A stretch of DNA of 64,000 nt, from contig JANYGI010000023.1 in assembly GCA_025362495.1 (NCBI GenBank), forward strand, positions 1 to 64,000, read 5' to 3'. Both the position numbers and the translations under genes were made by a program. Shown here piece by piece: positions 1 through 64,000 of this stretch. This stretch comes from Byssovorax sp. GTDB lineage: Bacteria; Myxococcota_A; Polyangia; Polyangiales; Polyangiaceae. Below the pieces are notes generated by a model. That model ran no database searches, was not told where the DNA came from, and saw nothing but the letters and a program-made list of their open reading frames with translations. How positions within the stretch are numbered: position 1 is the stretch's first letter; every line of letters begins with the position of its first letter.

Positions 1-360
1 CATCAGAGACTCGACTGGCATGCGCGGTCGTGTCGTTGACGAGCGAGTCTTTTGCTTCTTCGGTCGGTGCGGGCGCGCCATACGTGCTGGCGTTTATGTC
101 CCACGCGCCAGCGCATATCCCCGCGCCGAATGGCCACTCCGCCTCCACGCGGCGACCTCCTCTGCCCACTCCGCCGCGCTGCGCCGCGCGGCGTTCACGC
201 GGCCGCGACCGCTGGCCTGCAAACTCGTCGTCTTCGCCATGGCCAGAACGTGGTGACCGAGCGAGGCCTACGCACTCAGGCTGGCCATAAGGGGCTTACG
301 GTCGGCGCTACGCGTCGAACCCGAGCGTGAGATGGCCGCATAAGGGCGAAACACGAGTCA
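1..360. other. left-edge segment without a supportable gene
   Basis: All short open frames here are Arg/Pro/Ala-rich with no recognisable motif, as expected from chance frames in G+C-rich DNA. I see no signal peptide, ribosome-binding site or family motif. The segment may contain the end of something lying to the left, but nothing supports it. Confidence 0.4.
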
Positions 361-387
361 GAGTCTGGCCGGAATTCGGCCAGACTC
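361..387. repeat. palindromic hairpin, copy 1
   Basis: Perfect 11-bp arms GAGTCTGGCCG / CGGCCAGACTC around the loop GAATT. The same arms recur at 467-493 with a different loop. There is no T-run, so it is not a classical intrinsic terminator. It looks like a dispersed palindromic (REP-like) element or a paired transcript-end hairpin. Confidence 0.75.
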
Positions 388-400
388 TTCCGTCGCGTAC

Positions 401-421
401 GGGGAGGCAACTTGCCTCCCC
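401..421. repeat. GC-rich hairpin between the twin palindromes
   Basis: Arms GGGGAGGC (401-408) and GCCTCCCC (414-421) around a five-base loop. It lies between the two identical 11-bp-arm hairpins, so 361-493 is a cluster of three stem-loops with no gene in it. Confidence 0.6.
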
Positions 422-466
422 GCCCCAGGGAAGTTCCTTCCGCGGGGCCCCACCCCACTCCGCATC

Positions 467-493
467 GAGTCTGGCCGATAAACGGCCAGACTC
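467..493. repeat. palindromic hairpin, copy 2 (3' end of the 494-1793 operon)
   Basis: Same 11-bp arms as copy 1 but with the loop ATAAA. It directly abuts the TGA stop (494-496) of the leftward 193-residue gene, so it is placed to define or protect the 3' end of that transcript. Arms identical and loops different argue that the structure, not the loop, is conserved. Confidence 0.7.
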
Positions 494-1075
494 TCAGCTC
501 GCAGCAGAGTCTCGCGGCTGCTCTGCGCGCTCCAGCAAGGCGAAGAGATCGGCGCGCGCGCCGACGGCCCCGATCAGCTCACGTTGCAGCCTTTCGGCCG
601 TCACCACATGGTGACCTCCGGGCGTGATCCGCGAGGGCGGCAGGGTGCTCACGACGCACGCGAACAGACGGGGCGGGCCCGGCCACGGCCGCACGAGCGT
701 GGCGTCCGCGCAGGGAGCAGCGTCGATCAGCGACGCGCGCGCCAGGCGCTCCAGGGGCTCGGCGCTCGTGAGGTAGACCTGTACGTCACCACCGGCGAGG
801 AACCCCGCGCCGCCATGCGCGAGCCGCATCGCCGTGTCGACCGCGAACACCGCGTCGTGCCGCAAGGCCTCGATGATCCGGGCTGGCTCGGTGCGAAGGA
901 TCCTCACCATCGGCACGCCTTGAAGGCGAAAGAGCACGGGGACGATGTTCACCATACGGCGCCAGATGGGGCCGCTCAGCTCGCGCACCATGCGCTCTCG
1001 ACGCAGGCGCGCCCGATCGCGCCGCAAGGCCGCGAGGCGCTCGTCCGCGGTGAGCCCACGCGGGCGATCAACCAT
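494..1075 (-). CDS. unrecognised 193-aa partner of nucleotidyltransferase-like protein
   Basis: A 193-residue soluble protein, Arg-rich at the N-terminus (residues 10-35), with no membrane segment and no motif I can name with confidence. The C-terminal third (HHVVTAERLQRELIGAVG, then ARADLFALLERAE) looks helical. It starts at ATG 1075 and overlaps the stop of the upstream nucleotidyltransferase-like gene by 8 bases, so the two are very probably translationally coupled. Such strict pairing is typical of toxin-antitoxin or abortive-infection modules (AbiE-type systems pair a nucleotidyltransferase with a second protein), but I cannot show that this is the AbiEi-type partner. The transcript ends at the palindrome abutting the stop codon. 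Confidence 0.6.
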   Translation of the reverse strand: MVDRPRGLTADERLAALRRDRARLRRERMVRELSGPIWRRMVNIVPVLFRLQGVPMVRILRTEPARIIEALRHDAVFAVDTAMRLAHGGAGFLAGGDVQVYLTSAEPLERLARASLIDAAPCADATLVRPWPGPPRLFACVVSTLPPSRITPGGHHVVTAERLQRELIGAVGARADLFALLERAEQPRDSAAS

Positions 1076-1793
1076 GGCGAAGCTCCACCAGCGTCAGGAG
1101 ACGTTCGAGTCCGATCTCTGCCTGCCTCAAGACAGGCGCATACCCTTCGGCTCCCGCGTCCGTGAAGAGTGGATCGCGTTCGAGAGCCAGGAAAGCGTCC
1201 TGGGCTCCGGCCCGGAGATCCTCGATACGCACCGGATCGATGTCGGCGAGCAGCCGCGCGAGCTCGGTTTCGAAGCCCGCTTCATTCACGTGCTCGGCCA
1301 TCACCAGGAGCGCCTGGATCTTGTCCTTTGCCCCCTTGTGCGCCCGCTCGGTGAGGAGCTTGGTGGCCACGAACCCCGCAGGGGTGAGCGTGCGCCCGCC
1401 GTCGACGAGGGCCATCGTGGCCTGTTTCTCGCCGACAATCCGCGAGATGTCCTCGAACACCATCACCCGCAGGAGGCCAGCGCCGCCGATGTGATCGCCT
1501 CGCTCGGGATCGCCATGCCCGAGCAGATCGAAGCTGATTCCACGCGCAGCGCTCACAAAGGTGGCAGTGCCCGCCTCGTGCTCGAACCCCTCGCGAGTCA
1601 GCGCCTCGACGATCGCGGGGCCATCTGTCACCACGATCTCCTCGGGGATCGCGACGTCGATGTCCTCCGTCAATGCGGGCACGCTCGTCGCGAACCCGAA
1701 TAAGCCCGAGGAGCCGACGAGCACGGCCGTGTCGCCGATGGGGCTCCGTTTGAGCGCCGCCAGAACTTCGAGCGCGATCAGGCGATCGGTCAC
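1068..1793 (-). CDS. nucleotidyltransferase-fold protein (AbiE/MNT-like)
   Basis: A 241-residue protein. Near the N-terminus it has the pattern LVGSSGLFGF followed by TEDIDVAI, which matches the GS...DxD arrangement of minimal nucleotidyltransferases (Gly-Ser loop, then metal-binding acidic residues). Proteins of this fold act as toxins or regulators that transfer nucleotides to RNA or protein; the substrate here cannot be told. The apparent start is GTG at 1793, with no clear ribosome-binding site. It is the first gene of a leftward two-gene operon and overlaps the 193-residue gene by 8 bases. The solitary pair between palindromic repeats and a decayed antitoxin gene fits an accessory defence or addiction module, but function is inference. 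Confidence 0.6.
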   Translation of the reverse strand: MTDRLIALEVLAALKRSPIGDTAVLVGSSGLFGFATSVPALTEDIDVAIPEEIVVTDGPAIVEALTREGFEHEAGTATFVSAARGISFDLLGHGDPERGDHIGGAGLLRVMVFEDISRIVGEKQATMALVDGGRTLTPAGFVATKLLTERAHKGAKDKIQALLVMAEHVNEAGFETELARLLADIDPVRIEDLRAGAQDAFLALERDPLFTDAGAEGYAPVLRQAEIGLERLLTLVELRHG

Positions 1794-2133
1794 GCGGCGA
1801 CTCTAGCAGCCGGGCCCCCGCCGCGCGCAATATCAACCGCGCGAGCGGCAAGCGCCCCCTTGCGCTCTCGGTAGGGTACCTGCATGCGGGCGCGGCCAGG
1901 GTCACTCGATCGCGATGTTCCGCTTGTTGCAGGGTCCAGAAAGGCTTCCCCGCGACGTTGGTCCGCCACCTGCGGCCTCCGCAAGAGGGTCCCGGACATG
2001 GTGCGGCGGCGCTCGCAGGCCGCGCAAGGGCCAGCGCGACGCGTGGGTTCACCGGGCGCGGCTGCTGCCCGCGGCCCCGGCCCGCGCCGCTCCCGGCGGG
2101 TCCTTGCCAGTCGCGGTGTCGCATACCAACGCA
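1794..2133. other. gap of about 340 bases without a supportable gene
   Basis: Frames across this gap are Arg/Pro-rich and lack recognisable motifs. Just before the antitoxin remnant there is an inverted repeat GCATAC (2121-2126) / GTATGC (2138-2143), which could be the relic of an autoregulatory operator. The promoter of the leftward nucleotidyltransferase operon should also lie here but is not obvious. Confidence 0.4.
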
Positions 2134-2298
2134 ATGCGTATGCTGACCAATCACCTCACCAGGATCGGCGACAGCACTGGAATCATCATCGACCGCCCGA
2201 TTCTGGCCCTCCTCCGCCTGGAGCGCGTCACGCTCGCGAAGGAGCGGATCGTCTCGGGGCGAACGGGGCGATATCCACGGGCGGCTCACCGCCCGTGA
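2134..2298 (+). pseudogene. truncated AbrB/MazE-type antitoxin remnant
   Basis: A 54-codon frame whose first half, HLTRIGDSTGIIIDRPIL, matches the start of small SpoVT/AbrB-fold antitoxins (typically LT+xGNSxGxxIxKPxL). After about 30 residues the similarity stops and the frame runs antisense into the 3' end of thiO, ending at 2298. Intact relatives are about 70-90 residues and are followed by a PIN-type toxin gene; none is present. The reading is that thiO and the remnant became juxtaposed by a deletion that removed the antitoxin C-terminus and the toxin. The inverted repeat overlapping the start codon may be its old operator. Confidence 0.5.
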
Positions 2299-3373
2299 GC
2301 AGGGCGGCCACGATCTCGCCGGTGATCGGCGCGAGCAGGACGCCATTGCGGAAGTGGCCAGTCGCGATCACCAGGCCTTCGATACCGACCGTGCCAATCA
2401 GGGGCATGTCGTCGTGCGTCTTCGGGCGGAAGCCGGCCCAGGCGCGATTCAGGCGCGCGTCGTGGAGCGCGGGGACGAGTCGGAGCGCCGCGGTGAGCAG
2501 ATCGCGGACGCCGCTCACCGTGGCGCCCTCGCGGAAGCCGACGAGCTCGACGGTGGAGCCCACGAGCAGGCGGCCATCGTCGCGCGGCGAGAGGTAGCAA
2601 TCGGCCGCCTCGATCACGCCGCGCACGACGGGCGCGCCCACGTGGAGCTCGATGATCTGGCCGCGCGCGGGCTGCACGGCACCGGGCGCGAGCGAGGTCT
2701 CGCCGATCAGCGACGACCAGCTTCCGGCGGCGATCACCACGGCGTCCGCAGGGATCACCGTGCCGTCGTCGAGGAGCACGCCGGCCGCGCGATCGCCGCG
2801 CACGACCACGCGCGTCACGGTCGCCGGCGAGCGAAATGTGACGCCGGCGCGCGCCGCGGCGAGGCGAACGGCGGCCATCAGAGCGGGCGGATCGATGCGG
2901 TGATCGTCGGCGAAGCGCACCGCGCCGACGACGTGATCGGCGAGCGCGGGCTCGATGGCGTGGACCCCCGCGGCGTCGAGGTGCTCGACCCGGTAGCCGG
3001 CGATCGCTTGCCACGCGGCGGCGTGCTCGAGAGCGCGGAGCGAGGCCGTGTCGGTCGCCACGCGCGCCACGCCGGCAGGGCGCATCTCCACGTCGAGGCC
3101 GCTCTGCGCGGTGATCGCGGCGATCCACGCGGGGTAACGATCGCGGCTCGAAAGGCAGAGGCGCGAGAGCGGGTTGTCGCCGTGGAGGGCTTCGAGCTGC
3201 GCGCCGAGGATGCCCGCGGCGGCGCTGGATCCCTGGGGACCACGGCCGACGGGATCGAGCGGGCCGCGCTCGATCACCGTGATTTGAAGGCCCTTTGCGG
3301 TGAGGGCGAGCGCCGCGGCGCAGCCGATTATCCCGCCCCCGATCACCAGCACAGCGGTCATCGCGGGCGGCAT
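2228..3373 (-). CDS. thiO: glycine oxidase / ThiO-type FAD-dependent amine oxidase
   Basis: A 381-residue flavoprotein of the D-amino-acid-oxidase (DAO) family. The N-terminal Rossmann motif VIGGGIIGCAAAL binds FAD. The C-terminal segment with GLVIATGHFRNGVLLAP is the signature of glycine oxidase ThiO, which oxidises glycine to iminoglycine for the thiazole moiety of thiamine. The start is ATG 3373, or the second Met four codons later, directly before the FAD motif. It lies 9 bases downstream of the ferredoxin-like gene on the same strand, so they are probably co-transcribed. No other thiamine gene is adjacent, so a role in general amine oxidation cannot be excluded. Its 3' end overlaps the antitoxin remnant antisense. 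Confidence 0.85.
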   Translation of the reverse strand: MPPAMTAVLVIGGGIIGCAAALALTAKGLQITVIERGPLDPVGRGPQGSSAAAGILGAQLEALHGDNPLSRLCLSSRDRYPAWIAAITAQSGLDVEMRPAGVARVATDTASLRALEHAAAWQAIAGYRVEHLDAAGVHAIEPALADHVVGAVRFADDHRIDPPALMAAVRLAAARAGVTFRSPATVTRVVVRGDRAAGVLLDDGTVIPADAVVIAAGSWSSLIGETSLAPGAVQPARGQIIELHVGAPVVRGVIEAADCYLSPRDDGRLLVGSTVELVGFREGATVSGVRDLLTAALRLVPALHDARLNRAWAGFRPKTHDDMPLIGTVGIEGLVIATGHFRNGVLLAPITGEIVAALLTGGEPPVDIAPFAPRRSAPSRA

Positions 3374-3382
3374 AGCACACCG

Positions 3383-3904
3383 CTATTCGTCGGCGGCGTC
3401 CTCGGCCTCGTCGTCGGCCTCGTCCGCTGCGGCGGCCGCGGCGCCGGCCTTCTTCGGCTTGCTGGTGTTGCGCGGGGGCACGTCGCGCTCGCCCTTGCCG
3501 ACGGCCTTGGGGTTACCGTAGGGGTAGGCGGCGGTGCCCGACGCATCGATCGGCAGCCGTTTTGCCGTGGGATCTGTCTTCGGCGTCGGCGCGGGAGCGA
3601 CCGGGCGCGGCGCGCGCAGACGATCGGCGAGGCCGCCCTGGGTGAAGATCTCGACGTCGCCGAGGATCAGCGCCTTGTCGGCGTAACGCTTGATCCCGCG
3701 AATGCCGCGGAGCTTCTCCCAGAAGCCGGGCGCGGAGACGCAGCCATCGGCGCCCTTCACCCAGACCGTGTAGTCGCCGATGCCCGTCCCCGCGAACTGC
3801 TCGCGGCAGACGGCGATGCCCAGCTCGGCGGCGACGTCGCTGATTTTGCGGCCGGACTCGACCTCGACAATGCGGTGCTCGTTGACGAACGTGACCTTGG
3901 GCAT
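3383..3904 (-). CDS. ferredoxin-fold protein lacking the Fe-S cysteines
   Basis: A 173-residue protein. Residues 1-100 (MPKVTFVNEHRIVEVESG, then ISDVAAELGI) look like a beta-grasp 2Fe-2S ferredoxin domain. Only two cysteines are visible in it (AVCREQ and DGCVSAP), not the four needed to hold a 2Fe-2S cluster. The C-terminal third is a low-complexity Pro/Lys then Ala/Asp/Glu tail. I placed the start at ATG 3904, where the ferredoxin-like strand begins, because the longer frame adds only a Pro/Ala-rich stretch. It is the first gene of a leftward pair with thiO. It may be a structural or regulatory ferredoxin derivative; an electron-transfer role is doubtful. Confidence 0.6.
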   Translation of the reverse strand: MPKVTFVNEHRIVEVESGRKISDVAAELGIAVCREQFAGTGIGDYTVWVKGADGCVSAPGFWEKLRGIRGIKRYADKALILGDVEIFTQGGLADRLRAPRPVAPAPTPKTDPTAKRLPIDASGTAAYPYGNPKAVGKGERDVPPRNTSKPKKAGAAAAAADEADDEAEDAADE

Positions 3905-4078
3905 GGGGGCCGCGGGAGCGTGGTGGAAGGGCGCGGAGGCGTCAAGCGCGCGGGGAGGCTTCGGGCTTTCCCGTGCTGACGCGACGGAACCCACGCGCTT
4001 CGCCGGTTCTCCGCGCTGGCAGCCCTCGCCCGGACGGCCTTCGCAGCGTTATCCTCCGCCCCCCAAGCGAGGTTCAGC

Positions 4079-6046
4079 ATGTCCCACGACGCGATCACTT
4101 CTCACCTCAAAGAGACCCGCCGCTTCGAGCCGCCGGCCGATTTCGCGAAGAGCGCGCGCATCCCGACGCGCGAGGCCTACGACGCTATGTACAAAGAGAG
4201 CGTCGAGAGCCCCGAGACGTTCTGGCGCCGCGAGACCGCCGATCTCGTGCTGCGCACGCCGTGGACGACGACGCTGGAGTGGAAGCTCCCGCACGCCAAG
4301 TGGTTCCAGGGCGCCACGCTCAACATCACCGAGAGCTGCCTCGATCGGCACCTCATGACGGCGACGCGCAACAAGGCGGCGATCATCTGGGAGGGCGAGC
4401 TCGGCGCGACGAAGACGCTGACGTACGCGCAGCTCCACCGCGAGACGGTGCTGCTCGCGGACGCGCTGCGGAAGCACGGGATCGTGAAGGGCGATCGCGT
4501 CGCCATCTACATGGGCATGGTGCCCGAGGTCGCCGTGGCGATGCTCGCGTGCGCGCGGCTCGGCGCGGTCCACACGGTGATCTTCGGCGGCTTCGCGGCC
4601 GACGCGATCCGTGATCGCATCCACGATTGCCAGGCCAAGATCGTGATCACGCAGGACGGCGGCTACCGGCGCGGCAGCGTGCTCGGGCTGAAGGAGGCCG
4701 TCGACAAGGCCCTGGCGCAGCCGCAGGCCGCGAGCGTGCAGAAGACGATCGTGCTCCAGCACCTCGGCCACGATCGCTGCCCCGTGAAGATGACCGAGGG
4801 CCGCGATCTGTGGTGGCACGAGATCGTCGGCGAGTCGCTCGGCGAGTCGCGCGAGGCCACGGTCTGCGAGGCCGAGGACCCGCTCTTTATCCTCTATACG
4901 TCGGGCTCGACCGGCAAGCCGAAGGGCGTGCTCCACACGACGCTGGGCTACCTCGCGGGCGTCCACGTCACGAGCAAGTACGTCTTCGATCTGCGCGAGA
5001 GCGACGTGTACTGGTGCACCGCCGACGTCGGCTGGGTGACGGGCCACAGCTACATCGTCTACGGCCCGCTCTCCAACGGGGCGACATGCTTGATGTATGA
5101 AGGAGCTCCGAATTTCCCGGACTGGGGCCGCTTCTGGCGCCTGATCGAGAAGCACGGCGTGACCACGCTCTACACCGCGCCGACGGCGATCCGCGCCTTC
5201 ATGCGCCAGGGCGACGAGTGGCCGAAGAAGAGCGATCTCTCGAGCCTGCGGCTCCTCGGCAGCGTGGGTGAGCCGATCAACCCCGAAGCGTGGATGTGGT
5301 ACCGCGAGCAGATCGGCGGCAATCGCTGCCCGATCGTCGACACGTGGTGGCAGACGGAGACGGGCTCGATCCTGATGACGACGGTGCCCGGCGCCGCGGC
5401 CTCGAAGCCGGGATCGACCGGCCTGCCGATGTTCGGCGTCGTCGCCGACGTCGTGAAGAAAGACGGCACTCCCGTCGGCGCCGGCGAGGGCGGGATGCTG
5501 ATCTTGAAGCAGCCCTGGCCGTCGATGCTGCGCACGCTGTGGAACGACGATGAGCGCTTCATGAAGTCGTACTTCAGCGACGTGCCCGGCGTGTACTTCA
5601 CGGGTGACGGCGCGCGCCGCGACGAGGACGGCTACTACTGGGTCGTCGGTCGCATCGACGATGTGCTCAACGTCGCCGGCCACCGGATCGGGACGGCCGA
5701 GATCGAGAGCGCGCTCGTGTCGCACCCGTCGGTCGCCGAGGCCGCGGCCGTGGGCCGGCCCGACGATCTCAAGGGCCAGGCGCTCGTCGTTTTCGTGTCA
5801 CTCCGGCCCGGCGTGAAATCGGGGCCCGACCTCGTGACCGCGCTCGGCGAGCACGTGGCGAAGGAGATCGGCAAGTTCGCCCGCCCCGACGCCATCCGCT
5901 TCACCGACTCGCTGCCGAAGACGCGGAGCGGCAAGATCATGCGCCGGCTGCTGAAGGACGTCGCCGCGGGGCGCGCGTCGACCGGCGACACCTCGACGCT
6001 GGAAGACCTCAGCGTCCTCGCGAAGCTCCGCGCCGACGAGGACTGA
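4079..6046 (+). CDS. acs: acetyl-CoA synthetase (AMP-forming)
   Basis: 655 residues, the standard length for Acs, which activates acetate to acetyl-CoA via acetyl-AMP. All adenylate-forming family motifs are present in order: YTSGSTGKPKGVLH (P-loop), DTWWQTETG, GDGARRDEDGYYWVVGR with the hinge Asp, NVAGHRIGTAEIE, and the C-terminal PKTRSGKIMRR carrying the lysine that is reversibly acetylated in this family. ATG 4079 is preceded by GAGG at about 4069, and a TATCCT element (4050-4055) about 24 bases upstream could be its -10. It is monocistronic; the next gene is 78 bases away. Confidence 0.97.
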   Translation: MSHDAITSHLKETRRFEPPADFAKSARIPTREAYDAMYKESVESPETFWRRETADLVLRTPWTTTLEWKLPHAKWFQGATLNITESCLDRHLMTATRNKAAIIWEGELGATKTLTYAQLHRETVLLADALRKHGIVKGDRVAIYMGMVPEVAVAMLACARLGAVHTVIFGGFAADAIRDRIHDCQAKIVITQDGGYRRGSVLGLKEAVDKALAQPQAASVQKTIVLQHLGHDRCPVKMTEGRDLWWHEIVGESLGESREATVCEAEDPLFILYTSGSTGKPKGVLHTTLGYLAGVHVTSKYVFDLRESDVYWCTADVGWVTGHSYIVYGPLSNGATCLMYEGAPNFPDWGRFWRLIEKHGVTTLYTAPTAIRAFMRQGDEWPKKSDLSSLRLLGSVGEPINPEAWMWYREQIGGNRCPIVDTWWQTETGSILMTTVPGAAASKPGSTGLPMFGVVADVVKKDGTPVGAGEGGMLILKQPWPSMLRTLWNDDERFMKSYFSDVPGVYFTGDGARRDEDGYYWVVGRIDDVLNVAGHRIGTAEIESALVSHPSVAEAAAVGRPDDLKGQALVVFVSLRPGVKSGPDLVTALGEHVAKEIGKFARPDAIRFTDSLPKTRSGKIMRRLLKDVAAGRASTGDTSTLEDLSVLAKLRADED

Positions 6047-6112
6047 AACGCTGCATTTTCAGGGGGTGGAGCTTCGATCTCGGCGAAACTTCACCCCCGT
6101 GGCGCGTCGCGC

Positions 6113-6118
6113 TACCCT
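6113..6118 (+). promoter_or_regulatory. candidate -10 element TACCCT
   Basis: TACCCT lies only 6 bases before the ATG at 6125, so a transcript from it would be leaderless or nearly so. Similar elements precede several other genes in the window (36814, 40107, 12376). No convincing -35 was found. Confidence 0.3.
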
Positions 6119-6124
6119 CCGGCC

Positions 6125-7180
6125 ATGCGCTCCTCTTTCGTCCGCTTCACGGCCGCGATCTCGCTGGCCACGATCTGTTCCGTCGTCGCGCCCGCCGCGC
6201 TCGCGCAGGGCGCGCCGCCCGCGGCCGATCCGGCCAAGATCGAGGAAGCCAAGAAGCACATGCAGGCCGGCGCGGCCTTCTACAACGATCCCAGCGGCCA
6301 CAAGTGCGAGGAGGCCATCCGCGAGTTCGGCAAGGCCTACGAGCTCTCGGGGTCGCTCAACGCGCTCAAGGGCCAGGCCGTGTGCAACCTCGAGCTGGAG
6401 CGCGACGGCGAGGCGATCGATCAGTACACGAAGTACCTCGCGGCCAAGGGCGCGGCGATCGATCCCGCCGACAAGGCCCAGGTCGAGACCGACGTGAACA
6501 CCCTGCGCGCGTCGGTCGCGTCGGTCAGCTTCAGCACCGATCACGCGGGCGTGAAGATCACCGACACGCGCACGCCCTCGAAGGGCTTCCCGATCACCAA
6601 CCGCTACCCGCTGCCGATGACGGGGCGCAAAATCGGGATCCACCCCGGCCAGCACACGTTCATCGCCAGCACCGAGGGGATGCCCGATCAAACGTGGACG
6701 ATGGAGATCGTCAACGGCGGGAAGTTCGAGCACACGTTCGAGTTCGACAAGGGCAAGCCGGTCGTCGTCGAGGGCGACAAGGTCGAGAAGCCCGCCGAGC
6801 AGAAGATGGTGCAGCGCCGCCCGGTGCCGACGAGCGTGTTCGTGACCGGCGGCCTCACGGTCGCGCTCGCAGTGCCGTTCGCGATTTTCGGCGTCAGCGC
6901 GCTCGGCAAGGGCAGCGACTACAAGGCCGCCAACGGCCACCAGTCAAAGGCGCAGCTCGACGTGCTCGCCTCGAGCGTCAAGTCGGCGAACACGATCACC
7001 GACATCTTCATGGGCGCGACCATCGCGAGCGCCGCCGTGACGGTGGTCCTCTACGCGACGCGGCCGACGAAGCTGGTGCCGGAGACGCCGCCCGCCGACG
7101 GGCCGAAGGTTGGCAGCGTCCACGTGCTCCCGACCGTCGGTCGCGAGGGTGGAGGCGCCGTCCTCGTGGGGGCCTTCTGA
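6125..7180 (+). CDS. secreted/membrane TPR-type protein, STPK-associated
   Basis: 351 residues with a cleavable signal peptide (residues 1-28, ending APAALAQG), a TPR-like helical segment (about 35-130: CEEAIREFGKAYELSG, AVCNLELERDGEAI), a beta-rich middle, and two hydrophobic segments near the C-terminus (FVTGGLTVALAVPFAIFGV and FMGATIASAAVTVVLY) with a short tail. Genes of this shape commonly sit beside Ser/Thr kinases in Polyangiales, and an STPK follows 132 bases downstream on the same strand. It probably acts at the cell envelope; the precise function is unknown. The element TACCCT just before the ATG suggests a leaderless mRNA. Confidence 0.7.
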   Translation: MRSSFVRFTAAISLATICSVVAPAALAQGAPPAADPAKIEEAKKHMQAGAAFYNDPSGHKCEEAIREFGKAYELSGSLNALKGQAVCNLELERDGEAIDQYTKYLAAKGAAIDPADKAQVETDVNTLRASVASVSFSTDHAGVKITDTRTPSKGFPITNRYPLPMTGRKIGIHPGQHTFIASTEGMPDQTWTMEIVNGGKFEHTFEFDKGKPVVVEGDKVEKPAEQKMVQRRPVPTSVFVTGGLTVALAVPFAIFGVSALGKGSDYKAANGHQSKAQLDVLASSVKSANTITDIFMGATIASAAVTVVLYATRPTKLVPETPPADGPKVGSVHVLPTVGREGGGAVLVGAF

Positions 7181-7312
7181 CGCGCACCCTCGCTCGACCG
7201 TTCCTCGCGCGCTCGCACGCCCGGGCGGCGTGGCCCGCGGGCGAGCACGTCGGCGCCGAAAAAAACCCGCGGTGCGCTGCCGCTTGGGTGGATAATCGGA
7301 GCTGAGGCCTCT

Positions 7313-9010
7313 TTGGATATCGACCCGGGAACCGTCGTAGCGAATCGCTACCGCATCTCGCGACCCCTCGGGCGCGGCGGGATGGGCGAAGTATTCGCCG
7401 CGGAGAACATCCGGACGGGCCGCCCGGTCGCCGTCAAGCTTCTCCGCTCCGACTCGAAGGGGAAATCGTCGGCCATCGCGCGCTTCCGGCAGGAGGCGCG
7501 CGCCGCGGGATCGATCAACAGCGATCACGTGACCCAGGTGCTCGACGTCGAGGAGGATCCCGAGCACGGCGTCGTCCTGGTGTTCGAGCTGCTCGAGGGC
7601 GAGTCGCTGATCGACCGGCTCAAGCGCGCCGGGCCGATCCCCTTCAACGAGCTGTGGACCATCGTCGATCAGGTGTGGATGGGGCTCGCCGACGCGCACC
7701 GGGTCGGCATCATTCACCGCGATCTGAAGCCTTCCAACATCTTCCTCGAGGCCCGACCCGACGGCACGACGCGGGTGAAGATCCTCGACTTCGGCATCTC
7801 CAAGCTCCCGAAGGAGATGGGCGGCGAGACGCTGACGGAGATGGGGCAGAGCCTCGGCACGTTCTCGTTCATGCCGCCCGAGCAGATCGGCAAGGCCAAG
7901 ACGGTCGATCACCGCGCCGACATCTACGCGTGCGCGACGATGATTTACCAGTCGCTCACGGGGCAGCTCCCGTACGCGTCGCGCAACATCCTCCAGATGG
8001 TCGAGCTGAAGGGCAAGACCGACGCGCGCAAGCTGACCGAGGCCACCGGCGGGCCCGTCGATGCGCGGCTCGAGGCCTTCGTTTCGCAAGGGCTCGCCCG
8101 CGATCCGGGCAAGCGCTTCCAGACGGCGAACGAGGCGATGTCGGCGTGGCGCGATCTGCGGCCGCGCACGGCGACGCTGGATCCGTCGTCGTCGCAGCAC
8201 CCCGGCGTGCAGTCGCCCCGCACCGCGTACGAGGCGAGCACATCGTCGGCGGCCACACCGCACGCGGTGACGCAGCCCTCGCCGAGCGAGGCGCCGGTCG
8301 TGCAGACGGCGCCCCCGATCGTCGACGTGACGACCGACTCGGGCGCGACGCTGGCGATGCCCGTCTCGCACCTCGCGACCAACCACGGGCTCGGGCCCGC
8401 GGAGCACGAGGCGCCGCCGCGCATGGCCCCGCGCATCGACGCGCCGGTGGCCGTGCCCAACCGCCTGGGCCTCGGTGGGACGCAGCTCGTGCACCCGCAG
8501 AAGCCCGGCTCGGGGCAGTATGCGGCCGTCACGGCGGCGCCGCGCCCGACCGGCCCGACGGGGACGATCAACATCACCGACCGCGCCGCGTCCGGCGTGC
8601 CGAACCTCACGCGCGATCCGAGCACGTACGACGAGCCTCGCAGCGGCAACCTCCAGCCCCACCCCGCGGGCTACTACATGCCGCCCTCGGTCGCCGCGGC
8701 GCTGGCGCAGCAGTCGCCGCGCCCGGTGGCGATCAACGCGTATCCCGGGCAAACCCCGCTGCCGAACGCGTCGTCGAGCCAGGTCGCGCTGCCGCGGCTC
8801 ATCGACGATCCGACGTCGATGCCCGCGAGCTCGTCGCAGGACAAAACCCACGTTTACCGGCCGATGTCGCCCGCCGCGCGGATGCTCGCGACCCAGCCGT
8901 CGGTCGCGCCGCCCCGGCCCGCTCGGGGCGCGTGGACGTTCGTGCTCGTCGGCGTCGGGCTGCTCGTCGTCGGCTTCGGGCTGATGTCGCTCGTCATGTA
9001 CCTGCGCTGA
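7313..9010 (+). CDS. membrane-anchored eukaryote-type Ser/Thr protein kinase
   Basis: 565 residues. The kinase domain (about 10-280) carries GRGGMGEVF (Gly loop), VAVKLL (ATP lysine), HRDLKPSNI (catalytic loop), DFGISKL and GTFSFMPPEQ. A Pro/Ala/Ser-rich linker of about 250 residues leads to a single C-terminal transmembrane segment (FVLVGVGLLVVGFGLMSLVM) with almost nothing beyond it, so the kinase is tethered from the cytoplasmic side without an external sensor domain. The start is TTG 7313, supported by GAGG at 7304-7307 and by the kinase domain beginning right after. Its 3' end overlaps the end of the convergent histidine kinase gene by 17 bases. Confidence 0.93.
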   Translation: MDIDPGTVVANRYRISRPLGRGGMGEVFAAENIRTGRPVAVKLLRSDSKGKSSAIARFRQEARAAGSINSDHVTQVLDVEEDPEHGVVLVFELLEGESLIDRLKRAGPIPFNELWTIVDQVWMGLADAHRVGIIHRDLKPSNIFLEARPDGTTRVKILDFGISKLPKEMGGETLTEMGQSLGTFSFMPPEQIGKAKTVDHRADIYACATMIYQSLTGQLPYASRNILQMVELKGKTDARKLTEATGGPVDARLEAFVSQGLARDPGKRFQTANEAMSAWRDLRPRTATLDPSSSQHPGVQSPRTAYEASTSSAATPHAVTQPSPSEAPVVQTAPPIVDVTTDSGATLAMPVSHLATNHGLGPAEHEAPPRMAPRIDAPVAVPNRLGLGGTQLVHPQKPGSGQYAAVTAAPRPTGPTGTINITDRAASGVPNLTRDPSTYDEPRSGNLQPHPAGYYMPPSVAAALAQQSPRPVAINAYPGQTPLPNASSSQVALPRLIDDPTSMPASSSQDKTHVYRPMSPAARMLATQPSVAPPRPARGAWTFVLVGVGLLVVGFGLMSLVMYLR

Positions 9011-10535
9011 TCGCCGCCGTCCCCGCCTGCGGGAGCGTGATGCGAAAGCGGGTGCCGCGCGGGGAGCGCGGCTCGCAGTCGATCGTCCCGCCGTGGGCCT
9101 CGATGATCTCGCGCGTGACCGCGAGACCGAGGCCCGTGCCGCGCTGCTTCGTCGTGAAGAAGGGATCGAAGATCGCCGCGCGCACGTCGTCGGGGATGCC
9201 GGGGCCGTCGTCGTCGACGTGGATCTCGACGCCGCCGCCCTCGGGCGGGTTGCGCACCGCGACGACGAGCTCGCCGCCCTTCGCCATGGCCTCGCGCGCG
9301 TTGCGGATCAGGTTCAGAAGCGCCTGACGGAGCTGCGACTCGTCGAGATCGACCTCGGGGAGATCGGCGTCCTCGTCCACGCGGAGCTTCACCTGGGCGC
9401 GATCGAGCTCGGGCTTCACGAAGGCGCAGAGCTCGCGCACCAGATCCTCGGCGCTCTCGCGCTCCAGGTGCGGGCGCGGCCGGCGCGCGACGCTGAGGTA
9501 CTGCTCGGCGATCCGCGAGAGGCGCTCGACCTCGGCCTTGATCGCCGCGACGAGCTGGATGGCCTCGGCCTTGTCGCTCTCGGACGCGACCTCTTCTTCG
9601 AGCAGCTCGATGTTGAGGCCGATCGACGAGAGCGGGTTCCGGATCTCGTGGGTGACGTGCGCGGCCATCTTGCCGATGGTCGCGAGCCGCTCGGCCTGCA
9701 CCAGCTCGGAGCGCGCGCGCTGGATCGCGGCGACCATGCCCTCGAACGTGGTGGCCAGCTCGCCGATCTCGTCGTTGGTCGCGACCACGGCGCGCGGCGT
9801 GAGATCCCCGCGGGCGACGGCCTCGGCGCGATCGGTCACGATCTTGAGCGGTGCGAGCACGCGGCGCGCGTAGAACGAGCTGACGGCGCCGACGAGGAAC
9901 GCCAGCGCACCGAGGGCGATCAAGAGCTGCATCGACTGCGCCTCGCGGCGGCGCGCGTCGGTGGTGAGGCTGGCCATCGTGTCTTCCACGCGCGTCCGGA
10001 TCGCGCGGAGCCGCTGCGCCCCCTCGGCCTCGCGCTTGATCAAGTCGCCGCGCGCCTTCTCGGCGCCGTCGCGATCGCCGACCGTGAGCGCCTGGAAGAG
10101 CTGGGAAAAGCGCTCGGGATCGCGATCGAGGAAGACCTCGATCGCCACCGCCTCGCGGGCGATGTCCTCGCGGAAGCGGCGCACGGCGGGATCGGTGTCG
10201 CCGTCGAGGCCGTGCTCGGCCGCCTCGCGCACCAGCGCGAACGTGAGCGGCCGGGTGCGCCGGGCGGTCTCGATCCACTCGCGGATGTCGCTGTAGTTCT
10301 TCGCGGCGGTGATGTGGTTGAGCTGAGCGTTGAACACGTTCTGCTCGGCGAGGGCCTCGCCCACGCGCAGAACGAGCGGCACGTAGCCGGCGCGGAGCAG
10401 CTCGGCGTCGCGCGCGGCGGCGCGGAGGGCGCGGAAGCTCCAGCCCATGGTCACGGCGAAGGCGAGGAGCACGATCAGGTAGCTGCCGAGCAGCCTGCCC
10501 GCGACGGTGCGCCGCCGCTGGCGGAGAGGAGTCAC
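8994..10535 (-). CDS. membrane sensor histidine kinase (HAMP-HisKA-HATPase)
   Basis: 513 residues from GTG 10535. Transmembrane helix 1 (GSYLIVLLAFAVTMGWSF), a helical four-helix-bundle-like extracytoplasmic domain (about 45-215), helix 2 (LLIALGALAFLVGAVSSF), HAMP, then the H-box HVTHEIRNPLSS, N-box LIRNAREAMAKG and G-boxes DDDGPGIPDD and GTGLGLAVTREI. It autophosphorylates on the H-box His and should pass the phosphate to a response regulator, but none is encoded nearby, so it is an orphan kinase. I chose the GTG because the longer frame has no motif, and the 19 bases up to this codon match the leader of the 18585 gene with one mismatch. Tail-to-tail overlap with the STPK gene. Confidence 0.92.
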   Translation of the reverse strand: MTPLRQRRRTVAGRLLGSYLIVLLAFAVTMGWSFRALRAAARDAELLRAGYVPLVLRVGEALAEQNVFNAQLNHITAAKNYSDIREWIETARRTRPLTFALVREAAEHGLDGDTDPAVRRFREDIAREAVAIEVFLDRDPERFSQLFQALTVGDRDGAEKARGDLIKREAEGAQRLRAIRTRVEDTMASLTTDARRREAQSMQLLIALGALAFLVGAVSSFYARRVLAPLKIVTDRAEAVARGDLTPRAVVATNDEIGELATTFEGMVAAIQRARSELVQAERLATIGKMAAHVTHEIRNPLSSIGLNIELLEEEVASESDKAEAIQLVAAIKAEVERLSRIAEQYLSVARRPRPHLERESAEDLVRELCAFVKPELDRAQVKLRVDEDADLPEVDLDESQLRQALLNLIRNAREAMAKGGELVVAVRNPPEGGGVEIHVDDDGPGIPDDVRAAIFDPFFTTKQRGTGLGLAVTREIIEAHGGTIDCEPRSPRGTRFRITLPQAGTAAISAGT

Positions 10536-10573
10536 GCGCGCGAGTGTCGTTGGCAGGAACGCGCGACGCAAGC

Positions 10574-11104
10574 TCAGCTCTTGCCGAGCACCTCTTCGAG
10601 GGTGCGGGCCGTGAGCACGAGCTCCGCCCACTTCTCGATCTGATCCAGCCCAGCGACGCGAACGCGCTCCAAGACGGCCTCTTCGGGCACGCCGAAGCGC
10701 ATGCGGAGCTGCTTCAGGAGGATCGCCCGTTCGCCCTCGGTGCGGCCTTGCTCGCGGCCCTGCTCGCGCAGCCAGTCGGCCATGGACACGAACTCCTCTT
10801 TCGCTTCTTCGCCGGCGGCTTCCATCAATCGCTCCATCACTTCTTCGGGTTCGTTCTGCGGCTTGTTCTCGTGGGCGGCCAGAATATACGCCCAGATCAT
10901 TTGCAGCGCCTCGCGCCCGGTCGGCGTGCGGCGCACCTCGGCGAGCAGATCACGCATGCCGCGCAGTCGATCGATCAGCTCGTCCGGCTCGCGCGCGAGG
11001 CGGAGGCACCAGAGCACGACGCGCCCCAGCGCCGTCATCGGCCGGCTCGCGATCGATTCGTCGGTCACTCCAATTTCACCGTTGTCACGGCGAGTGATTC
11101 GCAT
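10574..11104 (-). pseudogene. N-terminally truncated Rpn/DUF4351-type PD-(D/E)XK protein
   Basis: The readable part (PMTALGRVVLWCLRLAREP, then the Glu/Arg-rich EQGREQGRTEGERAILLKQL and the DUF4351-like end with AELVLTARTLEEVL) corresponds to the C-terminal half of the Rpn/transposase-like nuclease family that is abundant in Polyangiales. Full-length members are about 300-340 residues and begin with the PD-(D/E)XK catalytic domain; that part is missing here, and the sequence upstream of about 11050 does not continue it. It ends 38 bases before the histidine kinase start. I read it as a dead remnant at the left border of the accessory island. Confidence 0.65.
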
Positions 11105-11237
11105 CGGACGCCGCCGCGTCCGATGGCCGACTCTTGGACCAGCGCGGACTCCGACCATTCCGCCAAGAACACTCTCTTTCGTCTGGACACACTATTGCTT
11201 GGGCCCTTACTCTCGAACCAGGAAGCAAGGAGGGAGC

Positions 11238-12029
11238 ATGGCGGGTCACGGCTATAGTTTTGTCACCGACAGGGGATTCAACGGCTTCAGCAGGGAGCTG
11301 GAGAGTGGCGCATGGGGCGCGGTGTCGATCAAGAAGTATGACGCCGAGGACGAGGCAGCGAAGCTTCCGCTCGCGGATACTCCGGCGGTGGTCGTGTGGA
11401 AGCTCCGCACGCTCTGGGGTATTCGAGCGGTCGCAAAGGCAACCGGCGTTGACGCGCTCGCGGAGTTCGACGCCGAGTGGGATTCTGCGCAACGCGCGCT
11501 CAACCTCGCTGTCGGCGCCGCCGAGGAGCACAAGGAGCCTGCCACTCGCGCGGCCGCCGGGCGGATCCGCCTATCTCTGCTATCCGGAGGCGGCGTCGCG
11601 CAAACGCAGATCGGGTTCGATCAAGAGGTCGATTTCGGTCTGAATCAGATCGATCTCGCCAGCCGCTCGCCGCTCGCCGCCGACGTGAAGACGGCCGGAG
11701 TCGGCGAGCACCTCAAGCGCATCCAGGCGGCGACGGAGGCGTTCGCCGTGGCGCTCGGCCGCGATACCGGCAAGGGCCGCGCTCCGGCGCGCGGAAGGCG
11801 TATTCGCGAGGCGCTCATCGCGTGCTCGACGGCGTTCAACGGGATTCACGACGAGATCGAGTGGGCGATCGAGCATACGTCGGACCACGAGCAGCGGGCC
11901 CGGCTCGAGGGGCTGCTTGCGCCCTTGAATGGGCTTCTGGAGCGATATCCAGCTCCCGCTGCGCCGGCCGCACCGGCTGCCGGGCAATCCCCGGCGGATG
12001 GCGGCACGAGCGGCGGCGGCGCGCCGTAG
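11238..12029 (+). CDS. unrecognised 263-aa protein, first gene of accessory island
   Basis: Begins at ATG 11238 behind a near-perfect ribosome-binding site AAGGAGGGA (11227-11235), which decides the start; the frame open further upstream is chance. It is largely helical and soluble, with no signal peptide or membrane segment. Residues 15-120 contain FNGFSRELESGAWG and a Trp/Leu helix VVVWKLRTLWGIRAV. The last 30 residues are low-complexity Pro/Ala/Gly. No known domain is recognised. It is separated from the next same-strand gene by the 362-base gap holding a 32-bp tandem repeat, so it may be a separate transcript of the same island. Confidence 0.75.
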   Translation: MAGHGYSFVTDRGFNGFSRELESGAWGAVSIKKYDAEDEAAKLPLADTPAVVVWKLRTLWGIRAVAKATGVDALAEFDAEWDSAQRALNLAVGAAEEHKEPATRAAAGRIRLSLLSGGGVAQTQIGFDQEVDFGLNQIDLASRSPLAADVKTAGVGEHLKRIQAATEAFAVALGRDTGKGRAPARGRRIREALIACSTAFNGIHDEIEWAIEHTSDHEQRARLEGLLAPLNGLLERYPAPAAPAAPAAGQSPADGGTSGGGAP

Positions 12030-12136
12030 TGAGCCGGCGGTAAGCGCGCGGCGTTCCGAGGCGAAGGGCGCGCTTCCAGCCCATACCTCCCGAAAATTTC
12101 AGCCCGTAGTTTGCATCGCCCATCCGGCGTCGTGCT

Positions 12137-12328
12137 GCATGCGCACGCCGGATGGGGAGCCGCGTGCGGCACGCGCACGCCAGGTGGGGAACCGCGTGCG
12201 GCACACACACCCCGGGTGCGGGACCGCGCGCGGCACACGCGCGCTGGAGGCGAAGCCTCCGGCGGCACCTGCACGCCGGGCGGGTACCTTCGTGCCGCAC
12301 ACGCACGCCAGGTAGCGTCCTGCGCCGC
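12137..12328. repeat. 32-bp tandem repeat, six head-to-tail units
   Basis: Six units of exactly 32 bases without drift (12137, 12169, 12201, 12233, 12265, 12297), each beginning GCA and mostly followed by a GCACGCC-like stretch and a GTGCG or CGCG end. Unit 2 runs from GCACGCG to CGCGTGCG, so single units contain self-complementary ends. Units diverge at many positions and there are no unique spacers, so this is not a CRISPR. The period is not a multiple of three, which argues against coding. It fills most of the gap between the first two genes of the island; the remaining gap shows nothing else except a TACCGT element. Confidence 0.8.
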
Positions 12329-12375
12329 TCGCCGCGGAGGTGAGGGCGCCCCTTCTCCCGCCGGACGTAACCGAG

Positions 12376-12381
12376 TACCGT
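12376..12381 (+). promoter_or_regulatory. candidate -10 element TACCGT
   Basis: TACCGT, 10 bases before the ATG of the 292-residue gene, like the element ahead of the 40121 gene. It would start the three-gene transcript 12392-16583 just downstream of the tandem repeat. No -35 is evident. Confidence 0.3.
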
Positions 12382-12391
12382 CGCGCACCGC

Positions 12392-13270
12392 ATGACAGTA
12401 GAGCCGGCTCTCGCCGCCCTGGGGGGCATGGATGCTGCCGAGAGGGACGCCTACGAAAAAGCGCTCCCCGCGGCCATCGAGTTCGTCGTGAGGCTTCCTC
12501 TCGTGCGCGTGGTCGTGCCGCTCGGAGGTCCACGCAAGGTAACCGAAACCGACGACGCGCTGCGCGACGGCAAGCTCTTGCCCAGCCACAAAAGTCCCAA
12601 CGCCGCCGCTAAAGAACGGCGGCTGAGAGCGGCGGACGGCGTGTACTTTCACGCGGGCCGCACGCATCCCGTCTACGGCAAGGTTGCGCTCGTGTTCAGT
12701 CCGCTCGAAGAGGAAGAAGAGGCAGAGATCACGCCCTTCGGCCTCGGTGGTCTGCTTTGCGACGGCACCGGGACGGACCACGATGAGCGGCGGTGCGTCA
12801 CGCCCGTGGCGCACCTTCCAGAAGCCGATCAAGCCGACTTCGTTGCAGCTTCGACTTGGCGCGAGGACTGGCGGGAGCACGCGCCGAAGTTTCTCGCGGC
12901 CTACTTCGGCGCTGACCTCGACGCTTACTTCGCCGCGGAGGCCGTCGGCCGGCCGACCCAGCTCGATCCGGCCGGCGTGTTCCACCCGACGACGGGCAGC
13001 CTCGACTGGCGCGCGTGGACGTTCGAGGTCCGCATCGCCGCGGAGGTTGATCTGTACCGTGTCCTCGACAGCGGGCGCGTCATGATGTGGGCGATGGAGG
13101 ATCAACTCTACAACGAGCTGACACTGCGCCGCGCGGGTGCCGGGGAGCCTCCATGGTGGTTCTCCAAGCTGATGCAGAAGCGGGTCCGTCGCATCAGCGT
13201 GCCCAACGGCACGTTTGAAGAGGTTCTCCAGGCCGTGGATGCCGAGGTGAAGCGATTATGCCTAGTTTGA
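12392..13270 (+). CDS. unrecognised 292-aa protein, KGGVGR operon gene 1
   Basis: A soluble 292-residue protein with no signal peptide or membrane helix. Features seen: a central stretch YFHAGRTHPVYGKVALVFSP followed by an acidic run (LEEEEEAE), a region with two Cys near GGLLCDGTGTDHDERRC, and a C-terminal half rich in Trp and Asp/Glu. The His-Ala-Gly-Arg-Thr segment recalls a nucleotide- or RNA-handling pocket, but I cannot assign a family. The product is the first of three genes whose ends overlap or nearly touch (13-base overlap with the next), so it should work with the ATPase encoded at 14019-16583. It could be the effector or a sensor of that system; this is inference. Confidence 0.7.
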   Translation: MTVEPALAALGGMDAAERDAYEKALPAAIEFVVRLPLVRVVVPLGGPRKVTETDDALRDGKLLPSHKSPNAAAKERRLRAADGVYFHAGRTHPVYGKVALVFSPLEEEEEAEITPFGLGGLLCDGTGTDHDERRCVTPVAHLPEADQADFVAASTWREDWREHAPKFLAAYFGADLDAYFAAEAVGRPTQLDPAGVFHPTTGSLDWRAWTFEVRIAAEVDLYRVLDSGRVMMWAMEDQLYNELTLRRAGAGEPPWWFSKLMQKRVRRISVPNGTFEEVLQAVDAEVKRLCLV

Positions 13271-14013
13271 GCTGGTCCGCGCTGAAGGTCGTCGCTGCCG
13301 ATGGTCTCGTCGGGAAGCGAGGGATCGCGCTGCGTACGCCGATCCTCCGGGATGAGGGAGGACGCGTGTTTCTCCCGTCCAGCGTCGATGATGAGACCAT
13401 CACGCCGAGGCATGCGCTCGCCAGCTCGGAATATCGGGAGCTTCTCGATGGGGAAGTCTGGATACCGGTGCGGACGCTTCAGGCCAAGCAAGGTCATGTC
13501 CTCGTGTTGCGGAGTGCGTCGTTCAAAAGCGCCTGCAACACCGTGATACTCAGCGATGATCTCCGATGGGTGGAATACCCCCGAGACATTACCATCGCTT
13601 ACGTCGATCGAGTCTCGGCCGTACGCTGGCGGGCGCAATGCGCCGAGCGCTTCGTCAAGCGAGCCGAGAGACTGATCGGAGAGCACCTCTGCTTCGCCTC
13701 TCCTGTCTCGGTCGAGAAGGCTTACTCACTTCTGGAGCAAGCTCTGTTCGTAGCTGACCAGGGCACCCCGGTACGGCAACGCGTCTTCGTGCTACTCGGT
13801 GCCATTCTGGCGGAGTCTTCGTCCCCATACACCCCCTCTTGGCCCATCCTGGAGGCCACAGCACTCGTCGAGACGCCGGGGCTCGATCACACCCAGCTCA
13901 ACGAGCACATCCAGACCGCACGACGCGAGTTGAAGGCTCGGCGAGAGGGCCCCCGGAAGTCTGCCGTGTGGGCGTGCGGGTATGAGCAGTATTCGCATTC
14001 ACCGAGTCTATAG
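13258..14013 (+). CDS. unrecognised 251-aa protein, KGGVGR operon gene 2
   Basis: 251 residues, soluble. The N-terminal half is predicted beta-rich (GIALRTPILRDEGGRVFLPS, WIPVRTLQAKQGHVLVLRS), the C-terminal half helical (VEKAYSLLEQALFVADQG, then LNEHIQTARRELKARRE), resembling a small beta domain followed by a TPR-like scaffold. No catalytic motif is obvious. It overlaps the upstream gene by 13 bases and ends 5 bases before the ATPase start, which points to coupled translation and probably a physical complex. Codon use is visibly less G+C-biased than in the flanking core genes. Confidence 0.7.
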   Translation: MPSLSWSALKVVAADGLVGKRGIALRTPILRDEGGRVFLPSSVDDETITPRHALASSEYRELLDGEVWIPVRTLQAKQGHVLVLRSASFKSACNTVILSDDLRWVEYPRDITIAYVDRVSAVRWRAQCAERFVKRAERLIGEHLCFASPVSVEKAYSLLEQALFVADQGTPVRQRVFVLLGAILAESSSPYTPSWPILEATALVETPGLDHTQLNEHIQTARRELKARREGPRKSAVWACGYEQYSHSPSL

Positions 14014-14018
14014 TCACC

Positions 14019-16583
14019 ATGAGCGTCACCCGATCCGACACGAGAGCCGACCGCCGCATCGTCACGTTCTACTCCTTCAAAGGAGGCGTGGGCCGTAGCA
14101 TGGCTCTCGCCAACGTCGCATTCCGCTTGGCTAATCGCAGCAACCTGGATGTCATCGTCGTGGATTGGGACCTCGAAGCGCCAGGGCTTCACCGATTCTT
14201 CGGTATATCCGACGAGGTCGCTGCGACCCAAAATGGCCTCCTCGAGTACCTCCTTGCCTGGCGTGAAGCGGTGGAAGACGACGCGGAGGCTCCCCCGGAC
14301 GCAACTGGCTGGCTTATTCCCGTGGTCAGCCCCATGCCTGCGCATGGCTCGGTCTCGCTGCTCCTTGCAGGTAAGCTCGACGAAGGATACGCCGATCGAC
14401 TCCGTAGCTTCGACTGGCAGCCGTTCTACCGTTTCAATGCCGGCGCAGCGGCGATCGAGACGCTCCGCAAGCAGCTCGCCGGCAAAGCAGATATGGTGCT
14501 CGTCGACAGCCGCACGGGCGTTACCGATGCAGGAGGGGTTTGCACGGTCCAGATGCCCGACGGCGTCGTTCTGATGACGGCGGCGAATGAGCAATCATTT
14601 GCAGGCATCGAGCGCGTGGCGCGAGCTATTGCCGCCGGCGAGGAGCGCGCGGGACGCGAACGCGCCAGGGTATGGGTGACGGTAGCGCGCGCTCCGTATC
14701 TCGATGTTCCTGAAGGGGAAAGCTGGTTCGACAAATACGGATCGCGCTTCGATGAAGGATACGAAGCGAGGCTCTGGGCCAAAGGCGACCACCCGCGAGG
14801 ACTCCGTTCGCATCGCCTTCCGCACGTCGGTCGCTGGGGTTTCGGAGAGCAAGTTCTCGATACTCGGCTGGAGGACGATGATCCGCTGGCCAAGGCCTAC
14901 GGGGCCCTGAGTGACGAGCTCCTCCAATGGGCGACGGGTAAGGAAAAGCCGACGCGCTCTCATGACAAGATCACCGTGCGCACAATCGACGAATTGCGGA
15001 ATGAGGTCGAACAGGCCGAGCAGCGCAGCGATTTTGCTGGACTCGGCGGTGCACTGTTCGAGCTCGGAGGAGCGTTAGCTGAGGCGGGCGAACTGACCAA
15101 TGCCACGGAAATGTTCCAGAAGGCGGCAGGAATCCAGTTCGGACGCGAGCTGCGCGGGCCGTATGCCCTTACGCTTGTTTTTCTAGGACAAGTTCTTGAA
15201 AGCCAAGGGCGTCGGGATGAAGCCATGGCCGAACTTCGGCGAGCTCTCGCGACCTTTCGCGCTTTGGATTTTCGGCATGGCGAGTCACTTGCTCTGGGAG
15301 CAATGGCGGTCACCTCACGGAACGATCCAGATCGGGCAGAGGAACTCTACCAAAGCGCAATGGAGGCAGATCCTGAGAACGCCACCAATCTCGGGAATCA
15401 TGCCCTATTCTACAAAGAAATCCGAAAGGACTTCAACAAGGCTGAAGAGCTTTATAGGAAGGCAATCGACGCCGATCCCGAGCATGCGCACAACCTCGGA
15501 GGCTATGCCATATTTCTCTCTGACGTTCGGAAGAACTTCGACAAGGCCGAGGAATTTTACAAACGAGCAATTATCGCAGACCCCAATTACGCACACAACC
15601 TTGGAGCTTACGCCATATTCCTTTCGAACGTTCGTAAGGACTTTGACGACGCCGAGCAGCTTTATGAGCGTGCGACCGACGCAGACCCCAAGCACGCCAC
15701 CAATCTCGGCGCCTACGCCACATTCCTCTCTGATGTTCGGAACAACTTCGACAAGGCCGAGGAGCTTTACAACCGTGCCATCGCCGCGGACCCCAAGCAA
15801 GCCTACAACCTCGGAGCTTACGCCACGTTTCTTGTGAATGTTCGGAAGAGCTTCGACCACGCCGAAGAGATTTATAAGCGCGCGATTGAGGCAGATCCCA
15901 AGCACGGTCGTAACCTAGGATCTTATGCAATATTCAGCGCAAATATTCGGAAGGACATAGATAAGGCCGAGGAGCTTTTCAGGCAAGCGATCGACGCGGA
16001 TCCCAACCATGTCCATAATCTCGGAGCTTATGCATTATTCCTTTGGAATGTGCGGAAAAATTTTGACGACGCGGAGAAGTTTTTCAAGCGTGCGATCCTC
16101 ATAGACCCCACCCGCGCTGACATTCTCGGAGCCTACGCTACATTCCTCTCAAATATTCGAAAAGACTACGAGAACGCTGAAAATATCTTCAAACGCGCGA
16201 TCGCTTTGGACCTGAATCATGCCAACAATATCCTAAACTATTCAGGAATCTTGCTGGCGGTCGGTCGGCAGACTGACGGTCTGTCTCTGCTTGAGCGCGC
16301 CCTTGATGTGCCTGAAAGTTCTTTGTCGTATCGAGCGGAGTGCTGGTTTTACGCGCTCGCCCACTGCGCTCCAGCGCGACGCAGCGAGGCGCTAGCACAG
16401 CTCAAGAAGTTGATCGTCAGCGAGGGTGCGCGCTCGCCTGGCTGGGACCTCACGCGCAACGTCGAGCGAGCCCTGAGCGATGGGCATCCGGACGCGATGT
16501 GGCTCGCCTTGCTGGCCGACGTCATTGGTGAGAAAGCGGAGCCGGCCGTTCTCGACGCTTGGCCCGCATGGGCGGCGGCGTAG
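14019..16583 (+). CDS. KGGVGR-type MinD/ParA-like ATPase with 35-aa TPR repeats
   Basis: 854 residues. Residues 14-290 form a SIMIBI-class P-loop ATPase: FKGGVGRSMALAN (Lys21, Arg26 in place of the usual P-loop Lys), VVDWDLEAPGL (Walker-A' Asp 49/51) and VDSRTGVTDAGG (Walker B region, Asp163). This KGGVGR variant is known from large TPR-bearing proteins of bacterial conflict-type loci, distinct from plasmid ParA and cell-division MinD. Residues about 320-456 are ordinary TPR; residues 457-736 are eight near-identical 35-residue TPR-like repeats; a helical tail follows. ATG 14019 lies 5 bases after the previous gene. The repeat region is A/T-richer (two 60-base samples counted at 52-53% G+C), suggesting acquisition. 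Likely an NTP-driven sensor or scaffold acting with the two preceding proteins. Confidence 0.85.
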   Translation: MSVTRSDTRADRRIVTFYSFKGGVGRSMALANVAFRLANRSNLDVIVVDWDLEAPGLHRFFGISDEVAATQNGLLEYLLAWREAVEDDAEAPPDATGWLIPVVSPMPAHGSVSLLLAGKLDEGYADRLRSFDWQPFYRFNAGAAAIETLRKQLAGKADMVLVDSRTGVTDAGGVCTVQMPDGVVLMTAANEQSFAGIERVARAIAAGEERAGRERARVWVTVARAPYLDVPEGESWFDKYGSRFDEGYEARLWAKGDHPRGLRSHRLPHVGRWGFGEQVLDTRLEDDDPLAKAYGALSDELLQWATGKEKPTRSHDKITVRTIDELRNEVEQAEQRSDFAGLGGALFELGGALAEAGELTNATEMFQKAAGIQFGRELRGPYALTLVFLGQVLESQGRRDEAMAELRRALATFRALDFRHGESLALGAMAVTSRNDPDRAEELYQSAMEADPENATNLGNHALFYKEIRKDFNKAEELYRKAIDADPEHAHNLGGYAIFLSDVRKNFDKAEEFYKRAIIADPNYAHNLGAYAIFLSNVRKDFDDAEQLYERATDADPKHATNLGAYATFLSDVRNNFDKAEELYNRAIAADPKQAYNLGAYATFLVNVRKSFDHAEEIYKRAIEADPKHGRNLGSYAIFSANIRKDIDKAEELFRQAIDADPNHVHNLGAYALFLWNVRKNFDDAEKFFKRAILIDPTRADILGAYATFLSNIRKDYENAENIFKRAIALDLNHANNILNYSGILLAVGRQTDGLSLLERALDVPESSLSYRAECWFYALAHCAPARRSEALAQLKKLIVSEGARSPGWDLTRNVERALSDGHPDAMWLALLADVIGEKAEPAVLDAWPAWAAA
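15387..16226 (+). repeat. eight 105-bp coding repeats (35-aa TPR-like units)
   Basis: Eight consecutive 105-base units inside the ATPase gene, with no indels, encoding units that start NLGAYA(I/T)FLSN(V/I)RK and end (K/R)RAIxADPxHA. Each has the TPR spacing of Ala/Gly and aromatic residues plus one extra residue. The units are similar but not identical at the DNA level, so copy number could change by recombination while keeping the frame. Confidence 0.9.
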
Positions 16584-16904
16584 GCCGCGCACGTAAAGAA
16601 CGCTCAGAGTCACCTCGGCAACGGACCAAACGACGAAGACGGAGCGGATGGCGCGACGTGAGAATTCACCAATGCGCGACCATGGGCCGTTGAAATACCC
16701 GTGACGTGATGGCGCTCTGCGGCCGTCCGCGACAGGGAGGGGCTACCGCACTACGCCCGATCCAGGCGGCGCGCTCGCTCGTTGTTCCTTTGACTGGCAT
16801 TCTCTCTTGATTCATCTCCCCGGAATACGGTGGGGGAATGAACGTGGATGTTCTCCGTCCCAGGAGCCCACCGAATAAATCGAGAGCGCCCCGTGGAGGG
16901 GAAC
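16584..16904. other. gap of 321 bases, right margin of accessory island
   Basis: No supportable gene, hairpin with T-run or repeat seen. It should contain the end of the ATPase transcript and the promoter of the decayed lipoprotein gene; a purine-rich ribosome-binding site GGAGGGGA (16895-16902) stands just before that gene. Confidence 0.4.
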
Positions 16905-17466
16905 ATGAGAGCTGTCGCGACGCTACGAAACGCGGTCGTAATCCTGTGCCCGATCGCGATCCTCGGCGCGCCGGGCTGCGCCGAGGCGCCGGACGAAGAG
17001 CAGATCCGGTCCACCGAACAGGCCGATGACGCCAGCACACCTGCGGTGATCGATATCCGTTGTTCCCTGGCCATCGCCGACCGAGATTGTCCGACGCGCG
17101 CAGACCCAGTCGTGCGCGGGGTGCCACGAGCTCTCCACGTCGACGGCGTTCGCGCCGCCGCCGTTCGGCTTCGGCGGCGCGCTCGGGGCGAACCAGCTCG
17201 GCGGCGGCCTCGTGTGGCCCGATAGCGCCAAGGGCAGCCCGGTCGTCGGCTCCTCACCGGCCTTCGCGCAGACCTCCGAGGTCAACCTTCAACCGATCGA
17301 TCCGGCGAGCAGCGTCGTCTGCGACGCGAGCTGCACGGCGAACCCGGGAACGTGCCAGTGCGAATGGCAGATCTCGGCCGCGCTCACTGACGTGTTCTTG
17401 CCCGCGCGACGCGACCGGATGGCCACGTTCCTGGCGAGCTTGCCGCACGAGCAGTGCGGGCATTGA
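16905..17466 (+). pseudogene. SCAGCH-type lipoprotein with internal deletion and frameshift
   Basis: ATG 16905 has a good ribosome-binding site and a lipoprotein signal (ending LGAPGC), followed by PAVIDIRCSLAIADRD, the start of a long myxobacterial lipoprotein family that normally reads DIRRSL. Around 17085-17110 the reading moves to the +1 frame and immediately resumes as SCAGCHELSTSTAF, LGGGLVWPDSAKG and the end TDVFLPARRDRMATFLAS, which is the C-terminal part of the same family (CxxCH haem-type motif, then a conserved LGGGLxWP). Intact members are roughly 450-550 residues, so some 300-400 codons are missing. The stop is at 17466. I infer an internal deletion that also shifted the frame; the protein is dead. 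Confidence 0.65.
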
Positions 17467-17490
17467 GACTGGCCACCTGGCGGGGCGAGA

Positions 17491-18585
17491 TCAGGGGATG
17501 GCGCGGGCGATCATCGATACGATGTCTTCCGCGTTCTCTCCGCGCGTGCGGAACCGGTGGAGGCTCGACGCGCAGGCCGTCACCAGCGTTCCCCCGCCGC
17601 GCTCGCGGTGCTCGGCGATCCTCGCGTCGGCGATGGCCCGCGAGCTCTCGGGCCGCGTCGCTGGCAACAGGCCACCTCCGCCGCTGCACTCGCCCTGCGC
17701 GCGCTCGCGCAGGAAGCCTTCGGGGGCGACGCCGGTGATTCGACCGAGGACGGCGCGCGGCTCGTCGTAGCGACCGAGCCCGCGGCCGAGCTGACAGGGA
17801 TCGTGGTAGCGAACGGGGCCTGAATTCTCGATTGGCTTCAACCGATCGAGCGAACGCGCCGCCAGATCGACGAAGATTTCCGGCTTCGCGACCTCGACCC
17901 CGACGCGCGGCGCCTCGACCAGGAGAGCGCGCGCGCACCCCGGATCGACGGCGACGAAGGCCGGCGCCGACGCCACCTCGCGCGCGAGCACGCGCACCGC
18001 GTCGGCAAAGCCTCGGCGATCGCCGGCGTAGAGCAGCGGTAAACCGCAGCACGCGCGCACCGGGCGCACCGGGCGATCGAGGAGAAATGCCGCCGCGCGA
18101 AGGGCGTCCTTCGCGACGTCGGGCGATCGCTCCACGTAACCGCAGCCGACGAGCACCGCGGCGGGCTCGCGGCCCGTCGCTGCAACGCCGTCCGTTTCGA
18201 GCGCCGCGACGGCCGCGGCGAGCGCGACTTGCCGCGCGGGCCAGCGATCGACGACGGCCTTCGCGGCCGGGGGAGCGGCGCCGAGATCCATCATCTCGGC
18301 GCGCGCGTCGAGCAGCGCGGGCGCGACCTCGTTCTTGTGATCGCAGGCCTCACGGCACGCGTAGCAGCTCGTGCAGGCCCACGCGGGCGCGGCGTGGGCC
18401 GTGTCGACGGGCACGTCGCCGCGCGCGGCGAAGTACGCGAGCGACATCTTCCCCCACGGCGTCACCGTCTCGCTGGCCTCGACGCTGGAGACGGGGCACG
18501 CGGCGCGCGAGAGCTTGGGGCAGTAAACGCAGGTCTCGAGGGCGGCGCGGTGAGGCTCGAGCAGCGGGAGACGGAGGGAGGTCAC
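17491..18585 (-). CDS. (Fe-S)-binding oxidoreductase, GlcF/HdrD-like
   Basis: 364 residues starting at GTG 18585. The N-terminus has two cysteine clusters, CVYCPKLSRAACP and CTSCYACREACDHK, fitting two 4Fe-4S sites of GlcF/HdrD-type proteins. Two CCG-type domains follow: VRACCGLPLLYAGD in the first half and the C-terminal region RYHDPCQLGRG ... ECSGGGGLLPA. Such proteins pass electrons between a flavoprotein dehydrogenase or heterodisulfide-type partner and a quinone or ferredoxin. No flavoprotein partner is adjacent, so the donor is unknown. The 19 bases running up to the GTG nearly repeat the leader of the 10535 histidine kinase. It lies downstream of the GAF kinase on the same strand (40-base gap). 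Confidence 0.85.
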   Translation of the reverse strand: MTSLRLPLLEPHRAALETCVYCPKLSRAACPVSSVEASETVTPWGKMSLAYFAARGDVPVDTAHAAPAWACTSCYACREACDHKNEVAPALLDARAEMMDLGAAPPAAKAVVDRWPARQVALAAAVAALETDGVAATGREPAAVLVGCGYVERSPDVAKDALRAAAFLLDRPVRPVRACCGLPLLYAGDRRGFADAVRVLAREVASAPAFVAVDPGCARALLVEAPRVGVEVAKPEIFVDLAARSLDRLKPIENSGPVRYHDPCQLGRGLGRYDEPRAVLGRITGVAPEGFLRERAQGECSGGGGLLPATRPESSRAIADARIAEHRERGGGTLVTACASSLHRFRTRGENAEDIVSMIARAIP

Positions 18586-18625
18586 GCGAGCGAGTGTCGG
18601 GGGCGACGCGGCTCAGCGCAAGCGA

Positions 18626-20575
18626 TCACGACGGCGGTCGGTTCGTCTGCCGCCGATCGAACGGAGGCGCGGCCGGCTGAGGCGGGCCGTCCTGCGGCAG
18701 GCGCACCGTGAAGGTCGCGCCGTGCGCCGTTGATTTCACGGTGATCGTGCCCGCGTGCTCGTCGACGATCTTCTTCACGATCGCCAGGCCGAGGCCCGTG
18801 CCGCCGCGCTTGCCCGACGTCACGAAGCTCTGGAAGAGCTTGTCCTCGATGTCCTTGGGGATGCCCTTGCCGGTGTCGCCGACAGAGACGACGAGGTCGG
18901 TCCCCTCGCGCGACACGCGCAGCGTGAGCTTGCCGCCGCGCGTGCCCATGGCCTCGACGGCGTTGCGCGCGAGGTTGTGGACGACGCGCGTGAGCTTCGA
19001 CTCGTCGAAGCGGGCCACGCCGCGGTCCTCGAGCTGGAACACGAGCTCGACGTTGCTGCCGTCCATCTCGCTGCGGAGCTGCTTCTCCAGGTCCTCGAAG
19101 AACTTCGTCAGGTACACCTTGCGCACCAGGATGCTGCGCTCGCCGCGCGCGAACTCCAGCACCTCGCGCTGCATCGCGCTGAGCTGATCGAACTGCTTCA
19201 AGATGAGCTTCGCGTGATCGGATCGCTGCGCCGCGTCCGTCGCCGTGGCCATGAGCTGCACGTAGCCGCTGATCACCGTGAGCGGCGTCCGCATGTCGTG
19301 CATCACGCCCGAGAGCAGGCGTCCGATCGTCGTCAATCGCTCGCTGCGTTCGCGCTCCATGCGCGATCGAAAGAGGCGCACCGCCGTCGAAGCGTTGGCG
19401 GAGATCAAGCGGAGCAGGGCGCGATCGTCCTGCGAAAATCCACCGGGTTTGTGCGAGTTGTAGAGGGCGATCGCGCCCACGGCCTCGTCGGCTTCGCCGT
19501 CGAGCGGCACGGCGATCGCCGAGGCGAGCTGCACGTTGAGCATCGTGCTGAGGCGCCCCGACACCGGGCTCTCGAGGCCGTCGTTGCCAGCGAGCCGGTC
19601 GACGTCCGCGGGCAGGCTCAGCGCCTCGTTGTGGTACATCGCCCAGCCGATGATGCCCTCGTTGCGCTTCATCGCCACGCGCTTCACCTCGATCGCCGCG
19701 TGCGCGGGCGAGATGCCGGAGCCCGAGGCCGTCGCGTGATCGCCCGCGTGCAGCCCGAGCTTGCCGCGGACCGAGTCGTAGTCGACGTAGTAGAGCCAGA
19801 TCCCGCCCTCTTGCTCGTCGACGAGGATCGCGCCCGCCGAGCCGTCGCAGGCTCGCGCCGCCTCGGTCACGACGGCGCGTGCGAGGTCTTCCATCGACTG
19901 CGCGCCGCTCATCGCGCTCTCGAGATCGAAGAGGAGCTTGAGGTCGCTGACGCGGTGCTCGAGCTGCTCCTTGGTCTCGACGAGCTGCATGTTCTTCTGG
20001 ATGACGGAGAGGAACAGGCGGCTGTTGTCGATCGAGACGGCGGCCTGTGTGGCCAGCGCCGTGAGGAGCTCTTCGTCGTGCTGCGAGAACTCGCCGCGCC
20101 CGTGATCCTTGTTGAGGACCTGGATGACGCCGATGATCCGTCCGACGTGGTTCTTCATCGGCGACGCGAGGATCGACCGGGTCCGGTAGCCCGTGGCGTC
20201 GTCCCACTCGCGACGGAATCGCTTGTCGCGGTACGCGTCCTTGATCCGCACGGTGCGGCCGACCTTGGCCACGTGCCCGGCGATGCCCTCACCGACGGGC
20301 AGCTCGATCGACCGCACCTCGTCGCCGACCATGATCCGCGAGAGAAGCCGGCCGCGCTGCTCATCGAGCAGGTAGAGCGTGGCGCGGTCGCCTTCGAGCA
20401 GGTCGGTAATTTTCTGCAGGATCAGCTCGAGGAGCTGATCGAGATCGAGCGTGCTCCCGAGGGCGAGCCCGACCTCGCGCAGGGCCTGAACCGTGCGCTC
20501 GGATCGGGCAAGCTGCTCCTCCAGCTCGTCGATGCGAGCCTGGAGCGGGGCCGATTTGTCGCCCTTGCCGGTCAC
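18626..20575 (-). CDS. soluble double-GAF sensor histidine kinase
   Basis: 649 residues from GTG 20575. A coiled coil (LQARIDELEEQLARSERTV) leads into GAF domain 1 (about 35-185, with PVGEGIAGHVAKVGRTVRI) and GAF domain 2 (about 215-395), a connecting helix, then HisKA with GVMHDMRTPLTVISG and HATPase with NLARNAVEAMGTRGG, GDTGKGIPKD and GTGLGLAIVKKI. There is no transmembrane segment, so it senses a cytoplasmic ligand or redox state. The H-box has Asp after His where most kinases have Glu. No response regulator is nearby. A short Pro-rich tail ends the protein. It is followed by the Fe-S protein gene and may share its transcript. Confidence 0.93.
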   Translation of the reverse strand: MTGKGDKSAPLQARIDELEEQLARSERTVQALREVGLALGSTLDLDQLLELILQKITDLLEGDRATLYLLDEQRGRLLSRIMVGDEVRSIELPVGEGIAGHVAKVGRTVRIKDAYRDKRFRREWDDATGYRTRSILASPMKNHVGRIIGVIQVLNKDHGRGEFSQHDEELLTALATQAAVSIDNSRLFLSVIQKNMQLVETKEQLEHRVSDLKLLFDLESAMSGAQSMEDLARAVVTEAARACDGSAGAILVDEQEGGIWLYYVDYDSVRGKLGLHAGDHATASGSGISPAHAAIEVKRVAMKRNEGIIGWAMYHNEALSLPADVDRLAGNDGLESPVSGRLSTMLNVQLASAIAVPLDGEADEAVGAIALYNSHKPGGFSQDDRALLRLISANASTAVRLFRSRMERERSERLTTIGRLLSGVMHDMRTPLTVISGYVQLMATATDAAQRSDHAKLILKQFDQLSAMQREVLEFARGERSILVRKVYLTKFFEDLEKQLRSEMDGSNVELVFQLEDRGVARFDESKLTRVVHNLARNAVEAMGTRGGKLTLRVSREGTDLVVSVGDTGKGIPKDIEDKLFQSFVTSGKRGGTGLGLAIVKKIVDEHAGTITVKSTAHGATFTVRLPQDGPPQPAAPPFDRRQTNRPPS

Positions 20576-20628
20576 CCAGCGAAGCTAACACAGCCGAGCC
20601 CGCGGCATGAAGTTTGCCGTAGCGCACT

Positions 20629-20805
20629 GTGAGCGACGGCGCGGCCGTTGGAGCGGGGGGTACGCTCGGCTGGTGGACGGCCCTCGTCCGCGGGCTTCAC
20701 CCCTCGACCCTGGAGATCGACCGTTGCTCGAGCTGCGGCGGCGTCTGGCTCGCTCCCGGAGAGCTGGACGCTCTGGCGCGTTTCCTCGGCGCTTCGTGGG
20801 GATGA
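20629..20805 (+). CDS. 58-aa zinc-knuckle (zf-TFIIB-like) protein or fragment
   Basis: A GTG-started frame whose centre, IDRCSSCGGVWLAPGELDAL, matches the second half of TFIIB-type zinc-finger proteins (CPxCGGxWLDxGELE). Intact members have a first CxxC about 15-20 residues earlier to complete the zinc site; here that part reads LGWWTALVRGLHPSTL with no Cys, and a stop codon (20620-20622) closes the frame just upstream. It could be a decayed fragment or a small protein that dimerises to bind metal. It lies alone between two leftward genes, on the opposite strand, and is too short for most gene callers. Confidence 0.4.
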   Translation: MSDGAAVGAGGTLGWWTALVRGLHPSTLEIDRCSSCGGVWLAPGELDALARFLGASWG

Positions 20806-20824
20806 GAGAGACTGGCACTCTCCC

Positions 20825-21313
20825 TCATCGCACGATGGGCCAGGCGAACTGCGCCGCGGAGGGGCGCGCGTCCTCCCACACGGCGGCGCGCTTCATGGCC
20901 TCGGCCGTCAACATGCCCTCGCTCACGAGAGCGTTGATGTTCTCGCGGCTCTCGGCGGTGAGCCGCCGCGCCGCGCCGCGGGTCTGCACGCGCTCGACGA
21001 CCTCGCCCGACAACCATTGACAGAACGCGGCGACCTCGGCCTCCGAGGGGCCCGTCACGCGCCACACGTACGCGGGCTCGGCGCGGAAGCGGTCGCGCGA
21101 GAAGCCCCGGTCGTCTTCGTCGTGGAAATCGCGGACGACGATCACCACGAGCGGGCGCGCGGCGCAGCGAAAGCACCAGGCCGTCGAGACCTTGTCGCCG
21201 AAGTCGTCCTCCGGGGCGCCGGCGATCGCCTCGATCACCGCGAAGGGAGCGCGCAGCTCGCCGAGCACGCGGTCGGCGTCGAAGGGAACGTCGCCCTGAA
21301 ACGGGGTGTACAT
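20825..21313 (-). CDS. unrecognised 162-aa cytoplasmic protein
   Basis: 162 residues from ATG 21313, without signal peptide or membrane helix. Features: a mixed N-terminal half with TAWCFRCAARPLVVIVVRDF (CxxC that might hold a metal), and a helical C-terminal half containing RLTAESRENINALVSEGM. The gene is single, leftward, 49 bases from the next leftward gene (secreted trypsin). I do not recognise the family. Confidence 0.6.
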   Translation of the reverse strand: MYTPFQGDVPFDADRVLGELRAPFAVIEAIAGAPEDDFGDKVSTAWCFRCAARPLVVIVVRDFHDEDDRGFSRDRFRAEPAYVWRVTGPSEAEVAAFCQWLSGEVVERVQTRGAARRLTAESRENINALVSEGMLTAEAMKRAAVWEDARPSAAQFAWPIVR

Positions 21314-21362
21314 GGCCGGCCACCGTAGAGCGGCGCGGCGCGTCGTTCAAGATCGCCGGTCG

Positions 21363-22700
21363 TCACGGCGACCTCGGCCGATAGCACACCTGCATCCACG
21401 GGCGCTCGCCGGTGCGGCCGATCTCGCTGCTCAGGAGCTGGGTTTGCGCGCGCTCGCGCTCGCTCAGCAGAATGCCATGGTCAGGAAACTTGCCAGCGTA
21501 CCAATCCTCGACGAGCCCGGTGACGTCGAACCAGATCTGATCGGAGCTGAGCACGATGGCTGTGGCGCTGCCGGACGACGCGATCACGACGGGATCGAAG
21601 CTGTTGTCGCCGAACGAGGCCCAGGTCTCGCTCGCCTCGTCCCAGTCCTTCGTCACCCGGTGGACCTCGATGGTCCCGGGGCCGGTCCGGCTCTCGTCGT
21701 GGAGGCCGACTCGCGCGGTGAGCACCGTCGCGCCGGCGGGGAGCCCCGAGAGATCGAAGCGCAGGAGAGCGCGGCGGATCGCGTCGGTGCCCGGCGGTGT
21801 CCCCACGAGCAGATCGACGCTGGCGCCGTGGGCGCGATCGGGCTCGTCGCTGGCGAGGTAGGTGTCGCGCGCTGAGCCTGGATTCAGGCCCTGTCGCTGG
21901 ATGAACCGGCTTTGCAGCGTGCTCTTCTCGCCCGCCAAGACCTTGTCGAGGAACTCGTCGCGAACACCGGGGGACGCCACCCGACCGTGCACACCGACGA
22001 CGTTGCAAAGGGATGTAGGAGCGACGAAGGACGCGACGCCGACCACGACCTCCACGCCTTGCCTGATCACCAGCGCTGGACCGCCGCTGTCGCCGAAGCA
22101 GATGCCGCCGAGCCCGCTGGTCTGATCGGCGGCGATCGTCAGCGGCGCGAGCTCGAGGAGGCGAGCCGCGACCCTCCTTCGAATGGTGTTGAGCGCAGGA
22201 GTGCTCCCGTACCCGACGAGCGTCATCGGGTCTCCGACCGCGAGCTGATCCGGCGCCGAGGCGAGCGGGATCGGCGTCACGTTGAACGCCCCTCCGTCTT
22301 CGACCGCGACGACACAGAAGTCGTAGTCGTCGCTGAACGAGTTGTAGCAGGGGTGGCGCACCGCCGAGGCGACCGGGAACATGAGCGAGGGCTCGGTGTA
22401 GTCCGCGCCGATCCGCACCGTGAGGGCAGGATGGCCCTCGGGGCAGCAGTGCGCGGCGGTGAGCGCGTAGAAGGTGTTGCCGTCAGCGCTCCTGCGGACG
22501 ACGGTCCCGCTGCACATGCTGCCTCGGTCGCTCACGATCGCGATGACGGCATCATGGGTGGAGTCGGCGCGCGCGGCGGCGCCGAGGATCGAGGCCCGAG
22601 CCACCCCACGGCCCTGGCCCGGGGCGCCCCCGCCCGGCGGAGAGCACGATAGCCCGAGAGCGATGGTAACAAGCGCGGTCAGCGCCCTCGATCGCATCAT
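21363..22700 (-). CDS. secreted trypsin-like lipoprotein protease with DNRLRE-type domain
   Basis: 445 residues. ATG 22700 (followed by a second ATG) has a strong ribosome-binding site AAAGGGGG and starts a lipoprotein signal (ALTALVTIALGLSCS). The S1 peptidase triad is complete: YALTAAHCC (His), DYDFCVVAV (Asp), CFGDSGGPALV (Ser). Residues about 295-445 form a DNRLRE/CBM96-like beta domain: DTYLASDEPDRAHGASVDLL, then RRALLRFDLSGLPAGATVL and WFDVTGLVEDWYAGK, a module that usually binds carbohydrate or cell surface. The protein should sit on the outer surface or be released and digest prey or environmental protein. Divergent from the SUFU gene, with about 207 bases between starts. Confidence 0.88.
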   Translation of the reverse strand: MMRSRALTALVTIALGLSCSPPGGGAPGQGRGVARASILGAAARADSTHDAVIAIVSDRGSMCSGTVVRRSADGNTFYALTAAHCCPEGHPALTVRIGADYTEPSLMFPVASAVRHPCYNSFSDDYDFCVVAVEDGGAFNVTPIPLASAPDQLAVGDPMTLVGYGSTPALNTIRRRVAARLLELAPLTIAADQTSGLGGICFGDSGGPALVIRQGVEVVVGVASFVAPTSLCNVVGVHGRVASPGVRDEFLDKVLAGEKSTLQSRFIQRQGLNPGSARDTYLASDEPDRAHGASVDLLVGTPPGTDAIRRALLRFDLSGLPAGATVLTARVGLHDESRTGPGTIEVHRVTKDWDEASETWASFGDNSFDPVVIASSGSATAIVLSSDQIWFDVTGLVEDWYAGKFPDHGILLSERERAQTQLLSSEIGRTGERPWMQVCYRPRSP

Positions 22701-22907
22701 TTGACCCCCTTTCACAACATAACGACCTCGGGCGGGATCCGGAAGGCACCCCGAACAGAGTCGAATTGCCATCCAGGGATGGAGTGCGGAAGAAATGGAT
22801 TCTCGGGGGACACCCCTCTTGCAGAGCAGGAGCGGATTCGCCCCGAGCAGGATTGTCGCGCGCGCCGCGCGTCATGACAGCGAGCGCGTTGATGCGGCGC
22901 GGCGGCC

Positions 22908-23969
22908 GTGATACCGGCAGTGGTGGCCACGACAAAGCAAGAATTCGAGCTCACGGACCCACGCAGCGTCGACTCTTCCGCGGTCGACGCGCTCGACACC
23001 GCGCTCGCCGCGGCGTGCGGCGCGCAGAAGGCGAGCGTGCTCCACGCCATCGATCCGCGGCGTATCCTCTCCTTCGAGGCGGGCGGCCCGGCCGTGTGGA
23101 GCGTGGCAATCGCCACGGGCTCCGCGCCGACTCCCTATCACCTCTACGTCACGTATGGCCTCTCCGGCAGCATCGATCCGCGCCGCCACGAGCAGGGCCT
23201 CGAGCACGAGCTGTCGATCCGGATCCCCGCCACGAGCGAGGGGCCGCCGATGTGGCCAACGCTGCTCCTGCGCCACCTCGGGCGCTACGTGCTGACGGCG
23301 CGGCGCGAGCTCCGCGTCGGCGAGGTGATGCCGCTCTTTGCCCCGCTCAGCCGCGCTGCCCTGCAGCCCGAGCACCACGCGGCGCAGCCCGACTCGCGAC
23401 TCCAGGCCATCCTCGTCGGCGGGGACTCGCAGCTTCGCGGCGTGGCGACTCACAAAGGCCCGATCGAGGTCCGGCGGATCTACGGTATCGACGAGGCGGA
23501 GCGACGCCTGATAGAGCGCTGGTCGGTGGCGGGCTTCGGCGGCCAGATCGCGGGGCGCGATCCCACGTTGACGACCGATCTCGATCGCCCGAGCTGGGCC
23601 GACCAGGCCGCAATCGTCTCAGCCATTGACGAAGGCGCCGAGCGCGAGGGCAGCGCGACCACCGCAATGGCTCTCCCCGGGGTGCGCTGGGAGCGGAGCC
23701 GCGACGCCTGGACGATCCGCCTGCCCGGCGGCGACGCGGCCCGCCACCTCGCCGCGGTGCTCGAAGGACGCCTCCCGCACGGCCGCCACCTCCTCGTCCA
23801 CGACGTCGAGCCGAAGCCGCAAACGCAGGTGGCCCTGGTCCCCGCAGAGGCGCTCTCGATCCACGAGGAGCGCGGCGTGCTCGTGCTCGGAATGCCGGCC
23901 GACAGCTTCTACCTGACGATGCTCGCGCGCGGCGAGAAGAGCTACGAGTGGGTGTTCAGCGACGAGTGA
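22908..23969 (+). CDS. SUFU (suppressor-of-fused) domain protein
   Basis: 353 residues. Residues about 60-150 match the SUFU fold: PYHLYVTYGLSGSID, then EHELSIRIPATSEGPPMWP and LLRHLGRYVL. Bacterial SUFU proteins often act as immunity proteins against polymorphic toxins or as stress proteins. The C-terminal 150 residues carry a beta-rich, unassigned domain ending in SFYLTMLARGEKSYEWVF. The start GTG 22908 is uncertain; GTGs a few codons downstream are alternatives. No toxin gene is adjacent, so this would be an orphan immunity-like protein; a role in the envelope stress logic of the neighbouring ECF operon is only a guess. Confidence 0.75.
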   Translation: MIPAVVATTKQEFELTDPRSVDSSAVDALDTALAAACGAQKASVLHAIDPRRILSFEAGGPAVWSVAIATGSAPTPYHLYVTYGLSGSIDPRRHEQGLEHELSIRIPATSEGPPMWPTLLLRHLGRYVLTARRELRVGEVMPLFAPLSRAALQPEHHAAQPDSRLQAILVGGDSQLRGVATHKGPIEVRRIYGIDEAERRLIERWSVAGFGGQIAGRDPTLTTDLDRPSWADQAAIVSAIDEGAEREGSATTAMALPGVRWERSRDAWTIRLPGGDAARHLAAVLEGRLPHGRHLLVHDVEPKPQTQVALVPAEALSIHEERGVLVLGMPADSFYLTMLARGEKSYEWVFSDE

Positions 23970-24092
23970 TCGCGGGGCGCCCCGACGGGCTGCGGTGGGG
24001 GTGGGCTCGCGATTCGTGCTCTTTCGCGGCCGATTTTGACCCGATTGCGCGGAGCGAATAGCCTCCCGCCGCGCTGCTCGAGCGCGTCATCC

Positions 24093-24740
24093 ATGCCCGC
24101 AAGGATCCAAAGAGCCCTGAACGGGGAGAGAGACGCGGTCCGCGCGCTCGTGGACGAGCTCTCCCCCGTCATCCAGGCGCGCATCGTGCGATCGCTGACG
24201 CGACGGCAGGAGGCGGCGGGTGGGCGCGACGTGCGGCAGGAGGTCCGCGATCTGACCCAGCACATGTTCCTGGTGCTCTTCGCCGACGGCGGCCGCGTCC
24301 TGCGTCAGTGGGATCCGGAGCGCGGCAGCTCGCTGCAAAACTTCATCGGCCTCGTGACCGAGCGGGAGGTCGCGTCGATCCTGCGGCGGCGGCGGCGCAG
24401 CCCCTGGGGCGAGCACCCGACCGAGGACGAGGATTTCGATCGGATGAGCGGCGCCGCGCCAGGACCGGAGAGCGAGGCCATCTCCCGCGATCTGCTCCGC
24501 CGCGTGATCGTCCGCGCCCGCGCCCGGCTGAGCGGGCGAGGGATCGATCTCTTCCAGTGGATCGTCCTCGAGGAGCGCTCGGTCGAGGAGGTCTGCACCC
24601 TCGCCGGGATGACCCCGGAGGCGGTGTATGCGTGGCGCAGCCGCCTCGCGCGCCTCCTCCGCGAGGTTGCTGCCGAAGGCATGTCAGAAGGCGAGGGGAC
24701 GCGTCGAAGGCCTCCCGAGGATGGCGCGAATGACGGATGA
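24093..24740 (+). CDS. ECF-family RNA polymerase sigma factor
   Basis: 215 residues from ATG 24093. Region sigma2 is visible in the first half (RDLTQHMFLVLFADGGRVLRQWDPERGSSLQNFIGLVTEREVASILRRRRR, shown here only as landmarks DLTQHMFLVLF and WDPERGSSLQNFI), and sigma4 near the end (ERSVEEVCTLAGMTPEAVYAWRSRLARLLRE region: VEEVCTLAGMTPEAVYAW). The DNA-binding helix is present. It overlaps the following membrane-protein gene by 20 bases and is the first gene of a three-gene operon ending with a CHAT protease. The sigma factor should direct transcription of its own operon and perhaps envelope genes on release from its regulator. Confidence 0.88.
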   Translation: MPARIQRALNGERDAVRALVDELSPVIQARIVRSLTRRQEAAGGRDVRQEVRDLTQHMFLVLFADGGRVLRQWDPERGSSLQNFIGLVTEREVASILRRRRRSPWGEHPTEDEDFDRMSGAAPGPESEAISRDLLRRVIVRARARLSGRGIDLFQWIVLEERSVEEVCTLAGMTPEAVYAWRSRLARLLREVAAEGMSEGEGTRRRPPEDGANDG

Positions 24741-25560
24741 TGAGCTGCTCCAGGCCGCCGGCGAGGCGGCGCGCGAGGGCGATCCTCTCCAGGACGAGCG
24801 GTGGGACGCCCTGCCGAGCGGGGGCCTGAGCGAGGGCGATCTCGCGGCGCTCCGCCTCCTCGCCGATCAATCGGACAGCGCGCGAAGCGCGTTTGAAGCG
24901 CTTCAGCCGCTCGACGAAGCCGCGCGTGAGCAGATCGTGGACGGGATCCTGGCCGGGCTCGCCGCGGGCGCGCCGGCGGCTCCTCTGCCGGAGAAAACGC
25001 CCGGGGACGGCGCGCGGGTGATCGCGTTTCCACGACGAGCGCGCCGCGCGCTGGGAGCGCTCGCCGTGGCGGGATCGCTCGCCGCGGCCGCGGCGCTGCT
25101 GCTCTTCCTCCCGCGCGGCGTGTCGTCTCTCCCGGGCTACGAGGCGTCGCTCGTCGGCGAGCAGGCCCAGCGCTCGAGCGCGCCCGGCGCCGGCGTCCCG
25201 CAGCTCGGACCGGGCTCCCGGCTCGAGCTTGTGCTCCGCCCCGAGGTTGCCGTCGACGGGCCGGTCGCGGTGCGGAGCTTCCTTTCGTGCGGCGCAGAGG
25301 TTCGGTCCTGGGATGCGCCCGCCGTGATCGCCGACGGCGGATCGATCCGGGTCACCGGCGGCTACGACGCGCTGTTCGGTGATCTCCCGACGGGATCTTG
25401 CGAGCTAGTGTTCGCCGTCGGCCGGCCGTCGGCGCTCCCGTCGAGCCTGGAAGCGGTGACCGCTGCGCTGCGGGAACCGGTACGCTCTCGGACCGAAGCA
25501 TGGCACCTCGTGCGCGTCCCGATCCGGCTCGTCGATCGCGCTCGCCCTGGATCCCCTTGA
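24721..25560 (+). CDS. single-pass membrane protein in anti-sigma position
   Basis: 279 residues. The N-terminal 100 residues are cytoplasmic and helical (MTDDELLQAAGEAAREGD, LSEGDLAALRLLADQSD), one transmembrane segment follows (LGALAVAGSLAAAAALLLFL), then a periplasmic beta-rich domain (about 125-279) with a pair of Cys (FLSCGAEV, GSCELVF). This is the layout of an anti-sigma factor, although no ZAS zinc motif (HxxxCxxC) is seen, so the family differs from classical anti-sigma proteins. ATG 24721 follows a CCGAGG ribosome-binding site; a second ATG is 9 bases downstream. It overlaps sigma by 20 bases and the CHAT gene by 61 bases, so all three are co-expressed. Confidence 0.72.
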   Translation: MARMTDDELLQAAGEAAREGDPLQDERWDALPSGGLSEGDLAALRLLADQSDSARSAFEALQPLDEAAREQIVDGILAGLAAGAPAAPLPEKTPGDGARVIAFPRRARRALGALAVAGSLAAAAALLLFLPRGVSSLPGYEASLVGEQAQRSSAPGAGVPQLGPGSRLELVLRPEVAVDGPVAVRSFLSCGAEVRSWDAPAVIADGGSIRVTGGYDALFGDLPTGSCELVFAVGRPSALPSSLEAVTAALREPVRSRTEAWHLVRVPIRLVDRARPGSP

Positions 25561-28289
25561 TTTCTGCGCTCGCGGCGCTCGTACCGGCCTGCGGTCGGGG
25601 CGCTCCTCCCGCTGCGCCGCTGCCCCTCGAGGTGGAGATCGCCGGGTGCGCCTCGGTGCGCGCGGGGCCGATCTGCGTCACCGACGCAGCGACGTCGCTC
25701 GCTGTGTGGGTGAAGGCCAACAAGGGCGCGGCGATCAGCGTCCGCGTCGACGACCGGGGGATCGCCGCGGAGCGCGCGCCGATCGAAGATGGACTCCTGT
25801 TGAGGCTTCCCGCCGGGGCCGCCGCGACCGGCAGCGAGCTCGTGGTGCACGCAGCGCTCGGTGCGGACGAGGGATCGTTCCGGATCGCGCTCGCTCGGCC
25901 CGAGATCGATCCGGCGTTCGACGAGGCCGAAGCCCTGCGCCTCGGCCAGCACCTCGACGAGGCCGCGCTCCGCTTCACGGCGCTGGCGGGGAGCAGCGCG
26001 CCGAACCTGCGGGCCCGGGCAACGGGGAAGCTCGCGCGGATCGCGCTGGCGCAGGGTCGGATTGCGGACGCGGTGCGAATCTTCGGCGAGGCGATCGCCC
26101 TCGATGGCGCCACGGGGCGGGTCTCGGACGAGTTCCGCGATCGCTGCGCGCTCTCGTTCGCGCTCGTCGACGAGAGCCATCGCTTCGCCGAAGCGCGCGA
26201 CGCGCTCGCTCCGCTGGAGGCGCTCGGATCGGTCTATCCGGAAGGGCGGGCCTCGGCTGTGTACTACGCGGCGCTCGTCGCGTTCGAGGCGGGCGACTAC
26301 CGCGCGGCGGTGCGCCTGTTGCGCGAAGCCGAGGCCGGCACCCGGAGGCTCGGGCGCGACGAGCTGCGGATCGACGTCCTGGAAGTGGAGGCCAACGTGC
26401 TCCACGCGCTCGGCCGCCGCGCCGAGGCAGTGTCGTTGCAACGGCAGGCGCGCGACGCTCGCCCCGCGGACGGCCCCGCGTGCAGCCGCGCCGGGTCGAG
26501 CAACAACCTCGGGTGGCTGTTGCTCGACGCCGAGGTCCGCGCGGAGGGCGGCGAGCGCGCGCAGGATCCGATCCCGCTCTTCGAGGAGGCGCTCACGCTC
26601 CTTCGACGGGAGTGCGCGCACCCGCCGTTGCTCGCCAGCACGCTCACCAACCTCGCCCATGCGTACCTCGCTCGAGAAAATCCGGCGCGGAGCCGCGCCT
26701 ACCTCGACGAAGCGCGCGCCGCCCACCCCGAGGCGGACGTGGTGAGGCAAGCGGAGTGGCTCGAGATCGAGGGGAGGATCGCGCTCGGCGACGGCAAGAC
26801 CTCGCGCTCGCTCGAGCTCTACGATCAGCTCGCGACGCTCTCGGCGCGCACGCTGCTGCCGGACGCGCGCTGGCAAGCGGCGCTCGGGCGGGCGAGGGCG
26901 CTCGACACGCTCGGGCGCATCGAGCCGGCGCGCGCGGCGTATGCGGAGGCGGAGCGGCTCCTCGACGACGACGGCTTCCTCGTGCCGCTCGGCGAAGGCA
27001 AAGGCACGTTCCTCGGCAAGCGCGAGGAGAGCGCGCGGCGGCGCGTCGATTTCCTCTTTCGCCATGGCAGCCCCGAGGCCGCCGAGGCGGCGCGGCGATC
27101 GCGCGCGCGCGTGCTCGCGACGATCGAGTGGACCTCGCGCCTCGGCGCGCTCGATCCCGAGCGCCGCGCCCGCTGGCAGGCGTCGCTGGCGGCGTACCGG
27201 CGCGCGCGCGAAGCGATCGACGCCGAGGCCGCCGCGGACTGGAAGCTCTCGGCGACCCGACTCGCCGCGGTCCTCGCCGAGCGCGGGCGGGCCGAGGAGC
27301 GCCTTCGATCGATGCTCGATCAAGGCCTCGCGACGCTGCGACCCGCGCCCGTCAGCGAGGCGCCCGCCCCGCACGCCCTCCCCGTGCCGCGAGGCGGCGA
27401 AGTCTTCCTGGTTTACCACCCGTCGCCTTCTGGCTGGGTCGGCTTCGCGATCGCCGAGCGCGGCGTCGTGGCGCGGAGGATCCCGCCGCTCGACCCCGGC
27501 GCCTCGGACGCCGAGCTCTCGACGCTGCTCCTCGAGCCGTTCCGCGACTCCATCGCCTCCGCGACGCGCCTGCGCGTCCTGCCGTACGGCGCCCTCGAGC
27601 ACGTGGATTTTCACGCGCTGCCGTGGGATGGCGCGCCCCTCGTCGCGCGCTGCCCCGTGGTCTACGGTGTCGATTTGCCGGCGCGATCCGAGGCGCCTCG
27701 CGACGCCGGCGCCGAGCTCGCGCTGATCGTCGCCGATCCGCGCGGCAACCTGCCCGCCGCGCGCGACGAGGCCCGCGCGGTCGACGCCGCGCTCCGCGCC
27801 CACGGATCGCGCACGCAGCTCCTCACCGGCGACGAGGCCTCGCACCGCGCGGTCTGCGACGGGATCGAGGATCCGCAGACGGCGCAGCTCCACTACGCAG
27901 GCCACGGCGTCTTCGAGGGTCGCGACGGCTGGGAGAGCGGCCTGCCGCTGACCGCCGGCGGATGGCTCACGGTCGGCGACGTGCTCGCCCTGCGCCGCGC
28001 GCCCGCTCGCGTGCTCCTCTCCGGCTGCGAGACGGCGCGCACCGCCCCCGAATCTCGAGCAGCCAGCCTCGGCATCGCGCAGGCGTTCATCCTCGCCGGG
28101 GCGCGCGCCGTGGTGGCCGCGACTCGCCCCATCGACGACGCGCTCGCCGAGCGGCTGATGCGCGCCCTGTACGAGGCTCCCTCCGGCCCATCCATGGATC
28201 TCGGCGCCGCGCTGCGCGAAGCGCAGATCACCGTCCGCCGCGAGACCCCGGCCGCCGACTGGGCGAGCTTCCGCGTGCTCGTTCCGTAG
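25500..28289 (+). CDS. TPR-CHAT caspase-like protease with lipoprotein signal
   Basis: 929 residues from ATG 25500. The N-terminus (MAPRARPDPARRSRSPWIPL, then ISALAALVPAC) looks like a lipoprotein signal with Cys about 31. Residues about 45-130 form a beta domain, about 135-560 a TPR solenoid, and about 620-929 a CHAT domain with the caspase-type dyad His802 (LHYAGHGVFEG) and Cys843 (LLSGCETART). CHAT proteases cut partner proteins, usually with TPR domains as the sensor; most known ones are cytoplasmic. Here the signal would place the protease in the periplasm or outer membrane, in an operon with an ECF sigma factor and a membrane regulator. The predicted target is that regulator or an envelope protein; this is inference. 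Confidence 0.85.
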   Translation: MAPRARPDPARRSRSPWIPLISALAALVPACGRGAPPAAPLPLEVEIAGCASVRAGPICVTDAATSLAVWVKANKGAAISVRVDDRGIAAERAPIEDGLLLRLPAGAAATGSELVVHAALGADEGSFRIALARPEIDPAFDEAEALRLGQHLDEAALRFTALAGSSAPNLRARATGKLARIALAQGRIADAVRIFGEAIALDGATGRVSDEFRDRCALSFALVDESHRFAEARDALAPLEALGSVYPEGRASAVYYAALVAFEAGDYRAAVRLLREAEAGTRRLGRDELRIDVLEVEANVLHALGRRAEAVSLQRQARDARPADGPACSRAGSSNNLGWLLLDAEVRAEGGERAQDPIPLFEEALTLLRRECAHPPLLASTLTNLAHAYLARENPARSRAYLDEARAAHPEADVVRQAEWLEIEGRIALGDGKTSRSLELYDQLATLSARTLLPDARWQAALGRARALDTLGRIEPARAAYAEAERLLDDDGFLVPLGEGKGTFLGKREESARRRVDFLFRHGSPEAAEAARRSRARVLATIEWTSRLGALDPERRARWQASLAAYRRAREAIDAEAAADWKLSATRLAAVLAERGRAEERLRSMLDQGLATLRPAPVSEAPAPHALPVPRGGEVFLVYHPSPSGWVGFAIAERGVVARRIPPLDPGASDAELSTLLLEPFRDSIASATRLRVLPYGALEHVDFHALPWDGAPLVARCPVVYGVDLPARSEAPRDAGAELALIVADPRGNLPAARDEARAVDAALRAHGSRTQLLTGDEASHRAVCDGIEDPQTAQLHYAGHGVFEGRDGWESGLPLTAGGWLTVGDVLALRRAPARVLLSGCETARTAPESRAASLGIAQAFILAGARAVVAATRPIDDALAERLMRALYEAPSGPSMDLGAALREAQITVRRETPAADWASFRVLVP

Positions 28290-28401
28290 GCGACCCCCCG
28301 CGGGGATGCGACGCTCAACAAAAGAGCGACACGCCTGTCAGAGCGGCGCGCGACGTGTCGAACATCCACGCACTCGGAGCTGCATCCAGGAACAGAATCG
28401 A

Positions 28402-28854
28402 ATGAAGCGAGCAATCATGATCGGGCTCGGGTGCCTCCTCATCACGGGATGCGGTCCCGAGGGGGCGAACGAGATGGAGGACGAGGCGACTCCGCGCCTC
28501 TCGACCAGCGACGTGGACACGCCGGCGGAGCCCACCCTGGATAGCGGAGGCATCGAGCAGACGATCAAGCCATGCCCCGCCTGCACCGGCCAGTGGAACG
28601 CCCCGGAGGGCTTCCTCGACTACCGCATCCCCGAGGGCGTCGAGGTCACTTCGTCCGAGCTGACGCTCGTCCTCCGGTACGAGGATCTGCACACGCAAAC
28701 GTGCGTGTTCCAGGGCTTCTCGCGCAAGGACGAGGTGGCCGTCGACTGCGGGTCGACGGGCTCGCCGCTCTCCGCAGAGCTCGTGTTCCTCTCCGGCTCC
28801 ACGTGGATGAGCGTTTCGCTCATCGTCGTCGAGGCCGCTCCGTCGACCCACTGA
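28402..28854 (+). CDS. small secreted lipoprotein
   Basis: 150 residues with a lipobox (IGLGCLLITGCGPEG, Cys 16-17 region). An acidic Thr/Ser-rich linker leads to a beta-rich domain of about 100 residues with four Cys (PCPACTG near the start, TCVFQ, VDCGS), compatible with two disulfides. No family recognised. Gap of 112 bases after the CHAT gene; possibly a separate transcript. A strong stem-loop follows its stop codon. Confidence 0.72.
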   Translation: MKRAIMIGLGCLLITGCGPEGANEMEDEATPRLSTSDVDTPAEPTLDSGGIEQTIKPCPACTGQWNAPEGFLDYRIPEGVEVTSSELTLVLRYEDLHTQTCVFQGFSRKDEVAVDCGSTGSPLSAELVFLSGSTWMSVSLIVVEAAPSTH

Positions 28855-28887
28855 TCTCGGCGCCGGCGCTCGCCGGCCGAGGAGATC
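28853..28887. terminator. stem-loop after the 28402-28854 lipoprotein gene
   Basis: GATCTC (28853-28858) pairs with GAGATC (28882-28887) and GCCGGCG (28862-28868) with CGCCGGC (28871-28877), around a two-base loop with a small bulge. No T-run follows, so a Rho-assisted or processing end is as likely as intrinsic termination. Confidence 0.35.
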
Positions 28888-29037
28888 ATCAATCTTCAGA
28901 TACGTTGTCAGATCGTCGCGACCCGCGGCGAAGCCCTGAACGACGGTGAAGAACCCGCGCGAGAGCCGGCTCCGAGAGGGGCGCGGCCGGCGCGCGCCTG
29001 CCTGCATCTCGAATCTCTGTCCGATGGAGGAATGACC

Positions 29038-31089
29038 ATGATCCGTGCTTCGATCCACTCGAATGCTGTCCTCAGCGCAGCTCGACTCTCGCTCTTTGCC
29101 GCCGCTGGGTGCCTGTCAATCGCCGGTTGCGCCGACGAGAGCGTGCCTGTGGACGCGGAGCGCCCTCACCTCGCCGAGGCCGCGATCACGCCGCTCCCCC
29201 CCAGCACGAGCCTCGAGCTCGGCGTCATGACCGGAGGCTATTACAGCACCGGAACGGATCCTTACTTCCAGAAGGCCGAGCAGACGATGGGCGACTTCCG
29301 CGTGCTCGGCGCCAGGTGGATCCGCATGGAAGCGAACTTCGGCGGCAACACCTCGGACGAGGGGATGCGCCGCCTCGTCGAGAAGGCCCACCTCCGCGGC
29401 CTCAAGGTCGTGATGCTGCTTCAAGGACAGGCCTGCGTACCCCCGGTCGACACGAACCAGGGGCGCTGCCTGGGCAGCCCCTTCAGCGGCCGTGACGACG
29501 TGAACGCCGATATCGACGCGTTCACGGCAAGCTACATCAACGGCCCGAAGGGGCTCAATTACTACGCGACCCAGGTGTTCAACACCGACCTCAGCCGGCC
29601 CGACGCCTACGAGATCTTGAACGAGCCCAACATCTGCGTGGCCGGCAACCCCGTTTGCGACGCCTGGCAGGGCAGGCTCGGCATGCGCGTCGGCGGAAAC
29701 ACGGCGGCCTGGCTCCTCCGCCGCGTCAAGGAGTGGAAGGACCAGAACCAGCGCCCCGAGCTCATCATCAGCGGCGGCACGCTCAACACCTACACCTCGG
29801 AGACGGCTTACTGGGGCCGATTCTTCGGATCCGGCGCCTGGAACGCGGGGCCGCGTCCCTTCGATTACTTCGGAATCCACCCCTACGACTCGAACTGGCT
29901 CGGCGCGGATTCGGGTGGTTGCATCAACGGAGGCGGGAGCGGCTGCTTCGATCAGGTGATGAACGGGTCCTCCTGGGTCAACCACACCGCGAGCCTGATC
30001 TCCGGTCTGCGGCAGCAAATCCAGGCGCTCCCCGGCGTGGGATCGAGCTGGGGGTTCTTCGCCACCGAGTTCGGCTGGGCCGTCAACTATGGCAACTGCC
30101 CCGTACCCAACGCGACGGGCTGCGTGAAGAACGAAGCTCAGCAGGCCGAGGGGCTCGACGCGTCGGTCCGGGCGATGCAGCTGAGCGGCGTCGCCGCGTC
30201 GATGTACAACGAGTATCGCGACTTTCTCGGCGGGAACTATGGCCTGTACGGCTCGGATGGGTCGACCTGGCACACCAAGCCTTCGTACACGAAATTCCGC
30301 GAGCTCGCGGGCGCCAGCGGCCCGACCGACGCCTGGCCCACGCGTTACAGCGACTCGACCAGCCCCTTCGAGCCCTTCGTCGAGGCGCTCTCTTCCAGCG
30401 GCACCATCGAGGGCTGTGACCGCGTGAGCACTGGCAGCTTCCGCCCCCTCAGCTGCTTCGACCCGGCCGATCGCTTCAGCTTCGGGACGAACACCAGCGC
30501 CAAGCGCGGCACCGTCGCGGCCTGGGCTGTGAGGGGCGCCAATCTCGCCTTCGACGCCTCGGGCCCGGCTCACTTCAACGATGTTCCCCCGAATCACCCC
30601 TATTACCGCGAGATCGAGACCGCGTTTCGCCACGGCGTCCTCAGCGGCTATAGCTGCGGCGGCCCGGGGGAGCCCTGCCCCGGTGCGTACTTCCGGCCCA
30701 ACAACGACGTGACCCGGGCCCAGACCGCGAAGATCATCGCCAACGCCCACGGGTGGCCGCAGGTGCAGAATCCGACTCCGACCTTCAACGATGTGCCGTT
30801 CGGCAGCACGTTCTACGGCTACGTCGAGGCGTGCGCTCTGCGTGGGCTGATCTCCGGCTATAGCTGCGGTGGCGTCGGCGAGCCCTGCCCGGGCGCCTAC
30901 TTCCGGCCGGGCAACAGCGTGACGCGCGGGCAGCTCACCAAGTTCGTCTACTACGCCGCGACGACGATGCCCGAGGGGACGCCCGGCGATCCCTCGGTGT
31001 CCGACGGCTCGACGGGGCCTTGCAAGCCCGGTAAATGTCCGCCGGCCGACTGCGAGACGCTCGGCACCTGCGAAGCCGGGATGGACTGA
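29038..31089 (+). CDS. secreted glycoside hydrolase (TIM-barrel) with two SLH domains
   Basis: 683 residues. GGAGGA (29026-29031) sits 6 bases before ATG 29038, which favours this start over the ATG at 29032. The lipoprotein-like signal (AAAGCLSIAGC) leads to a glycoside hydrolase barrel (about 50-430): YEILNEPN gives the acid/base Glu196, FFATEFGW the nucleophile Glu344, typical of clan GH-A (families 5/39/53 type). Two SLH modules follow (HFNDVPPNHPYYREIETAF; TFNDVPFGSTFYGYVEACAL), each with the unusual insert YSCGGxGEPCPGAYFRP rich in Cys/Gly. The enzyme probably attacks polysaccharide outside the cell while attached to a surface polymer. SLH domains are unusual in a Gram-negative. Confidence 0.85.
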   Translation: MIRASIHSNAVLSAARLSLFAAAGCLSIAGCADESVPVDAERPHLAEAAITPLPPSTSLELGVMTGGYYSTGTDPYFQKAEQTMGDFRVLGARWIRMEANFGGNTSDEGMRRLVEKAHLRGLKVVMLLQGQACVPPVDTNQGRCLGSPFSGRDDVNADIDAFTASYINGPKGLNYYATQVFNTDLSRPDAYEILNEPNICVAGNPVCDAWQGRLGMRVGGNTAAWLLRRVKEWKDQNQRPELIISGGTLNTYTSETAYWGRFFGSGAWNAGPRPFDYFGIHPYDSNWLGADSGGCINGGGSGCFDQVMNGSSWVNHTASLISGLRQQIQALPGVGSSWGFFATEFGWAVNYGNCPVPNATGCVKNEAQQAEGLDASVRAMQLSGVAASMYNEYRDFLGGNYGLYGSDGSTWHTKPSYTKFRELAGASGPTDAWPTRYSDSTSPFEPFVEALSSSGTIEGCDRVSTGSFRPLSCFDPADRFSFGTNTSAKRGTVAAWAVRGANLAFDASGPAHFNDVPPNHPYYREIETAFRHGVLSGYSCGGPGEPCPGAYFRPNNDVTRAQTAKIIANAHGWPQVQNPTPTFNDVPFGSTFYGYVEACALRGLISGYSCGGVGEPCPGAYFRPGNSVTRGQLTKFVYYAATTMPEGTPGDPSVSDGSTGPCKPGKCPPADCETLGTCEAGMD

Positions 31090-31221
31090 GCACGGGAATC
31101 TCGTGCTTTCATGAGACAGGCAGTCGTCGAAGCACGACCTCCGCTGAACGAAGGCGAGGCGAGCTCCCGTGACCGGATGCTCGCCTCGCTGATTGCCACT
31201 CCAGAGAGTGCCAGTCTGGTC

Positions 31222-32469
31222 TTACTGGTTCATGCTCTCTAGGAACTCCTGGTTCGACTCGGTGCGGCTCACCTTGTCGAGGAGGAACTCCATCGAGTCG
31301 ATCACGTTGAGCGGGTGGAGCAGGCCGCGGAGCAGCCACACGCGCTGGAGGATCCACTCCGGCAAGAGCAGCTCTTCCTTGCGGGTCGCGCTCTTGTTGA
31401 TGTCGAGGCAGGGGAAGATCCGCTTCTCCATCAGCTTGCGATCGAGGTGGATCTCGCTGTTACCCGTGCCCTTGAACTCCTCGAAGATCACCTCGTCCAT
31501 GCGCGAGCCGGTGTCGACGAGCGCTGTCGCGATGATGGTGAGCGAGCCGCCCTCTTCCACGTTGCGGGCCGCGCCGAAGAAGCGCTTGGGCTTGTGGAGA
31601 GCGTTGGAGTCCACGCCACCGGAGAGGATCTTCCCGCTGGCGGGGACGACGGTGTTGTAGGCGCGCGCGAGGCGCGTGATCGAGTCGAGGAGGATCACCA
31701 CGTCTTGCTTGTGCTCGACGAGGCGCTTGGCCTTCTCGATCACCATCTCGGCGACCTGCACGTGGCGCGTGGCCGGCTCGTCGAAGGTCGAGCTGATGAC
31801 CTCGCCCTTCACCGTGCGCTGCATGTCCGTCACCTCTTCGGGGCGCTCGTCGATGAGCAGCACGATGATGTGAGTGTCGGGGTGGTTCTCGCTGATCGAG
31901 TTGGCGATCTGCTGGAGGAGCACCGTCTTGCCCGCGCGCGGCGGCGAGACGATCAGGCAGCGCTGGCCCTTCCCGATCGGGCAGAGCATGTCGATGATCC
32001 GGGCCGAGAAGCTCTTCTTCCCGTTCTCGATGTTGAACTTCTGCTGCGGGTAGAGCGGCGTGAGGTTGTCGAAGAGGATTTTATCCCGCGCGACCTCGGG
32101 CGCCTCGTTGTTGATCTTGTCGACCTTGAGCAGCGCGAAGTACGCCTCGCGCTCCTTCGGCGGGCGGATCGAGCCGGCGACGCTGTCGCCCGTGCGGAGG
32201 TTGAAGCGACGGATCTGCGAGGGCGAGACGTAGATGTCGTCCGGGCCCGGCAGGTAGTTGTAGTCGGGCGCGCGCAGGAAGCCGAAGCCATCGGGCAGGC
32301 ACTCGAGGACGCCCTCGCCGAACACCGGCTGGTCCAGCGCGGCGTGCGCCTGGAGCATCGCGAAGATCAGCTCCTGCTTGCGCAGGCCGGCCGCGCCCTC
32401 GATGTTGAGCTCCTTCGCCAGCTGGACGAGATCGGCCATCGGCTTCTGCTTCAGTTCGCGCAAGTGCAT
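31222..32469 (-). CDS. rho: transcription termination factor Rho
   Basis: 415 residues, near the usual 419. Order: N-terminal Rho helical motif ([15 protein letters not shown]), the RNA-binding cold-shock-like domain with [15 protein letters not shown], then the RecA-type ATPase: [13 protein letters not shown] (Walker A), [26 protein letters not shown] (Walker B) and the R-loop/Q-loop region [20 protein letters not shown] (20 residues). Start ATG 32469 ([11 protein letters not shown]) is chosen because GGAGC lies about 8 bases upstream and Rho homology starts there. A sigma70-like promoter stands about 210 bases upstream, giving a long leader, fitting Rho autoregulation as known in E. coli. 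An imperfect stem-loop (31203-31240) overlaps its stop codon. Confidence 0.97.
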
Positions 32470-32672
32470 CGCTACAGCTCCGGGGAAATGCGGCAGCGAG
32501 CGACGCGCGCTCGAGGCCATCGGGTTGTCGGGTCGGGTTGTCGAGAGGTGTGATTTCGGCTCGGTGAGGGTGCTCGCCGGTGAAATCGAGAGGGGCGGGG
32601 CAGAAGGCGGAACGGGCGCATCGCGCCGCTCGCCGGAGGATCACCCGACGCGTCGACGCTCGGGCCGCGCGG
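32470..32672 (-). promoter_or_regulatory. rho leader region (about 200 bases, no gene)
   Basis: The interval between the candidate promoter and the rho start codon contains no supportable gene. In E. coli rho limits its own synthesis through the leader; a leader of similar size is present here. The rest of the 321-base divergent gap (to 32790) holds the rho promoter and the acylphosphatase upstream region. Confidence 0.4.
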
Positions 32673-32700
32673 ACTCTATCAAGCAGTTGTACCCTGTCAA
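32673..32700 (-). promoter_or_regulatory. sigma70-like promoter for rho
   Basis: On the minus strand, a perfect -35 hexamer TTGACA (32700-32695), a 16-base spacer and a -10 TAGAGT (32678-32673, 4 of 6 bases to consensus). This is the best consensus promoter seen in the window and points leftward at rho. Confidence 0.5.
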
Positions 32701-32790
32701 TGCAGACTCCGGCCTCCTGGCGGCCATCGCGTCGAGGGTGCAGGCGATCGTTGAAATTTGCCCCACCAGCGGCTAGGAATCGCCCGGTCC

Positions 32791-33069
32791 ATGGGTCTCA
32801 AGCAGGTTCAGTTGTTCGTGCGCGGCCGCGTCCAGGGCGTTTTCTTCCGCGCGTCTGCGCAGCGCGAGGCCAAGCGCCTCGGCCTCACCGGCTGGGTGAA
32901 GAATCGCCCTGACGGCGCCGTCGAGGTGATCGCCGAGGGCGAAGAAGACGAGCTGAAGGAGCTCATCGTCTGGGCGAACCACGGGCCCAGCAACGCGCGA
33001 GTCGAGCGCGTCGACGTCCGCTGGCGCGGCTTCATCGGCGACTTTTCCGACTTCCGCATCGTGGAGTAG
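32791..33069 (+). CDS. acyP: acylphosphatase
   Basis: 92 residues, the normal size. The signature is complete: LFVRGRVQGVFFRASAQREA with the phosphate-binding Arg, then GLTGWVKNRPDGAVEVIAEG with the catalytic Asn. It hydrolyses acylphosphates such as carbamoyl phosphate or acetyl phosphate. Start ATG 32791 follows a TAGGAAT element about 14 bases upstream, with no SD, so the transcript may be short-leadered. It is divergent from rho and followed 55 bases later by the HEAT/TPR-type membrane protein gene on the same strand. Confidence 0.95.
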   Translation: MGLKQVQLFVRGRVQGVFFRASAQREAKRLGLTGWVKNRPDGAVEVIAEGEEDELKELIVWANHGPSNARVERVDVRWRGFIGDFSDFRIVE

Positions 33070-33123
33070 CGGCATGGGAAGCGTTTGACGCCGGGGGCGC
33101 GTTCGAGCACGCGAGGTCACCTG

Positions 33124-34767
33124 GTGCTGAATCGCTGGTCTTTTCTCGCTGCCGTTCCTCTCGTGCTCGCGCTCGCGGCGTCGGACGCGCACGCGCTCGG
33201 CGCGCCCGCTGGATCCGCGTCGGCGTCGGCCGCCGTCGTCGCGACGCCGGATGCCGCGCTGCCCGAGCTGCCGCGCCTCGCGAGCATCAGCTTGCCCGAG
33301 CCCGACGCGGCGTCGATCAAGGAGCTCGACGGCCTGCTCGATCGCCTGACGTCCGAGGACGAGCGCTCGCGCACCAACGCGCGCACCGCCGTCGGTGAAG
33401 TGTCGCCGAGCCTCGTCCCGGCGATCCGTCACCGCGTGCAGGATCTGCGGGGCAGCCTCGATCGCGAGGCCGCGCCGCGCGTGATCGAGAGCGCGCGCAA
33501 GGCCGGGCGCAAATCGATCAAGGGCAAGGGCGACGCCGAGGCAGACGCCGACGCCGACCACAAAAAGAAGAAGAAAGCGAAGAAGGACGAGGAGGACGCC
33601 GAGGGCAGCGACTGGCTCGATTTCCTGCTCGCGCAGCCCCACGCCAAGGATCGCGACTGGAAGGACGTCGTCAGCCTCGTCGCCATGGAGCGCATGCTCA
33701 CCGCGATCGGGACGACACCCGCCGTGCGCGAGCTGATCAACTTCCACGCGTACTTCGGCGAGATGCTCCGCGTCGATCTGCAACGCCAGATCTTGAAGCT
33801 CCGCGACAAGGCCGTCCCGGCCCTGATCGAGGCCCGCGCCCACGACGCGAAGATCGTGCAGAAGTGGGCGAACAAGGAGCTCGACGTGCTCGGCCGCGCC
33901 ATCCCCGGCGAGGCGGTCGCGTCGAACGACACACAGATCCTCGCCGACGTGCTGCGCGCCTACGGTCGCACGCGCGACGTCGACGCGGTCCGGGTGATCC
34001 TCTCGTTCAGCAACAGCGATCGGATCCAGCTCCGCGAGGCCTCGCGCGAGGCCGTCACCGCGATCGGCGAGCCGGGGATCTGGCAGCTCCGCGATCAGTA
34101 TCTGAGCCTCACCGGCAACAAGGCGCCGAAGGACTGGGCCTGGGATCGCCTCGCGCGCGAGCTGTTCGCCCTCTACGATCGCGCTCGCCTCGCCGAGGTC
34201 TACAAGCTGATGGACGACGGGACGGCGGCCGCGAGCGCAGGCTCGATCGTCGAGGCCGTCGACGCGTTCGACAAGGTGCTGGCGCGATCGCCGCTCTTCG
34301 ATCGCCGTAAAGAGATGGTGAAGAGCTACTTCGAGCGGGCGACGTCGCTCGAAGAGGGCCACCGCGAGGACGCGCTCGCGATGATGCGCAAGGCGCTGCG
34401 GCTCGATCCGAAGGGCGATCTGGCGAAGAAGCTCGAGGCGGAGATCGCCTACCTGGAAGGGGCGATCTCGATCGATCGCGGCGCGCCCGACAAGACGGCG
34501 TTCCAGAAGGCGCTGTCGATCGATCCGCAGCACGCGGCCTCGAAGCAGGCGCTCGCGACGCTCGAGGACAAGGTCGTGGAGCGGCAGAGCGAGATGCCGC
34601 GCTACGCCGCCGCGGGAGGGATCGGCCTCGTCGCGCTCCTCGCGATGATCCTGCTCGCGCGCCGGCGCACGCCTCCCGCGAAGCGCCCCGACGTGCCGCC
34701 GCCGCCGCCCGCTCCACCGCCCCCGCCCGAGAGCACCACCGCGGCACCGGACGCCGGCGTGGCCTGA
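33124..34767 (+). CDS. exported HEAT/TPR-like protein with C-terminal anchor
   Basis: 547 residues. GTG 33124 is chosen because GAGG lies 7 bases upstream and a signal peptide follows at once (LNRWSFLAAVPLVLALAA). The body is helical: HEAT-like repeats (about 60-330, e.g. DKAVPALIEARAHDAKIV and DVLRAYGRTRDVDAVRVIL), with a Lys/Asp/Glu-rich insert around 145-175, then TPR-like units (AMMRKALRLDPKGDL). A single transmembrane segment near 510 (GIGLVALLAMILLARRR) and a Pro-rich tail end it. The bulk is therefore periplasmic and membrane-anchored. Role unknown, probably a protein-interaction scaffold at the envelope. Confidence 0.72.
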   Translation: MLNRWSFLAAVPLVLALAASDAHALGAPAGSASASAAVVATPDAALPELPRLASISLPEPDAASIKELDGLLDRLTSEDERSRTNARTAVGEVSPSLVPAIRHRVQDLRGSLDREAAPRVIESARKAGRKSIKGKGDAEADADADHKKKKKAKKDEEDAEGSDWLDFLLAQPHAKDRDWKDVVSLVAMERMLTAIGTTPAVRELINFHAYFGEMLRVDLQRQILKLRDKAVPALIEARAHDAKIVQKWANKELDVLGRAIPGEAVASNDTQILADVLRAYGRTRDVDAVRVILSFSNSDRIQLREASREAVTAIGEPGIWQLRDQYLSLTGNKAPKDWAWDRLARELFALYDRARLAEVYKLMDDGTAAASAGSIVEAVDAFDKVLARSPLFDRRKEMVKSYFERATSLEEGHREDALAMMRKALRLDPKGDLAKKLEAEIAYLEGAISIDRGAPDKTAFQKALSIDPQHAASKQALATLEDKVVERQSEMPRYAAAGGIGLVALLAMILLARRRTPPAKRPDVPPPPPAPPPPPESTTAAPDAGVA

Positions 34768-34815
34768 AATTCGAGGCGCGATCGATCGCCGGGAGGACGG
34801 CGATCGATCGCGAAC

Positions 34816-36777
34816 TTGGCCCGGGGCTCGCGGCTCTGGCACGTCCTCGGCGTGGCTCGCGAGACCGTACCGGAGCATCCGGAGAGCGTTACCTGGATCG
34901 ATCGCGCGCTCGCCCTGCTCGCGACGGCGCTGCCGTTCGGCGTGGCGCTCGCGCGGGCCGCGTCGTCGGGGCAGTGGCGCGACGATCTGCCGGCCGTGCG
35001 CGATCTCGGCCTCGTCGCCGTCGGCGTGGGCGGTGGCCTGTCGACGCTCGTGACGCAGGCGCTGTGCTTGTTCCCGCTCGGTCCGCGCTCGTTTCGTGCG
35101 GCGTTCGGCGGGGCGCTGGCGCTCGGGATCGCCGCGCGGCTGCTCTACGGCCTCGTGCGACGCGTCCTCGTCGAGGCGAGCCTGTCGACTCCGCGCCGCG
35201 GCGCAGCGGCCACCGCGCGCTGGCCACGCCTCGCCGCAGCGCTCGCCGCGATCGCCGCGCTCACCACGGCGCTGTCGCCCACGTGGCAACGCGAAGGCAC
35301 CGTCGGCGGCGGCGCGATGCTCGCAACGGCGGTGACGCTCGCCGCGCTGACGATCGCGTTGCGCATCGCCGAGTCGGGGCCGTCGGTGCCGCCGAGCCGC
35401 TGGATCGCGCTCGGAGCGCTCACCGGCGCCGCGTTCGCGGAGAGCCCTCCTGCCGGCCTCGCGGTCCTCGCGGCGGCCGCGTCGCTGGTGCTCGTGCGTC
35501 GCTTCGGCCAGACGGGCGCGCCCGATCTTCGCCTCCCTTCGCCTCGAGTTCTCGGCCTCGCGGCGATCTCCGCGCTCTTCGTCGGCGCGCTGCTGCTCGC
35601 TCCGCTCGCGCTCCGTCCGCTCGCGCCGCGCACCTGGATCGACGTCGGTCGCGCGCTGTCCGCGGTGAGCCTCTCGGCCTTCGACACCGCGAGCGCCCGC
35701 ACGACGGCGCTCGGCGCCTGGACGCACGAGGTCGGCCTCGCGTCGCTCGGGCTCGCGGCGTTCGGCGCAGCGACGGCGCTGCTCCGCGGTCGCACGCGCG
35801 CGCTGATCGCCCCTTTTCTCGCCTGGATCGTGCTCGATACGCTCCTGCCCGCGCGCGCCGCCGGGGTGCTCTCGGCCGATCCGCTGACGGCGCTGCGCTC
35901 GCTCGCGGTCGCGGCGATCGCCGTCGGCTCCGCGCTCGGGGTCCACGCCGCGACGGTGCGCCTGCTCGAATCGAAGATCCCGCTGTCGCGGGCCGCGGCG
36001 ACGCTGGTCGTCGTCTTCCACCTGACCCTGGTCGCGCTCACGTCGGAAGAGGCTGGTTTCGCCGCCGATCGCAGCGAGCAGCTCGCCGCCGAGACCTGGA
36101 CCGACGAGGCCTTCGGTCGCCTCGAGCCGCGGAGCGCCGTGCTGGTGCGATCGCCGGCGATCGCCTGGCGCCTCTGGGCGGCGCGCATCGTCCGCGGCGA
36201 GCGCCCCGACGTCGTCGTGGTCCCGGTGCACCTCCTCGACAAGGGTCGCGTCGCGTCGAGCCTCGCCGCGGCAGATCGCGGCCTCGAGCCCCTGCTGCGC
36301 GACTTCGCGCTGACGAACGAGCCGAGTGAATTCTCGCTCTCCAAGGTGGCCGACGTGCGCCCGCTCTACGTGGAGTTCGACGCCGCCTGGCGACCGCGCC
36401 TGTCGACTCATCTCCTGATCTCGGGGCTCTGGCTGCGGTATGCGCCGCAGCCGCTCGGGCCCTCGGATCGCAAGCAAAGCGTGCCTCTCGCCGAGGTGCC
36501 GTTGCGTCGCGTCCTCGCCGCGATCGCCGCGACCACGCTGCCCGACGCGCCAACCTCGGCCGTCATGCAAAGCACCCTCCGGGCCCACGCCACGGTGCTC
36601 GGGAGCTTCGGTGATCGCGAGGCGGCCGAGGGATTCCTGGGCAAGATCGACGAGCTCGCGGCGCGCGATCCCTTCGCCACGCGGGTCGCGCTGCCCTATG
36701 CGCTGAAGGGCCTGAAGCGAGCTGCCCTGCGGCGACGCGAGGGCCAGGCGCCGAAGCCGCGCGCCGGCGGGAGCTGA
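34816..36777 (+). CDS. polytopic membrane protein (DUF2723/PMT-like)
   Basis: 653 residues from TTG 34816, or about 641 from GTG 34852 (VARETVPEHPESVTW), which I consider equally good. About ten hydrophobic segments span residues 25-410 (such as LGIAARLLYGLVRR, LGLAAISALFVGALLLAPLAL, TLVVVFHLTLVALT), followed by a soluble C-terminal domain of about 230 residues with SAVLVRSPAIAWRLWAARIV and ERPDVVVVPVHLLD. The organisation resembles DUF2723/glycosyltransferase-C-like membrane proteins of Gram-negatives that handle lipid-linked sugars, but the catalytic motif is not certain. Starts 48 bases after the previous gene, same strand. Confidence 0.65.
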   Translation: MARGSRLWHVLGVARETVPEHPESVTWIDRALALLATALPFGVALARAASSGQWRDDLPAVRDLGLVAVGVGGGLSTLVTQALCLFPLGPRSFRAAFGGALALGIAARLLYGLVRRVLVEASLSTPRRGAAATARWPRLAAALAAIAALTTALSPTWQREGTVGGGAMLATAVTLAALTIALRIAESGPSVPPSRWIALGALTGAAFAESPPAGLAVLAAAASLVLVRRFGQTGAPDLRLPSPRVLGLAAISALFVGALLLAPLALRPLAPRTWIDVGRALSAVSLSAFDTASARTTALGAWTHEVGLASLGLAAFGAATALLRGRTRALIAPFLAWIVLDTLLPARAAGVLSADPLTALRSLAVAAIAVGSALGVHAATVRLLESKIPLSRAAATLVVVFHLTLVALTSEEAGFAADRSEQLAAETWTDEAFGRLEPRSAVLVRSPAIAWRLWAARIVRGERPDVVVVPVHLLDKGRVASSLAAADRGLEPLLRDFALTNEPSEFSLSKVADVRPLYVEFDAAWRPRLSTHLLISGLWLRYAPQPLGPSDRKQSVPLAEVPLRRVLAAIAATTLPDAPTSAVMQSTLRAHATVLGSFGDREAAEGFLGKIDELAARDPFATRVALPYALKGLKRAALRRREGQAPKPRAGGS

Positions 36778-36813
36778 GCTTCAACGACGGTTCCCTCCCG
36801 CGCGTGATCGCGA

Positions 36814-36819
36814 TATCCG
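36814..36819 (+). promoter_or_regulatory. candidate -10 element TATCCG
   Basis: TATCCG lies 6 bases before the ATG of the lipoprotein gene at 36826, the same spacing as at 6113, which again suggests a leaderless transcript. Confidence 0.3.
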
Positions 36820-36825
36820 TGCATC

Positions 36826-37470
36826 ATGCGAATTGCTTTTCTTTCCTGCGTTGCGATCCTCGCCGTGGCCTGCAACTCCAGCGTCTCCACCGGCGGTGAA
36901 GGCGGCGGCAACGGCACCTCGACCAGCAGCGGCTCGAGCGCCGCGTCGTCCTCCGGCACCGGCGGAGACACCTGCGCTGCGCCGCCGTCGCCTGCCCCGT
37001 TCGAGGCGGGCGGGGGCGAAACGTGCTTTGAGCGGCTCACCCAGGGACAGACGGTGAAGGTGCTCCAGGGCCCTCAGGGCGGTTTTCACATCTGGCTCGC
37101 TGTCGGCTGTACCGGCTGCACCTCCAGCAAGACGATCGAGTACGGCGTGAAGGATCCCGCGACCAAGACCTGGTTCGCGATGAGCACGCCGCAGAAGGTC
37201 GCTGTCGATCTCGCCGGCGCGGGGTGGCGCGAGCACGCGGGGTTCACGGCGTTCCTCCCCGGCGTCCCGTGGGATCAGACGACGCAGCTCCCCAAGGGCT
37301 CGCATGTGCTGCTCACGGCGATCCTCTACGGCGACAACAACGCGCCGGTCGACGAGATCGAGAACGACGTCGTGCTCGGCGACATCGAGCAGTACAGCCC
37401 GCCCTGCGATCCGGAGCCCACGACGTGCGGACTCCCCGGCGGGCTGCCGTGCTGCTCGCTCAACGGCTGA
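36826..37470 (+). CDS. secreted lipoprotein with Gly/Ser linker
   Basis: 214 residues. Lipoprotein signal ending AILAVACNSS, then a Gly/Ser/Thr linker of about 35 residues, typical of myxobacterial surface lipoproteins. The globular part (about 50-190) is beta-rich with GFHIWLAVGCTGCTSSK, and the last 25 residues contain five Cys (CDPEPTTCGLPGGLPCCS). No family recognised. The gene converges on the Rieske gene, with 15 bases between the stop codons. Confidence 0.72.
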   Translation: MRIAFLSCVAILAVACNSSVSTGGEGGGNGTSTSSGSSAASSSGTGGDTCAAPPSPAPFEAGGGETCFERLTQGQTVKVLQGPQGGFHIWLAVGCTGCTSSKTIEYGVKDPATKTWFAMSTPQKVAVDLAGAGWREHAGFTAFLPGVPWDQTTQLPKGSHVLLTAILYGDNNAPVDEIENDVVLGDIEQYSPPCDPEPTTCGLPGGLPCCSLNG

Positions 37471-37485
37471 GAGACGAAGCGCGGA

Positions 37486-39222
37486 TCAGTAGAGCCCCTC
37501 GGGCGGGCGCCCATCGACGAGGAATTTCTTCGCCGCGGCCGCCGTTCGCCGCGTCTGCGTCTCCTTGCGCAACGGCACGATGAAGCGCAGCAACGCTTCG
37601 AGATAGACACCGTCCGCCTCGGGATCTTCGCGCTCGAGGCGCCACAGGGCCTCGGTGTTCTTCACCGTGTGCGCGTAGAGGATCGGGCGCACCGCGGCGT
37701 CGAACGCGGCGAACGGAGCGAGGCGCGCGTAGGCCTCGATCCGGCCGCGCGCGTCGAGCGCCTGCGCGCACGCGAGCGCCCGCGGGAGATCGCGCGCTGC
37801 CGCTGCGGCGCGGAGATCGCCGCCGCCGTCGCTGCTGGCGGCGACGAGCGGCGTCGTCGCGTCGGCCTTGCGCAGCTTGCCGACGAAGGCCGCCGCGAGC
37901 AGCGCGAAGGCCGCCGCCTGGGCGCGCGTAGCATGCGCAGAGAGCGTCACGGCCGCCTCGGCGAACGTCACCGCGTGGGTCACGTCGAGCGCGCCGACGC
38001 TGGCATCGAGGCGCTGTTCCCAGGCCGGATCGAAGCGCGCGAGGCGCGTCGCGGCGGCGTGGGCGACGGCGCGCAGCAGCTCTCGCGACTCGCAGCCCTC
38101 TTCGATGCGCGCGACCACCGCGTCCACGGCCGACGACTCGCCGGCGAGCACCTCCATCTCGAAGGCCGCGCGATCCCAGGACACGTGCGCGGGCGGCGCC
38201 GGGTGATCGCCGGCCGCGAGCCGTGAAAGGCCGGCGCGCGTCGCGGTGAACGGCGGCAGCTTCGTGTCCGCGGTCGCCCACGCGAGCTGCACCGTCGACG
38301 CCGCGAGGAGCTCGATCGCCGCGGGATGAAAGCGCCGCGAGAGCTCGAGCGCCTTGCTGAAGAAGATCGCCCCGTGGCCGTAATCGTAGATGTGCTTCGT
38401 CAGGAAAGGCAGCAGCGCGGGCAGCGCCGACTCGGGGCCGCGCTCGCCCACGAGGGATCGGATCCGCGCCTCGGCGTCTTCACGCCGCTCGACCGCGAGG
38501 CACTCGCTCACGTGCGCCGGATCGCCGGCCTCGAGATCGGCGATGCGCACCAGCATCGCGCGCGGGCCGCTCGGCTGCTTGCTCAGCGATCGTCGCCCGA
38601 GCCGGATCGAAGGCTCGGCGACGGCGTGGCTCCCGACGACGAAGGCCTCTTCGACGGGGATCCACCCGCGCTCGGCCCACGCGCAGAGATCGGCCAGCAC
38701 CGCGAGGCCGTGATCGAAGCCGTACTCTGCGCGCTCCGCGCCGTCGCGCGCGAGCACTTCGAACGCCGCGTCGAGCGTCCCGAGCTTCGCGGGCACGGGG
38801 CCGATCCCGAGCTCGCCGAGGCGCAGACCTTCGCGCAGCGCGCGCGCCGAGTCGTCGTCCGCGAGCGCGGCGCGCAGCCCCGCGACGTGACGCCGCGTCT
38901 CGGCGGCGAGATCGATCGCGATGTCGAGATGAACGCGCCCCTCTTCCACCCGCGACGGGTAACGCCGCACCGCCTCGCCCCCGAACGAGCACGCGCCGCT
39001 GCCGAGCTCGAACTTCCAGTTGTGCCATTCGCAGGTGAGCACGCCGTCGCGAACGGTGCCCTGCGAGAGCGGATAGCCCTGGTGCGGACAGCGATCGTCG
39101 AGCGCGTGGACCTCGGCGCCGTCGCGCACGCACACGAAGCGCCGGCCCTCGCCCTTGCGAAGTGCCGGCTTCCCCGGCGTGAGCTCGTCGAGCGGGCCGA
39201 TATCGATCCAGTGAGACTTCAT
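37486..39222 (-). CDS. Rieske 2Fe-2S protein with large helical C-terminal domain
   Basis: 578 residues. The N-terminal 105 residues are a Rieske domain with both ligand boxes: LDDRCPHQGYPLSQG (Cys-x-His) and LTCEWHNWKFELGSG (Cys-x2-His), as in soluble Rieske ferredoxins and oxygenases. The remaining about 470 residues are Ala-rich and helical, with several His residues (FLTKHIYDYGHGAIFF) but no recognised mononuclear-iron oxygenase motif (D/E-x2-H-x3-4-H). Such Rieske-helical fusions are known as uncharacterised proteins in Actinobacteria and Myxococcota. Start ATG 39222; divergent from the esterase gene at 39360. Confidence 0.8.
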   Translation of the reverse strand: MKSHWIDIGPLDELTPGKPALRKGEGRRFVCVRDGAEVHALDDRCPHQGYPLSQGTVRDGVLTCEWHNWKFELGSGACSFGGEAVRRYPSRVEEGRVHLDIAIDLAAETRRHVAGLRAALADDDSARALREGLRLGELGIGPVPAKLGTLDAAFEVLARDGAERAEYGFDHGLAVLADLCAWAERGWIPVEEAFVVGSHAVAEPSIRLGRRSLSKQPSGPRAMLVRIADLEAGDPAHVSECLAVERREDAEARIRSLVGERGPESALPALLPFLTKHIYDYGHGAIFFSKALELSRRFHPAAIELLAASTVQLAWATADTKLPPFTATRAGLSRLAAGDHPAPPAHVSWDRAAFEMEVLAGESSAVDAVVARIEEGCESRELLRAVAHAAATRLARFDPAWEQRLDASVGALDVTHAVTFAEAAVTLSAHATRAQAAAFALLAAAFVGKLRKADATTPLVAASSDGGGDLRAAAAARDLPRALACAQALDARGRIEAYARLAPFAAFDAAVRPILYAHTVKNTEALWRLEREDPEADGVYLEALLRFIVPLRKETQTRRTAAAAKKFLVDGRPPEGLY

Positions 39223-39359
39223 CTCTCCTCCGGCGGACGGACTTCCCGGCGCGGTGAACGCCGTCCTGTGCTTGTACCCCGAGCGCGCCCCCGCCGCTCG
39301 CCCCTCGGTCGAGCCGTCGCCAACGCCGAGGCGGGTCGGGCGCTTCCCCAGCGACGACG

Positions 39360-40064
39360 ATGGTGTACAGAGCGTCCGTGACCGACACCCACTCCCCTTC
39401 GACGCTTGGCCCGCGCTGGCTTTATCTCCACGGTTTTGCGTCCGGAGCGTCGTCGTACAAGGGCGTGGCGATCGCCGAGCATTACGCCCGGCGCGGCGTC
39501 GCGATCGAGCGGCTCGACCTGCGGATTCCGAGCTTCGAGCGCCTCCGCCTGCGGCAGATGATCGCCTCGGTGCGAACGGCGATCGGCAGCGAGAGCGATC
39601 GCGCCGTCCTCTTCGGATCGAGCCTCGGCGGCCTCACCGCGTGCCGCGTCGCCGAGGAAGATCCTCGCGTGTGCGCCCTCGTGCTGCTCGCCCCGGCGTT
39701 CCGGATCATGGAGCGCTGGCGCGAGCGACTCGGCGAAAAGGGGTGGACCGCATGGCAGACCACCGGCTGGCTCGACACGCTCGACTACATCTCGAAGACG
39801 ATGTCGCGCGTCGACTTCGGCTTCGCGGAGGAGGCCGCGGCCCTCGACGAGCGCAGCGGCGGCTTCCCCGACGTGCGCGTCCCGACGCTGATCGTTCATG
39901 GCGTGAACGATCCGGTCGTCGACGTCGCGCTCTCGCGCCGCTTCGCCGCGGGCAAGCGCCACGTGCGGCTCGTCGAGGTCGACGATGGACACGAGCTCGC
40001 GGCCTCGCTCGATCGGATCAAGAGCGAGGCCGACAGCTTCCTCGCGCCGCTCCTCAACGGCTGA
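39360..40064 (+). CDS. alpha/beta-hydrolase (YqiA-type esterase)
   Basis: 234 residues. Elements of the fold: WLYLHGFASGASSYKG (oxyanion loop), LFGSSLGGLTACRVA (nucleophile Ser), VHGVNDPVVDVALS (acid) and VDDGHEL (His). This is the YqiA/YcfP group of small esterases. Start ATG 39360, but a GTG at 39378 is possible. No export signal, so it acts in the cytoplasm on an unknown ester. Divergent from the Rieske gene; the next same-strand gene is 56 bases downstream. Confidence 0.82.
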   Translation: MVYRASVTDTHSPSTLGPRWLYLHGFASGASSYKGVAIAEHYARRGVAIERLDLRIPSFERLRLRQMIASVRTAIGSESDRAVLFGSSLGGLTACRVAEEDPRVCALVLLAPAFRIMERWRERLGEKGWTAWQTTGWLDTLDYISKTMSRVDFGFAEEAAALDERSGGFPDVRVPTLIVHGVNDPVVDVALSRRFAAGKRHVRLVEVDDGHELAASLDRIKSEADSFLAPLLNG

Positions 40065-40106
40065 GAGTGCCACTGGCGCACAGTTTCGATCTCGGTCGGG
40101 TTGCGA

Positions 40107-40112
40107 TACCGT
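40107..40112 (+). promoter_or_regulatory. candidate -10 element TACCGT
   Basis: GCGATACCGT lies at 40103-40112, 8 bases before the ATG at 40121. The identical ten bases occur at 43063-43072 upstream of the papain-family gene. Confidence 0.35.
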
Positions 40113-40120
40113 TCGCGACC

Positions 40121-41053
40121 ATGAAATCGCCTGTCCCCCTCGAGCCCGGCGAGCGCGTCATCTTCGCGAGCGTGCGCGGCGGCGACGCGGGGCACTCCGG
40201 CTGGTGGTGGCTCGCGGCGATCTTCGGCGGGATGCAGGTGTGCAACGGGCTGATGTTCGGCGTTCACTTCCTCGCCAGCCCCTCGGGCGAGCCCATGGTG
40301 GGCGGGGTCGTCGGCGCGATCGCCGCGATCCTCGCGGGCCTCGCCGCGCTGGCGCGCTGGGTCCAGCTCAAGGTCCAGCCCGCGTACGTCGTCACGACGA
40401 GGCGAGTCATCGCCAAGCGCGTCTTTCTCCCGGCGGTGACCTTCGCTCCCGACGACGTCGGCGCGGCCGCGCGCTTCCTGATCAAGCACATGCGGTATGG
40501 CGCCATCGTGCGCGAGCAGCTCACGCACACGGTCGTCGTCGCCCTGCGATCCGGCGGGACGCGCCGCTTCGGCCCCGTGAAGGACGCCGACGCGCTGGTG
40601 ACGCTGTTCACCGGCCTCGGTCAGGGCGTGATCGACGTCCGCGCCCTCCCCGGCGCCGGCGGCGAGCTCTCCGCGGCCGAGACCCGCAAAGACCTCTTCT
40701 TCGCCCGCGCGTCCATCACCGCGGGCGCCGAGCGCGGCCCGCTCTTCGTCGGGCCGACGGCGATTGTCGGCTTCGCGGCCGAGCTCAGCCGCTCACGGAT
40801 GCTCCAGCTCTATACCATCGTCGGCGCCCCCCGCTCGGCCCTGGACATCGAAGAGCGGATGATCGCGCTCGGCGGCAACGTGGAGTTCGGACGAGCGGTG
40901 GTGATGAAGCGCGAGGGGACCACGCTGACGCTCGACGGAAAGCGGCTCGTGCTCGCCAGCGAGACGAGCCAGGTGGCCTTCGATCTGTTACCCGACGACG
41001 CCCGCCGCGCCGAGGCGCAATTGCCGAAGAACGAGGCTCACCCGTACCGCTGA
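40121..41053 (+). CDS. membrane protein with PH-like domain
   Basis: 310 residues from ATG 40121. A short N-terminus precedes two closely spaced hydrophobic segments (WWWLAAIFGGMQVCNGLMF and VGGVVGAIAAILAGLAALA), after which VQPAYVVTTRRVIAKRVF begins a bacterial PH-like beta domain (about 80-165). The C-terminal 140 residues are mixed and unassigned. No enzyme motif. The 3' end faces the ArsA-like gene across a hairpin that could stop both transcripts. Confidence 0.6.
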   Translation: MKSPVPLEPGERVIFASVRGGDAGHSGWWWLAAIFGGMQVCNGLMFGVHFLASPSGEPMVGGVVGAIAAILAGLAALARWVQLKVQPAYVVTTRRVIAKRVFLPAVTFAPDDVGAAARFLIKHMRYGAIVREQLTHTVVVALRSGGTRRFGPVKDADALVTLFTGLGQGVIDVRALPGAGGELSAAETRKDLFFARASITAGAERGPLFVGPTAIVGFAAELSRSRMLQLYTIVGAPRSALDIEERMIALGGNVEFGRAVVMKREGTTLTLDGKRLVLASETSQVAFDLLPDDARRAEAQLPKNEAHPYR

Positions 41054-41080
41054 AGGAGGCCAGTCCGACTGGCCTGCTTC
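41052..41080. terminator. bidirectional stem-loop between convergent genes
   Basis: AGGCCAGT (41057-41064) and ACTGGCCT (41068-41075) form an 8-bp stem with a three-base loop, extended to GAAG/CTTC by one mismatch. It lies between the stops of two convergent genes (41053 and 41079), so it can end both. There is no long T-run. Confidence 0.5.
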
Positions 41081-42074
41081 AAAGGCGCATCGCGAGGAGC
41101 CGGGTCCCCTCGGGGGTGCCGGCCTCGTCGAACAAGAACGGCAGTCGCAGCGCGACGAGATCGACCTCGCGATCGAGGCGGGCGAGGCTCTCGGCCTGCA
41201 CGCGCTCGCGCACCGCGCGGCGAGCGCCGGCGACGATGGCGCTGTCGCGGGTGCCCGCGGTCGTCTGCGGCGCGTCGATCGCCAGCAGCGCGCCGTCGCG
41301 CACCAGCTCGTCGCGCTCGCCCTCGGAGAAGAGCGGCGTCAGCACGCCGTTCACGATCAGCTTGAGCACGGGGAGCCCCAGCTCGGTGCGGATGTTGTTG
41401 ACGAGCTCCACCGTCTCGGTCGTCGGCATCTCTTCCGGGAGCGTGACCACCACGACGCCGCTCTGGATCGGATCGCGGAACATCGCCCACGCGAGCTCGG
41501 CGTCGCGGCGCAAGATCCCCGGCGGCACGGCGTCGAGGATCACCTTCGGGACGCGGAGCATGTCGACGCCATGGCCCGTCGCGGGCGCGTCGAAGAGCAC
41601 GACGTCGAAACGGTTCGAGCCGTCTTCGAGCGTCTCGGTGGTGTGGAACCAGGCCTTGCCCAGCATCGCCCACTCGTAGAGGCCCGGCGTCGCGCGGAAG
41701 AACGTGCGCGTGTACTTGTTGTCGAAGACGGCCTTGGCCACCGCCTTCACCTTGAGGATCATCTCCCCGTACTCGTACAGGGCGCGCTCGGGCGAGAGGT
41801 TCACCGCCCAGATGTTCTTGCCGAGCTGGGCGATCTCGCTGGTGAGCGGCGGGGTCCCGAGCATCGCCGAGAGGCGCTCTTTCGCCTGCGGCATCGCCAC
41901 GAGGACGCGCTTGCCCTGGGCCGCGAGCGCCAGCGCGAGGGCGGCGCAGAACGTCGTCTTGCCGACGCCGCCCTTGCCCGTCACGAAGAGGAAGCGCCTC
42001 GTGCCGAGATCTGCGGCGGTGGCGGCGGTGGCCGATGGCGCGCCGGGACGGGGCGTGGACAGGTTCCTGGTCAT
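41079..42074 (-). CDS. ArsA-like/anion-transporting ATPase
   Basis: 331 residues from ATG 42074. The deviant Walker A FLFVTGKGGVGKTTFCAAL with both lysines, the downstream VVLFDAPATGHGVDMLR (switch II, DAPATGH characteristic of ArsA/Get3-type ATPases) and a C-terminal adenine-binding region are present. Single ArsA-like ATPases without arsenic genes are common in myxobacteria, often in pairs, and may handle membrane-protein targeting or gliding/social functions rather than arsenic export. No ArsB or ArsD gene is nearby. The longer frame upstream of the chosen ATG has no homology and reads across the divergent cysH promoter. Confidence 0.85.
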   Translation of the reverse strand: MTRNLSTPRPGAPSATAATAADLGTRRFLFVTGKGGVGKTTFCAALALALAAQGKRVLVAMPQAKERLSAMLGTPPLTSEIAQLGKNIWAVNLSPERALYEYGEMILKVKAVAKAVFDNKYTRTFFRATPGLYEWAMLGKAWFHTTETLEDGSNRFDVVLFDAPATGHGVDMLRVPKVILDAVPPGILRRDAELAWAMFRDPIQSGVVVVTLPEEMPTTETVELVNNIRTELGLPVLKLIVNGVLTPLFSEGERDELVRDGALLAIDAPQTTAGTRDSAIVAGARRAVRERVQAESLARLDREVDLVALRLPFLFDEAGTPEGTRLLAMRL

Positions 42075-42221
42075 TCTGGAGCAGGCAGTCCGTAGGCGAC
42101 GAGGGCCGTCGACGCAACCCTCAACGACGGATCGAGGCGCCTTTGCGGCGGTGAAAGCACGGATCGCAGCGGCGCTCGCGGACGCCACCCTGGCCGCCAG
42201 GTTCTGCTAAACCTCCCGGCC

Positions 42222-42992
42222 ATGCGCATCACCGAAGGCGATCTCGCCGCGCTGAACCGCCGCTTCGACGGCGCCGATCCCCTCGACATCCTCCGCTTCA
42301 CGCGCGCCACGTTCGGTGACCGCGCCGCGATCCTCTCCAGCATGCAGCGCGCGGGAGCCGTCGTCTGCCACCTGGCCGATCGGGCGGGCCTCGCGTTCGA
42401 CGTGGTCTTCGTCGACACCGGCGTCCTCCACGTGGAGACGCTCGCGACCCGCGACGCGCTCGCCGGGAGCCACCGTCACCTGCGCGTGGTGACGCTGCAG
42501 CCAGAGCGCACGTTCGCGCAGCAGACGGCCGAAGAGGGCCTCCTTTACCTGAGCAAAGAGGGCCAGGAGCGCTGCTGCGATCTGCGCAAATCAGCGCCGC
42601 TGCGCGCGATCCGCGGCCGCTACGACGCGCTCTTGAGCGCGCTCCGCCGCGACGAAGGGGGCGAGCGCGCCGAGGTGCAGGCCTTCAGCCTCGACGCCGA
42701 CATGAACGCCCTGCGCATCCATCCGCTCGCCGCGCTGCCGCGCGAGTCGCTCGATCGTTACCTGGCAGACCATCCCGATGTCGCGCTGAATCCCCTTCAT
42801 TCCATGGGGTTTCCTACCATCGGTTGCTTCCCCTGCACCACGCCGGTCCGGCCCGATGAGCTGGAGCGCGCCGGCCGCTGGCGTCACCTCGCCGGCGTCG
42901 AGTACTGCGGGATCAACCCCGTGGACCGCGCCGCGGAGGCCGCGGTCGACCTCGACGACGCGCTGGCCACGAGGCTGCTGGGCCCTCGCTGA
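42222..42992 (+). CDS. cysH: APS/PAPS reductase (CysH family)
   Basis: 256 residues. PP-loop-type N-terminus with VVFVDTGVLHVETLATRD, the cysteine pair ERCCDLRKSAP, and GCFPCTTPV later give the CC...CxxC set that in the CysH family binds a 4Fe-4S cluster and marks adenylylsulfate (APS) rather than PAPS preference. The usual C-terminal catalytic Cys (ECGLH) reads VEYCGIN here. It reduces activated sulfate to sulfite. ATG 42222 has a TAAACCT element 8 bases upstream. No other sulfate-assimilation gene is adjacent. Divergent from the ArsA-like gene. Confidence 0.87.
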   Translation: MRITEGDLAALNRRFDGADPLDILRFTRATFGDRAAILSSMQRAGAVVCHLADRAGLAFDVVFVDTGVLHVETLATRDALAGSHRHLRVVTLQPERTFAQQTAEEGLLYLSKEGQERCCDLRKSAPLRAIRGRYDALLSALRRDEGGERAEVQAFSLDADMNALRIHPLAALPRESLDRYLADHPDVALNPLHSMGFPTIGCFPCTTPVRPDELERAGRWRHLAGVEYCGINPVDRAAEAAVDLDDALATRLLGPR

Positions 42993-43148
42993 CGCGGCTC
43001 CGCGCTCGCGCGCCGCAATCGGCCGCGCGAGCGCGTCAACGCTGGCCAACCGGAGAAACGTCGCGATACCGTGGCGGGGATTTTTCTTCATTCCCCGCCT
43101 TCGGCGCCGTTGGCCGTGGGTCCGATTCCATCATCAAGGAGACTCCCT

Positions 43149-44597
43149 GTGAACGACGACGAGCGCGACACCCTCTGGGCCGGTGACGAAGACGAAGGCG
43201 AGGGCGGCGGCGGGGGCGAAGAAGACAGCGACGAGGCCGGCGAGGACGAGGGCGACGACGCGGCCGACGAGGAAGAGGGGGAAGACGGGGAGGATGAAGA
43301 GGCGGACGACGACGAGGAAGAGGACGACGACGAGGAAGAGGACGACGACGACGAGGACGACGACGAGGACGACGAGGACGACGAGGAAGAGGGCGACGAC
43401 GAGGACGACGACGAGGAAGAGGACGACGACGAGGAAGCTGACGACGACGCTGTGGCAGCCGTCGATGACGACGTGTTCGGCAGCGCCGACGACTTCGAGA
43501 ACGCCGAGGCAGCCGACTTCGTGGCCGACGATGGCAGCTGGAGCGCGGAGGACTACGAGGCCAGCGCGCAGCGCCTGTTCGGCGACAACGAGTTCTTCGG
43601 CGAGACGGTCGAGGACCAGTTCACCAGCGACGGGTTCGAGGTCGCGGACGACGACGATCTCACCTCACGCATGAACGCGATCTTCGCGGGCGCGAGCACC
43701 TCGGTCACGTTCTTCATCAAGGACGGCGTCGTCACGCCGGTCGGGTTCGTCCCCTCGCAGTACATCACGCTGATCCTGGAAGAGTTCCCGGACGCCGATC
43801 TCAGCTACCTGCGCACGACGGTCACCAAGTACGTCAAGCCGGTCAAGCCCGGCAAGCTGCCCACGGTGATCGCCAAGGTCGATCCGAAGGACACCGTCGA
43901 TCTGCGCAAATACGCTTCGCCCATCGGCGATCAGGGCCAGACGTCACGCTGCTCCGCGTTCGCGTGGACGCACGCGCTCGAGCTGGCAAACAAGGTCGCG
44001 GCGGACGACGACACGCGCCTCTCGCCCACCTACTCGATGCTGCAGTTCCAGAAGATGCAGGGCGACGCGGACGACTACGCGTACGCGTTCAAGGGCGGCG
44101 AGGGCACCGTCGGCGGGGTCAAGCCCGGCCAGGTGCTGATCGACAACGGCACCTGCAAGCAGGAGCTGTGGCCCGACGACTCCGAGGCGCCGGCGACCAA
44201 AGACGAGGCGATGGCCAAGGACGCGGCGTCGCACAAGCTCAAGGCCAAGCTCGTCCCGGTCAAGCTTGACGATCTGCGCAAGGTCCTCAGCGCGGGCTGC
44301 CCCGTGCACCTCTCGATGACGACGGGCGACGCCTTCAGCAAGCTCGGGCGCGACGGCATCTTCAAGGACGCCGAGCCGCCGAAGGGCCAGCACGGCTACC
44401 ACGCGATGTTGATGGTCGGGTACATCGGCAACTACTACATCGTGAAGAACTCCTGGGGCACGAGCTGGGGCGACCAGGGCTACTGCTACATGCCCAAGAA
44501 GGTCCTCGCCGGATCGCAGCCGGGCTTCATCGCCGTGATGATCGGCAAGGGCGACGACGAGGCTCCGGCGAAGGGCGCCAAGGGCAAGAAGAGCTGA
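43149..44597 (+). CDS. papain-family cysteine protease with extreme acidic N-terminus
   Basis: 482 residues from GTG 43149, chosen because AAGGAGA (43136-43142) lies 6 bases upstream. Residues 12-100 consist almost wholly of Asp, Glu and Gly (e.g. DDDEEEDDDEEED). A linker and a propeptide-like region lead to a C1A peptidase domain (about 255-470) with Gln262 (DQGQTSRCSAF), catalytic Cys268, His418 (GYHAMLMVGY) and Asn434 (VKNSWGTSWGDQGYCYM): all four active-site residues intact. There is no signal peptide, so it is cytoplasmic or exported by another route; the acidic tract could keep the enzyme inactive or bind basic proteins. A Lys-rich tail ends it. Confidence 0.85.
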   Translation: MNDDERDTLWAGDEDEGEGGGGGEEDSDEAGEDEGDDAADEEEGEDGEDEEADDDEEEDDDEEEDDDDEDDDEDDEDDEEEGDDEDDDEEEDDDEEADDDAVAAVDDDVFGSADDFENAEAADFVADDGSWSAEDYEASAQRLFGDNEFFGETVEDQFTSDGFEVADDDDLTSRMNAIFAGASTSVTFFIKDGVVTPVGFVPSQYITLILEEFPDADLSYLRTTVTKYVKPVKPGKLPTVIAKVDPKDTVDLRKYASPIGDQGQTSRCSAFAWTHALELANKVAADDDTRLSPTYSMLQFQKMQGDADDYAYAFKGGEGTVGGVKPGQVLIDNGTCKQELWPDDSEAPATKDEAMAKDAASHKLKAKLVPVKLDDLRKVLSAGCPVHLSMTTGDAFSKLGRDGIFKDAEPPKGQHGYHAMLMVGYIGNYYIVKNSWGTSWGDQGYCYMPKKVLAGSQPGFIAVMIGKGDDEAPAKGAKGKKS

Positions 44598-44719
44598 GCT
44601 CTTTCGCGCGCGCGGCGACCGGGAAAACAGCAGGTTTTTTCGGCGCCGCGGTGCGCGAACCCATCTTCGCGGCAGGTCGCGCTTGACGCTTCGCCTGGAC
44701 GGAGAGAATCCCCCGACCC

Positions 44720-45382
44720 ATGGCGGCGAGCTACTTCGACGTAGACGGCACCCTGGTCACGACGAACCTCGTGCACCCGACGCTGTTCTATTTACAGAAC
44801 CAGCCAACCCCGCTGCACACGGCGGCGAAGCTCGGACGCGCTCTCCTGAAGGCGCCGTGGATGGCCCTGGCCGAGCTCAGGGATCGACGGCTCTTCAACG
44901 AGCTGCTCTTCAGCTCGTTCGAGGGCATGTCGGAGGACCGGCTGCTGCTCCTCGCCGAGGAGACCTTCACCAAGGTGATGAAGCCGAAGCTCTACGCCGG
45001 CGCGCGAGATCTCGTGCAGACCAGCCTCGACAAGGGGCACGAGGTCATCCTCGTCTCGGGCGCGCTCGACTTCTTGATGGTGCTGCTGAAGGAGCACCTC
45101 GGCGCCACCGGGATCATCGCCAACCGGCTCGAGATCCACGATCGGTACGCCACCGGCAAGCTCCTCCGTCCCGTCGTCGCGGGGCCCGAGAAGGCCCGCC
45201 TCATCCGCGAGCACGCGCGCGCCTCTGGCCACGATCTCGACGAGTGCTTCGCCTACTCGGACAGCTACTCCGACGTGCCGATGCTCTCCGTCGTCGGCCA
45301 CCCCGCCGCCGTGAACCCCGATCGCAAGCTCACCCAGCTCGCCGAGGCTTATCACTGGCCGATCATCCACCTCGCGGCTTGA
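44720..45382 (+). CDS. HAD-IB phosphatase (SerB-like)
   Basis: 220 residues from ATG 44720. HAD motif I FDVDGTLVTT (Asp7 nucleophile, Asp9 acid), motif II VILVSGALDF, and motif III/IV with EKARLI and YSDSYSDVPML. This set matches the HAD-IB hydrolases (phosphoserine phosphatase and relatives that dephosphorylate small molecules or lysophosphatidate). The first of three same-strand genes spaced 38 and 6 bases apart, ending with an HExxH protein, so they are likely one operon. Confidence 0.88.
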   Translation: MAASYFDVDGTLVTTNLVHPTLFYLQNQPTPLHTAAKLGRALLKAPWMALAELRDRRLFNELLFSSFEGMSEDRLLLLAEETFTKVMKPKLYAGARDLVQTSLDKGHEVILVSGALDFLMVLLKEHLGATGIIANRLEIHDRYATGKLLRPVVAGPEKARLIREHARASGHDLDECFAYSDSYSDVPMLSVVGHPAAVNPDRKLTQLAEAYHWPIIHLAA

Positions 45383-45420
45383 TCCCGTCAGCCCCCGAAC
45401 CGCCCCGATTTCGAGAAGCC

Positions 45421-47043
45421 ATGAGCCACCCCTCCGTCGTCACGATCGATCATCGCAGCGCGCCCCGCACCCTCTTCTCGGGCGACCAGCTCGTTGACGT
45501 CGATCTGCCCACCGGGACGCGCGTCATCTACCCGAAGCCGCCGATCGCGCCTCTCAAGGACGTGAACGCGGCCATCCGCTACGCGATCAACCACCCGCAC
45601 AACTCCGAGCCGCTCTACGCCAAGCTGCGCCCGGGGATGAAGGTCACGATCGCCATCGACGACATCTCGCTCCCGCTCCCGCCAATGAAGCGGCCCGACG
45701 TGCGCGAGCTGGTGCTGACGATCGTGCTCGATTTGCTGAGTGATCACGGCGTCGACGACGTCGAGATGATCATCGCGACGAGCGTGCACCGCCGGATGAC
45801 GGGCCCCGAGGTCCGCCACGTGGTCGGCGACAAGATCTTCAACGCCTACTGGCCGAAGAAGCTCTACAACCACGACGGCGAGGACGCCGCCAACATGACG
45901 TACGTCGGCACGACGGAGCTCGGCGAAGAGGTCGAGCTCAACAAGCGCGCTGTCGACAGCGATCTCGTCATCTACGTCAACCTCAACTTCGTGCCGATGG
46001 ACGGCGGCCACAAGTCGGTCGCGGTCGGCCTGTGCGGGTATCGCAGCCTCAAGGCGCACCACAACCCCAGGGTGATGCGCGCCTGCCACTCGTACATGGA
46101 TCCGGGCAGCTCGGCGCTCGCCACCAGCGTCGAGCGCATGGGCCGCGTCGCCAACGCCAAGCTCAACGTCTTCACCATCGAGACGACGATCAACAACCGC
46201 ATGTTCGATCGCCCGCTCGAGTTCCTCGCCAAGAACGAGGACGAGCTGACCTCGGCCGAGAAGACGTCTCTCCGCGCGCTCCGCTTCACGCTCTCCAAGC
46301 TGCCGCAGCCGGCGCGCCAGGCGATCTTCCAGCGCGTCCCCTCGCCCTATGGCGTCACCGGCGTCTTCGCCGGCGAGACCGAGGCGACGCACGTCCACAC
46401 GCTGAAGCGCGCCTACGAGCAGTACCTCGTGCCGGTGGTGGGCCAGGCCGACATCCTGATCACGGGTATCCCGTTCATCAGCCCCTACAACGTCAACTCG
46501 TTCCTCAATCCGCTCCTCGTGCAGGTGATGGCCAATGGCTATCTGTTCAACCTCTACAAGGGCGTTCCGATGGTGAAGAAGGGCGGGACGATGATCATCC
46601 TCCACCCCTGCACCGATCAGTTCGATAACGAGCACCACGCCCCGTACATCGAGTTCGTTCATCGCCTCTTGCCCGAGACGCGCGACGCGATGGAGCTGCA
46701 CAAGCGCTTCGAGGGCAAGTTCGCCTCGAACCCGGCGTACATCGAGATGTACCGCTCGGGCCACGCCTACCACCCGGCTCACCCGTTCTTCATGTGGTAC
46801 TGGGGCGAGGCCGGGCGGCAGCACCTCGGCCGGATGATCGTGGTCGGCGCCGACAACGAGTACATCCCCAAGCTGATGGGCTGGGAGACGGCGCGCACGA
46901 TGGATGAGGCGCTGCGCATGGCGAAGACGACGGCGCCGCCGAAGCCGGAGATCCTCGCCCTCCACTGCCCGCCGACGCTGATGACCGAGATGTCGGTGTC
47001 GAGCCCGCGCCTTTCGGGCCCGCCGGACAGCCTCCGAGGATAG
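45421..47043 (+). CDS. LarA-like (DUF2088) lactate-racemase-fold protein
   Basis: 540 residues, longer than LarA (about 430). The characteristic early motif LRPGMKVTIAIDDISLPL, then IATSVHRRMTGPEV with the His that LarA uses, and GHKSVAVGLCGYRS plus AHHNPRV are present, in the order found in nickel-pincer LarA proteins. Whether it racemises lactate or another 2-hydroxy acid is unknown; no larB, larC or larE (needed for the nickel cofactor) is present here. It starts at ATG 45421 and ends 6 bases before the next gene. Confidence 0.75.
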   Translation: MSHPSVVTIDHRSAPRTLFSGDQLVDVDLPTGTRVIYPKPPIAPLKDVNAAIRYAINHPHNSEPLYAKLRPGMKVTIAIDDISLPLPPMKRPDVRELVLTIVLDLLSDHGVDDVEMIIATSVHRRMTGPEVRHVVGDKIFNAYWPKKLYNHDGEDAANMTYVGTTELGEEVELNKRAVDSDLVIYVNLNFVPMDGGHKSVAVGLCGYRSLKAHHNPRVMRACHSYMDPGSSALATSVERMGRVANAKLNVFTIETTINNRMFDRPLEFLAKNEDELTSAEKTSLRALRFTLSKLPQPARQAIFQRVPSPYGVTGVFAGETEATHVHTLKRAYEQYLVPVVGQADILITGIPFISPYNVNSFLNPLLVQVMANGYLFNLYKGVPMVKKGGTMIILHPCTDQFDNEHHAPYIEFVHRLLPETRDAMELHKRFEGKFASNPAYIEMYRSGHAYHPAHPFFMWYWGEAGRQHLGRMIVVGADNEYIPKLMGWETARTMDEALRMAKTTAPPKPEILALHCPPTLMTEMSVSSPRLSGPPDSLRG

Positions 47044-47049
47044 GAATCC

Positions 47050-48261
47050 ATGGCCGTCGCGCCGCTCGCGCCTCCGCGTGATTTGACGATCCCCGAGCCG
47101 GGCTCGACCACCTCGCGCGGCGTGCTGTCAGCGGCGATGCGGCGGCTCGCGGGCGATCTGCAGCAGTGCTGGTCGCGGCCGCCAAAGGGCGCTCGCGGCG
47201 AGGCTGGCGAGCTCGGAAAGCTCGTGAGCGGCACGATGAAGGCGGCCCCCGGCGCGCTGATCAGCGTGCTGCGGCGGCCCACCGTGGGTGCTTTGATTCG
47301 TTGCGTTCGCAACGAGTCGATCCCGGGGCGAGAGGCGCTCTTCGTGGCGCTGCTGGCGCAGACGGCGTTCGAGCTCGGCGTGATGGGCACTCTGCCCGGG
47401 CCGGTGCGCTTGCGCCGGGTGCCCGCGCAGCTGCTCTCGATCGGCGCGCAGCTCGCCGTTCAGGTGCCCGCAGGGACGACTGCCGTGCTCGTCGAGAACG
47501 GGCGACTCACGATCGAGGGAGCAGGCGGAGCCGCGATGACTGTCGATCTCGACGTGCCCGCAGAGGCAAGCGTGGAGCGGCCCTATCACCCGCTCTCACA
47601 CGACATCGTGCTCGCGCTGGCCGACAACAACCCTCTCTCGATGGAAGAGGCCCACCCGAACAAATCGGGCAACGCCATCGCCCTTGGCGACAGGCCCGTC
47701 TCGGCCTGGACCTCGGCGCTCGGGGAGGCGTTCGCGCTGATCGAGCGGCATTTGCCGGATCTGCGGGCCGAGATGGATCTGTTCATCCACCAGATCGTGC
47801 CTGTCGGCTGGGACCCGGAGAAGCACCTCTCCGCCTCGTACCAGGAAGCGATCGGCACGATCTACATGTCCCTCCACCCGAGCGGGATGACGCTCGCCGA
47901 GGCGCTGATCCACGAGTTCTCGCACAACAAGCTCAACGCCTTGTTCGAGATCGACGAGGTGCTGGAGAACGCGTGGTCGCCTCTCTACGCCTCGCCGGTG
48001 CGGCCAGATCCGCGGCCGCTCCATGGCGTCTTGCTCGCGGTGCATGCCTTTCTGCCGGTGGCGCGGCTCTACGAGAAGATGATTGAAGCGAGGGAGCCCG
48101 CGGCGCAGAACGAGGCTTTTCTGGGGCGATTCGCGGCGATCAGGAGGATCAACCGCGAGGGGGCGGAGATCGTCCTCGGGAACGGGAAGCCGACGGAGAT
48201 CGGAGCGGGGCTGCTCGAGGAGATCCGGCGGTGGGACGCGTATTACGCCCGCTGGGGGTGA
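47050..48261 (+). CDS. HExxH protein of the aKG-dependent peptide beta-hydroxylase type
   Basis: 403 residues. The centre has ALIHEFSHNKLNALFEIDE (His288, Glu289, His292), the signature of the HEXXH family that includes 2-oxoglutarate-dependent peptide beta-hydroxylases found with RiPP precursors; the later Arg/His residues (SPVRPDPRPLHGVLLAVHAF) match the conserved tail of that family. The N-terminal 170 residues are helical and carry no known domain. No small RiPP precursor is visible nearby, so the substrate may be encoded elsewhere or be a non-peptide. Last gene of the 44720-48261 run; its 3' end overlaps the convergent HAD gene by 19 bases. Confidence 0.78.
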   Translation: MAVAPLAPPRDLTIPEPGSTTSRGVLSAAMRRLAGDLQQCWSRPPKGARGEAGELGKLVSGTMKAAPGALISVLRRPTVGALIRCVRNESIPGREALFVALLAQTAFELGVMGTLPGPVRLRRVPAQLLSIGAQLAVQVPAGTTAVLVENGRLTIEGAGGAAMTVDLDVPAEASVERPYHPLSHDIVLALADNNPLSMEEAHPNKSGNAIALGDRPVSAWTSALGEAFALIERHLPDLRAEMDLFIHQIVPVGWDPEKHLSASYQEAIGTIYMSLHPSGMTLAEALIHEFSHNKLNALFEIDEVLENAWSPLYASPVRPDPRPLHGVLLAVHAFLPVARLYEKMIEAREPAAQNEAFLGRFAAIRRINREGAEIVLGNGKPTEIGAGLLEEIRRWDAYYARWG

Positions 48262-48734
48262 GTGCCAGTCTGGTTCAAGAGCTCGATCGCGATCGCGACG
48301 TGCGCGTCTTCCAGGCCGTCGGCGACGTGAACGAAGCGCTCGCCGAAGCCGGCGCCGGCCTCGACGGCGTCGTCGAGGATGACGAAGCTCGGCGGCTCCG
48401 CGAACGCAGCCAGGTAGTGGCGGATCTCGACATGCCGGTCTTCCCCGACGAACCGAGCGGTGCAGTCGGCGAGCTCGTGCGCGAACCCCTTCGCCCGCAG
48501 GCTGCGCTGCGTCTTCTCGAGGCCAAACGACTGTCGCCAGCTCGACGAGAGGACCACCCGGGCGCCCGTGGCCGCGATGAGCGCGTTGAGGCGGACCACG
48601 CGAGAAGGATCGATGTGCGCGGTGGCATCGAATTCGCCGTTGACGATGACGACGCCCTCACCATCGGTGCTCTCTTCGATGAAGCGGGTGGAGTTGAGGA
48701 CGCCGTCGATGTCGAGGAAGATGAGCGGATTCAT
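48243..48734 (-). CDS. HAD-like phosphatase (RNA-repair/SAK-type)
   Basis: 163 residues. PLIFLDIDGVLNSTRF (motif I), VVLSSSWRQSFGL (motif II with Ser-Ser-Trp-Arg) and FVILDDAVEAGAGFG (motif IV) fit the compact HAD group used in Swiss-army-knife RNA-repair proteins and polynucleotide 3'-phosphatases. Start ATG 48734 overlaps the stop of the 80-residue gene by the ATGA arrangement, so the two are translationally coupled. The 3' end overlaps the HExxH gene by 19 bases, tail to tail. Confidence 0.75.
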   Translation of the reverse strand: MNPLIFLDIDGVLNSTRFIEESTDGEGVVIVNGEFDATAHIDPSRVVRLNALIAATGARVVLSSSWRQSFGLEKTQRSLRAKGFAHELADCTARFVGEDRHVEIRHYLAAFAEPPSFVILDDAVEAGAGFGERFVHVADGLEDAHVAIAIELLNQTGTHPQRA

Positions 48735-48973
48735 GAGGAGCCGTCGCAGCGCATGTACTCTCCTGCGTTCACCGCGCCTCGGGGAGGGACAGAATCGACG
48801 ACCCGTGCGACGTCGTCGAAGAGGTCTGCCTCCGTGTCGACCTGGACGCGAGGTGGCCTGAGCGTCCACGACGTGTCGAGCGGCTCGACGCCCTCCCGCA
48901 CGAGGGAAGACCAGCTGTCGTGATTGCTGCGCTTTCGTCGAAAACCCACCAGAAAGCCATAGCAGCATGCCAT
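48731..48973 (-). CDS. small 80-aa protein coupled to HAD gene
   Basis: 80 residues from ATG 48973 (or 88 from GTG 48997). It has MACCYGFLVGFRRKR at the start and a C-terminal stretch with DTEADLFDDVARVVDSVPPRG that looks like a short amphipathic helix and a Pro-rich end. No family recognised. The stop codon TGA overlaps the ATG of the HAD gene (ATGA), the strongest evidence that it is a real gene. Confidence 0.55.
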   Translation of the reverse strand: MACCYGFLVGFRRKRSNHDSWSSLVREGVEPLDTSWTLRPPRVQVDTEADLFDDVARVVDSVPPRGAVNAGEYMRCDGSS

Positions 48974-49065
48974 GCCGCCGTCGACGTCGATGGTCACAGC
49001 GGCGAGATCGCGCGCCCGGACCGCCGATTGGCCGGTAGATGTCGCAGCGCGCGAGCCGCTCGCGG

Positions 49066-49452
49066 TCAGGCAGGCTGAACGAGGTTGATCAGGTTACCGC
49101 AGGTGTCCTCGAACGTCACCGCGGTGATCGGACCCATGCTCTTGGGCTCGCTGCGGAAGACGACTCCCGCGGCCACCAGGCGACGATACTCCGACTGAAT
49201 ATCGGTCGTGATGAACGCAGTCGCGGGGATCCCGGCCTCGAACAGGGCCTTCTGAAAGTCTTTCGCCGGCGGAAAGCCCAGGGGCTCGAGCACGAGCTCG
49301 ACGCCCTCGGCGCCCTCGGGCGAGGTGACCGTGAGCCAGCGGAAGGGGCCCATCGGGATGTCTTCCTTCTTCACGAAGCCGAGCTTGTCCGTGTAGAAGC
49401 GGAGAGCCTTGTCCTGGTCGTCGACCATCACACTGGTCAGCTTGATTTGCAT
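49066..49452 (-). CDS. VOC-superfamily protein (glyoxalase/dioxygenase-like)
   Basis: 128 residues from ATG 49452, where the VOC fold begins (MQIKLTSVMVDDQDKALRFY). The two betaalphabetabetabeta units are seen, with GFVKKEDIPMGPFRWLTV and VELVLEPLGFP in the first and AVTFEDTCGNLINLVQ in the second. A metal-binding set is not complete (expected His/Gln and Glu). It may be an antibiotic-resistance-like or metabolic VOC protein. The longer upstream frame is a chance extension. Confidence 0.82.
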   Translation of the reverse strand: MQIKLTSVMVDDQDKALRFYTDKLGFVKKEDIPMGPFRWLTVTSPEGAEGVELVLEPLGFPPAKDFQKALFEAGIPATAFITTDIQSEYRRLVAAGVVFRSEPKSMGPITAVTFEDTCGNLINLVQPA

Positions 49453-49549
49453 GCTCGTCTGGTTCTCCGCGTGATCCGGGCGAATGCTGCCCCGATGAGG
49501 CCGAGTCGGCAAGCGAAAAAGCGCGAGGAAGTGACCTGTCGTGCCCGGC

Positions 49550-50275
49550 TCAGACGCGGCCCGCGGCGGCGAGCGGATCCTGGGCGTAGTACTTCGCGAG
49601 CAAGGTATAGAGCGCGGGGTGGGCTTCACGGAGGCTCGTCGGCGCCTCGAAGAACACCTCGGTTGCATAGGCGAAGAGCTCGGACTCGCTCGCCGTCGCG
49701 TGCCTGCTGATCACGGTGGGCTCACCGGCCTCCACGGCGGCGCGAACGCGCGCGAGCTCGGCCTCGAGGACCAGAGTCCAGCTCCGGTGGAGCGACGGAT
49801 CGACGAGCAGCGGTGGCACCCCGTCGAAGAGGCCATCGCTGGTGTCGAGCACGTGCGCGAACTCGTGGTATCCGACGTTCTCGCCGCTCCCGCCGCGGAG
49901 CCCCGCCTCGAGCCGGTCGAACGCCAAGGAGACCCGGTGAAGCCTGGCGTTGCCCTCGATCCGGTGGCCGTCGCCCTCGTCCTCGAACAGGGTGGCATAC
50001 ACGTCGACACAACGCAGCCGGGTGTACGTTTCGGCCGGGATGTTCAGCGTGAGGCGACAGGCAGCGGCGGCGACGAGCAGGCGCGCTCGGTCGTCGATCT
50101 CGACCCCGTGACCGAGGATCTCTTTCTCGTCGATGAAGTGCGCTATCGCCGGTCGGATCCTGTCCAGGCTCCTGACGCTCAGCCTACGGAAGAACGCCAC
50201 GTCGGTCATCAGGATCTGCTCCCAGACCTCGGACCAGATACCCTGTCCTGCGCCTTTTACTTCTCGTACCGTCAT
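49550..50275 (-). CDS. MtfA-like zinc metallopeptidase
   Basis: 241 residues from ATG 50275, for which GGAG lies 6 bases upstream; an ATG four codons earlier (50287) is the alternative. Residues about 120-200 carry NVGYHEFAHVLDTSDG (HExxH zinc motif), and FAYATEVFFEAP supplies the third ligand and the MtfA-family signature. MtfA is a cytoplasmic peptidase that regulates the Mlc repressor in E. coli; a target here is unknown. Several frames continue far upstream but are low-complexity Ala/Arg/Pro and not coding. Confidence 0.82.
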   Translation of the reverse strand: MTVREVKGAGQGIWSEVWEQILMTDVAFFRRLSVRSLDRIRPAIAHFIDEKEILGHGVEIDDRARLLVAAAACRLTLNIPAETYTRLRCVDVYATLFEDEGDGHRIEGNARLHRVSLAFDRLEAGLRGGSGENVGYHEFAHVLDTSDGLFDGVPPLLVDPSLHRSWTLVLEAELARVRAAVEAGEPTVISRHATASESELFAYATEVFFEAPTSLREAHPALYTLLAKYYAQDPLAAAGRV

Positions 50276-50426
50276 GCGAAACTCCATGGAGCGCCTGCGC
50301 GCGTTCGAGAGTGATGCCGATGAGGACGCCATCCGGCGTGGTGCGGAATCGGCCAGATGTGACCGATTCCCCGCGCTTGACACGCCCTGGTCGTCCGGCG
50401 ACGCTGAAACCTTCGTGATGCGCGCT

Positions 50427-51515
50427 TTACCGATTCCTGCTGACGGCGAGACGCCAAGCGCGTTTGCGCGCGAGCACGAGGCCGAGCGCGACGACCGCGA
50501 GCCCACCGGCGGCGTCGCCCGTCCCGACGGCCGCGCCGACCGAGCAGCTGCCTTCGCGAGCCACCACGGGCGGCGGGCTCTCACCGCCCGTGGTCGCCGA
50601 CGCGCTGCCCGTCGTGGCCGCGCCGCCGCCGGATCCACTGCTGCCGGTCGTGCCGCCGCCCGCGCCACCACCGCCGCCCGCACCGCCGCTGCCCTCCACC
50701 GGGTTGCCCCACGCGACCTTGGTATCGTTGATCCACTTCAACGTGATGTCGACTCGCGTGTAGAATTCGGTCGTGTGCACGGGCCACTCACCGTCGGTGT
50801 GGCAGCACGTCTCGCCGACGAGGATATCGTCGCAGAAGAGCGGGCCGCCCGAGTCGCCGCTGTCGGCGATGCCGGTCACCCAGCCGATGCGGATCAAGTC
50901 CTTCTGGACGAGCTCGATATTGCCAATCGCGGAGCGCTTCTGCTTCACGAGGAACAGATCGGGGCTCATCGGATCGGCCGGATCCTCGTGGCGGCCGTAG
51001 CCGACCATCTTGCACTGCGCGCCGACCTTGGGCGGCATCAGCGCGAGCTTGCGCGGGGCGATGTCGGTGATGGGCTGAGCGAGGCGCACGAGGCCCATGT
51101 CGAGATCGAGGCCGGGGTAATCGGGGTTCTTTCCCGCGGTCTGGTACGATGGGTGGATGATCTTGTCGGTGATGTCGTGCTTCACCATCGAGTCGCTCGA
51201 CCCGGTACCGAGGTACGAGCCCGTCGGGATGCCGACGCCGGTGTAGAAGGCCTTGATCGAGCCCCCGACGACGTGGCCCGCGGTGAGCACGACGTTCGGC
51301 GCGATGAGGGTGCCTGTGCCGAAGCGGCCAGTCATGAACTCGAGCAGGCCGACCGCGTCTTCGCCCGTCTCGACGTCGCCACCGCGAATGGCCTCGTGCG
51401 CCGCCGCCACCGGCTCCGCTGCGACCGACGCTTCGACCTTGCCGTCTCCTCCGTTGCAACACGCGAGGAGCGAGACGAGCGGCGCCAGCACCCACGCGGT
51501 CTGATTGCTTCTCAT
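50427..51515 (-). CDS. trypsin-like lipoprotein protease with MYXO-CTERM-like tail
   Basis: 362 residues from ATG 51515. The signal ends with a lipobox (APLVSLLACCNGG). S1 triad: NVVLTAGHVVGG (His), LDLDMGLVRLAQ (Asp), GIADSGDSGGPLFCDD (Ser). After the catalytic domain comes a Gly/Ser/Ala linker (about 270-325), then a short Cys (GSCSVGA), a hydrophobic segment (GGLAVVALGLVLARKR) and basic residues: the layout of a MYXO-CTERM sorting signal, which in myxobacteria directs proteins to the outer-membrane surface. Two anchors on one protein is unusual. Divergent from the lipoprotein esterase gene at 51571. Confidence 0.85.
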   Translation of the reverse strand: MRSNQTAWVLAPLVSLLACCNGGDGKVEASVAAEPVAAAHEAIRGGDVETGEDAVGLLEFMTGRFGTGTLIAPNVVLTAGHVVGGSIKAFYTGVGIPTGSYLGTGSSDSMVKHDITDKIIHPSYQTAGKNPDYPGLDLDMGLVRLAQPITDIAPRKLALMPPKVGAQCKMVGYGRHEDPADPMSPDLFLVKQKRSAIGNIELVQKDLIRIGWVTGIADSGDSGGPLFCDDILVGETCCHTDGEWPVHTTEFYTRVDITLKWINDTKVAWGNPVEGSGGAGGGGGAGGGTTGSSGSGGGAATTGSASATTGGESPPPVVAREGSCSVGAAVGTGDAAGGLAVVALGLVLARKRAWRLAVSRNR

Positions 51516-51570
51516 GGGAACCGACCGTAGCGCGCCTTCGCCAATCCACCAAGCCTCGAGGAATGCTGCA

Positions 51571-53040
51571 ATGAATTTTCGAGTCGATGTCCGGAGCGTG
51601 CTCACCACGGGCCTGACCCTCGCGTTCGCGCTCGGAGCTGCGGCGTGCAGCGAGCGTTTTCTGCCTGATCCCCTGGGCCAGGGCGGCAGCGGCAGCGGCA
51701 GCAGCGGCAGCGGGAGCGGAGGCGCGGGCGGCGGTCCAGTCGTGCACACCGAGGCGGACACGGCGGCGATGCGCGCGGCGATCGACGCCTATGTCGATCA
51801 GCGCTTCGAGGCGCCGCCCGAGGCGACTGACCAGCTCCTCGCGCTGCTCGACGAGGGCCATTTCAACCTCGACGAGACCGAGGCCATCCTGCGCGGCCCG
51901 CGCTCGGCGTACCCCGCCCCGGCGATGAAGCTGGGCCAGATTGGCACGTTCGACGTCACCTGCTATCATGTCGACTACTCGAGCATCGCCTACTTCAAGG
52001 TGCCGCTCACCTACGATCCCGCGAAGCCGACACCGCTCATCATCGTGGGCCACGGCGGCGACTCGTCGATGTCGAAGGACTTCGCGCGGAGCACGGCGCT
52101 CGACTACATCAAGGCCTACAACCAGCTCGGCAAGACGATGAACGCCATCCTGGTCGCGCCGGCCACCGAGCGCGGGTGGAGCCCGATCGGCGACTCGCTC
52201 ATCCTCTCGTCGATCTCGCGCATCCAGCGCGACTACAACGTGGATCCCGAGCGCATCTACGTCACCGGACAATCGATGGGAGGCCACCTGTCGTGGCGGA
52301 CGGCGCTCACCTACGGCGATCACTACGCCGCGTTCTCGCCCATGAGCGGCGGTTACCCGGAGTGGGCGGCCAACGGCACGCTCCGCAACCTGTGGACCAC
52401 CGTGGGATTCAACACCTGGGGCGAGATCGAGCCCTACGATCTCGACAAGACCAACGTGATCTTGCACGACTGGCTCGGGGCGCACAGCTTCGCGTGGACT
52501 GGCACTCAGGTCCCCGGCGAGCACCCGATCGCCACCGGCGCGTTCCCCGCGATCGCCGATCTCTTCAACCAGAACCCGCGCAAGATGTACCGCGCCGACA
52601 CCTGGTACTCGTCGAGCGGGACGATGCAGTACACCGGCAACTGGGTCGTGGCCGGGTGGCCCAAGCAGACGATCAACCTCGCTCGACCGCTGATGTACAA
52701 CCTGCGCCACTGGATCCGGGTGACGCCACGCCCCGATTTCATGGGGTCTCTCACGTTCCAAGGCCGGGTCCTGCCGGACAACCACCTCGACATCGTGGCC
52801 GAGAACGTCCGTCAGATGAAGGTGATGCTCCACCCGATGATGGGCCTCGATCTGACGAAGCCGGTCTCGATCACGGTCAACGGCGAGGAGATGTTCCACG
52901 ACGTCGTCGCGCCGGATCGCAAGCAGATGCTGGAGTTGATCCGCGAGTTCGACGACCGGGGCCGCCTGTTCGAAGGCTTCGTCGATCTGACGATAGCCAC
53001 CGACTCGCCGGTGCCCGATCCCGGCATGGTGAAGCCGTGA
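51571..53040 (+). CDS. secreted lipoprotein esterase/PHB-depolymerase-like
   Basis: 489 residues. GAGGAA (51559-51564) precedes ATG 51571. The lipoprotein signal ends FALGAAACSERF, followed by a Gly/Ser linker. The alpha/beta-hydrolase core (about 170-330) has TPLIIVGHGGDSSMSKDF (oxyanion loop) and ERIYVTGQSMGGHLSW (nucleophile Ser), typical of poly(3-hydroxybutyrate) depolymerases and related esterases (LpqC-like). The C-terminal half is beta-rich. Predicted to hydrolyse extracellular polyester or lipid. A hairpin between it and the convergent GyrI-like gene can end its transcript. Confidence 0.8.
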   Translation: MNFRVDVRSVLTTGLTLAFALGAAACSERFLPDPLGQGGSGSGSSGSGSGGAGGGPVVHTEADTAAMRAAIDAYVDQRFEAPPEATDQLLALLDEGHFNLDETEAILRGPRSAYPAPAMKLGQIGTFDVTCYHVDYSSIAYFKVPLTYDPAKPTPLIIVGHGGDSSMSKDFARSTALDYIKAYNQLGKTMNAILVAPATERGWSPIGDSLILSSISRIQRDYNVDPERIYVTGQSMGGHLSWRTALTYGDHYAAFSPMSGGYPEWAANGTLRNLWTTVGFNTWGEIEPYDLDKTNVILHDWLGAHSFAWTGTQVPGEHPIATGAFPAIADLFNQNPRKMYRADTWYSSSGTMQYTGNWVVAGWPKQTINLARPLMYNLRHWIRVTPRPDFMGSLTFQGRVLPDNHLDIVAENVRQMKVMLHPMMGLDLTKPVSITVNGEEMFHDVVAPDRKQMLELIREFDDRGRLFEGFVDLTIATDSPVPDPGMVKP

Positions 53041-53046
53041 GCCCGC

Positions 53047-53079
53047 GCGGTGGAGCGACGCTGTCGCCCGCTCCACCGC
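53047..53079. terminator. bidirectional stem-loop
   Basis: Perfect 11-bp arms GCGGTGGAGCG (53047-53057) and CGCTCCACCGC (53069-53079) with an 11-base loop, in the 49-base gap between the convergent stops at 53040 and 53090. It can serve both genes. No T-run. Confidence 0.55.
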
Positions 53080-53089
53080 CGTCGCCCGG

Positions 53090-53554
53090 TCAGCCCACCA
53101 GCGGCCGGTTCAGCTCGGTCTGCCAGCTGGCCGGATCCGCGCCCGACTCCGGCCCTGCGACATAGACTTCCCAGAGATCGTCCGCCGCGGTGTGCCCGTT
53201 CTCGGCGATCCAGGCCATGAGCTTGCCCCACGCGTCGCCGAGCCCCTCGTACCCACCGTGGTAGATGGTGCGGGCGACGGTGGTGGCGCGCAGGGCGCCC
53301 GGCTTCACCCGCCCTGCGGCGGTGATCGGGGCGCTGACAGGGACGCTGATCTCGAAATCGAAGACGTCCGACGGCGTCGTCAGGTGGTGAGTGAACCACG
53401 GCCCGGTGGGCTTGATACCCTGCGCCGCGACGGCGGCCATCAGCTCCTTGAGGCCAGGCCCCATCACGGTCCGGATCTCGGCCCGCGGGATGACGAGGTG
53501 AATGACGGCGGTCGGCTGGACGGTGGTCCGGGTGACGTGCGGCGTGTCGATCAT
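53090..53554 (-). CDS. GyrI-like effector-binding domain protein
   Basis: 154 residues from ATG 53554 (MIDTPHVTRTTVQPTAVIHL). It is a stand-alone GyrI/AraC-effector-type beta-alpha domain: SDVFDFEISVPVSAP, then TVARTIYHGGYEGLGDAWGK and LWEVYVAGPES, matching the small-molecule-binding domain of multidrug-response regulators and GyrI/SbmC. No DNA-binding domain is attached. It probably binds or sequesters a hydrophobic compound. Confidence 0.85.
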   Translation of the reverse strand: MIDTPHVTRTTVQPTAVIHLVIPRAEIRTVMGPGLKELMAAVAAQGIKPTGPWFTHHLTTPSDVFDFEISVPVSAPITAAGRVKPGALRATTVARTIYHGGYEGLGDAWGKLMAWIAENGHTAADDLWEVYVAGPESGADPASWQTELNRPLVG

Positions 53555-53795
53555 GCGGTGACTCCTGCTCGAACGTGATCGCCGGAGCGCTCCGGCTGGG
53601 CGGCGGGTCGCCAAGCTACCAGGCACCTGCGGCCATGTCAGGCGCAAATCGGCAAAGTCCGGCTCCGATGGGCCGGATCATCGGCTCGGGGCCAGTCCGA
53701 CGCGCCACCGTCGCTGGGGTCGAGGGCGACGTATCCACCCGCGGCGCGTGAATCGCGGGTTGACGGAGGGGCGCAGTTCCGGGAAGACTGGCGCC

Positions 53796-54317
53796 ATGCA
53801 TCTCCGGTCCTCGCTCCTCCCCGCCCGCGCCCTGGTCCTTCTTGCGCTCCCGCTGCTCGGCTGTGGCGAGAAGCCCGCGCCGGCTCCCGCGGCCTCGGCT
53901 GCGGTGAGCGCGGCGTCGCCGCCTCCTCCGGTGGCGCCGACGGCGAGCGCGGCCGAGCCGGCGCCCATGGTCTCGGCCCTCCCCGCGCGCGAGATCGCCG
54001 GCGCGGCGCAGATCCTCGTGGCCTATTCGGGCGCGGAGCTGGCGTCGAAGACGGTGACGCGGACCAAGGACGCCGCGAAGAAGCGCGCGGCCGAGGCCCT
54101 CGCGAAGATCACCAAGGACAAGATGCCTTTCGAGGAGGCCGCGAAGAAGTACTCCGACGATCCGGGGTCGAAGGATCTCGGCGGCGCCATTGGCAATTTC
54201 GAGAAGAACGCGATGCCCGAGGCCTTCTCGAAGGCCACGTTCGCGATGAAGGTTGGCGACATCTCCGAGGTCGTGGAGACGCCGCGCGGATTTCACATCA
54301 TCAAGCGCACGAAGTAG
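53796..54317 (+). CDS. parvulin-type peptidyl-prolyl isomerase lipoprotein
   Basis: 173 residues from ATG 53796. Lipoprotein signal ALVLLALPLLGCGEK, an Ala/Pro-rich linker, then a PpiC-type rotamase domain (about 80-173) with AQILVAYSGAE, MPFEEAAKKYSDDPGSKD, LGGAIGNFEKNAMPEAF and VVETPRGFHIIKR. The first catalytic His of parvulins (RHIL) is replaced (AQIL), while the final His (GFHII) is present; activity may be altered. It should assist folding of outer-membrane or secreted proteins. Confidence 0.85.
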   Translation: MHLRSSLLPARALVLLALPLLGCGEKPAPAPAASAAVSAASPPPPVAPTASAAEPAPMVSALPAREIAGAAQILVAYSGAELASKTVTRTKDAAKKRAAEALAKITKDKMPFEEAAKKYSDDPGSKDLGGAIGNFEKNAMPEAFSKATFAMKVGDISEVVETPRGFHIIKRTK

Positions 54318-54423
54318 CGATCACCGGGCGCCGGAGAGGGCCTCTTGCCTGCCATGGAGAATCCATGCGAGAGGCGCGGAGGCCCACGCCACGTCCGATT
54401 GGATCCAGCAGCCCCGGCGCGGA

Positions 54424-54861
54424 TTACAGCTTCGAGGTGCTCGGGAAGTCGATGTCGATCGTCAGGTCGGAGGCCGGGACGATGGCGATATCGTGGAGTG
54501 GAAGCGAGGTCGACATGGCGGTGGACCGCGTGTCGATGAGGGTGGCCAGTGCCTCGTAATTGCCCGGCGGGAGGGGGACCCGAAGGGAGAAGTCGGTGCA
54601 CGGCGCGCTCACCGTCGTCACCGGGCGATTGGCGCGATCGGTGATGACGAGCTCGATGTCGTCGGCGCCGAACTGCGAGCAGGCAGGCGGGCTGTGGCTG
54701 CCGGCGACCGTCCAGGAGACTGTCACCGTGCCAGTCTGCGCGGCGGGCACGGGCGTCCCACCCGGCGGGGGTAGCGGCTCTGTCGACACGTAGCACCCGG
54801 GCAGCCCCGCGACGGCGAGGACGCACCCTGCGAGTCCAGCAAACAGCTTGAATGAGCTCAT
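54424..54861 (-). CDS. secreted beta-sandwich lipoprotein
   Basis: 145 residues from ATG 54861 with a GAGGAAAG sequence about 10-17 bases upstream. Lipoprotein signal ends AVAGLPGCYVS. The mature part is beta-rich with TVTVSWTVAGSHSPPACSQF and FSLRVPLPPGNYEALATLID, resembling carboxypeptidase-regulatory-like or Ig-like domains. Cysteine pair likely disulfide-bonded. Function unknown. Confidence 0.7.
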   Translation of the reverse strand: MSSFKLFAGLAGCVLAVAGLPGCYVSTEPLPPPGGTPVPAAQTGTVTVSWTVAGSHSPPACSQFGADDIELVITDRANRPVTTVSAPCTDFSLRVPLPPGNYEALATLIDTRSTAMSTSLPLHDIAIVPASDLTIDIDFPSTSKL

Positions 54862-54979
54862 GCGTCCCACTTTCCTCGGCGCGTCGCGCGCAGCCACGCT
54901 GGAGCGCGCGCGCACACCTCAGCGCGGACCAGCAACGGAGGTGCCAGCGCGCAGGTCGCAGGAAGAGATCACTCCCGCT

Positions 54980-55237
54980 CTAGAGCTGCTCCTCCGGAGC
55001 GTGAATGTGCCAGCCCGCTTCCTCGTCGGTCTGGATGAAGACGATGCGCCCGCCCCGCTCGAGCTCGTCACAGAGCTCCTCTGCTTCGAGCAGGGAGACA
55101 TCGAATCGGTCGCACAGGGCGTCACGGAAGAGCGTCTTTCCAGACAGGTAGTCGGCGTCGGTGATGGGGCCGAACGCGATCCAGAGGGCGCGGGCGGCGC
55201 GGGACGGGCCAAGGACGAGGTCGTCTTCTTCGAGCAC
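54980..55237 (-). CDS. small acidic cytoplasmic protein (85 aa)
   Basis: 85 residues from GTG 55237, for which AAAGGGGGA lies about 5-13 bases upstream; the longer open frame upstream is not coding because it is antisense to the sulfatase gene. The sequence is acidic and helical (ADYLSGKTLFRDALCDRF, LLEAEELCDELERGGRIVFI). No known family. Leftward, divergent from the sulfatase-fold gene at 55314. Confidence 0.6.
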   Translation of the reverse strand: MLEEDDLVLGPSRAARALWIAFGPITDADYLSGKTLFRDALCDRFDVSLLEAEELCDELERGGRIVFIQTDEEAGWHIHAPEEQL

Positions 55238-55313
55238 GGGTTCCCCCTTTCTGGCTCTTCGTGGCGCACAGGGGCGCCCTTCGGTAGCCCCGGCGGCGCT
55301 ATAAGAGCGCGCG

Positions 55314-57296
55314 ATGCTCGCTCCTCGCGTCGATCCACCCCGGGAAGAATCGCCCGGTACGTCGGCGGCGCTGGGCACGTTCGCCGGCTTCGCGCTGCTG
55401 GCGCTGACGTCGGTCGTTTGCATCGCGATCGGCGTGCCGCGGGCGCCGGGCGGCCCCGGCCTCCGCGCCGCGCACGACGCGTTCGAGATCGCCTGCACGC
55501 TCGGCCTCGGGGCGCTCTCGGCGCTGGCGATCGGGGCGTGGGTGCGCGTCGTCGCGACGCCGTGGTGGGCGAGCGCGACGGTGTTCTCCGCGGCGTGCGC
55601 GCCGTTCCAGTTCGCGATGCTCGGCAACGACTTCGAGCGGCAAGCGTCGGTGGCCCTCGATGGCCGGCTCGCGACGGCGATCTTCGCGGGGTTGATGATC
55701 CTGGCCGCGGCCTCGGTGCCCGCGGCGCACGTGGTGGGCACGTGGTTCTCGCGCTGGAAATGGCTGCGCTGGCTGCCGATCGTCGTCGCGGTCGCGGCGA
55801 TGGTGGCCAATCATTTCGTGCTCGCCGACGACTACTTCGGCAGCCACGGCGCGGTGGCGTGGGCCGCGGCGACGCTCGCCGGCGCGGCGATTTCCCCGCT
55901 CGCGGCGCGCGCTGCGCGAGCGACGTGGGCGCGCCGCGGCGGGCGCGTCGCGGCGCTCGCGCTCGCGCTGTGGGCCGCGATCGGCGTCGTGGTTCCGCCG
56001 CCGAACCAGGTGCGCGCGCAGCTCTTCCGCGATCCGTGCACGCTCGCCTGGGCGCAGGCCACGGCGCTGTGGCGCACGCCTTCGCTGCACGCGACCGCGA
56101 TCGCGCCGACGTCGCCGTGGCTCGGCGATCGCAGCGCTTTTGCGCCGATCGCCCCGACGAAGACCCGCCTCGTTTCGTCGAGCCCCGTCGTGGTGCTGTT
56201 GACGGTCGACGCCATGCGCGCCGACGCCATCGCCGATCCCGCGAACGACGCGGCCTTCCCGATGTTCACGGCGATGAAGCGCCAGGGCGTGTTCTTCACG
56301 CGGGCGAGCTCGCCGGGCAGCCAGACGGCGGTGTCGCTCTCGTCGACGTTCGCGAGCCGCGCGTTCTCGGAGATGTACTGGTCGATGCACGGCAAGGGCG
56401 AGACGCGCTTCGCCTACCCGGCCGACGAGCCGATGGATCGCTTCCCCGCGCTGCTCACCGCGCACGGCGTGAAGACGATGACCGCGGTGAGCATCAACTT
56501 CCTCGCCGACGATTTCGGCGTGGTGCGCGGCTTCGGCGAGCAGAAGATCGTCACCGATGGGCGGCGTCACGCCGTCGGCCGCGTCGTCGTCGATCCGCTG
56601 ATCGCGCGGCTGCGGAGCGCCGGCGCCGAGCCGCTGTTCCTCTACGCGCACCTGACCGAGCCGCACGCGCCCTACGATCGCGGCAAGAAAGAGGGCACCG
56701 AGCGCGAGCGCTACCTGTCGGAGATCGCCGTGGCCGACGCGCAGGTGGCCCGCGTGTGGACCGCGCTGCACCAGCGCTTCCCCGATCGCGGCGTGCTGAT
56801 CGTGTCGGCCGATCACGGCGAGGCCTTCGGCGAGCACGCGACGTTCCAGCACACGAAGACGCTGTACGACGAGCTCACGCGCGTGCCGCTGCTGGTGCGC
56901 GGGCCGGGCCTGACGGCGCGGGCGATCGATGAGCGCGTCGGGCTCATCGATCTCGGGCCGACGATCCTCGATCTGTTCGGCGTCGATACGCCCGCCGCGT
57001 TCGAGGGACAGAGCCTGGTTCCGCTGCTCGAAGGGCGGACGGTCTCGCTCGAGCGTCCGCTCGTGATCGAGGGGCGTCTGCGACGGGCGATGTACGTGGA
57101 AGGCGATCTCAAGGTGATCGAGGACGATCGGCGAAAGACGGTCGAGGTCTACGATCTGGCCCGCGATCCCGGCGAGCTGCAGAACCTCTGGGACCGCGAG
57201 CCCGCGCGCTCGGACGCGGCCGTCGCGGCGCTCCGGGCGTTCTTCACGGCCCACAAGGCGAAGCGAGCAGGATATCGGCCGGTGTACAAGCCGTAG
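55314..57296 (+). CDS. sulfatase-fold membrane enzyme (LtaS-like)
   Basis: 660 residues. The N-terminal about 240 residues have six to seven hydrophobic segments; the rest is an alkaline-phosphatase/sulfatase-fold domain with VVVLLTVDAMRADAIAD (metal Asp), FFTRASSPGSQTAVSLSS at the nucleophile position, LYAHLTEPHAPYD and VLIVSADHGEAFGEH (metal Asp/His). The formylglycine motif C/S-x-P-x-R of arylsulfatases is not seen; the segment has Ser/Thr, as in phosphoglycerol-transferase-like (LtaS-type) enzymes. It may act on lipid head groups or polysaccharide at the membrane. Followed 23 bases later by a small membrane-protein gene. Confidence 0.8.
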   Translation: MLAPRVDPPREESPGTSAALGTFAGFALLALTSVVCIAIGVPRAPGGPGLRAAHDAFEIACTLGLGALSALAIGAWVRVVATPWWASATVFSAACAPFQFAMLGNDFERQASVALDGRLATAIFAGLMILAAASVPAAHVVGTWFSRWKWLRWLPIVVAVAAMVANHFVLADDYFGSHGAVAWAAATLAGAAISPLAARAARATWARRGGRVAALALALWAAIGVVVPPPNQVRAQLFRDPCTLAWAQATALWRTPSLHATAIAPTSPWLGDRSAFAPIAPTKTRLVSSSPVVVLLTVDAMRADAIADPANDAAFPMFTAMKRQGVFFTRASSPGSQTAVSLSSTFASRAFSEMYWSMHGKGETRFAYPADEPMDRFPALLTAHGVKTMTAVSINFLADDFGVVRGFGEQKIVTDGRRHAVGRVVVDPLIARLRSAGAEPLFLYAHLTEPHAPYDRGKKEGTERERYLSEIAVADAQVARVWTALHQRFPDRGVLIVSADHGEAFGEHATFQHTKTLYDELTRVPLLVRGPGLTARAIDERVGLIDLGPTILDLFGVDTPAAFEGQSLVPLLEGRTVSLERPLVIEGRLRRAMYVEGDLKVIEDDRRKTVEVYDLARDPGELQNLWDREPARSDAAVAALRAFFTAHKAKRAGYRPVYKP

Positions 57297-57319
57297 CGCG
57301 GGCGCTAAAGAGGGCGGCG

Positions 57320-57553
57320 ATGGACGAGACGTCAAAGCCGGGCGACGGGGCGAAGAGCGACGAGGCGGCTGCGCTGGCGCCGGAGGTGGCCGAGCGCGTC
57401 GACGACGAGGGCCTGCCTCTCGACCGGGCGCCGACGCTCGACGACGTGCGCGGGACCGAGGGCGGAGGGCGGATGATCGCCATCGGCTGCACGGCCCTGA
57501 TGGTGCTGGCGGTGCTGGGCTTCTGGGTGCTGCGCGCCGCGATGATGCATTGA
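57320..57553 (+). CDS. 77-aa single-pass membrane protein
   Basis: 77 residues: an acidic, Ala-rich cytoplasmic part (AAALAPEVAERVDDEG), then one transmembrane helix (MIAIGCTALMVLAVLGFWVL) near the C-terminus. AGAGGG about 6 bases before the ATG supports the start. It follows the sulfatase-fold gene by 23 bases and is probably in its operon, perhaps as a small regulatory or partner subunit. Confidence 0.65.
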   Translation: MDETSKPGDGAKSDEAAALAPEVAERVDDEGLPLDRAPTLDDVRGTEGGGRMIAIGCTALMVLAVLGFWVLRAAMMH

Positions 57554-57560
57554 GGGCGCC

Positions 57561-57598
57561 GAGGGGCCGAGTCCGCGGGGCCGTCGCGACTCGACCTC
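57561..57598. terminator. bidirectional stem-loop
   Basis: CGAGTC (57568-57573) pairs with GACTCG (57588-57593) and is flanked by GAGG/CCTC, which extends the stem with a small internal loop. It lies in the 58-base gap between convergent stops (57553, 57612). No T-run. Confidence 0.4.
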
Positions 57599-57611
57599 TC
57601 GTGATTGGCTA

Positions 57612-58718
57612 TCAGGGCGGGGCCACGACCGCGGCTATCACCGCTTTGCGGCCCCACTCGAAGCCGAGGCCCACGCCCACGCCCATCCACAGGCCTTCGA
57701 GGGCGCCTTTGCCAAGGGGGCTGTCGTAGCGAACGGGGCGCAGGATCGCGCCCGGGGTGGCCGTGAAATTCAGCCACACGGGGCCTCCGAGGTGGACCTC
57801 GGCGCCGAGGCGGCCGCCCGCGCGGGCCGACCACGTGTCGCGCTCGCCCGGCAGTCCCGGGGCGATCTGCGCGTCGCCGAGGTGGGCTGAGGCGAGGGCC
57901 GCCTCGCCGCCGAAGGAGAGGCGGAACGCGGGAGAGAGCCAGAGTCGATAGTCCGCCGAGAGGCCGAATTCGAGCCACCGGAGAGCGCCGCTGTGGGAAG
58001 GTCCGGTGATCCATCGGGCAAAGAGGGCCTCGCTGACACCGTAGTAGCGGAAGCCGACGCCGAGCGACGGCCCGGCGAGGACGGCGCCGTCCTTCGGGGC
58101 AAAGGCGATATCGGCCCCGGCGAGGAGCTGAATCGCCGGCTGAACGCGTGAGGCGAGCTCGATCTCGGCCTCGGCCTCGGCGGGGCGACGCGGCGGCAGC
58201 GGGCGGCGCGGCGCGGCGCGGACCGGCTCCATCTGATCGCGCACCATCTCCGAAGCCGCGATGGCGACGAGGCGCGCGGCGACATCGCTCGAGAGGCCGG
58301 CGGCGGCGATTTCGCGGCGGCCGACGGCGCGATCGCCGACGCGGACCTCGATGGCGATCTGGTTGATGGAAGGGCGGTCGACCCAGATGTACGCGACGTG
58401 ATCGCCGAGCGGCCCGATCGCGCCCGGGGCGAGCACCGCGCTGCCTTCGAGCTCGATCTCGAGGAGGCGCCGTAGCCGAGGCTCGGAGAGCTTCTTCAGC
58501 GCCTCGGACGAGAGCGCGAGGCGGACCTCGACGATGCGTGAGGCGGGCGCGACGAGCGGCACAGCGGCCGGCGGAGCAGTGATGGGGGGCGCGGGATCGG
58601 CCGCGAACGCGCTCGGGGCGAGCAGCATCGCCCCCAGCGCGGTGAGGCTACGGAGCAGCGCTGACGGCAGGCGCCGGGACGGCGATGACGGGAGGCGCGC
58701 CGCCCGCTCCGTCGTCAC
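57612..58718 (-). CDS. exported beta-barrel-like protein of ECF/FecR operon
   Basis: 368 residues from GTG 58718 (381 from ATG 58757). Signal peptide ALGAMLLAPSAFAAD; a periplasmic part with VEVRLALSSEALKKLSEP, then a C-terminal half of alternating strands (e.g. GPSLGVGFRYYGVSEALFAR, LEFGLSADYRLWL, FGGEAALASAHLG) ending in an aromatic (GLGFEW near the end), which looks like an outer-membrane barrel. It overlaps the upstream FecR-like gene by 71 bases (or 110), so the three genes 60725-57612 form one leftward operon. Probably an envelope protein whose state the sigma/FecR pair monitors. Confidence 0.65.
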   Translation of the reverse strand: MTTERAARLPSSPSRRLPSALLRSLTALGAMLLAPSAFAADPAPPITAPPAAVPLVAPASRIVEVRLALSSEALKKLSEPRLRRLLEIELEGSAVLAPGAIGPLGDHVAYIWVDRPSINQIAIEVRVGDRAVGRREIAAAGLSSDVAARLVAIAASEMVRDQMEPVRAAPRRPLPPRRPAEAEAEIELASRVQPAIQLLAGADIAFAPKDGAVLAGPSLGVGFRYYGVSEALFARWITGPSHSGALRWLEFGLSADYRLWLSPAFRLSFGGEAALASAHLGDAQIAPGLPGERDTWSARAGGRLGAEVHLGGPVWLNFTATPGAILRPVRYDSPLGKGALEGLWMGVGVGLGFEWGRKAVIAAVVAPP

Positions 58719-59916
58719 TCGCGAGCGCGAGCTCGACCTCGTCCTTGCACCGACCATCAGGGTACTTGGCTACATACTCGTTAGCCTGTCGGATCGCCTC
58801 ATCCTTGTGGCCGGTGCGGAGCTCGTCCTTGATCCGGCGGCAAAGGGCGGCCTCCGCGAAGGGTCCGTTGAGGTTCTTCGCGCGATCGAGGTAGTTGCGC
58901 GCCTCGTCGGCTTTACCACCAGCCTGGAGCATTCCAGCGAGCGAGTAGGCCGCTATCTGGGCGTTCGCGTCGTCCGGGAAACGATCGACGACGGTGCGCA
59001 GCGCGCTCATGCCGGCGCCGGAATCGCCGCCTTTGCTGCGAGCGAGCGAGCTTATCGCCATGAGCTCGTTGGCGCTGTGAGCGCCGGTGATCGCGCCGAG
59101 GATGCCGCCCGGCTCCTGGCGAAGCAGCGCGAGCGCGCCTTCGAAGTCGTTGGCTTCGTAGCGAGCGAACCAGCCCGAGCCGGCGACGGGGAGCGATTTG
59201 ATCGGGTGCGCCGCGATCGGTCGGCCCACGTACGCGACGCGAGGCCCATGGATCACCGGCGGCGCGGTGGGCGACGCCACGGCGACCGCCGCGTGGAGCG
59301 GGACGTGATCAGCGCGGCCGTTGCGCCCGAGCTTCTTTTCTGCTCCTGCGGGTGGTGTGATGCTGACGGAGCCGTCGCTCACGCTCACGTCGAGATCGTC
59401 CTGGTTGCGCGTGACGTTGACGACGCTGCCCGCCTGCGTGTTGAGCCGCGCTTCGCCGGCGACGATGATCAGGCCGGCGCCGACCTGCGTGCCCACCGTG
59501 TCGACCGACGCCGCGCCTTGCAGAAGCTTGAGCGTGAGGTCGCCGCCGGCGTGCTCGATCTCGACGGTGGCGCCGGGCTGAAGCATGAGCTGGCCCCCGC
59601 CAGGGAGGGCGAAGCTGCGGCCTTCGCTACCCGCCGCGAGGACGTCGACCGTCGTGCGCTCCGTCGCTTGCACCGGGGCGATCTCCGCCGCGAGGACCGG
59701 GGCGCGGAGCGCCGCTTTGCCGACGAAGACACCGCCGGCGAACGCGGAGAACGCCGCCGCGATCGCCAGGTACGCGAGCACCGGCCGGCGGCTCGCCGCG
59801 GGGGCGACGCCGGGCAGATCGGCGTCCACGCGCGCCCAGACGCGATCGAGGCGCGCCTCGTCGGCGTGATCGCGCAGGTCGGCGATCGAGATGCGGGGAA
59901 CGGAGCGGCGGCTCAT
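58648..59916 (-). CDS. FecR-domain membrane regulator with TPR tail
   Basis: 422 residues from ATG 59916. The cytoplasmic N-terminus (RISIADLRDHADEARLDRVW) is followed by a transmembrane segment (VLAYLAIAAAFSAFAGGVF), a FecR domain (about 100-210: ALPGGGQLMLQPGATVEIEH, DLDVSVSDGSVSI) and a TPR-like C-terminal region (ALLRQEPGGILGAITGAHSA, AAYSLAGMLQAGGKADEAR). FecR proteins transmit an outer-membrane signal to an ECF sigma factor. The start overlaps the sigma gene stop (ATGA), so translation is coupled. Confidence 0.88.
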   Translation of the reverse strand: MSRRSVPRISIADLRDHADEARLDRVWARVDADLPGVAPAASRRPVLAYLAIAAAFSAFAGGVFVGKAALRAPVLAAEIAPVQATERTTVDVLAAGSEGRSFALPGGGQLMLQPGATVEIEHAGGDLTLKLLQGAASVDTVGTQVGAGLIIVAGEARLNTQAGSVVNVTRNQDDLDVSVSDGSVSITPPAGAEKKLGRNGRADHVPLHAAVAVASPTAPPVIHGPRVAYVGRPIAAHPIKSLPVAGSGWFARYEANDFEGALALLRQEPGGILGAITGAHSANELMAISSLARSKGGDSGAGMSALRTVVDRFPDDANAQIAAYSLAGMLQAGGKADEARNYLDRAKNLNGPFAEAALCRRIKDELRTGHKDEAIRQANEYVAKYPDGRCKDEVELALASDDGAGGAPPVIAVPAPAVSAAP

Positions 59917-60725
59917 GAACGTGCTTCCTTGGGATCGGGCGAACCGGCCGGCTCTGAAGCAGAGCCTTCGTTCGTGGGGTCGATGAAGTGGTCGTCGAGG
60001 AATTTCTGGGCGCGGCTGATGCGCCGCTTCACCGTCGCGAGAGAGCAACGCGTGAGCCGAGCGACGGTTTCGAGGTCGTGTCCCTCGACGGCGCGCAGCG
60101 TCCACGCGATCCGATCGTCGGTCGGCAGCGTGCGCAAAAGAGCGTAAATTTGAGCGATTTGCGCGCGCGTGTGGGGCGACGCGTCCGAGCTGGCGATGGC
60201 GTCGAGGTCGACCGGCTCGGCCGACTTGCCCATGCCGAGGACGCTGAGGAGCCGCTGCCGGCGCATGCGCGAGCGCACCGCATGAACGACGATCGCGCCG
60301 AGCCACGAGCGGAACGCGCCGCGATCGGTGAGGTCGTTGAGGCGCTCGAAGGCGCGGAGGAACGCGTCGTGGGCGATGTCTTCGACGTCGTGCGCGGAGC
60401 CTTCGATCCGCGCGGCGAGGTGGATCGCGAAGGCCGCGTGGCGGCGGTAGAGAAGCTCGAGGGCCTGGTTGTCGCCCTTGCAGCCGAGGGCGACGAGCTG
60501 CGCATCGGGCAGGTCGCGCAGCGGTGAGCCGAGCGGCGCGGGGCGCGCAGCGGGGCGGTGTTCCCCGGAGATCGCCGACGCTTCGGGCGGGGTGGATCGC
60601 GAGCGACCCTCGCCCACGGACAGGCCAGGCACGGGCGTCGACGAGGCGTCGAGCGCCGGCTCGGCCGCTCCCGGAACGCTCTCGACCAGGCGCAACCGCC
60701 CTCGATTTGATCGCGATGCCATCAT
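59913..60725 (-). CDS. ECF-family RNA polymerase sigma factor
   Basis: 270 residues from ATG 60725 (second Met next to it). After a 75-residue Ser/Pro-rich N-terminal extension, sigma2 is clear (QLVALGCKGDNQALELLYRR, DIAHDAFLRAFERLNDLTDRG: the sigma2 signature is DAFLRAFERL) and sigma4 is at 215-245 (IAWTLRAVEGHDLETVARLT with SLATVKRRISRAQ). First gene of the ECF/FecR/barrel operon, with the FecR gene overlapping by four bases. It should respond to signals relayed by the FecR protein. Confidence 0.93.
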   Translation of the reverse strand: MMASRSNRGRLRLVESVPGAAEPALDASSTPVPGLSVGEGRSRSTPPEASAISGEHRPAARPAPLGSPLRDLPDAQLVALGCKGDNQALELLYRRHAAFAIHLAARIEGSAHDVEDIAHDAFLRAFERLNDLTDRGAFRSWLGAIVVHAVRSRMRRQRLLSVLGMGKSAEPVDLDAIASSDASPHTRAQIAQIYALLRTLPTDDRIAWTLRAVEGHDLETVARLTRCSLATVKRRISRAQKFLDDHFIDPTNEGSASEPAGSPDPKEARS

Positions 60726-60883
60726 TCCGTCAGGCTCCCATGGATGACAGGACGCCCGGCCAGGTTTTGGCGGCTCACGTCTTCTTTTTGATCGGACCGC
60801 TGAGCCGTTCTGGTATCGCGGGGCGTCCTGGTCCCTGCCGGTGGTTCCCCACGCGGCGCAATCCCAGCTCGGAGGCACTTCCA

Positions 60884-61057
60884 ATGTCCAAGCTCCTCGT
60901 CGCGTCGCTCGCCGTTTCCGTTTCGATGTTCGTGCTCGCCTGTGGCGCCCCGCCCCCGCCCTCCGCCCCCGAGGTGCCCGGCAGCGGCGCGCTCCCGGCC
61001 GCCCCCGAGGCCCCGAAGGTCGACGCCCCGGCGCCCCCCGCGCTTCCGAAGCCCTGA
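60884..61057 (+). CDS. 57-aa Pro-rich lipoprotein
   Basis: 57 residues: signal LLVASLAVSVSMFVLACGAP with the lipobox Cys about 20, then a Pro/Ala-rich tail with no folded domain. GGAGG (60871-60875) precedes ATG 60884. Divergent from the sigma gene. A strong intrinsic terminator follows at 61100-61134, so this is a separate short transcript. Probably an outer-membrane or peptidoglycan-associated spacer lipoprotein. Confidence 0.75.
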   Translation: MSKLLVASLAVSVSMFVLACGAPPPPSAPEVPGSGALPAAPEAPKVDAPAPPALPKP

Positions 61058-61099
61058 GGTCCCAGGGGCCCACGCGGGTCCCACCTCCATCGCCCTTTC

Positions 61100-61134
61100 G
61101 CGGCGAGTCCCTCGGGGCTCGCCGCGCTTTTTTT
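61100..61134 (+). terminator. intrinsic terminator after the small lipoprotein
   Basis: GCGGCGAG (61100-61107) and CTCGCCGC (61118-61125) make an 8-bp GC-rich stem with a 10-base loop, followed by seven T's (61128-61134). This is the only textbook Rho-independent terminator in the window. Confidence 0.85.
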
Positions 61135-61232
61135 GCCTGTCGCGAAAGCGCGATCACGCCGGCAGATCAAGCATATATCCGCCAAGCGGAACCCCCTGCC
61201 GAGAGGCAACCCCGCACCACAATTCAACGGCG

Positions 61233-61302
61233 GTCCTGGGTATGGGGGGCCCCGACGAGCTTTGCTCGGCGGGGGGAAAGGGCGAGAGCCCTTTCCTGGG
61301 AC
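61233..61302 (+). ncRNA. candidate structured RNA / 5' leader (three-way junction)
   Basis: P1 GTCCTGGG (61233-61240) pairs fully with CCTGGGAC (61295-61302), with two G-U pairs. P2 pairs CCCCGACGAGC (61250-61260) with GCTCGGCGGGG (61264-61274), one mismatch, loop TTT. P3 pairs AAAGGGC (61277-61283) with GCCCTTT (61288-61294) around a GAGA tetraloop. Upstream are further small stems, including TGCC-GAGA-GGCA around 61187-61200. It lies 45 bases before the start of the Cys-rich lipoprotein gene, after a terminator. It matches no riboswitch I know. A dispersed palindromic (REP-like) element is the alternative. Confidence 0.4.
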
Positions 61303-61347
61303 GTAGTATGCTGCGCGCCCGAACCTTTGCCGTACGTGGTGCCTTCG

Positions 61348-62442
61348 ATGATCCAGCGCGCTGCTTTCACCTTTCGAGCCCTCTTCGCTTTCTCGCTCGT
61401 CTTCGGCTTCCTCCTCGTGGAGTCGGGGTGCGGTCGGACCGCCGGCGAGACGGACGAGAGCGCCGGCGGCGCCAGCAGCACCAGCACCAGCACGGGCAGC
61501 AACGGCGGCAACGGTCCGATGGCCTGCGGTGACGGCGCCTGCAACAACGGCGAGACGTGCTCCAGCTGCGCGCCCGACTGCGGCATGTGCGCCGGCTGCG
61601 GCGACGGCGCCTGCAACAACGGCGAGACCTGCGGGAGCTGCCCGCAGGACTGCGGGAGCTGCTCCACCTGCGGCAACGGCGCTTGCGACAACGGCGAGAC
61701 CTGCGGCTCGTGCGTCCAGGATTGCGGCAAGTGCTCGACGTGCGGCGACGGGACCTGCGACGCCAACAAGGAGACCTGCGCGAGCTGCCCGACCGACTGC
61801 GGCCTCTGCTCGACGTGCGGCAACGGGAAATGCGACCCGAGCGAGACCTGCACGAGCTGCCCCGGCGACTGCGGCGGCTGCAAGCTCTGCGGCGACGGCT
61901 TCTGCAAGGGCGCCGAAGACTGCCTCTCGTGCGCGCCCGACTGCGGCGCCTGCGAGGCGTGCGGCAACGGCGTCTGCAACCCGATGAGCGAGAACTGCTC
62001 CACCTGCCCTGCGGATTGCGGCAAATGCATGGGCTGCGGCGACGGCGTCTGCAGCAACAACGAGACGTGCGCCTCGTGCAAGCAGGACTGCGGCGTGTGC
62101 TCGGTGTGCCCGAACGGCAAGTGCGAAGACTTCGAGACCTGCTCGATCTGCCCGCAGGACTGCGGGGCGTGCATGCCGCAGACCTGCCTCGAGGTCGTCG
62201 GCTGCTCCTTGCAGTGCATCAACCTCCAGTCGAATCCGCCTGGATTCAGCGTGACGTGCGTCGCCAACTGCGTCGCGCAGGGTTGCTCCGACGTGCAGTT
62301 CTTCGTCGACCAGGTGCTCAACTGCGTCGTCGCTCACCTGCCCGAGTGCATCGGCGGCGGTGGTGGCGGCGGCATTGGCTGCTTCATGGACAAGTGCCAG
62401 GCCGAGTTCGCGGCCTGCATCGGCGCGAACTGCAGCCAGTAA
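61348..62442 (+). CDS. Cys-rich repeat lipoprotein
   Basis: 364 residues from ATG 61348. Lipoprotein signal FSLVFGFLLVESGCGR, a Gly/Ser/Thr linker, then nine tandem units of 24-25 residues (residues 60-277, nucleotides 61525-62178) with the pattern CGDGxCxxxETCxSCPxDCGxC, six Cys each. A Cys-rich C-terminal domain follows (CLEVVGCSLQCINLQ, CVAQGCSDVQFF, GGGGGGGIGCFMDKC). The repeats resemble disulfide-rich EGF/TIL-type or cell-surface modules common on myxobacterial outer surfaces. Likely outer-membrane-anchored and rigid, perhaps adhesive. Preceded by the candidate structured leader. Confidence 0.83.
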   Translation: MIQRAAFTFRALFAFSLVFGFLLVESGCGRTAGETDESAGGASSTSTSTGSNGGNGPMACGDGACNNGETCSSCAPDCGMCAGCGDGACNNGETCGSCPQDCGSCSTCGNGACDNGETCGSCVQDCGKCSTCGDGTCDANKETCASCPTDCGLCSTCGNGKCDPSETCTSCPGDCGGCKLCGDGFCKGAEDCLSCAPDCGACEACGNGVCNPMSENCSTCPADCGKCMGCGDGVCSNNETCASCKQDCGVCSVCPNGKCEDFETCSICPQDCGACMPQTCLEVVGCSLQCINLQSNPPGFSVTCVANCVAQGCSDVQFFVDQVLNCVVAHLPECIGGGGGGGIGCFMDKCQAEFAACIGANCSQ

Positions 62443-62513
62443 GATCCAGGCTTTTTCCAGGCGCGAACGAGCGCGCTCGCGTCCAGCCGACGACGCGAGG
62501 CGCGCTCGTCGGC

Positions 62514-62831
62514 TCAGCGGGTGAGCACGGACAGCGCGGCGAAGGCGATCGCGGCGAGCGCCAGGACGAGCAAGCCGACGCGGGCGAACAGCCGCACGAT
62601 CGGGCGCGGCGTCACGGGCTCGTGGCGCAGCGCCTGGAGATCGGCGAGCGCGAGCGCGGTGAGGCTCAGCAGATGTTTTCGCGCGCTCTCCACTTGCAGC
62701 TCATCGTGCCGGTAGGCCGTGCCTCGCTGGATCACCTCGCGGTAGCGGGCCGCCGCGACGCCGAGCTGCCGCTCGGCCCGACACTGCTCGATGAAGTCCG
62801 CGTGCGCCGCCGCGTCGTCCCAGGAGGCCAC
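62514..62831 (-). CDS. 105-aa C-terminally anchored membrane protein
   Basis: 105 residues from GTG 62831. A cytoplasmic helical part (MASWDDAAAHADFIEQCRAE, ESARKHLLSLTALALADLQA) leads to one C-terminal transmembrane segment (LFARVGLLVLALAAIAFAAL). This tail-anchored layout is common for small regulators or partners of envelope complexes. No family recognised. Convergent with the Cys-rich lipoprotein gene. Confidence 0.65.
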   Translation of the reverse strand: MASWDDAAAHADFIEQCRAERQLGVAAARYREVIQRGTAYRHDELQVESARKHLLSLTALALADLQALRHEPVTPRPIVRLFARVGLLVLALAAIAFAALSVLTR

Positions 62832-63014
62832 ACGCGCCGCCAGAGCTCGTCGAGATCACGTTCCGCCACGCGATCCACGCTGACGCGAACCGGGTCGACC
62901 CGGCAGCCACCGCGCCGAGGTGCGTAGGAAGCGCCGCAGGCGAAGCGGCGCGCACATGAGAGGCGCGACGTCTTTGTTTGAGCCCGAGCCCAGGTCGCGC
63001 AAGGATGCGCGCCC

Positions 63015-64000
63015 ATGCCTCAAAAAGACGAGGAGCGCGCCCTCGGCGCCGAAACGAGGGTAAGCGCGTCTCCCGCGTCAGCCTGGCTCCGCATCTTCGC
63101 GCTGCAGGATCTGGTGTTGCTCGCGTACCTGCTCGTGGTCTGGCGCCTCGTGTGGGGAGCGGCGGGGATGCCCGAGCAAGATCACTGCGCGCGCCTCGTG
63201 TACATCTGCATGGCGGCGGTCGTCCTCGGCGCGTGGATCGGCCGCGGGACGCGCGCGCTGCCGTACGCCGTGCGCTGGGGCATCTACCGCTTCTGCATCG
63301 TCGGCGTCCTGCTCGAGAACTACCTCATGCTGCGGCTGCTGCTGCCGCTCGTGCGCCCCGATCAGGTCGACGAGCAGCTCTATCAGCTCGACCTCCGCCT
63401 CTTCGGCGTCGAGCCCGCGCTGTGGATGGAGCGTCTGAATCAGCGCCCAATCATCGAGTATTTCTCGTTCTTCTACTTCAGCTACTTCTTCATCTGCGCC
63501 TCGTACATGGTGACCGTCATAATGCTCACCAAGGGCAGCCGGCGCACCGCCGAGTTCGCCATGGGGACGCTGATCGTCTTCTGCATCGGCCAGCTCGGCT
63601 ACATGTCCGTGCCTGCCGTCGGCCCGATCCGCTACCTGACGAGCCACTTCAGCGCTCCCATCAACGGCGGCTTCTTCTGGGGTTGCGTCTCGCGCACGGT
63701 CGAGGCCGGCAGCGCGATGAAAGACGTGTTCCCCTCGCTTCACACCGCAGTACCGACCTGGTTCACTCTCTTCTCCATCCACCAAGCGAGGACGGATCCG
63801 CGCTGGAAATGGCCTTCGCGCATCATCGGCTTCTTCGCGGCGAACATCATCTTCTCGACGATGCTGCTCCGCTGGCACTACGCGATCGACGTCGTCGCGG
63901 GCCTTTGCCTGGCGACGACGGCGGGCCTGCTCACGCCGCGGATCGTGCGCTGGGAAGAGCGCCTGCGCGCGCGCCACGGGCTCTCGATCCCGTGGGTGTT
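63015..64000 (+). CDS. PAP2-superfamily inositol-phosphorylceramide-synthase-like (3' cut)
   Basis: From ATG 63015 the frame stays open to the window edge (at least 328 residues), so the 3' end is missing. Several membrane helices (DLVLLAYLLVVWRLVWGAAG, YRFCIVGVLLENYLMLRL, FSFFYFSYFFICASYMVTVI) surround the PAP2 motifs: DVFPSLHTAVPTWF (C2, catalytic His) and LLRWHYAIDVVAG (C3, His and Asp). This is the layout of AUR1-like enzymes that transfer phosphoinositol or similar head groups onto ceramide or diacylglycerol. Polyangiales are known for sphingolipids, which fits. Confidence 0.8.
   Translation, partial: MPQKDEERALGAETRVSASPASAWLRIFALQDLVLLAYLLVVWRLVWGAAGMPEQDHCARLVYICMAAVVLGAWIGRGTRALPYAVRWGIYRFCIVGVLLENYLMLRLLLPLVRPDQVDEQLYQLDLRLFGVEPALWMERLNQRPIIEYFSFFYFSYFFICASYMVTVIMLTKGSRRTAEFAMGTLIVFCIGQLGYMSVPAVGPIRYLTSHFSAPINGGFFWGCVSRTVEAGSAMKDVFPSLHTAVPTWFTLFSIHQARTDPRWKWPSRIIGFFAANIIFSTMLLRWHYAIDVVAGLCLATTAGLLTPRIVRWEERLRARHGLSIPWV

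Follow-up and report, generated by a model that had tools for sequence, protein, structure and literature searches.

What is known of CHAT proteases concerns mainly enzymes that act in the cytoplasm as executors, in gasdermin cleavage and in Craspase. Membrane anti-sigma factors of the RseA/DegS/RseP and RsiW types have their outer domain cut first, with intramembrane proteolysis after.

In Craspase (type III-E CRISPR; Csx29/Csx30/CASP-sigma), the TPR-CHAT protein Csx29 cuts the sigma inhibitor Csx30, a cleavage that PMC10028731 presents as demonstrated. ECF54, a sigma group of Actinobacteria, has conserved neighbours that encode CHAT, subtilase, and carboxypeptidase proteins; PMC8999054 (citing Huang 2015 and Casas-Pastor 2021) reports no anti-sigma factor for it and records that proteolytic control has been proposed. 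Regulated proteolysis of membrane anti-sigma factors of the RseA/DegS/RseP type is cited in PMC10028731.

The window (the whole 64,000-nt stretch of DNA analysed) contained a three-gene unit at positions 24093-28289, + strand. Its products are an ECF-like sigma factor, a membrane protein with a single transmembrane pass, and a TPR-CHAT protein that starts with a lipoprotein signal. Its features, together with one downstream gene, were as follows:

24093-24740, + strand: ECF-like sigma-70 family sigma factor, 215 aa (ORF with ATG 24093 and stop 24740; TIGR02937 6.2e-9, below cut-off)
24721-25560, + strand: single-pass membrane regulator in anti-sigma position, 279 aa (adjoining sigma in 84 loci)
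25033-25107, + strand: transmembrane helix of this regulator, residues ~105-129 (hydropathy; AlphaFold helix 102-126 in numbering from 24730)
25138-25530, + strand: immunoglobulin-like beta domain of this regulator, extracytoplasmic (AlphaFold pLDDT about 80)
25171-25173, + strand: Arg151 codon; Arg-[Gly/Ser/Ala] is a candidate site of cleavage (83/83 sigma-linked homologues have the Arg)
25500-28289, + strand: TPR-CHAT protease-like lipoprotein, 929 aa (ATG 25500, stop 28289)
25500-25592, + strand: lipoprotein-type export signal ending at Cys31 (from sequence; equivalents in 46/64 homologues)
25626-25889, + strand: N-terminal beta domain with conserved Cys50/Cys59 pair
25911-27338, + strand: TPR helical solenoid (Pfam TPR E=1.1e-11)
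27513-28280, + strand: CHAT domain with His802 (27903-27905) and Cys843 (28026-28028) (Pfam PF12770)
28402-28854, + strand: small lipoprotein with PCPAC motif, just downstream of CHAT (CxxC-domain profile 11.8 bits)

This unit belongs to a sigma module whose conservation extends across Myxococcota, and in which, with a probability of about 0.5, the exported CHAT protein cuts the membrane regulator and thereby frees the sigma factor. The steps would be: (i) sigma is held by, or signals through, the single-pass membrane protein, which has a helical cytoplasmic part, a transmembrane helix, and an outer Ig-like domain; (ii) the TPR-CHAT protein, a lipoprotein in most relatives, is exported and would thus stand on the same side of the membrane as the Ig-like domain; (iii) its TPR/N-terminal part senses an envelope cue; (iv) active CHAT, on the outer face of the membrane or within the receptor, cuts the membrane regulator at Arg151; and (v) further intramembrane and cytoplasmic proteolysis of the regulator frees sigma. 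The sequences show the gene order, the export signals, the topology through natural fusions, the intact catalytic residues, the co-occurrence, the covariation, and the invariant Arg-[G/S/A]. We infer that the membrane protein inhibits sigma and that CHAT is the cutter, as well as where it cuts, the steps that follow, and the signal. A protease-switch sigma circuit, as the initial annotation had proposed, is plausible and partly supported by these sequences.

The module and the described systems shared some elements and differed in others. Craspase likewise has an ECF sigma factor, a regulator, and a TPR-CHAT protease in one locus, but it is cytoplasmic and RNA-activated with Cas7-11, and the available sections of PMC10028731 and PMC9729208 report no transmembrane regulator or lipoprotein signal; the window-family CHAT profile found no Csx29 chain in the PDB, the membrane-protein profile found no Csx30 chain, and PADLOC gave no type III-E match. 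ECF54, as described in PMC8999054, also has CHAT and subtilase genes near an ECF sigma factor (the subtilase in many Myxococcota modules, not in the window), but it belongs to another phylum, and the Myxococcota module has a constant membrane regulator with CHAT exported or fused to that regulator; the ECF54 pattern of no anti-sigma factor with CHAT and subtilase neighbours was therefore not that of this locus, where the membrane regulator was constant and the window was without a subtilase. The RseA/DegS/RseP and RsiW types resemble the module in having a single-pass membrane regulator whose outer domain is cut first, followed by intramembrane proteolysis (as proposed for the module), but the outer protease of the module would be of caspase (CHAT) type and the cytoplasmic domain of its regulator is unrecognised. 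In bacterial gasdermin systems, a neighbouring caspase-like protease similarly cuts its partner in a loop, with Gly at P1', but substrate, location, and outcome differ from those proposed here (PMC9079055).

Given the Craspase and ECF54 precedents, the module is to be regarded as a variant of protease-controlled sigma signalling rather than as a category of its own; that CHAT, subtilase, and ECF factors go together has already been noticed in another phylum (ECF54, PMC8999054). The literature search returned, besides Craspase and ECF54, nothing joining CHAT with ECF factors, lipoproteins, or myxobacteria; most likely, the exported caspase-like protease activates the sigma factor by cutting the membrane protein outside the membrane, which would be an undescribed envelope-signal relay. 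An exported caspase-type protease coupled, even fused, to a membrane sigma regulator phylum-wide would extend caspase-fold signalling to the bacterial envelope, and would show that the principle of Craspase, in which sigma is released once CHAT has cut its inhibitor, exists outside CRISPR.

Gene order and sigma factor

The sigma gene and the membrane-protein gene overlapped by 20 bases, and the membrane-protein gene and the CHAT gene by 61 bases; these overlaps and the gene coordinates had been given correctly, to the base, in the initial annotation. An alternative ATG at 24730 would make the membrane regulator 3 aa shorter. Only three CHAT genes were present in the 10.8-Mb window genome, and since the sigma/membrane protein/CHAT arrangement also recurred across the phylum, it exceeded what chance would give; the same phylum-wide conservation ruled out the window as an isolated chimera. 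No shared ECF promoter was seen by eye upstream of sigma, and a consensus scan there was empty.

The window sigma factor scored 36 bits (6.2e-9) against TIGR02937, below the cut-off of 42.9, and 23 of its 24 relatives matched this model; the profile of the sigma family retrieved a solved ECF sigma factor from the PDB (9isn, E=2e-11). The ECF factor claimed upstream of the membrane protein was thus a diverged one, its sigma2/sigma4 assignment coming through the family members and 9isn, with the window copy itself sub-threshold. Beside a sister sigma factor in L100, a FecR single-pass protein occupied the operon position of the membrane regulator, which supports the anti-sigma position assigned to the latter; the module differs from FecR-type ECF regulators in that its membrane-regulator family has no FecR domain.

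Around the unit, the window encoded (i) a C-terminally extended, exported serine protease of trypsin-like type (TAAHC...GDSGGP), assigned by eye, at 21363-22772 (- strand) upstream; (ii) a SUFU-domain protein (PF05076, 3.8e-15) at 22908-23969, directly upstream of sigma and not among the recurring neighbours of the module; and (iii) a large exported protein at 29032-31089, downstream of the module, with two SLH domains and an N-terminal part that by eye was glycoside-hydrolase-like. A defence-system reading was rejected, PADLOC showing only a weak BovA match.

Linkage and location of the CHAT protein

Each of the three proteins was searched against relatives in the same family (108 genomes), and the order and the phylum were then searched with the membrane-protein profile; a related-locus search with a single protein gave two loci. 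A strong sigma relative was found in 32/108 family genomes and a strong CHAT relative in 27/108, all 27 lying within the 32. The resulting 84 sigma/membrane-protein loci of Myxococcota were selected for resemblance to one of these two proteins and without regard to CHAT, so that CHAT linkage was not built in by the sampling. CHAT lay within 3.5 kb in 68 of the 84, a count of loci that are not independent events since the sampled genomes are related. Of these 68 CHAT genes, 36 followed downstream in the same direction, 8 lay upstream, 18 were encoded on the other strand, and 6 were fused. The remaining 16 loci had no adjoining CHAT; all 16 were in genomes with a CHAT of the same family elsewhere, and several were on short contigs. 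The three-gene order proposed in the initial annotation was accordingly found elsewhere, and homologues of the membrane protein did not consistently occur without a CHAT partner. Pairwise-distance correlation, used descriptively, was 0.80 between membrane protein and CHAT and 0.66-0.68 between sigma and either of them; for 28 paralogue pairs inside single genomes, the corresponding descriptive values were 0.69 and 0.35-0.41.

The CHAT protein matched Pfam CHAT PF12770 with E=1.2e-37 over residues 672-927 (130 bits vs. a cut-off of 24). The His802/Cys843 dyad after a TPR solenoid had been read from the sequence alone, and this reading agreed with the PF12770 and TPR matches; the codons were in place, and the dyad was intact in 69/69 homologues covering both positions. 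The N-terminus (MAPRARPDPARRSRSPWIPLISALAALVPAC) had a basic start, a hydrophobic core, and Cys31 in a lipobox-like setting with an atypical Pro at -2, in keeping with the hydrophobic signal and Cys noted earlier and not with a cytoplasmic segment. By a pattern and hydropathy rule, a lipobox-like signal was found in 46/64 CHAT homologues (those whose N-terminus was counted by profile coverage, two of which are fused and another truncated by a contig edge) vs. 2/191 interior control segments, and most homologues without it had another hydrophobic start. The cysteine pair of the N-terminal domain was conserved in about 61/63, as would be expected if this domain is exported.

In L112-L116 and L118, the membrane protein was joined to CHAT in one polypeptide, whose single clear transmembrane helix followed basic residues and separated the cytoplasmic part from the remainder; in L113 and L118, the CHAT N-terminal domain directly followed the membrane protein, with no signal in between. 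Being fused behind the only transmembrane helix of the membrane protein, CHAT would be placed outside the cytoplasm. This predicted location, the envelope location of the initial annotation, is well supported by the agreement of export signals, natural fusions, and the N-terminal Cys pair. Likewise well supported is a functional tie of CHAT to the sigma/membrane-protein pair, to which fusion, 68/84 linkage, 16/16 co-occurrence in trans, and covariation all point. Taken jointly, the outer location and this coupling appear highly probable. A further membrane protein/CHAT fusion, in L163 (6169-8997, - strand), had neither a neighbouring sigma nor the invariant Arg.

CHAT, with the subtilase where present, might instead be output of the sigma regulon, that is, envelope or surface proteases made on demand, with the membrane protein sensing otherwise and CHAT cutting exported or foreign proteins. 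The 18 opposite-strand and 8 upstream CHAT genes are placed as a regulon target would be, and exported subtilases stand beside many modules; the fusions in the six sigma-linked loci and in L163 however make CHAT part of the receptor, and the covariation of CHAT is stronger with the membrane protein than with sigma, so that this alternative is rather unlikely. A CHAT protein that does not cut, binding the Ig-like domain as a co-receptor and signalling by contact, with the Arg as a structural or docking residue, would also satisfy fusion and covariation, for which contact alone suffices, and would suit the retention of the Arg where CHAT is not adjacent; the His/Cys dyad kept in every homologue speaks against it, and it is the least probable of the alternatives. 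That CHAT is the enzyme that cuts the membrane regulator is, by comparison, given even odds. The AlphaFold model of the CHAT protein, built from a two-row alignment, had pLDDT < 50 in the catalytic part and was for that reason unused for the mechanism, and sequence comparison found no close PDB relative of the protein.

Membrane regulator and candidate cut site

The membrane regulator had one hydrophobic helix with RRARR before it, which by the positive-inside rule places its N-terminus inside. AlphaFold and sequence agreed on a single transmembrane segment between a cytoplasmic domain and an outer domain, as in membrane anti-sigma factors; together with its place beside sigma in the 84 loci and the FecR protein of L100, this bore out the earlier description of a single-pass membrane protein in anti-sigma position. 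The cytoplasmic part was modelled by AlphaFold with low confidence. The window membrane protein had no Pfam or NCBIfam match, no close PDB relative by sequence comparison, and, among 31 family members, no Pfam match to a recognised anti-sigma domain (zf-HC2/ZAS, FecR, RseA); a zf-HC2-like domain, suspected from a pattern in the cytoplasmic part, was not confirmed. In structural comparison the outer domain resembled Ig-like sandwiches, with Z reaching 9.2, and no specific family; as the matches spanned many unrelated Ig sandwiches, it was dropped as a clue to function.

Arg151 lay just outside the membrane and preceded, in the AlphaFold model, a loop with pLDDT < 50. Its flanks were variable, but its distance from a near-invariant Tyr, with which the outer domain begins, was fixed at 11-13 residues. 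The next position was Gly, Ser, or Ala in 80/83 sigma-linked membrane proteins, and in these 83 proteins only one glycine elsewhere was as constant as Arg151; no acidic residue was comparably conserved, which disfavours an internal salt bridge. The Arg was kept in the 16 loci without adjacent CHAT, so that it could be structural or the cut site of another enzyme. It was also kept in 13/19 further homologues, which lacked a detected sigma, lay at contig edges, or were second copies. The invariant Arg-[Gly/Ser/Ala] in a juxtamembrane loop looks like a protease site, and it fits a protease cutting the membrane regulator. Speaking against Arg151 as a CHAT site, Runella gasdermin is cut by CHAT after Leu (L247), not Arg (PMC9079055), and PMC9729208 likewise places the CHAT cut of Csx30 after Leu (L407), not Arg. 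Membrane-protein homologues without adjoining sigma or CHAT were also seen (L121, L122, L164-L167), two of these six having lost the Arg (L164, L167).

Subtilases and CxxC proteins beside the module

An exported subtilisin-domain protein stood beside the module in many relatives (PF00082 above cut-off in 4/4 examined). A subtilase of this family lay within the fetched stretch in 34/84 loci, including all six fused sigma-linked ones; its Asp/His/Ser triad was intact in 40/40, at the same residues as in the alignment of the first 19. This subtilase was absent from the window, and one search without a positive control found no match to it in the window genome.

The subtilase near many modules could be the site-1 protease and make the cut instead of CHAT. 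Neither this enzyme nor the invariant Arg figured in the initial annotation. A two-protease cascade, in which CHAT activates the exported subtilase or vice versa and the subtilase cuts after the invariant Arg, would draw on the triad-intact enzymes beside many modules and on the ECF54 neighbourhoods, which in PMC8999054 likewise combine CHAT with subtilase. No subtilase match was found in the window genome, however, and none nearby in 50/84 loci, with Arg151 kept regardless; such a cascade seems distinctly improbable, more so than regulon output. Returning to cleavage by CHAT itself, a broader proposal is an envelope caspase/subtilase relay, with a dedicated extracytoplasmic CHAT protein, lipoprotein or receptor-built, as the first-cut enzyme of sigma signalling, cutting at the invariant Arg-[G/S/A] and often in series with a subtilase; it is offered tentatively, at somewhat under even odds.

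The C-terminal domain of the subtilase carried a PQP...CxxC motif and also occurred stand-alone, as small exported proteins in other loci. Subtilases with this domain, usually downstream of CHAT, were found in L071-L075, L104, L106, L112-L116, L118, and L151, and also in L154, L155, L158, L161, L163, and others. Against the CxxC-domain profile, the small lipoprotein at 28402-28854 had a score reached by 0/2000 full shuffles and 11/2000 motif-fixed shuffles, and it may, tentatively, represent this C-terminal subtilase domain on its own. In L065-L068 and L070, the place of the subtilase downstream of CHAT was taken by small exported proteins, one or two in number, that carried a CGAC motif, and in L112-L116 a conserved exported protein of ~970 aa (FADVVLEPN...) lay between the fused CHAT gene and the subtilase.
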